Origin: Deltaproteobacteria bacterium
Lineage (GTDB): Bacteria > Desulfobacterota > BSN033 > UBA1163
Reading direction: 5' to 3'
Assembly (NCBI GenBank): GCA_016875255.1
Contig: VGRU01000036.1
Span: 1-22,698 of the forward strand
Length of the DNA stretch: 22,698 nt
Shown piece after piece: positions 1-22,698 of this stretch (its first letter is position 1; each line of letters opens with the position of its first letter). The position numbers were made by a program, and so were the translations under genes. Under the pieces are notes generated by a model that did no database searches, was not told where the DNA came from, and saw only the letters and a program-made list of their open reading frames with translations.

Positions 1-1
1 A

Positions 2-124
2 AAAACGATGTCGTGGCACTTGTCATTTAGTCATTATGAGCTAACAATTACACAGACTGGGGTCGAAGTTGCACTATACACCTTATTCGGTTTATTGATA
101 AAAAATAGGACAGCGACCATTTAA
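2..124 (+). CDS. Possible 3' end of a gene entering from the left
   Basis: One frame is open from the window edge to a TAA at 122-124 and encodes about 40 residues, including a hydrophobic run (VALYTLFGLL). It stops just before the first attC-like site, where the gene of a preceding cassette would end. The length is too short to exclude chance, and I recognise no family. Another frame closes earlier, at 28-30, so the frame choice is uncertain. Confidence 0.22.
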   Translation, partial: KTMSWHLSFSHYELTITQTGVEVALYTLFGLLIKNRTATI

Positions 125-140
125 CAGTGAAGACGAGGAA

Positions 141-198
141 ACTTCACAAATTACTCCGGCGGACGGCTGATAGCGGTCGCTCATTTTGGGCATTGGGC
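141..198 (+). other. attC-like recombination site A (degenerate)
   Basis: The right half resembles environmental integron attC sites. There is an L''-type arm GGCGGAC at 158-164, a short spacer, an L'-type arm GTCGCTC at 176-182, eight bases, and a terminal ATTGGGC at 192-198 (consensus GTTRRRY, with G changed to A). The arms pair as GCG-[G]-AC with GT-CGC, leaving one bulged G, as expected for the extrahelical base of an attC L box. The left R'' box is poor: ACTTCAC at 141-147 has CAC where AAC is expected. The site aligns without gaps to site B at 1397-1454. It lies 10 bases before the first HNH gene. Confidence 0.4.
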
Positions 199-208
199 TG
201 AGAGATCG

Positions 209-895
209 GTGGCAAGAACGCGGAAAACAATATCGGCGCTTAAACAAAAGCAGTTGCTTCAGGAAGTGGACTCCCAGTGTCCGTTTTGTCAAGATCGCGA
301 CGTCTCCACGTTTGAGTTCCACCATATCGATGGTGACCCATCGAATGACGACCTCAGCAACCTTATCGTCGCTTGTAGTTCCTGCCACACACGCATCACA
401 AAAGGCATCCTCTCAGAAGCGGACATCGTCACCAAGAAGAGGGAACTCTACTGGACTTCCCAAGTTCGCCGAAACACTGGACAAGCGGCTGTCAATGTGA
501 ACATCACTTCCTCTTCATTCCACGGCGACATCGCCCAGAGCATCACCAAGATTTCTGGAGTTAAACCCCCACGAATTGCTCATCCACCGGGGTCCATTGG
601 CGCGAACCTCGCTATGAAAGGGTATATCGACTATTTGATTGGTCGATACTTTGACTATAGAAAGGCCGACTGGAGCTATGGGAGGAAAATCCGGTTCTCC
701 CACGCCGTTATCCATAAGAACATTGAAAGGGAGTTCGGTGGAAAGACCTTCTTCCTCCCTGAAAACGCTTTTGGGAACCTTGTCACCTACCTGGCTTGGC
801 ACATCGATAGCACGATCCAAGGAAGAAGAAATGGCAGCACGGGCATCCGAAACTATCACTCTTTCGAGAAACACTGTTCAAAATACAACCTGTAG
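209..895 (+). CDS. HNH endonuclease domain protein
   Basis: A 228-residue protein with an N-terminal zinc-stabilised HNH nuclease fold. Visible residues are C24 and C27, the HH pair at 38-39, N51, and C56-x2-C59-H60. HNH domains cut DNA using a single metal ion. The remaining 150 residues are not recognised; residues 95-112 (VNVNITSSSFHGDIAQSI) resemble the polar linker strands seen in some defence-associated proteins, but this is only an impression. The start is GTG at 209, with no strong ribosome site; no better start is seen upstream in frame. It directly follows attC-like site A and precedes a second HNH gene on the same strand. The substrate is unknown; it could be a restriction, mobile-element or cassette-borne nuclease. 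Confidence 0.75.
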   Translation: MARTRKTISALKQKQLLQEVDSQCPFCQDRDVSTFEFHHIDGDPSNDDLSNLIVACSSCHTRITKGILSEADIVTKKRELYWTSQVRRNTGQAAVNVNITSSSFHGDIAQSITKISGVKPPRIAHPPGSIGANLAMKGYIDYLIGRYFDYRKADWSYGRKIRFSHAVIHKNIEREFGGKTFFLPENAFGNLVTYLAWHIDSTIQGRRNGSTGIRNYHSFEKHCSKYNL

Positions 896-989
896 CTCAA
901 GAAATCCTGGATACATATTTTCAGAAAAGGATGGTTGGTGTGGGTCGAACCAGGGTAACCACTTGAATATGAAGTGTGGATAAATCCTT

Positions 990-1439
990 ATGGCATGTTT
1001 AAAAACTCAAAAGAAATGGGTGAGACATAGGGATAAGCAACAGTGTCAAATTTGTGGGGATGTCTTGCCTGTTCACTACGGAAGGTTGGAAGTTCATCAT
1101 ATTGATCATCGTTGCAAAGGAGGATCTGATGAATTAGAGAACCTCGTGACCCTATGCGATCTTTGCCATGCGGTAATCCACATTCATATGGGGCCAGCTT
1201 GGTTAGGATTATCTGTAGTTCCAATAGAAAAAAGGCAACAGGACAAACAAATTCTCGATCTCGCGCGGGATGAATTTGAAAGTTATTTGCGTCTCCCGGT
1301 AGAAAAGAGACATAGCATCCGGAAAGAATTATGGACACAATGGGGAATTATGGATAAAAAAGGGAACAGTGACCATTCTACGGGGAACACAAGGGAATTT
1401 CAGAAGTCATTCCAGCGAACGGTTGATAGCCGTTGCTGA
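990..1439 (+). CDS. Small HNH endonuclease
   Basis: A 149-residue protein that is mostly HNH domain: C19-x2-C22, the HH pair at 36-37, GGSDELENL with N51, then C56-x2-C59-H60. The spacing of these ligands matches the HNH protein just upstream, although the sequences differ greatly, so the two could be distant paralogues or share only the fold. The start is ATG at 990 with a weak ribosome site. The last 24 or so codons run through the repeat that forms attC-like site B, and the stop codon (1437-1439) sits inside that site. The original C-terminus may therefore have been altered by the insertion, or the gene may end in the site as cassette genes often do. Confidence 0.75.
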   Translation: MACLKTQKKWVRHRDKQQCQICGDVLPVHYGRLEVHHIDHRCKGGSDELENLVTLCDLCHAVIHIHMGPAWLGLSVVPIEKRQQDKQILDLARDEFESYLRLPVEKRHSIRKELWTQWGIMDKKGNSDHSTGNTREFQKSFQRTVDSRC

Positions 1440-1454
1440 CTTTGGTCGTTAAAC
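1397..1454 (+). other. attC-like recombination site B
   Basis: The arm CAGCGAACGG (1413-1422) and the arm CCGTTGCTG (1430-1438) pair over nine bases with one bulged G. The loop is TTGATAG. The terminal R' box is GTTAAAC (1448-1454), which fits the consensus GTTRRRY exactly, and eight bases lie between GCTGA and GTT, as in many environmental attC sites. The left box ATTTCAG (1397-1403) departs from the expected YYYAAC. The site overlaps the end of the HNH gene and stands 22 bases before the next ORF, the position an attC takes between cassettes. Confidence 0.5.
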
Positions 1455-1476
1455 AGAAATGTTTGAGGGATGATAT

Positions 1477-2214
1477 ATGGAATTCTTTGAGCGGCTTTAC
1501 AGGGGGTTTGAAGCCGAACATTATGTGGCCGGAAAGCTGTTTTCAGTCGGCTACGAAGCCTTTATGCTGCCTGCTGATTTTGGCTTTGACCTTATTGTCA
1601 CGAACCAAAAAGAGCGGTCTAAGGGGCCCCGTCTGGAAGGGCGACTGCTCGAGCCACCTTTTGCTCTTCAAATCAAGTCTCGACGATTAATGTCTTCAGA
1701 TTTTCGGCCAAGCACATCGGGTCGCGATGAAGCAGAGGTCTCTATTTCGGTAAAAAAGGAAGATTTGGACTTACTGGTTAGCACAAACTACAGTTTTTTG
1801 GTTATCGTGTTGTTTATACAAGGCGATGCCAAAAGATTTGAAGATCGGACAATTCACTTCTGGTTTAGTTCAGCACAAGTTAATGCTCTTGATGAGCGTG
1901 GATATTTTCTGCCCGACGAAAACGATCGAAGAGTCCGCAACCTCAGGTGTAGTTTACGCATGTTTCCGATGCTGGTCGTCGAGTCCCTTCTTGGCACTTT
2001 GGTATCTCAGACCCACCTAACTGAAGAGGGAAGACGCATACTTCTGTCCGAAATTCCAGAACGGGTGCCCAGGACCTGGAGCGCATCTGAATATGTCGCC
2101 TTAGCGCGGAAAGCGCGAGATAAAACTGATGATCTGGTCTGGAGGCAGGTGCCAAAAGAACTGTGCGAATTAAGTAATATGGGATTCGACATCGGGTTAG
2201 GCCATTTGGACTAG
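1477..2214 (+). CDS. PD-(D/E)XK nuclease-like protein (DUF4365-like)
   Basis: A 245-residue protein whose first 100 residues look like a restriction-endonuclease-type core. They hold a helix with E14 (GFEAE), then the acidic residue D38 in a strand (FGFDLIV), then Q65-I-K67 in the next strand (ALQIKS). D-x26-QxK is a known variant of the PD-(D/E)XK active site, as in DUF4365-type proteins. The C-terminal 140 residues are not recognised. ATG at 1477 has a modest GAGGG upstream. The gene sits alone between attC-like sites B and C, so it would be a one-gene cassette. DNA cleavage and a defence role are inferred from the fold only. Confidence 0.55.
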   Translation: MEFFERLYRGFEAEHYVAGKLFSVGYEAFMLPADFGFDLIVTNQKERSKGPRLEGRLLEPPFALQIKSRRLMSSDFRPSTSGRDEAEVSISVKKEDLDLLVSTNYSFLVIVLFIQGDAKRFEDRTIHFWFSSAQVNALDERGYFLPDENDRRVRNLRCSLRMFPMLVVESLLGTLVSQTHLTEEGRRILLSEIPERVPRTWSASEYVALARKARDKTDDLVWRQVPKELCELSNMGFDIGLGHLD

Positions 2215-2340
2215 CGCGGCAAACACTTCTAACAATCGAAAAAAGGGATGGAACAAGGGGGCGTAGGTTCTGAAACAACTTGACATCGGTTGGCCATTTT
2301 TAAAGAAGTGGAAACGGGATCAAAGCTAAATTATACACTT
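2215..2340 (+). other. Spacer after PD-(D/E)XK-like gene
   Basis: No gene is seen. The string TCTAACAATC near 2229 resembles the left end of classical attC sites, but no matching L'' box follows it, so the better attC call is the site at 2341-2409. Confidence 0.3.
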
Positions 2341-2409
2341 TAAGAACAAGGCCGTTCGAGTAGAAATCCCCGACTTACAGCCGGGATTTAGCTTGACTAC
2401 GCGTTAGAT
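2341..2409 (+). other. attC-like recombination site C
   Basis: The order of boxes is that of a classical 59-base element. It has R''-like TAAGAAC (2341-2347), six bases, L'' GTTCGAG (2354-2360), a central stem AAATCCC/GGGATTT (2364-2370 with 2383-2389), L' GCTTGAC (2391-2397), five bases, and R' GTTAGAT (2403-2409, consensus GTTRRRY). L'' pairs with L' over six positions (one G-T) when one T of L'' is left out, the typical extrahelical base. The right end closely resembles the attC ends of aadA-type cassettes as I remember them. Only AAC/GTT of the outer R boxes pair. Confidence 0.55.
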
Positions 2410-2469
2410 TCATAGTTAAACAGAGCCAAAAATGTTATTATTAAAGGCAATTGAGAAGAAAGGAGGCAA

Positions 2470-2694
2470 ATGATGCGGGCAAGTGATATTCATGAAATTA
2501 TCAAATTAAGTACACCTGAAAAGATCCTGTTGGTTGAAGATCTGTGGGACAGCATTGCTTCGGATGAATCTGCTGTGCCTATCCCTCAGAGCCACATGGA
2601 AGAGTTGGACAGAAGGCTGAAAAGGTATGGATCTCCTCCAGGAAATCTCTTATCTCTTGAAGAACTTCGGACAAAGATAGAGAAAAGGAAATGA
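2470..2694 (+). CDS. Addiction module antitoxin (CHP02574 / DUF-type ParD-like)
   Basis: A 74-residue protein with the pattern of the putative addiction-module component family (TIGR02574): a start segment IHEIIKLSTPEKILLVEDLWDSIA, a middle LDRRLKRYG, and a C-terminal LSLEELRTKIEKRK. Such proteins neutralise a RelE/ParE-type toxin encoded immediately downstream and usually repress their own operon. A strong AGGAGG at 2461-2466 lies three bases before ATG 2470 and six before ATG 2473, so 2473 may be the true start. The length is normal for the family. The partner toxin downstream is truncated, so this may be an orphan antitoxin. It follows attC-like site C; toxin-antitoxin pairs are frequent in chromosomal integron arrays. 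Confidence 0.85.
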   Translation: MMRASDIHEIIKLSTPEKILLVEDLWDSIASDESAVPIPQSHMEELDRRLKRYGSPPGNLLSLEELRTKIEKRK

Positions 2695-2695
2695 G

Positions 2696-2863
2696 GTGGT
2701 TTATAAAGAATTCCGACGTCGTCTACTCAGGAGATTTCCGTATGCTGTTTATTTTATGGTAGAGGACGATCAGATTGTTGTATTCGGGCTTTTTCATTGT
2801 GCACGTGATCCCCGCACTATTAGAGCGAATTTGCGAGAACGACTGGAGTTAGAGAAACCCTAA
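2696..2863 (+). pseudogene. C-terminal half of a RelE/ParE-family toxin
   Basis: Reading from GTG at 2696 gives 55 residues that match the second half of a RelE/ParE-type toxin: FRRRLLRRFPYAVYFMVEDDQIVVFGLFHCARDP. Full-length members are about 95-100 residues, so roughly the first 40-45 are absent, and the antitoxin stop (2692-2694) lies directly before the fragment, leaving no room for them. AAAGGA at 2683-2688 is well placed for GTG 2696, so the fragment could still be translated by coupling. A deletion between antitoxin end and toxin middle is the simplest explanation. I expect it to be inactive. Confidence 0.7.
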
Positions 2864-2931
2864 CCCTTACAGATTTGACACACTACCGAACCTGCCGCGG
2901 TAACACGGATTTCAAATGTGCCTGATCCGAA

Positions 2932-3483
2932 CTAAGGAGTTGGATACTTCCCGTGCTCAATGACCACTTGATCCACGCCGGTCATTTCCTTCAGTTCCAC
3001 ATTGATCGAATCCTGTCTGGAGGTTTCAAGCACCTTTCCAACATAATCAGCGTGGATGGGTAACTCCCTGTGACCCCTATCAATTAAAACTGCCAATTCA
3101 ATCCGCCGGGGTCGTCCTAATTCCATCAAGGCGTCAAGCGCGGCTCGAATCGTTCTGCCTGTAAAGAGCACATCATCCACCAGAAGGACATGCTTATCCT
3201 CGATGGAAAAATGAACCTCGGCTTTCTTCACTTCGGGCGTCTGGGTCAAGCGGGTCCAGTCATCTCGATAGAGCGTAATGTCAATGACTCCTGCAGGAAG
3301 ATCAATTCCGGTCTTTTGAACGATTTTCTCTTTCAGGCGTTCGGCTAAATAGACTCCTCCTGACCGGATTCCCACCAGAACCATCTCTTCCAAAACAGGA
3401 TGCTTCTGAAGCAACCGGTCACTTATCCGGTTCAAGGATTCCTCAATATCGACTTCGTTGAGTATGATTTGCTTTGAAGGCAT
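2932..3483 (-). CDS. pyrR: Bifunctional pyr operon regulator / uracil phosphoribosyltransferase PyrR
   Basis: A 183-residue type I phosphoribosyltransferase. The PRPP-binding loop VLLVDDVLFTGRTIRAALD is at residues 99-117, the loop GIRSGGVYLAERL lies near 38-50, and DWTRLTQTP is the flexible hood region. In other bacteria PyrR binds pyr mRNA leaders in response to UMP and also converts uracil plus PRPP to UMP. Length and motifs are typical and complete. It lies 11 bases after the dac gene on the same strand, so the two are probably cotranscribed. No pyrimidine biosynthesis gene or PyrR-type leader is seen in the window, so its RNA targets would be elsewhere, or it may act mainly as a salvage enzyme. 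Confidence 0.93.
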   Translation of the reverse strand: MPSKQIILNEVDIEESLNRISDRLLQKHPVLEEMVLVGIRSGGVYLAERLKEKIVQKTGIDLPAGVIDITLYRDDWTRLTQTPEVKKAEVHFSIEDKHVLLVDDVLFTGRTIRAALDALMELGRPRRIELAVLIDRGHRELPIHADYVGKVLETSRQDSINVELKEMTGVDQVVIEHGKYPTP

Positions 3484-3494
3484 CTTGTAACGCT

Positions 3495-4799
3495 TTACAG
3501 CTTCCTCCGCGGAGGTCGCCGGAAAAACCAGAGTCCGATCACGCAGAGAAGGACAAGTCCTAAGATGCCTCCAACAAGGTAGGGCCAGGGAGGAATCAGG
3601 CTCTTCTGCACATCGGACTGGGCAAAGAGGTTAATTTCCTTTATCGTTTTCCCTTCCTTCTGGACGAGAACCTTTGCCAAAACCTGCCCCTTCTGTATGG
3701 GGGCGGACACAAATGCCGGCAACTGGGGAATAGCGGACGCCAGGTTTTCTTTCCCCTTTGGCACGGTCACCCGACCGTCTTCGGATGCCATCAGGCTCAC
3801 CTGATCCAATTTTCCTCTTTTTACTTTAAGTGGTCCGAAGGAGTCGCCTTTCTTAACCGCCTGCACTGTGGAAAAATTCTTGAAACCATATTCCAGCAAT
3901 TTCTGTGTCTCGGGTGCCCTTTTCTTCATCTTATCACATCCCATCACCACGGCGATCATTCGCTGGCCCTCTCTCTTTGCCGTCGCCACGAGATGATACC
4001 CGGACTCTTCGATGTGACCTGTCTTCAAACCATCCACACCGATATTCTTCTGCAAAAGGGTATTCCGATTCCCCTGCTTAATTCCGTTATATTCGAATTC
4101 CGTCGTGGAATGGATCGCCAGTGTCTCCGGGTGGTCTTCGACATATCGTTTTGCAAGGAGAGCCATATCCATGGCGGTTGTATATTGATCGTCTGCAGGC
4201 ATGCCGTGAGAGTTCTTGAATTGTGTATTCTTCATTCCCAGAGCTTTCGCCTTCTCATTCATTTTGGAGGAGAAGACCTCTTCAGAGCCTGCCAGATGCT
4301 CGGCCAGGGCAATACAGGCATCATTCCCTGATGCAATAGCGACCCCTTTTACCAGATCTTCCACCTTGACCCGCTCTCCCACCTTAATGAACATCTTGGA
4401 GCCCTGGGTCTTCCATGCCTTCTCGCTCACGGTCACCATATCGTCCATCTTCAATTGTCCGGCGCGGATGGCATCAAAGATCAGATAGAGGGTGAGAACC
4501 TTGATAAAACTGGCTGGAGGGATTTTTAAATCAGGATTCTGTTCATAAAGAATTTCGCCTGTCAACCCATCCATCAGAACTGCGGACTGGGCATCGCATT
4601 GTAGGCCGCCCTGGGCAGTTGCCTGTGCTGGAGTCTCCTTGGCCGGTTCGGCCTTTTTCTTGGAAGGCGTAGCCTGCGCTGGTTTTGTTTGAGATGATTT
4701 TTTGACTGTTTTGCTTAAAGCCTCCGGAACAGAGACCAGAGCAAGCAATAAGGAAATCAAGGTTAAAATTGAAAGGTGCTTTTGAAATTGAAGCTTCAT
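3495..4799 (-). CDS. D-alanyl-D-alanine carboxypeptidase (peptidase S11, PBP5/6-like)
   Basis: A 434-residue penicillin-binding protein that trims the terminal D-Ala from peptidoglycan stem peptides. From the start at 4799 there is a signal peptide (1-28), a Lys/Pro/Ala-rich linker (30-63) and the catalytic domain, with SxxK at S97-K100, SGN at 157-159 and KTG at 259-261. A smaller PBP5_C-like domain and one C-terminal membrane helix (about 403-425) ending in RRPPRRKL follow, so the enzyme is anchored on the outer face of the inner membrane. A longer frame begins at 4853, but ATG 4799 has AGGAGG five bases upstream, starts directly with the signal peptide, and lies downstream of a good promoter (4825-4853) that would cut off the longer start. 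Probably cotranscribed with pyrR. Confidence 0.92.
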   Translation of the reverse strand: MKLQFQKHLSILTLISLLLALVSVPEALSKTVKKSSQTKPAQATPSKKKAEPAKETPAQATAQGGLQCDAQSAVLMDGLTGEILYEQNPDLKIPPASFIKVLTLYLIFDAIRAGQLKMDDMVTVSEKAWKTQGSKMFIKVGERVKVEDLVKGVAIASGNDACIALAEHLAGSEEVFSSKMNEKAKALGMKNTQFKNSHGMPADDQYTTAMDMALLAKRYVEDHPETLAIHSTTEFEYNGIKQGNRNTLLQKNIGVDGLKTGHIEESGYHLVATAKREGQRMIAVVMGCDKMKKRAPETQKLLEYGFKNFSTVQAVKKGDSFGPLKVKRGKLDQVSLMASEDGRVTVPKGKENLASAIPQLPAFVSAPIQKGQVLAKVLVQKEGKTIKEINLFAQSDVQKSLIPPWPYLVGGILGLVLLCVIGLWFFRRPPRRKL

Positions 4800-4824
4800 C
4801 CATTCCTCCTGAGATTTTTCAGTG

Positions 4825-4853
4825 TTCATAACAGATTCACTCCCCTTTTTCAA
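4825..4853 (-). promoter_or_regulatory. Sigma-70-type promoter for dac-pyrR
   Basis: On the minus strand, TTGAAA (4848-4853) and TATGAA (4825-4830) are separated by exactly 17 bases. Transcription would begin near 4818, leaving a short leader before AGGAGG and ATG 4799. Confidence 0.45.
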
Positions 4854-4860
4854 TCCGGCG

Positions 4861-4889
4861 TTGAAAACGCTCGCCGTTTGGTTTAATAT
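4861..4889 (+). promoter_or_regulatory. Possible sigma-70-type promoter for the HgdB/BcrC-like gene
   Basis: TTGAAA (4861-4866) and TAATAT (4884-4889) are 17 bases apart. Initiation near 4896 would leave only about five bases before ATG 4901, so the message would be almost leaderless. A dyad GCGTT-GAA-AACGC (4858-4870) covers the -35 box and could be an operator. It faces the dac promoter. Confidence 0.3.
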
Positions 4890-4900
4890 GTGGGCGGATC

Positions 4901-6031
4901 ATGGAAAATAAACCTTCTCTCATCAGGGAGTTTGAAAGAGTCGCCTCTCTCGAATATAAGGACATCGCCTCCCAACTTCCTGGAGATTGCATCCCGATCG
5001 GTTTTTTCTGCCCCTATGTCCCGGAAGAAATGCTCCATGCCGCAGGAGCTTTTCCCCTTCGCCTGATGGGAACGCCGATCAGAATGTCCCATGTCCAGGC
5101 TCATCTTCCTCCCAATTGTTGCCATCTGGTGAAATCCTCTTTCGAAAGCCTGCTCAGGGGAGAGCTCGACTTTCTGAAGGGCATCGTTTTTTCCCACACC
5201 TGCGATGCCATGCAGGGGCTTTCGGACATCTGGGCTTTTCAAAAACGCCTTCCCTTTCAATTCGATTTTATGACGCCTTCAAATCTTTCCTCCGAGAGAT
5301 CTCGCCCCTATTTGAAGGCCGAGATCGAACGGTTTAAAGCCTTTCTCGATGCCAATGTCCGGAAGATCACACCCCAGGACCTGAAGGCTTCCATCCACCT
5401 CTTCAACCAGATCAGGGAAAAAACTCAAACCCTCTATCGACTCAGACGGAAATGGCCTGGCTGGATATCCGGCAGTGATTTTGCCCAAATCATCCGGGCA
5501 GGATACCTGATGGACCGTAGCCGCTACCTAAACCTTTTAGGCCAACTTTTAGAGACCCTTCCTGAAAAAAGTGAGGATAATGGACACCCCATCCCGGTCT
5601 TTCTTGCCGGGAATATGACTCACTCCCCTTCATATTTTTCCATGATGGAAGAGGCAGGGGCCTCCGTGGTCTCCGATAACCTCTGCAGCGGAGCGCGATT
5701 TCTTCGCCTCATGACACGTGAGGATATCGATCCGATAGACGCCCTCACTGAAAGATACTTTTCATCCTTCCTGTGTCCGGCAAAACACTCCGGAGTCCAG
5801 GCCCATACAGAAACCCTCATCAAAGAAGTTGAGGAGGCCGGCGCCAGAGGCGTGATCTTCCTCTTCTATAAATACTGTGAGCCACACTACTTTGACTATC
5901 CCGATCTCAAAAAGGCCCTCGAGGCAAAGGGGATTCCTTCTCTGCTTCTCGAAGTGGATGACCCCGCCACCTCGCAGGGGCAACTGAAAATACGGATACA
6001 GGCGTTTGTGGAAATGCTTTCCTCTGTGTAA
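4901..6031 (+). CDS. 2-hydroxyacyl-CoA dehydratase / benzoyl-CoA reductase family subunit (HgdB/BcrC-like)
   Basis: A 376-residue member of the HGD-D family (PF06050), whose proteins bind [4Fe-4S] clusters and carry out low-potential one-electron chemistry on acyl-CoA thioesters. Recognisable parts are FFCPYVPEEMLHAAGAFPLRL (C37), NCCHLVKSS (C73, C74), SHTCDAM (C101), NLCSGARF (C262) and the C-terminal FLFYKYCEPHYFDYP (C326) followed by LLLEVDD. Length and position match the smaller, BcrC-type subunit. The second subunit follows on the same strand after a 114-base spacer that holds a palindrome. No ATP-dependent activator (HgdC/BcrA/BcrD type) is in the window. The substrate cannot be read from sequence: an aromatic CoA ester or a 2-hydroxyacyl-CoA are both possible. 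Confidence 0.85.
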   Translation: MENKPSLIREFERVASLEYKDIASQLPGDCIPIGFFCPYVPEEMLHAAGAFPLRLMGTPIRMSHVQAHLPPNCCHLVKSSFESLLRGELDFLKGIVFSHTCDAMQGLSDIWAFQKRLPFQFDFMTPSNLSSERSRPYLKAEIERFKAFLDANVRKITPQDLKASIHLFNQIREKTQTLYRLRRKWPGWISGSDFAQIIRAGYLMDRSRYLNLLGQLLETLPEKSEDNGHPIPVFLAGNMTHSPSYFSMMEEAGASVVSDNLCSGARFLRLMTREDIDPIDALTERYFSSFLCPAKHSGVQAHTETLIKEVEEAGARGVIFLFYKYCEPHYFDYPDLKKALEAKGIPSLLLEVDDPATSQGQLKIRIQAFVEMLSSV

Positions 6032-6032
6032 C

Positions 6033-6129
6033 ATTTCGGATTTCGGAATGCGGAATTCGGATTTAAAATTTAAACTAAAACTTTTTAGCAGTATTTTATT
6101 CCGAAATCCGCAATCCGCATTCCGAAATC
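6033..6129. repeat. Word palindrome 1 (TTTCGGA/ATGCGGA)
   Basis: The left arm (6033-6064) is built from the words TTTCGGA and ATGCGGA, the right arm (6098-6128) from their complements, around an AT-rich centre. Pairing is imperfect but runs through about 30 bases. It separates the two dehydratase-family genes. Confidence 0.6.
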
Positions 6130-6145
6130 ACCCTGGAAGAAAATC

Positions 6146-7381
6146 ATGACAGACCGGAAACTTAATGCCAATCCCTATCGTCCGATTAAATCAACTGCGG
6201 CTTACCGTCGTCTGATGATGGCCTACTATTTTATGGTGAAGCACCCTGCCTGGTTTGGAAAAAAGGTCGCATGGATCACCAGCGGCGGGCCTGTCGAACC
6301 TCTCTATGCGATGGGAGTCCTTCCCTTCTATCCGGAAAATTACGGGGCCATGTGCGGTGCTTCGAGGATGTCAGCGTCTCTCTGCGAAGCCGCTGAACAT
6401 AAAGGATACTCCCATGACCTCTGCTCCTATGCCCTGACGGATATTGGTTCATTCTTTACCGGCAAAGGACCCATTGGACGGCTTCCGAAACCTGACTTTC
6501 TCATCTGCGGGAACAATATTTGCGGCACAGTGATCAAATGGTATGAGATTCAAGCCCGGGCATTTAATGTGCCCCTCTTCTTTCTCGACACTCCTTATAT
6601 CCACGATGAGATCCATGAGCACAACCTCCGATATGTGGAAAGGGAGATGGAGGCCTATCTTGCATTTCTCGAAGATCAGATGAAACGGTCCTTCCCTGAA
6701 AAACGGTTTCAAAAAGTCGTCTCACGCTCGTTTGAGACGATCTCTCTCTGGAGGGAAATCCTCGATCTGTCGCGGAACCATCCCGCGCCATTTGCTGCTT
6801 TCGATGCCTTTATCCACATGGCCCCGATCGTGACGCTCCGGGGGACCCGCTGGGCAGTCCGTTATTACAAAAAACTGAAAAGGGAATTAGAAGAAAGAGT
6901 CAAAAAGGGAGTGGGGGCTTTTGCCCGAGAGGAGATCCGGCTGATCTGGGACAACATCCCCATCTGGTATGATATCCGGAACCTTTCCAAATTGCTTTCA
7001 TCCAATGGGGCTGTGCTCGTGGCCGATACCTATACCTCGGCCTGGGCGATGGAGGAACCTAACCTGACCTATTCTCTGGATGGAATGGCCCGGGCCTATG
7101 CCACGATCCATCTTAACCGTGGCCTCGATTATAAAATCAAAAAGATGGTCAATCTGATTCTGCGCTATGAGGCGGATGGATTCCTCATGCATTCGAATCG
7201 AAGCTGTAAGCCCTATTCTCTCGGACAATACGATATGAGGCGGGAAGTGACCCGGCTGACCGGGAAACCCTGCCTGATCATCGAAGCTGACCACACCGAT
7301 TCCAGAAGCTACGCCCCCCAACAGGTCGAAAAACAGATCCTGATGTTTTTGGAGATCATCAAGAACAAAAAAACAGGATGA
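6146..7381 (+). CDS. 2-hydroxyacyl-CoA dehydratase / benzoyl-CoA reductase family subunit (BcrB-like)
   Basis: A 411-residue HGD-D family protein and probable partner of the gene just upstream. N-terminal features are WITSGGPVEPLYAMGVLPFYPENYGAMCGASR (C70), C80, C93, and a segment ICGNNICGTVIKWYE (C121, C126). Near the C-terminus HSNRSCKPYSLGQYDM precedes LIIEADHTDSRSYAPQQVEKQI, a pattern typical of this family's second Fe-S half. Length and gene order (smaller subunit first) resemble bcrC-bcrB of ATP-dependent benzoyl-CoA reductases, but the ATPase subunits bcrA/bcrD do not follow. ATG 6146 has GGAAG upstream. Its stop is only nine bases from the stop of the convergent nitroreductase gene, leaving no space for a separate terminator. 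Confidence 0.83.
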   Translation: MTDRKLNANPYRPIKSTAAYRRLMMAYYFMVKHPAWFGKKVAWITSGGPVEPLYAMGVLPFYPENYGAMCGASRMSASLCEAAEHKGYSHDLCSYALTDIGSFFTGKGPIGRLPKPDFLICGNNICGTVIKWYEIQARAFNVPLFFLDTPYIHDEIHEHNLRYVEREMEAYLAFLEDQMKRSFPEKRFQKVVSRSFETISLWREILDLSRNHPAPFAAFDAFIHMAPIVTLRGTRWAVRYYKKLKRELEERVKKGVGAFAREEIRLIWDNIPIWYDIRNLSKLLSSNGAVLVADTYTSAWAMEEPNLTYSLDGMARAYATIHLNRGLDYKIKKMVNLILRYEADGFLMHSNRSCKPYSLGQYDMRREVTRLTGKPCLIIEADHTDSRSYAPQQVEKQILMFLEIIKNKKTG

Positions 7382-7390
7382 GAATACTCC

Positions 7391-8050
7391 CTAAAAAACA
7401 AACTCCAGCACCTGCTCTACGGGCTTTCTATCCTTCTGGGGGGATTCGTCCGGGTATCCCACGGCAATCAGGCAGACGAGATTCATCTCCGCTGGAACCT
7501 TCAAGATTGTTTCGATCTCCTTTTTGGCCATAAGTGGTGAGGCCAGCCAGATCGCACCCAGTCCCATCTGGTGAAGTGCCAGTAGCATCGTCGTAGCCGC
7601 CGCAGATGCACTCTGAATTGCCGTGGGCGCTGTCCTTCGAAATCCCATGATCCGATTGGCAGCGGGATCAAGAGACTCTCTGGCGATCAAAACCTTATCC
7701 ATCACACTTCGATACTCACCAATAAAGACCCCTATGCAGGCCGGTGCGTTTCTGAAAAAGGAGGTATTCTTTTGGTACCGTTCCACATCCTCCTCCCATG
7801 ATTTCGCTTCCGGCCAGGAGGCGATCATATCACTGGCGGCCTGAACGGCATCCGCCATTTTCCTGATGATCTCCCGGTTCTTCACGGCGATGAAAGACCA
7901 TCCCTGGTAATTGCCTCCATTGGGTGCCCAGGTGGCTAATTCCACTGCCTTCTTTAGCAATTCATCTGGAACTTCATCCTGTCTCCATTTTCGAATCGAA
8001 CGTCTGCTCTTAATCAACCCTTCCAAAGCCTCGATATCCATATCATTCAT
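7391..8050 (-). CDS. Nitroreductase family protein
   Basis: A 219-residue FMN-dependent oxidoreductase. The N-terminal FMN-binding signature RRSIRKWRQDEVP is at residues 16-28, followed by ATWAPNGGNYQGW (39-51), and GLGAIWLASPL lies in the later flavin-binding region. These homodimeric enzymes use NAD(P)H to reduce nitroaromatics, quinones or flavins; the natural substrate is not evident. ATG 8050 is preceded by AGGAAAGG; ATG 8041 (fourth codon) is a less likely alternative. It starts 20 bases after the stop of the PaaI-type thioesterase gene, so the two form a likely transcription unit, perhaps acting on aromatic or acyl-CoA intermediates near the dehydratase-type genes (inference from neighbourhood). 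Confidence 0.88.
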   Translation of the reverse strand: MNDMDIEALEGLIKSRRSIRKWRQDEVPDELLKKAVELATWAPNGGNYQGWSFIAVKNREIIRKMADAVQAASDMIASWPEAKSWEEDVERYQKNTSFFRNAPACIGVFIGEYRSVMDKVLIARESLDPAANRIMGFRRTAPTAIQSASAAATTMLLALHQMGLGAIWLASPLMAKKEIETILKVPAEMNLVCLIAVGYPDESPQKDRKPVEQVLEFVF

Positions 8051-8070
8051 CCTTTCCTCGTTGAGGTTTT

Positions 8071-8538
8071 TTATGACCGCGCAGGCGGGAGGTCTTTATA
8101 CCCCTGAACGGTTAGGCCGGGAAGCACCATCATCGTGGAAGTCCCGTGTGCAATCAACTTTTCTCCTTCATCTCTGACAAAGGCTTCTCCCAGCGCAAGG
8201 GTTTTCCCCATCTTAATACATCGGCCTTCTGCTATGAGTTTACCCTTTTGAACCGGGGCTAAATAATTCACTTTTATCTCCACTGTGGTCAGACCCAGGC
8301 CATTTTCCACCTGAGGAAAAGTTGCCCAGAAGGTGGCGGCATCCACCACGGAGGCCATGACGCCTCCATGGACATTTCCAAAGGGCTGGAGATGTTTTTC
8401 TTCGAGTCGAACCTCAAGGAGGGAGGCCCCCCATTTTAAATCTTTGATCTCCATCGAAAGAAGAGAAAAATAAGGAGACTGGTTCACAACTTTTGCCACA
8501 GCCTCTTTATACTTCTGGTTCAGTTCGTTCTCAGCCAT
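8071..8538 (-). CDS. PaaI-family hotdog thioesterase
   Basis: A 155-residue single hotdog-fold protein with the PaaI signature NVHGGVMASVVDAATF, in which HGG and the downstream D form the CoA-thioester hydrolysis site. LGLTTVEIKVNYLAPVQKG is the conserved second strand region. These enzymes hydrolyse aromatic or medium-chain acyl-CoAs that escape a pathway. A TTG codon three bases earlier (8541) is also in frame, but ATG 8538 has AGGAG at a better distance (seven bases). It lies between the GNAT gene and the nitroreductase gene on the same strand. Confidence 0.9.
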   Translation of the reverse strand: MAENELNQKYKEAVAKVVNQSPYFSLLSMEIKDLKWGASLLEVRLEEKHLQPFGNVHGGVMASVVDAATFWATFPQVENGLGLTTVEIKVNYLAPVQKGKLIAEGRCIKMGKTLALGEAFVRDEGEKLIAHGTSTMMVLPGLTVQGYKDLPPARS

Positions 8539-8612
8539 CAACCATCTCCTGTCTTTGATATTTTTTAGAGCTCTGAAAAACTACTTTTCGCTCTACTCTG
8601 TGTAATCGGCTC

Positions 8613-9092
8613 CTAATCCCTGCCTGCCGGCAGGCAGGGGTGTAATCTCTTCTCAAGATAGACGATGGTCAGTTTTTCGTTTGCTTTTACAGTCTTGAAG
8701 CGTTGATACCCGCGCTTTTCATAGAGGTAAAGGTTCCGATCGCTCTTATGGCCGGTAAAAATCTCAAACCTCTGAGCCTCTTTAAAAACCTCCTCGATTC
8801 GGCCCATCAATCGGGTCCCGATCCCCTGGTTTTGAAAATCGGGATGAACGACAAGCCTGCCCACATAGCAGGTCCCTTCTTTCACAAAAGCCCTGACCGA
8901 ACCAATGATTCTCCCATCAGTGACTGCTTTAAGAAAAACCTGACTCTCAATATCTTTCTTAATCTCCTCCAGGGTTTGAGTCAAGGGTGGAATCGTAAAA
9001 TCATCATAGATTTCAGCCTCACTCCGGTAAGCCAATTTTTGAAGAGAAAGAATGGATTCAGTATCCCCAACCATTGCCCTTTCGATGATCAT
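8613..9092 (-). CDS. GNAT-family N-acetyltransferase
   Basis: A 159-residue GNAT acyltransferase that moves an acetyl group from acetyl-CoA to an amine. The acetyl-CoA-binding motif A is VGRLVVHPDFQNQGIGTRLM at residues 77-96, with Q87-N-Q-G-I-G as the pyrophosphate loop; YLYEKRGYQRF is motif B. AGGAG lies nine bases before ATG 9092, which is 27 bases after the upstream kinase-like gene. The last codons (HPCLPAGRD) are written by a perfect 22-base palindrome (8618-8639) that also occurs in altered form elsewhere in the window, so the natural C-terminus has been extended or replaced. The acceptor is unknown. Confidence 0.88.
   Translation of the reverse strand: MIIERAMVGDTESILSLQKLAYRSEAEIYDDFTIPPLTQTLEEIKKDIESQVFLKAVTDGRIIGSVRAFVKEGTCYVGRLVVHPDFQNQGIGTRLMGRIEEVFKEAQRFEIFTGHKSDRNLYLYEKRGYQRFKTVKANEKLTIVYLEKRLHPCLPAGRD
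8618..8639. repeat. Perfect palindrome CCTGCC/GGCAGG type
   Basis: CCCTGCCTGCC is followed immediately by its exact complement. A related copy (CCTGCCTACCGGCAGGCAGG) is at 10918-10937 and a looser relative (GCCTACCTGCGGTAGGC) at 18945-18961. It encodes the tail of the GNAT protein. Confidence 0.75.
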
Positions 9093-9119
9093 TTTGGCCT
9101 GCTCCTGATTAAAAAGAGT

Positions 9120-10127
9120 TTAAAACTTCTGGGAGTAGCGGTGGGCGAGGTCAAAATATCTCCGGGCCCTTTTCAGTGCCTCTTCCTTCTCTTCTTCCGG
9201 GATATTCGGGTCGTCGAGCCGGAAGCTCTCCACTTTTCCCCGGACATAGGCCCGGTAGCATTTGTAGAAATTGAGGAGTTCCATTAACTCATGATCTCCG
9301 GATTCGCCGATATACGCCTGAATGAGATGGTCGCTTAAATCCTCCCTGCTATGGTAATCGAGGTCCATGGCTAAAAAACCGATGTCCGCAGCCACATCCG
9401 TATACCGGAACCTTTCGTTGAATTCGATGCAGTCGATGATGGAGATCTCCTCTCCCCAGAAGATATGCTCCAGCCGCAAGTCGCCGTGACAATCCCGGAT
9501 GCGGTCCTCTTTAATCCTTTGATAAAAAACCTTCTCTTCGGTTCGATAAAATTGATCCGTCTTTTCCTTTACTGCCTGATAAACATCACTGGGGATTGTC
9601 ACATCGATATATTTCTCCGTCTGTTCGAAGTTCTCGTCCGTATCCTGTTTGACCCGTTCCGGTCTGGCAAAGTTTTTGATCCGGTCGCTTGTTTCCGCTG
9701 TAAAATAGAACCGGACCAATTTTTCTGAGATGGCCTCCATCATTCTGAAGGTAACTTCCTTTTTCTCAAGCAATCGATTCATTAGAAATTCTTCCGGGAT
9801 TTGCTTCATCTTGACGGCATACTCGACGACCCCTCCCTTGCCATCCAGCGCTATCTTATTGTCTTCTTCCGTAATCCTGACCATCCCGAGGTAGAGTGTT
9901 GGAGCAAGCCGGCGATTTAATGCCACTTCCTGCTCGCAGTAATACTTTCTTTTTTCGATGGAGGTGAAATCAAGAAAACCGAAATTGACCGGCTTTTTCA
10001 CTTTGTAGGCATAGTTCCCTGTGAGAAAGACGAGGGAGATATGGGTCTCGGCCAATCGTATTTCTCCGGGATGATCGGAATAGATGGCGGGATTGAGGAG
10101 CGCTTTTTTGAGAGAGGAGATATTCAT
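9120..10127 (-). CDS. Aminoglycoside phosphotransferase-like kinase (COG2187 type)
   Basis: A 335-residue protein with a kinase-like fold. The N-terminal half holds GEIRLAETHISLVFLTGNYAYKVKKPVNFGFLDF, the nucleotide-binding strand with its lysine. The catalytic loop is CHGDLRLEHIFW (H214-G-D216), followed by IIDCIEFNERFRYTDVAADIGFLAMDL with metal-binding D232. This matches COG2187, annotated as an uncharacterised APH-like domain and often fused to a P-loop kinase domain. Here the P-loop domain is a separate gene just upstream. ATG 10127 and GTG 10139 are both possible; neither has a clear ribosome site. Antibiotic resistance is unlikely to be its role; the substrate is unknown. Confidence 0.82.
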   Translation of the reverse strand: MNISSLKKALLNPAIYSDHPGEIRLAETHISLVFLTGNYAYKVKKPVNFGFLDFTSIEKRKYYCEQEVALNRRLAPTLYLGMVRITEEDNKIALDGKGGVVEYAVKMKQIPEEFLMNRLLEKKEVTFRMMEAISEKLVRFYFTAETSDRIKNFARPERVKQDTDENFEQTEKYIDVTIPSDVYQAVKEKTDQFYRTEEKVFYQRIKEDRIRDCHGDLRLEHIFWGEEISIIDCIEFNERFRYTDVAADIGFLAMDLDYHSREDLSDHLIQAYIGESGDHELMELLNFYKCYRAYVRGKVESFRLDDPNIPEEEKEEALKRARRYFDLAHRYSQKF

Positions 10128-10142
10128 AATTAACTGCACGTA

Positions 10143-10260
10143 ATGTCAAATGACAAAATTCAAATTTCAAATCAAATCCAAAGATCAAATGTCATAAAAT
10201 ATTTAAATTTTGGAATTTGGCATTCCTTTGGCATTTGGATTTTGACATTTGGAATTCACT
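10143..10260. repeat. Word palindrome 2 (CAAATTTCAAAT type)
   Basis: The left arm repeats words such as AAATTCAAATTTCAAATC, and the right arm repeats their complements (GGAATTTGGCATT, GGATTTTGACATTTGG). The spacer between the P-loop kinase and APH-like genes consists almost entirely of this. Confidence 0.6.
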
Positions 10261-10268
10261 TATCATCG

Positions 10269-10874
10269 TTATCTCTTTTCAATCTTTCTGATCTTCCAGT
10301 CCGGAGCGTTGTTAGATTCCGTGTCGATGGTGAGGTGAATGATGGATAACCCCTGAACCCTCTTTTTCAAATCGTCAATATCAACGGGCTGGAAAATGGC
10401 TTTATTATTAAGATAAGCCTCCCGGGTCAGGGCGTTGGATTCATAATTCTCTTTCGTCCGTTTCAGGATCCTTTCAATCGACTTCTCCTCCGTGCAGGCG
10501 CACTCTGCGATCACAAAAGGCCGATGGGCCTTCTCCGCAATCTCTGCAGCCCGCGCCCTCAGCTCCTGGGTAACGAAGGTGGCGTCCAGGATCAACCCGT
10601 CCCGACTCTTCTCCAGGGCCTCTTTGGCCAAACGAAACATCTCTTCGTATACCTTTGTTCTGTTCTCCGGACTGGAGGCCACTTTATTATCAAAGATATC
10701 CTGCCCTTTCAGCACCTCCAGACGGATCATATCCGAACGGAGAATTTGAAATCCTTTCATCCTTGCAATCTCTTCGGTCACTGGGCTCTTCCAGCTTCCC
10801 GGTAGACCCACGGAGACCAGCACAGAGTCCTTCGGGACTTCAGATTCGATCACCTCTTCAAAAGCTCTTTCCAT
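10269..10874 (-). CDS. P-loop kinase-like protein (COG0645 type) with altered Walker A
   Basis: A 201-residue P-loop protein of the AAA_33/zeta-like kinase group: phosphate loop at residues 23-31, a strand with LILDATF, RAAEIAEKAHRPFVIAECACTEE, and a lid-like segment IERILKRTKEN. The loop reads GLPGSWKSP, with W28 where glycine is usual and P31 where threonine is usual (GxxGxGKST); both could each arise from one base change. ATP binding may be changed or lost. GGGAGG lies five bases before ATG 10874. In several bacteria this domain is fused to the C-terminus of the APH-like protein encoded next door, so the pair probably works together. The substrate is unknown. Confidence 0.75.
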   Translation of the reverse strand: MERAFEEVIESEVPKDSVLVSVGLPGSWKSPVTEEIARMKGFQILRSDMIRLEVLKGQDIFDNKVASSPENRTKVYEEMFRLAKEALEKSRDGLILDATFVTQELRARAAEIAEKAHRPFVIAECACTEEKSIERILKRTKENYESNALTREAYLNNKAIFQPVDIDDLKKRVQGLSIIHLTIDTESNNAPDWKIRKIEKR

Positions 10875-10892
10875 TGGAACCTCCCTGATATA

Positions 10893-11110
10893 GTTTTTGG
10901 GTTACGGTTACGAAGCCCCTGCCTACCGGCAGGCAGGCGTTTCGGTTACTGGTTGCGGTTACAAAAAAGGGGTTACGGTGACGATGCTCGTATCGAAGCA
11001 GGAATCTCGAAACTTGAAGCTCGAGTATCCAGCATCCATATACGAGCCTCGATACGAGCTTCCCCGCCTGCCAAGGTATCTTTACGGCGGGCAGGGACAA
11101 CGACAAACGT
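10893..11110. repeat. Composite palindromic spacer (GGTTAC words; CTCGTATCGA words)
   Basis: Two blocks are seen. The first repeats GGTTACGGTTAC around a CCTGCCTACCGGCAGGCAGG palindrome (10918-10937). The second has GCTCGTATCGA (10986-10996) and its exact complement TCGATACGAGC (11049-11059). CCTGCC/GGCAGG near 11066-11095 gives a further stem. No gene is seen between 10875 and 11170. Confidence 0.6.
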
Positions 11111-11170
11111 CATTTTGAATTTTACGATACGGGCCTCTTTACCCTTACCTTTAAACTTTTAATAATCTTA

Positions 11171-12151
11171 TCATATCTCCAGGGCTTTTAGAATCACCTC
11201 ATGTAAAATCCCATTGCTCACCAGGATGCCGTGATTCCTTTCGAGCTGGATGCCGCAGGAGAAGTCCAGAGGCTTGCCGTAGAGGTCAGTCACTTTCCCT
11301 CCTGCTTCCTCCGCAATGATTGCCCCGGGAGCATGGTCCCAGACCTTCTCTTTATAACCAGGCTCTGAATGTGAAGGGACCCTGAGGTAGAAAGTCGCCT
11401 CCCCTCGCGCAACCACTCCGTATTTGGCCTGGCTGTCCATCTTGAGGGGAGGCCGGGTGATCCTTAATTTCTTTGCAATCTTCAGATGAGTCTGATGGTC
11501 CGCATGGTCCGGTTCAACGCTCTCTGTAAAAGAGGCTTTAACCGGATTGTCCACTCTTGAAACGGAGAGGGTTTGCCTTCCTTCTCCATCCAACCCCATC
11601 TGAAAAGAACCCTTTCCTCTCAAGGCAAGGAAGAGGCAACCCTTTTTTTCATGAGGCCGGTCTTTGTCCACATAGAGATTGGGACAAGCCATCAGGCCAA
11701 GCTGAACCAACCCATTCTCAATCAGGGCCAGGGCGATCGCATACTGATCCCCTCTGAGAAAACCTTTGGTCCCATCAATGGGGTCCAATGTCCAGAACCG
11801 ATTTTTAATGGAATGAGAGCTGAGGTCGATCCACGAGCAAACCTCTTCGGAAGAAACACCCGGAAAAAAGTCACGGATATATCCTGTGACCTGATGGAGG
11901 AGACTCGAGTGATCAGGTTTTCTCAGCTCTGCCGAATCCTCCTCGGCGACCACAACATCATCCGGAAAGGCTTCTCTGATCAATTTGCAGATGATCGCCT
12001 GAGATCCATAATCGGCAATCGTCACAGGGCTTCGATCGTTTTTCTGAATGGATGCCCCTCCGGCAAGTTCTTTCCTCACCTTCTGGCAGAGCCGGGATGC
12101 CAGGCGTATGGCCTGGAGGGCGGTGGTCATCTCGGAAGAATTTTCATCCAT
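11171..12151 (-). CDS. 3'(2'),5'-bisphosphate nucleotidase, HAL2/SAL1-like
   Basis: A 326-residue member of the lithium-sensitive phosphatase (inositol monophosphatase) superfamily. Metal-site motifs are complete: SPVTIADYGSQA (41-52), E70-E-D72, LDPIDGTKGFLRG (122-134, with D123 and D126), and VWDHAPGAIIAEEAGGKVTDLYG near the C-terminus. The sequence around GFLRGDQYAIALALI is characteristic of the HAL2/SAL1 branch, which hydrolyses 3'-phosphoadenosine 5'-phosphate (PAP) made in sulfate-activation pathways; inositol phosphate is an alternative substrate. The length fits that branch rather than short CysQ. ATG 12151 has no strong ribosome site; ATG 12130 is an alternative. It is first of a minus-strand group but separated by a repeat-rich gap from the next gene. 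Confidence 0.88.
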   Translation of the reverse strand: MDENSSEMTTALQAIRLASRLCQKVRKELAGGASIQKNDRSPVTIADYGSQAIICKLIREAFPDDVVVAEEDSAELRKPDHSSLLHQVTGYIRDFFPGVSSEEVCSWIDLSSHSIKNRFWTLDPIDGTKGFLRGDQYAIALALIENGLVQLGLMACPNLYVDKDRPHEKKGCLFLALRGKGSFQMGLDGEGRQTLSVSRVDNPVKASFTESVEPDHADHQTHLKIAKKLRITRPPLKMDSQAKYGVVARGEATFYLRVPSHSEPGYKEKVWDHAPGAIIAEEAGGKVTDLYGKPLDFSCGIQLERNHGILVSNGILHEVILKALEI

Positions 12152-12156
12152 TGAAA

Positions 12157-12318
12157 CTTCTCAAATCCGAAATTCAAATATCGGGCGAAGCATCCTCTTA
12201 GGACCAATCCGAAACATATCCAAAATTCAAATGACCCCAATTTCCGAAAAAAGAAGTTTGGTTTTTTCGGTCATTCGAATTTGTTTCGAATTTCGGATTT
12301 CGTGCTTCGGATTTAGAT
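12157..12318. repeat. Word palindrome 3 (TCCGAAATTCAAAT type)
   Basis: AAATCCGAAATTCAAAT at the left and ATTTCGGATTTCGTGCTTCGG at the right, with further CCGAAA...TTTCGG pairs inside (for example around 12244-12272), make a long imperfect hairpin directly upstream of the HAL2-like gene. Confidence 0.55.
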
Positions 12319-12327
12319 TTAAACGAC

Positions 12328-12360
12328 AAAAAGGAGGGGCTTGTGGGGCCTCCCCTCTTT
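12328..12360 (-). terminator. Intrinsic terminator-like hairpin
   Basis: The arms AAGGAGGGG (12331-12339) and CCCCTCTTT (12352-12360) pair over nine positions with one G-T. On the minus strand they are followed by five T residues. It would stop transcripts entering from the AAA_14 side before the HAL2-like gene. Confidence 0.4.
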
Positions 12361-12569
12361 GTTATTTCAGATGGTGCCGAAGATCTGGCACATCACTAAC
12401 CCTACACACCTTTTGGAACTCGACAAAAAATGGTTCATGACATGCACCTTCAAGTGGCCTTAACAACCATTCCGACCTCAAACGCAAACAATTATGTAAT
12501 ATTTTCCAGTATCTTACAAGTTATCCTTATCCTAAACCCTGAGAAGAAAATCCCGACAGGAGCCGAGGC

Positions 12570-12622
12570 TTTTCGACTGTAGTACTGGCGTCCCCAACCG
12601 GACGCCTACAGTATTACGAAAA
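12570..12622. repeat. Imperfect 53-base hairpin
   Basis: TTTTCG (12570-12575) pairs with CGAAAA (12617-12622). GGCGTCC (12587-12593) pairs with GGACGCC (12600-12606) over a CCAACC loop, and TAGTACTG/CAGTATTA lie between with bulges. It ends 24 bases before the 176-bp repeat. Confidence 0.6.
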
Positions 12623-12646
12623 ACTTATCCTCACGATATCATTAGA

Positions 12647-12822
12647 TAATTGAACTACCACCAGCTACAAGCTGGTGGGTTCTCTACTGACTGAAGTCAG
12701 CTAAAGACAAAACAAACAGCACAGAAATCCTCACGAGGGGAAATCTAAAAAACCTGCACACAGTGTGCATACTAAAGTCTTCGCCTGAAGGCGAGGGTTT
12801 TTCTCCCCGAGTGAGACAATAA
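12647..12822. repeat. 176-bp four-hairpin repeat, copy 1
   Basis: Equal in length to the copy at 20192-20367, with only two differences that I can find (12679 G/A, 12737 G/A). It contains four perfect stems in order: CCACCAGCT-ACA-AGCTGGTGG (12658-12678), CTGACT-GA-AGTCAG (12687-12700), TGCACA-CAG-TGTGCA (12755-12769) and TCGCC-TGAA-GGCGA (12781-12794). The last is followed by GGGTTTTTCT, like an intrinsic terminator on the plus strand. No coding capacity is seen. It may be a non-autonomous mobile element, possibly of IS200/IS605 type given the end hairpin, or a mobile RNA-like unit. Confidence 0.8.
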
Positions 12823-13078
12823 AAAACATTACAGCAAGGATACTTGCCTCTACTACTTCCCAAAAAGCTCACCCTGACCCACGTCGAATGGGTGACACAC
12901 AGCAATTGTTTCTTAGCATTGCTCCTTAAGATTCCGCAATCCGAATTCGTAATTGGGGGGGATCTACCGGACCGCTTTCGAGAAAAAAAGGAACTCACCG
13001 ACCGGGCTAAGAAGGTCTATTTATGAAGAATGAATGGCCGTAGCCGCGGCCGTAAAGTTGCATTTTCCTCTACGTCCC

Positions 13079-13222
13079 CTACTTCTTCTTCTCGTCCCCT
13101 ATTTCTTCTCCTTCGGGGAAGAGTTGTTGGGCTTCCAGGTCGTTTTTTCGCGGGTGTTCATCAAGCCATTCGTTCAGGAAGGTGTTGCAGAGGGGGAGTG
13201 GGAGGGTAGTTGGGAATGTTGA
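13079..13222 (-). pseudogene. Possible C-terminal fragment of a tyrosine recombinase
   Basis: Read on the minus strand, one frame gives TTLPLPLCNTFLNEWLDEHP, then RKNDLEAQQLFPEGEE and a stop at 13079-13081. The pattern LPL-x(n)-WLxxHPxxxDxxAxxLFP recalls the middle of phage/archaeal-type tyrosine recombinases. No catalytic residues are included and the reading is open only for about 48 codons, so it is at best a remnant abutting the end of the AAA_14 gene. Confidence 0.2.
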
Positions 13223-13223
13223 G

Positions 13224-14372
13224 CTAAACCAAATCTTTCAGAAAAAGGTGGGAGGAACAAATCCGAATCCCTTCCTTGGTCATCAGATCCATATCTTCAT
13301 CGAGAGTTAACTGGGCGGCCGGCACGGAAGGGAAACGGGCCTTTAAGTAGCTAAGAGACGGGCTTGGAACTTTGCCTGAGGATTTGCATTCTATGAATTG
13401 TGACGCGGCTCCCTTTTCAACAATTACAAAATCTACCTCCCTTTTGTCGACATCCCTGAAATAGCGCAGTTCGATATCGCGACCCTCGGTATCCTGCACA
13501 AAGAAAATCCATTTCAACAGATGGCAGGCAACCAGATTCTCAAAGCGCAACCCCATATCTGAGACAACTGTCCAGTCGAGATGATAGTGTTTGGATTCTT
13601 TCTTGACCGCGCGTATTTTCGGAGCACCAAAGGGATAAATTCTGAAAACCATATAGAGATTTTCAAGCATTCCCATCCAGCGTGTTACGGATTGATGTGA
13701 AACCTGCAAATCTTCTCTCAGAGCATTCAGCGACAGCGGGGAACCCACGAGATCAGGCAGGCGGATGACCATTCTCTCGATCATCCCCACATCTTGCACC
13801 TGTTCAAGGTCTGACAGATCCCCCTGAATGACACGAGAACGGTACTCCTTGCTCCATCTACGGCTTTCTTTCTCGGACTGAAGCATAAAAGGTTCCGGAA
13901 AGCCACCGTAAACCAGCAAATCCTGGACGGTAGAATGTGTCGAGACTCCCAATTCAGCACATGACAAGGGAAATAGCCGATAAAAATGATATCGCCCTTG
14001 CAGCGAATCTCCGCCGCGTCGGTAATAATCCAGCCGGGCGCTACCAGTAACGAGGATTTGAAGTTCATCCCCCCTTTTATCAAAAAGGCCCTTTACGACC
14101 TGCCGCCATCGTGAGTATTTATGGATTTCATCAAGGATGAGGAAGCCTGACCCGGCCGGGAACCGCTCGCGCATCATGTTTTCTCGATCCTCGGCGTCAT
14201 CCCATGTCAGATATCGTTTCTTAACGTCAAAGCCCGTCTGTTCGCAAAGATGTTTTGCTAACGTCGTTTTTCCCGACTGTCGTGGCCCCCCGATAAAAAC
14301 CATCTTCCGCTTAACATCTTCCGTCACCGGTTGCTCAATGTACCGGGTGATATGTTTTGCCACTTTTTTCAT
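13224..14372 (-). CDS. AAA_14 / DUF4143 family ATPase
   Basis: A 382-residue protein of the widespread COG1373-like group. Walker A GGPRQSGKTT is at residues 28-37, Walker B FLILDEIH near 77-84, and sensor-like VTGSARLD around 109-116. The central part is a winged-helix/DUF4143 region (SLNALREDLQVSHQSVTRWMGMLENLYMVFRI). The C-terminus has a PD-(D/E)XK-like nuclease fold, REVDFVIVEKGAASQFIECKSS, with the D and the E-x-K in place. The family is common in accessory DNA; its role is not established. ATG 14372 has AAAGGA directly before it. It stands alone between a gene-poor spacer and a hairpin element, which fits acquired DNA (inference). Confidence 0.85.
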   Translation of the reverse strand: MKKVAKHITRYIEQPVTEDVKRKMVFIGGPRQSGKTTLAKHLCEQTGFDVKKRYLTWDDAEDRENMMRERFPAGSGFLILDEIHKYSRWRQVVKGLFDKRGDELQILVTGSARLDYYRRGGDSLQGRYHFYRLFPLSCAELGVSTHSTVQDLLVYGGFPEPFMLQSEKESRRWSKEYRSRVIQGDLSDLEQVQDVGMIERMVIRLPDLVGSPLSLNALREDLQVSHQSVTRWMGMLENLYMVFRIYPFGAPKIRAVKKESKHYHLDWTVVSDMGLRFENLVACHLLKWIFFVQDTEGRDIELRYFRDVDKREVDFVIVEKGAASQFIECKSSGKVPSPSLSYLKARFPSVPAAQLTLDEDMDLMTKEGIRICSSHLFLKDLV

Positions 14373-14437
14373 TCCTTTCGGAAGAAACTCGCGTGTATTT
14401 TCCGATATATGTTAAAATACTCTCAACAAAAAGTAAA

Positions 14438-14558
14438 CCCCGTTAGAAAGTTTTCAACTTTCTAACGAGAAAGCTCACACGGGGCATTAAACCCCGTGTT
14501 CGCTGAAAAGGAAACAACCACCATCCCCGCAGCAGAGCTGCGGGGCTTTCTAACGGGG
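14438..14558. repeat. Inverted-repeat element with ends CCCCGTTAGAAAG
   Basis: A 121-bp element bounded by CCCCGTTAGAAAG (14438-14450) and its exact complement (14546-14558). Inside are three perfect stems: CGTTAGAAAG/CTTTCTAACG (14441-14467, loop of seven), ACACGGGG/CCCCGTGT (14477-14499) and CCCCGCAG/CTGCGGGG (14525-14545). TAAA occurs on both outer sides and could be a target duplication. A related element with the same ends is at 20159-20427. It is non-coding and lies upstream of the AAA_14 gene. Confidence 0.7.
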
Positions 14559-14579
14559 TAAACAAATAGGAGGAAAACG

Positions 14580-14607
14580 AAAAGCCCCAACCGAAGCCGG
14601 GGCTTTT
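14580..14607 (-). terminator. Terminator of the tRNA-Leu / secG transcript
   Basis: AAAAGCCCC (14580-14588) and GGGGCTTTT (14599-14607) pair perfectly; on the minus strand the loop region contains CTTCGG and the stem ends in TTTT. It lies 27 bases beyond the tRNA 3' end. Confidence 0.7.
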
Positions 14608-14634
14608 CGACAGATGACCCGTATGCTGTAAGCA

Positions 14635-14720
14635 TGGTGCCGAAGGGGGGATTTGAACCCCCACGGGTTTTGCCCACCACCCCCTCAAGATGGCGTGTCT
14701 ACCAATTCCACCACTTCGGC
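14635..14720 (-). tRNA. tRNA-Leu (anticodon GAG), CCA encoded
   Basis: On the minus strand the acceptor stem GCCGAAG pairs with CTTCGGC, followed by encoded ACCA. The anticodon stem CCATC/GGTGG encloses TTGAGGG, giving anticodon GAG for CUC/CUU codons. A long variable arm (TGGGCAAAACCCGT) marks a class II tRNA, and GGGGG-TTCAAAT-CCCCC is the T arm. It follows secG in the same orientation and has its own hairpin terminator downstream. Confidence 0.95.
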
Positions 14721-14730
14721 CTTGTTAAGA

Positions 14731-14812
14731 AACGATGAACATTAAACGAGGAACGATGAACGGTGTATTATCTCTTTTTATATTGTTCATCGTACATCGT
14801 TCATTGTACTAA
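14731..14812. repeat. Word palindrome 4 (AACGATGAAC)
   Basis: AACGATGAAC words on the left (14731-14761) face GTTCATCGTACATCGTTCATTG on the right (14784-14806). The same word builds the palindrome at 17727-17797. Confidence 0.65.
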
Positions 14813-14849
14813 ACCGGCTTCCTAACCTTTACCTTACCACCTTTAGTTC

Positions 14850-15176
14850 TTACTTCTTTGGTTCAGGCGCAGGCGCCTGAGGTTGAACAGGAGCCTTCTG
14901 CGGTTCTGCTGGAGCTGTCTGAGCCGGTTTCTCTTTGATGACGGTTGAGGCCCGCCTGGTCGAACTATAGGTCAGCAAGAGGGAGGTGATCATGAAAACC
15001 ACCGCCGCCCCCGTCGTCAGTTTGCTCAGAAACCCCATGGCCCCTGCGCTTCCGAAAAGCGTCTGGCTCGACCCGCCAAAGGCGGCCCCCATCTCCGCCC
15101 CCTTCCCCGCCTGAAGAAGGACGATCAGGATAAGGGCAAAACAGACCAGAACATGCAAAATGATGATGATTGTCAT
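14850..15176 (-). CDS. secG: Preprotein translocase subunit SecG
   Basis: A 108-residue inner-membrane protein that assists the SecYEG channel. Two membrane helices (residues 2-20 and 52-70) flank the conserved cytoplasmic loop LLQAGKGAEMGAAFGGSSQTLFG (20-42). The C-terminal third is a Pro/Ala/Gln-rich tail typical of proteobacterial SecG. GGGGA is eight bases before ATG 15176. It follows tpiA in the same direction, as in many Deltaproteobacteria, and precedes tRNA-Leu. Confidence 0.95.
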   Translation of the reverse strand: MTIIIILHVLVCFALILIVLLQAGKGAEMGAAFGGSSQTLFGSAGAMGFLSKLTTGAAVVFMITSLLLTYSSTRRASTVIKEKPAQTAPAEPQKAPVQPQAPAPEPKK

Positions 15177-15207
15177 TGATTCAATCCCCTTTTTAATCCC
15201 TTAAATC

Positions 15208-15355
15208 AGCCGGATATCAGAATATCAGATGATCAGGTAGCAGGTATCAGGGCATCTGGCCATCAGGTTAAAAAATTTCTTATATTCGGTTTTCCTGATA
15301 TTCTGATTCTCTAGTATTCTGCCTCCTGATTTCCTGATAACCTGATTCCCTTCTA
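15208..15355. repeat. Word palindrome 5 (ATCAGAATATCAG / CTGATATTCTGAT)
   Basis: Left-hand words such as ATATCAGAATATCAG and GATCAGGTAGCAGG face right-hand CCTGATATTCTGATTCT and CCTGATTTCCTGATAACC, around an AT-rich centre. It fills the tpiA-secG spacer. Confidence 0.6.
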
Positions 15356-15387
15356 AAATCCTTTTCGGATTTTGACTTTTATATATA

Positions 15388-16149
15388 TCACATTTCTTTA
15401 AATCTGACAATCCTTGAGAAGGACTCTGCATTCAGGCTCGCCCCGCCCACAAGGGCTCCATCAATATTGGCCTGAACCATCAACCCCTTAATGTTCTCAG
15501 GGGTGACACTTCCGCCATATTGGATTCGAATGCCCTCTGAAATTCTTTTTGAATAGAGTCTCTCCAATTTCTGACGGATGAATTGATGGACTTCCTCGGC
15601 CTGTTCAGGGGTCGCTGTTTTTCCTGTCCCGATCGCCCACACAGGTTCGTAGGCAATGACCATCTCTTCAACCGCTTTCTCCCCTAATTCTTTCAAACCA
15701 CCCTCTAACTGCCTTTCAATCACCGAAAAGGCGATTCCCCCTTCCCTCTCCTGCAATGTCTCGCCGATACAGAAAATCACCTTCAGCCCATGGTGAAGCG
15801 CCGCTTTGATCCTGCGGTTTGCGGTCTCGTCCGTCTCTCCGAAATATTGTCTTCTCTCGGAATGGCCGATGATCGCATACCGGCAGTTAATCTCTTTAAG
15901 CATCGCCGGAGAGATTTCACCCGTGAAGGCGCCTTTTCCCTCCCAAAAAAGATTCTGGCTGGCTAAATGGATGGATGATCCCTTCAGTTCTTGAGCCACA
16001 GGATACAGGGCTGTAAAGGGAGGGGCAATGGCCACCTCAACATCCTCGATGCCTTTAAGATGAACCTTTAACCCCTTGACCAGATCGATGGCCTCCTCGA
16101 CGGTCTTGTTCATCTTCCAGTTGCCAGCAATAAAGGGCAATCTTCCCAT
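15388..16149 (-). CDS. tpiA: Triose-phosphate isomerase
   Basis: A 253-residue (beta/alpha)8 enzyme that interconverts dihydroxyacetone phosphate and glyceraldehyde 3-phosphate. All catalytic residues are present: K12 in GNWKMN, H96 in IIGHSERRQYFGE and E168 in AYEPVWAIGTG; the phosphate loop IQYGGSVTPEN and GALVGGASL are also there. A GTG at 16158 is in frame, but ATG 16149 has AGAGG at a good distance and gives the usual N-terminus. It lies between pgk and secG; the 312-base gap to pgk contains an inverted-repeat element, which may split the operon or be transcribed through. Confidence 0.96.
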   Translation of the reverse strand: MGRLPFIAGNWKMNKTVEEAIDLVKGLKVHLKGIEDVEVAIAPPFTALYPVAQELKGSSIHLASQNLFWEGKGAFTGEISPAMLKEINCRYAIIGHSERRQYFGETDETANRRIKAALHHGLKVIFCIGETLQEREGGIAFSVIERQLEGGLKELGEKAVEEMVIAYEPVWAIGTGKTATPEQAEEVHQFIRQKLERLYSKRISEGIRIQYGGSVTPENIKGLMVQANIDGALVGGASLNAESFSRIVRFKEM

Positions 16150-16198
16150 TATTTTCACCTCTTTAGTCTTTACCCTACGGTTGCATAAATATCATACG

Positions 16199-16394
16199 AA
16201 AAGGGGGGTGGGTATGCTGGGCGGACACGGGAAGCGGAGGCTTCCCAAGCCTTTACAGCGACACCTTTAATAGTTTTGCTGCTTATGTTTCAAGCATACC
16301 TCATAGGTCACCTCAGGTGACATCGAATGTTTCCCATAAAACATATAAATAATCCGCAATTGTAAAGGGTTGGAAGCATGCCCACCCCCCTTTT
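16199..16394. repeat. Inverted-repeat element with 19-bp ends in the pgk-tpiA gap
   Basis: AAAAGGGGGGTGGGTATGC (16199-16217) and the complement of GCATGCCCACCCCCCTTTT (16376-16394) agree at 18 of 19 positions, enclosing 196 bp. Inside are stems GGAAGC/GCTTCC and GTCACC-TCA-GGTGAC. No reading frame for a transposase exists. No clear target duplication is seen. Confidence 0.65.
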
Positions 16395-16398
16395 CACT

Positions 16399-16426
16399 GC
16401 ACCCATTAAAAGGCACCCATTAAAAG
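16399..16426. repeat. 14-bp tandem duplication
   Basis: GCACCCATTAAAAG occurs twice in direct succession just beside the inverted-repeat element in the pgk-tpiA gap. Confidence 0.8.
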
Positions 16427-16461
16427 GCAACGTTAAGGTTTAGATTCTCCCGATCTCCTCA

Positions 16462-17661
16462 TCACCCTATCTCCCCACTATTTATTCTCAGGGCTTCGAT
16501 CCCCGGCAATTTCTTCCCTTCGATAAATTCGAGGGACGCCCCTCCCCCGGTGGAGATGTGGCCGATCTTATCTGCGACTCCTGCCTGATTCACCGCCGCC
16601 ACAGAATCCCCTCCTCCGACGATGCTGAAGGCTTGGGAGTTGGCCACAGCCCTGGCAATGGCAAAAGTTCCCCCGCTAAAAGGCTCCATCTCAAAGACGC
16701 CCATCGGCCCATTCCAAAAAAGAGTCCTCGCGGTTTTGATCTCGTCAGAAAATACACCGATGGTCTCAGGCCCGATATCGAGGCAGACCCAGTCGCCCGG
16801 AATCTTCTCGTTGCTTACAATCTCTCTCCTGGCCTGGACATCCATTCTCTCTGCGGCAACATGATCGGAGGGAAGGAGAAATTTTATTTTTCCCTTCGCC
16901 CCTTCAAGAAGGTTGAGCGATAGACCGATCTGATCTCCCTCGACCAGTGATTTTCCGACTTCGAACCCTTTTGCCTTCAGAAAGGTGTAGGCCATTCCCC
17001 CTCCGATGAGAAGGGTGTCCACTTTGTTCAGAAGGTTCTGGATGACCCCGATCTTATCGGACACCTTTGCGCCGCCTAAAATGGCGACATAGGGCTTCTG
17101 AGGATTGACCAGAGCCTTTTCAAGACTCTCCATCTCCTTCATCATCAGAAATCCAGCCGCCACAGTCCGGATATATCGGGTCATACCTTCGGTGGAGGCG
17201 TGAGCCCGGTGGGCCGCACCAAAGGCATCATTGATATAAACATCGCAGAGGGAAGCCAGGGCTCTCGAAAAAGATTCTTCATTCTTCTCTTCTTCTGGAT
17301 GAAATCGAAGATTTTCGAGGAGGAGGACTTCTCCCTCTTTCATCCTTTCAATCTGCCCTTTCACTTCTTCTCCAACACAGTCAGGAGCAAGAGAGACGCC
17401 CCTGTCAAGCAATCGCGATAATCTTTCTGCGACAGGCGCCAAACTATATTTGGGGTCCCGTTTCCCTTTAGGCCTTCCGAGATGGGAAGCAAGGATCACC
17501 TTTCCCCCTGCTCCATATATAAAATTTATTGTTGGAAGGGATGAAATGATCCGGGTATCATCCGTGATCTCTTTCTTTTCATCAAGGGGAACATTAAAAT
17601 CGACCCGGACGAAGACCCGTTTCCCTTTCAGCTCAATCTGATCCACTGTATGAATACCCAT
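16462..17661 (-). CDS. pgk: Phosphoglycerate kinase
   Basis: A 399-residue monomeric enzyme that transfers phosphate between 1,3-bisphosphoglycerate and ADP. Signature segments are [10 protein letters not shown] (19-28), [22 protein letters not shown], the hinge-side [25 protein letters not shown] and GGGDSVAA near the C-terminus, all intact. AGGAG is six bases before ATG 17661. It lies between gap and tpiA in the common gap-pgk-tpiA order. Confidence 0.97.
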
Positions 17662-17726
17662 TACCTGCTCCTGCCAAAATTACCGTTTTATTGTTCAGGT
17701 TAAGGCCAGAGATAGGAAGTTAGTTT

Positions 17727-17797
17727 CGTACATTGAACGATGGACAATGAACAAAAATATAACACACTGTTCATCGTTTATCGTTTAATGTTCATCG
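17727..17797. repeat. Word palindrome 6 (GTTCATCGT), same word as palindrome 4
   Basis: CATTGAACGATGGACAATGAAC on the left (17731-17752) faces GTTCATCGTTTATCGTTTAATGTTCATCG on the right (17769-17797), in the gap-pgk spacer. The word is shared with the spacer between secG and tRNA-Leu. Confidence 0.65.
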
Positions 17798-17846
17798 TCT
17801 CTAAATAACACGGGCATCTTTACCTTTACCATTTGACGAACCAGTT

Positions 17847-19068
<1,222 letters not shown>

Positions 19069-19185
19069 TTACTATATACCTTTTTTCAACCTTTTTCGTC
19101 AATATTTTTAGCAGCCTGAAAAAATATGGGTTCATCTTCCCAAAGAGGGGTAAACCTGGTATAGTGGAACTGCCCGGAGGATAAC

Positions 19186-20151
19186 ATGGATAAACAAAAA
19201 CGCTTGATGAGAGATCGAAATCTATTGGAGATTGTGCGGGGACTTCTCCACTCCCAGATCGCTTTTCAGGAGATCTTTAAAAGGTATAAAGAAGGCCGGC
19301 TCCGTTTTTCAGATATCGAAGTGTGGGTGGATGATAAGGGTCAGAGCCCCCTGTACAATCTGAAAGAACAATCCCATTCCCTTTTCCGCAATAGGGGAAA
19401 AGAGTCTTTCCGGAAAAAAGAATGGCTTCTCGACCTGGTCATCGGATCCATCTTTCACGAAGCGATGAAATTAAGGGAAAACATCTATCAACTTGAAAGT
19501 TATCGCCCAAAATACCTTAAATATAAACTTCATATTGGAAAATCCGCTTATGAGAGGGATTATTCCCAGCAATTTGAACGGATCATCTCAAAGGCAGGAC
19601 AGGGCGTTCTTCTGGGCGTAACGGAGATACGATCTCTTTTCCATGATGCCGCGGAACAATTGATCGACCTCTTTAAAGAAAAAGGCCACAACCCCTACCT
19701 GGTTCGATTCCTGCTGGAGCACCACTCTCTCCTGCAGAAGGTTTATGGGTCTCAAAAAGGGAAGGAAATATTTAGCCTCATTTTTGAGGGAGGATTACAG
19801 GAGGCTTATGATCGGGCTGGCCGAAGTTATCTTTTGAGCGGACATTATGACCTCTCTTCGAGTTACTTTTCAAAAGCGTTGGAACTGGGGCCTCCTCACA
19901 GCGAACTCCTTTTTCTATTGTATTTCAGTCTCGGGATGAATGCCTATTATAAAAACCTTCACTTGCAAACCCTATCATTCTGGAGGAAGCTGATTTCACC
20001 CCGTTTGAGGAAATATTTTATAAAACATTACGTCCGGCAAATTGAGGAGGTTTGCCATATGATCGCTTCCGACTGGAATGAGGAGGGTAAACCCAAACTG
20101 GCCCAAAAGGCGCTTTCCCTTGCCGATCAGGCTAAAAAAATGTTAGGATAA
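19186..20151 (+). CDS. Uncharacterised protein with TPR-like C-terminal half
   Basis: A 321-residue soluble, basic protein with no signal peptide or membrane helix. I do not recognise its family. The first 120 residues are helical and charged (RNLLEIVRGLLHSQIAFQEIFKRYKEGRLRF). Around residues 210-240, AYDRAGRSYLLSGHYDLSSSYFSKALELG matches the pattern of a tetratricopeptide repeat, with further helices after it, which suggests a protein-binding role. GGAGG is well placed before ATG 19186, so expression is likely. It is transcribed alone, divergent from gap, and followed by a repeat element. Confidence 0.7.
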   Translation: MDKQKRLMRDRNLLEIVRGLLHSQIAFQEIFKRYKEGRLRFSDIEVWVDDKGQSPLYNLKEQSHSLFRNRGKESFRKKEWLLDLVIGSIFHEAMKLRENIYQLESYRPKYLKYKLHIGKSAYERDYSQQFERIISKAGQGVLLGVTEIRSLFHDAAEQLIDLFKEKGHNPYLVRFLLEHHSLLQKVYGSQKGKEIFSLIFEGGLQEAYDRAGRSYLLSGHYDLSSSYFSKALELGPPHSELLFLLYFSLGMNAYYKNLHLQTLSFWRKLISPRLRKYFIKHYVRQIEEVCHMIASDWNEEGKPKLAQKALSLADQAKKMLG

Positions 20152-20158
20152 ATTTAAG

Positions 20159-20427
20159 CCCCGTTAGAAAGGTGGAGCATTGCCTCAACCTTAATTGAAC
20201 TACCACCAGCTACAAGCTGGTGGATTCTCTACTGACTGAAGTCAGCTAAAGACAAAACAAACAGCACAGAAATCCTCACGAAGGGAAATCTAAAAAACCT
20301 GCACACAGTGTGCATACTAAAGTCTTCGCCTGAAGGCGAGGGTTTTTCTCCCCGAGTGAGACAATAAGGAGATGATCTTTCTATTTATAGCATCCCACGG
20401 CATAATGACCATGGTTTTCTAACGGGG
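20159..20427. repeat. Inverted-repeat element with ends CCCCGTTAGAAAG, containing the nested 176-bp repeat
   Basis: CCCCGTTAGAAAG (20159-20171) and TTTTCTAACGGGG (20415-20427) are complementary at 12 of 13 positions and match the ends of the element at 14438-14558. GGAGCATTGCC on the left and GGCATAATGACC on the right extend the pairing loosely. The 176-bp four-hairpin repeat lies in the centre, so it probably inserted into an older copy. It fills the gap between the 321-residue gene and fmdB. Confidence 0.65.
20192..20367. repeat. 176-bp four-hairpin repeat, copy 2
   Basis: Same length and orientation as copy 1 at 12647-12822, offset 7545 bases, differing at 20224 and 20282. The second change weakens the small CCTC-AC-GAGG pairing of copy 1; the four main stems are unchanged. 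Beyond both ends the two copies lose similarity at once, which defines the unit. Confidence 0.8.
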
Positions 20428-20443
20428 TAAAGGAGATCCTGAG

Positions 20444-20662
20444 ATGCCGATCTATGAATACCAATGCAGTCACTGCCACCATGAGTTTGAAAAACTTGTT
20501 TTCAACTCTTCGCAAAGGATCATCTGTCCCGAATGTAAAAGCAAGAAGGTGGGCCGGATGATGTCCGCCTTCGCCTTTTCGAGCGGAGGAAAATTTAAGA
20601 GCACCGCCAGCTCTTCCTGCGGCGGCTGCTCCTCCAGTAGTTGTTCCACCTGTGGCTCCTAA
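20444..20662 (+). CDS. FmdB-family zinc ribbon protein
   Basis: A 72-residue protein beginning MPIYEYQCSHCHHEFE, with the zinc ribbon C8-x2-C11 and C28-x2-C31, typical of the FmdB regulatory-protein family (first described beside formamide/methylamine genes). The C-terminus is Ser/Cys-rich (SSSCGGCSSSSCSTCG), common in this family and possibly metal-binding. AAAGGAG is about nine bases before ATG 20444, and lies just outside the end of the inverted-repeat element. Function in this setting is unknown. Confidence 0.9.
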   Translation: MPIYEYQCSHCHHEFEKLVFNSSQRIICPECKSKKVGRMMSAFAFSSGGKFKSTASSSCGGCSSSSCSTCGS

Positions 20663-20667
20663 TAGAA

Positions 20668-20788
20668 ATAAGGGTTCAAGGATTCGAGGAGTCAAGGGTA
20701 CAAGTCTTTTACTTTCCCTGAAATTTATACCCTCTAATATCTATCCTTTCTTGTGTTTCACTTGAACCCTAGGCCCCTTGAACCCTGA
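20668..20788. repeat. Word palindrome 7 (GGGTTCAAGG / CCTTGAACCC)
   Basis: GGGTTCAAGGATTCGAGGAGTCAAGGG at the left and CACTTGAACCCTAGGCCCCTTGAACCC at the right lie between the convergent fmdB-like and radical SAM genes. It may also serve as a bidirectional terminator. Confidence 0.6.
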
Positions 20789-20789
20789 A

Positions 20790-21713
20790 TTATAGGTTGG
20801 TGAGGTGCCGCCTTGCTTCCATCTCCTCTTTCAGTGCCACATCGTCCTGAAGCCCTCTCAGAACCTCATCGATCAGGTGAATCATTTCCTCCTTCTCTTC
20901 GGGAAGTTTGCCGTGCAATGGAACGAGGTTCGAAATATGGTCGCTTAAAAACTGGGAGGTGACCTGAAGCTCTTTCAATAGAAGCTTCGTCTCCTTCAGA
21001 ATCGTCTCCGGAGACGCCGGCTGGAACCGGCCTTCTTCCATGGCATCATACAATTCGGAGTTGGGCTGGGGGACAAAGGTCCGGACACGAATGAAATGGG
21101 GATCAATCTGATTCAGAACATCCGCTGTTCCTCTTGCATGTTGTTCCCACTTTTCTTCTCCGCCTATCCCCAATAGCACATAGAGGGAATATTCAAAACC
21201 TGCCTGTTTCGCCTTTCTTCCCGCTTCGATCATCTCCTCCGGTGTCGCCCCTTTATCGATCTCTTTCAAAAGTTCCCGATCCCCTGTCTCAAGGCCCACA
21301 TGGAGCCGATTCAATCCGGCTTCATAGATCTTCCGCAAGTCCTCGATCGGTTTCTTGGCAATCGTCCTGGCCCTGGCATAACTGGTCACCCTTTCAATAT
21401 GAGGGAACGAAGAATACAAAAACTTTAAAATCTTGACCAACTCATCAGTCTTGTAAACCAGGCTATTGGAATCCCCGATAAAGACGGTTCGAACTTGATC
21501 GCTGTAGAGTTCCCTTGCCATGGAGATATCCTCAAGCACCTCCTCCGGCTCTCTTCTTTCGAATTTCATCCCTTTATACATCGAACAGAACGTGCACCGG
21601 TTCCAGGGACATCCTCTGGTCACCCTCAACAGCAGGCTGTTGGCTTCGCTCGGCGGCCGAAAAGGCGGAAAATCATAATCCCTTCTTCTCAATCCAAATC
21701 TCCCAAGTGTCAT
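20790..21713 (-). CDS. Radical SAM protein (COG1032-like)
   Basis: A 307-residue radical SAM enzyme. The cluster motif is GCPWNRCTFC with C35, C40 and C43, that is CX4CX2C rather than the usual CX3CX2C; this looks normal for its family (CP[WFY]NRCxFC). VFIGDSNSL, RLHVGLETGDRELLKEIDKG and YVLLGIGGEE are the later SAM-binding strands. The C-terminus holds helices (LPEEKEEMIHLIDEVLRGL) without an extra Fe-S motif. GAGG is six bases before ATG 21713. The reaction is unknown. It lies in the same direction as the photolyase-like gene upstream. Confidence 0.88.
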   Translation of the reverse strand: MTLGRFGLRRRDYDFPPFRPPSEANSLLLRVTRGCPWNRCTFCSMYKGMKFERREPEEVLEDISMARELYSDQVRTVFIGDSNSLVYKTDELVKILKFLYSSFPHIERVTSYARARTIAKKPIEDLRKIYEAGLNRLHVGLETGDRELLKEIDKGATPEEMIEAGRKAKQAGFEYSLYVLLGIGGEEKWEQHARGTADVLNQIDPHFIRVRTFVPQPNSELYDAMEEGRFQPASPETILKETKLLLKELQVTSQFLSDHISNLVPLHGKLPEEKEEMIHLIDEVLRGLQDDVALKEEMEARRHLTNL

Positions 21714-21724
21714 AATTTACCTCG

Positions 21725-21838
21725 CTTAAAATTATAAGTGCGCCAAAGTGATCTAAAGTGACTTAAGTTAAAAAATGTTTGGTCATAGGAATTTAACTTT
21801 AGGCATTTTAGGCACTTTAGTTCACTTTAGTCACTTTT
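21725..21838. repeat. Word palindrome 8 (AAAGTGACTTAAG / CACTTTAG)
   Basis: AAGTGCGCCAAAGTGATC, TAAAGTGACTTAAG and TTAAA on the left face TTTAACTTTAGG, GGCACTTTAG, TTCACTTTAG and TCACTT on the right, in the spacer between two radical SAM genes. Confidence 0.65.
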
Positions 21839-21840
21839 CT

Positions 21841-22596
21841 TCAAAAAATCATCGTTACAGGGATCCCTTTTTTCTCAAAACGTTCCTTTAAATCCAACCC
21901 CGTAACATTAAAGTAATCATCTGTGAGATAGGTGTCCAGTCCATTTTTACGGTAGAGCCCTTTCACCTTATTGGGGTAATTCATCCGGTCAATGAGCACT
22001 TCATCGACCACCCCCTCCAGCATCCTCGCCAGCATGGCCGGCTTTAAGGGAAGCAACGGCCCGATGAACGCATAGGTCCCTATCCCCGCTTTGTGAAGGA
22101 TTTCCAATGCATTGATCCTGGCAGAAATGGAAGGGGAACAGGGTTCGAAGAGTTTCTTTATCCTCTCATCATGGGTGGCGACGGTCAATCCCACCTTGAT
22201 CTTTTCAAACCGTATAAAAAGATCGAGGTCCCGCAAACAGAGAGGTGAACGGGTCAGCAGGTTCACCGGAAATTGCCTATCCAGAAGCGCTTCCAGGCAT
22301 CCTCTTGTAATCTTATACCTTTTCTCAAGGGATTGGTAGGGGTCTGTCACTGTACTGATGGCGACCACCCCCGGTTTTGCCTTTTTCAACTGGTTCTTCA
22401 GCAATGACGTTGCGTTCACCTTGACATCAACAAACTCACCCCATGGCTCTTGGTGGCCCGTGAAGCGTTTCATGAAACTGGCATAACAGTATCGGCATCC
22501 GTGCCCGCAACCCACATAGGGATTGAGACAGTAATCAAAACCGGAGATTGCCGTTCTGGTAAGAACGGTCCTGGCAAAAATCTCTTTCACTTTCAT
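21841..22596 (-). CDS. SPL-family radical SAM protein (COG1533)
   Basis: A 251-residue protein of the spore photoproduct lyase-like group (COG1533, 'DNA repair photolyase'). The radical SAM cluster is C30-GHG-C34-RY-C37 (CX3CX2C), preceded by GFDYCLNPYVGC and followed by YASFMKRFTGH, as expected for this group. VVAISTVTDPYQSLEKRYKITRGCLEALL and LLTRSPLCLRD are conserved later segments. Despite the name, few relatives repair spore DNA; many have unknown activity. ATG 22596 lacks a clear ribosome site. No sporulation gene is nearby. Confidence 0.88.
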   Translation of the reverse strand: MKVKEIFARTVLTRTAISGFDYCLNPYVGCGHGCRYCYASFMKRFTGHQEPWGEFVDVKVNATSLLKNQLKKAKPGVVAISTVTDPYQSLEKRYKITRGCLEALLDRQFPVNLLTRSPLCLRDLDLFIRFEKIKVGLTVATHDERIKKLFEPCSPSISARINALEILHKAGIGTYAFIGPLLPLKPAMLARMLEGVVDEVLIDRMNYPNKVKGLYRKNGLDTYLTDDYFNVTGLDLKERFEKKGIPVTMIF

Positions 22597-22603
22597 AAGA
22601 TAA

Positions 22604-22640
22604 TTATGGATTCAAGGGGGTCAAGGATTCAAGGGGTCAA
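22604..22640. repeat. Left arm of a further word palindrome (ATTCAAGGGGGTCAAGG)
   Basis: GGATTCAAGGGGGTCAAGGATTCAAGGGGTCAA repeats a short word as in the other palindromic spacers; the opposite arm is not present before the window ends. Confidence 0.4.
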
Positions 22641-22698
22641 ATAAAATGATTAAACAACATGTGTAAGAAATTATTTGAATTCAGAAAAATGCCCGATG

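Follow-up and report, generated by a model that had tools for sequence, protein, structure and literature searches.

Worn attC sites around nuclease-like genes: a probable eroded integron tail in a little-known bacterial lineage

Integron integrases cut between the G and the TT of the R′ box in a folded, single-stranded attC site. Clusters of attC sites lacking an integron integrase are called CALIN, defined in the relevant passages of PMC9668308 by two or more co-oriented attC sites with less than 4 kb between them. One such cluster, in Halorhodospira halochloris, adjoins the IS200/605 element ISHahl1, according to the section of PMC7923331 that deals with it. The window analysed here is the whole stretch of 22,698 nt of contig VGRU01000036.1 (assembly GCA_016875255.1, positions 1 to 22,698, + strand; Table 1). 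Its left end resembles a CALIN or the tail of a sedentary chromosomal integron, as sketched in PMC9668308, by two co-oriented attC sites about 1.2 kb apart with small unrelated genes between them. It differs from them in that there are only two such sites, both with a degenerate R″ and one of them weak, and in that the contig ends before any integrase. We consider it likely that the left end of the contig is the eroded tail of a chromosomal integron or a CALIN, with worn attC sites around nuclease-like genes, i.e. a genuine element of an ordinary kind in a little-known bacterial lineage. The initial annotation had read this region as the end of a cassette array. What survives of that reading are attC remains at site B (well supported) and site A (less well), in one orientation, with junctions at R′ boxes and integrons in close relatives; a third site, C, and a toxin-antitoxin cassette do not.

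Table 1. Features of the array part of the window and of its border with the core chromosome.
Feature	Position	Strand	Remarks
Isolated R″-like AGCTAAC, possible remnant of a further attC	39..45	+	Weak; R2 0.8 bits over 37-76; putative
Box GGGGTCGAAGTTGC..., resembling Y1 (RAYT-type) terminal repeats	59..85	+	Direct repeat D3; related to 2316-2342
Box AATAGGACAGCGACCATTTA	104..123	+	Recurs in G012 (next to attC and a truncated Y1 gene) and in G015 (close to an attC)
Site A, probable attC	139..200	+	R″ degenerate, ACTTCAC 141-147; R′ ATTGGGC 192-198
HNH endonuclease gene 1, 228 aa, putative cassette gene	209..895	+	PF01844, E 4.6e-6
HNH endonuclease gene 2, 149 aa	990..1439	+	PF01844, E 6.8e-10
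Box GGGAACAGTGACCATTCTA	1362..1380	+	Same kind as 104-123
Site B, attC	1395..1456	+	R″ degenerate, ATTTCAG 1397-1403; R′ GTTAAAC 1448-1454
DUF4365-like gene, 245 aa, putative cassette gene	1477..2214	+	PF14280, E 0.0033, below cut-off
R″ box TTCTAAC	2227..2233	+	Aligns to L245 just past the stop codon
Solo left end of a Y1-transposon family, GGGGGCGTAGGTTCTGAAACAACTTGACA	2257..2285	+	Sequence match to intact element ends
Box GGGATCAAAGCTAAATTATACACTTTA	2316..2342	+	Same kind as 59-85
Site C of the initial annotation, hairpin and GTTAGAT (2403-2409)	2341..2409	+	Not supported as attC
Unstab_antitox gene, 74 aa	2470..2694	+	PF09720, E 1e-15
C-terminal remnant of a ParE-type toxin frame, 56 aa	2693..2863	+	PF05016, E 0.089, below cut-off
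Synteny break	2926	.	Rightward, core chromosome (pyrR onward) common to relatives

We used three attC covariance models (R1, R2 and R3) that we built ourselves from the sites of relatives, in place of the published IntegronFinder/HattCI model. No window site entered the training sets of R1 and R2, the latter made of 40 attC sites from relatives. Some of their training loci had been picked up because they resembled site B or a nearby box. Hence, we built the strict model R3, whose training loci were fetched for integron integrase matches only. In the reference sites, R″/R′ and L″/L′ covary (0.356, against 0.136 when shuffled and at most 0.132 when slid), the AAC of R″ is kept by 35 of the 38 sites with letters there, and the GTT of R′ by 35 of 37. 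Of 16 candidate array loci, 12 contained attC matches, and within any one locus these were always on a single strand. The surroundings of pyrR in 12 relatives, 48,248 bases in total, gave none with R2 up to an E of 1. A home-made scan for R′, R″ and complementary arms was insufficiently specific (241 window sites at a cut-off of 27, with shuffled controls reaching 44.7) and served solely to seed reference sites and to rank site C. Rfam yielded 12 matches in the window at E up to 10, among which a tRNA alone passes the gathering score. The DNA-folding z-scores of the three sites lie between −0.7 and −1.4, except for site A on the − strand at −2.3, so that folding by itself settles nothing.

R1 and R2 both place site B first and site A second in the 22.7-kb window, with a clear gap before the third match (11.5 bits with R2). 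Site B reaches 34.5 bits with R1 (E 1.6e-6) and 34.1 bits with R2 (E 4e-7). With the strict R3 it is still the top of the window, at 14.5 bits (E 0.13; runner-up 9.0 bits), and two DNA relatives of it are scored as attC by R3 (L049, E 4.5e-6, and L050, E 1e-5, in genomes G001 and G015; 84% and 83% identity with B over 36-43 nt). Its R′ fits GTTRRRY exactly, its R″ departs from RYYYAAC, and it lies on the strand of HNH gene 2, whose 3′ end it includes. These are confirmed attC remains. Site A scores 24.6 bits with R2 (E 1.4e-4) and weakly with R1 (16.8 bits, E 0.035), and is not listed by R3 (E above 10). Both its R′ and its R″ deviate from the consensus. Its homologue in G015 (L028) is 82% identical, yet obtains 12.2 bits with R2. 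The contig starts at position 1, and any gene 5′ of A would fall off it. Site A is thus a probable, damaged attC remnant. The two sites share 75% identity across 103 nt (92-194 against 1348-1450), and the model alignments of both have an L″/L′ hairpin with extrahelical bases on the L″ side, although several pairs are non-standard. With R2, the window therefore holds two attC sites well within 4 kb of each other; R3 lists B only, at E 0.13.

The initial annotation had proposed three attC sites ending in or near GTTRRRY. Our models match A and B and leave C unsupported. The motif itself is exact in B and altered in A; C does have such a box, but the models reject the site. The poor R″ boxes reported for A and B are as described, AAC being absent from both, and the two sites do share their orientation, on the strand of the genes. 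Site C obtains 3.9 bits with R1 and 3.8 bits with R2 in a partial placement, at most 3.9 bits on either strand, and is not listed by R3. A loose score combining an R′ box with an inverted repeat ranks C 19th among 1622 + strand candidates of the window, B 80th, and leaves A unlisted. Hence, C is unexceptional and this loose criterion does not discriminate. The DUF4365-like gene may have had an attC of its own. Its homologue in L245 is directly followed, after the stop codon, by an attC (2249-2325 of that locus; R2 E 0.0049, R3 E 0.019), and from this alignment the TTCTAAC of the window is probably the R″ of the equivalent site, the remainder having been lost.

We then turn to the DNA that the window shares with other genomes, where a cassette origin predicts boundaries at R′ boxes. 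Homology with L247 (G168) begins at 1448, i.e. at the R′ of B, and extends over 179 nt at 93% identity into the gene after B. Homology with L245 begins at 1455 (76%), and that with L127, a Terriglobia MAG, at 196 (window 196-902 against 939-1645; 83%). The boundaries in L127 and L245 precede start codons by 13-22 nt, a position at which the homology of coding sequences would fade in any case. We found no attC before the junction in L247 or L245, and none in L127, L246, L248 or L249. The initial annotation had named a lack of attC matches, together with gene order conserved without such junctions, as evidence against an array; we observe attC matches, and homology blocks that break at R′ boxes.

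Integrons are frequent in the relatives of this bacterium. An integron integrase (IntI) above the cut-off is encoded by 6 of 10 same-genus genomes and by 22 of 59 genomes overall, and attC sites are present in 15 of 17 family genomes, with counts per genome that are lower bounds (150 candidates scored in each). Among the window ORFs scanned, which are a part of the total, none matches an integron integrase. Same-family arrays (G001, G003, G008, G015 and others) are matched by R1 and R2 as A and B are, and their sites mostly retain AAC and GTT, unlike A, which has neither, and B, which has lost AAC.

The interval between A and B holds two HNH genes, in agreement with the nuclease genes previously annotated there. 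PADLOC and NCBIfam matches of both cover the HNH part only and fall below curated cut-offs where such exist. A C-terminal alignment with 10 homologues indicates that the final ~25 codons of HNH gene 2 come from the adjacent box and attC B; 47 of its 71 homologues are 117-128 aa long. In an even sample of 395 genomes from a larger set of this phylum, HNH gene 2 is matched in one and the DUF4365 protein in three. The latter has 116 homologues and no relatives among viral contigs. The toxin-antitoxin pair further right had been taken for a cassette, which our results do not support. The toxin frame covers only positions 56-89 of the 89 of the ParE profile, and a piece of the antitoxin gene (2613-2682) has an 80% DNA match adjoining pyrR in G005. 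With a truncated toxin and an antitoxin partly repeated next to pyrR in another genome, the pair is probably no cassette, and the antitoxin gene probably belongs to the pyrR flank. Beyond the synteny break, positions 2926-7364 are 93% identical to contig C74 of G001, and pyrR, which we located in 7 same-genus genomes, has the same ABC-transporter DNA after it in 6 of them.

These observations are consistent with the following history, in which the features of decay are seen in the sequence and their order is inferred. Cassettes would have been inserted by an integron integrase acting at the R′ box, and the HNH and DUF4365-like genes would have been acquired in this way, because the DNA common to other genomes starts at R′ boxes. 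The array would later have decayed. A and B would have lost the AAC of R″, and A also the G of R′. Two HNH genes would have come to lie within one inter-attC interval, the second of them running on into attC B. Of the attC belonging to the DUF4365 cassette, only the R″ seems to be left, next to a solo Y1 (RAYT-type) end. As their boxes are damaged, we expect little or no recombination from A and B.

The array part shares with Y1_Tnp (PF01797) elements of the RAYT/IS200-like kind their ends only; we saw no Y1 gene there. The solo end at 2257-2285 is identical at 28 of 29 positions to the end of the intact L177 element, at 27 of 29 to that of L163/L165, and has 93% matches on four G001 contigs that also carry Y1 genes. 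Further boxes in the vicinity of A, B and C look similar to these ends. Those of the 59-85 type bound intact Y1 elements in relatives, and a box similar to 2316-2342 directly precedes the R″ of an attC in G001 (L016). The box at 59-85 scores 5 against our library of Y1 ends, below the threshold of 9, and is a putative Y1-type end.

As a separate observation, Y1 transposase genes are enriched near attC sites and co-oriented with them. There are 137 Y1 matches in 17 genomes, and we analysed 80 loci comprising 81 of the 82 matches of 8 chosen genomes (G012:C85 was dropped). An attC lies within 3 kb of 18 of these (16 at E ≤ 0.001), and in those 18 loci 18 of 19 Y1 genes are on the strand of the attC; two of 42 matches were left out of the count, a weak opposite-strand shadow in L172 and a match in the control locus L243. 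Without the 4 loci that gave training sites, the counts are 14 of 76 (p about 1e-5) and, at the stricter cut, 12 of 76 (p about 2e-4). The rve control, with attC at 1 of 7 loci, is too small and has shorter flanks. A fixed distance between Y1 elements and attC was considered and rejected: among 63 attC sites tested, a subset of those found, only 7 reach, in their 60-nt surroundings, the score required of a Y1-type end, one exactly at the threshold, and 3 shuffled regions also pass. With a library of intact Y1 elements alone, 4 of 63 pass. The H. halochloris CALIN is alike in that an attC cluster lies beside a Y1-type single-strand transposon; the part of PMC7923331 concerned describes one IS right after the last attC, whereas in several of the genomes studied here Y1 genes are interspersed with attC sites or close to them, and on their strand. 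It is conceivable, if doubtful, that integron arrays in this family are coupled to Y1 (HUH, single-strand) transposons, which would enter co-oriented with attC and, through their solo ends, erode R″ and fuse neighbouring cassettes.

Another origin for A and B would be dispersed REP/MITE-like repeats of Y1 transposases that fold like attC by chance, no integron ever having been involved. In favour of this, A and B have about 40 nt in common upstream of the hairpin, with the box that elsewhere adjoins a truncated Y1 gene, attC surroundings are enriched in Y1 genes, and R3 is not significant for A or B alone. We nevertheless find this quite improbable, because R3 scores the relatives of B as attC, the models that detect A and B also detect strings of sites beside intI genes, the R″/R′ and L″/L′ positions covary, and Y1-type ends are close to so few attC sites. 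Slightly less probable still is a chimeric contig, in which an array fragment of another organism was misassembled onto the pyrR region. The sharp synteny break at 2926 would fit this. The antitoxin piece beside pyrR in G005, in contrast, ties at least that part to the locus, the closest relative found for site A is from the same family (G015), and the Y1 end at 2257-2285 recurs in G001.

A different question is whether the array is still active, A and B recombining despite their altered boxes through an integrase elsewhere in the genome. Site B retains GTTAAAC and the hairpin with unpaired L″-side bases, as in the model, and PMC9668308, in the portion dealing with this, states that an integrase in trans can excise or capture CALIN cassettes. 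Against this, the AAC that nearly all reference sites keep is gone from both R″ boxes, and A has no GTT, which makes activity unlikely. We thus retain the eroded tail of an integron or CALIN as our interpretation.

If the Y1 link holds, it would provide a testable cause of attC decay and cassette fusion, which to our knowledge is an open aspect of how cassettes arise and are lost. The coupling, if true, would give arrays a way to decay, or to form new cassettes, driven by a second single-strand element. One nuclease gene of this array is shared, at 83% DNA identity, with a Terriglobia MAG. More generally, these results suggest that integron arrays are common in this little-studied family, and old enough to have left decayed tails at changed chromosomal positions.

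Integron integrase (TIGR02249, above cut-off) was found in 22 of 59 relatives and in six of the ten same-genus genomes (G002, G003, G006, G008, G009 and G010). In the same search, G001, of the genomes compared the one closest to the window (33% of sampled words common to both), gave no match above the cut-off. Clear attC sites were present in two sets of loci from other genomes, one selected for its DNA similarity to site B (L047-L050) and one around integrase matches (L071-L080, where the match in L080 is only a fragment below cut-off). For the choice of strand and the extrahelical bases of attC we followed PMC2727003. We aligned 19 sites, none from the window: 14 from integrase-linked loci, four from L047 and L048, and one from L101, a locus reached via a box near site B. 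In the resulting model, R1, R'' pairs with R' and L'' with L', leaving two bases of the L'' side unpaired. Pairing holds in 79.7% of the alignment cells of this structure, with a covariation score of 0.356; shuffled alignments gave 0.136 and slid ones 0.132 or less. A search of 16 loci (217,704 bases) with R1 gave 40 sites at E ≤ 1, spread over 12 loci and always on the same strand within a locus; it found none at this threshold in L075, L076, L079 and L127. These 40 sites, weak ones among them, made a second model, R2. In a negative control on 48,248 bases surrounding pyrR in 12 relatives, R2 gave no match at E ≤ 1. A third and stricter model, R3, used 15 sites from integrase-linked loci only, one row being partly misaligned. 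PMC9892861 describes another attC pipeline with a threshold of 20 bits, not directly comparable with scores from R1-R3.

Features at the left end (first 2.9 kb) of the window
Feature	Position	Strand	Remark
Site A	141-198		
HNH gene 1	209-895	+	
HNH gene 2	990-1439	+	
Site B	1397-1454		
DUF4365-like gene	1477-2214	+	below Pfam cut-off
Solo left end, Y1_Tnp element family	2257-2285		
Site C	2341-2409		
Unstab_antitox gene	2470-2694	+	
Toxin frame	2693-2863	+	56 residues

The initial annotation had proposed three hairpin sites ending near GTTRRRY, and the models separate them. Site B scored 34.5 bits with R1 run without filters (E = 1.6e-6), 34.1 bits with R2 (E = 4e-7) and 14.5 bits with R3 (E = 0.13; next window score 9.0 bits). 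Since R3 also confirms sites resembling B in L049 (9982-10042, E = 4.5e-6; 84% identity to B) and L050 (1-46, E = 1e-5; 83%), over 36-43 nt, together with sites in L047, L048 and L101, site B is, judged by model and homology, an attC. The candidacy of site A rests on R1 (filters off, 16.8 bits, E = 0.035; next window score 11.2), R2 (24.6 bits, E = 1.4e-4; next 11.5) and its 75% identity to B over 103 nt; it is absent from R3's window listing. Site C was not supported, scoring at most 3.9 bits with the attC models.

The integron integrase cuts R' (consensus GTTRRRY) between G and TT, and the R'' consensus is RYYYAAC. Of the 40 reference sites, 38 have letters in the R'' box, and 35 of these retain AAC; GTT is retained in 35 of 37 R' boxes. 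R'' is decayed in both A (ACTTCAC) and B (ATTTCAG); R' is decayed in A as well (ATTGGGC; GTTAAAC in B).

If the HNH and DUF4365-like genes are cassettes, their similarity to other genomes is expected to begin at R'. The match of the DUF4365-like gene to G168 (L247; 93% over 179 nt, as far as the L247 sequence runs) begins at 1448, the G of site B's GTTAAAC. That to G055 (L245; 76%) starts at 1455. HNH gene 1 is 83% identical to DNA of a Terriglobia MAG (JAIQFM010000076.1, L127; window 196-902, L127 939-1645), from inside site A's R' to 7 nt past the stop codon; the similarity is confined to the gene and a few flanking bases. The L127 and L245 junctions weigh less than that of L247, because they lie 13-22 nt before start codons. 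Also against the cassette reading, we found no attC upstream of the junction in L247 and L245, nor any in L127, L246, L248 and L249. Directly 3' of the stop codon, L245 carries an attC (2249-2325; E = 0.0049 with R2, 0.019 with R3). All that remains in the window to match it is an R'', TTCTAAC, at 2227-2233. G015 (L028) has a stretch 82% identical to site A and the beginning of the HNH gene; the counterpart of A there scores only 12.2 bits with R2.

Further signs of decay are present. The interval between the two HNH genes yielded no attC. Most homologues of HNH gene 2 (47 of 71) measure only 117-128 aa, so a repeat box together with attC B encodes the final ~25 residues in the window. Longer C-terminal tails also occur in the homologues P0002 (98% identical) and P0023; to judge from its protein sequence, the tail of P0002 may run on through a similar site and into a further repeat box. 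The solo Y1_Tnp left end matches the end of an intact element at 28 of 29 positions, and similar boxes, candidate Y1 ends, precede sites A, B and C.

The toxin-antitoxin pair could be another cassette, but more likely belongs to the pyrR flank, because the toxin match is partial (positions 56-89 of the 89 of ParE_toxin, below cut-off) and a piece of the antitoxin lies beside pyrR in G005. Six of the seven same-genus genomes with pyrR found have the same ABC-transporter DNA after it (L081, L082, L084-L087); the seventh, G005 (L083), has at that position a fragment of the window's antitoxin (80% over 70 nt). Before this remnant, L083 1-600 holds a different toxin-antitoxin-like pair, named by eye (ORFs of 62 and 99 aa). 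The core chromosome, pyrR and onward, begins at 2926 (2926-7364 is 93% identical to G001:C74). It includes two genes of 2-hydroxyacyl-CoA dehydratase/benzoyl-CoA reductase type (4901-7381, below equivalog cut-offs). Repeats at 10142-10268 and 16251-16378, which match G001:C74 elsewhere too, look like degenerate dispersed elements. Strong inverted repeats at 14741-14805 and 17732-17789, the top scores of a loose hairpin scan, are possibly terminators or small mobile repeats.

We searched with R2 the 80 loci (L158-L237) around 81 Y1_Tnp genes of eight genomes (G001, G003, G008, G010, G012, G014, G015 and G016). An attC lay within 3 kb in 18 loci, 16 of them at E ≤ 0.001, and at most ~4.8% of these genomes lies that close to a counted attC. 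The enrichment (p ~ 1e-6 for 16/80; 12/76 and p ~ 2e-4 once four training-site loci are removed) is approximate, since attC counts are lower bounds. In the 18 loci, 18 of 19 Y1 genes are on the attC strand (p ~ 8e-5, likewise approximate). Y1 ends do not lie at a set distance from attC. Among titles and abstract openings we found no report of such an enrichment; PMC7923331 describes a single IS200/605 element adjoining a CALIN. Enrichment and co-orientation of Y1 genes near attC are a lead, and co-orientation is also expected if these genes just travel as cassettes.

With two or more attC less than 4 kb apart as the definition (PMC9668308), the left end of the window is most likely, as the initial annotation proposed, a real end of an integron cassette array, but a decayed one, and so a known kind of element.
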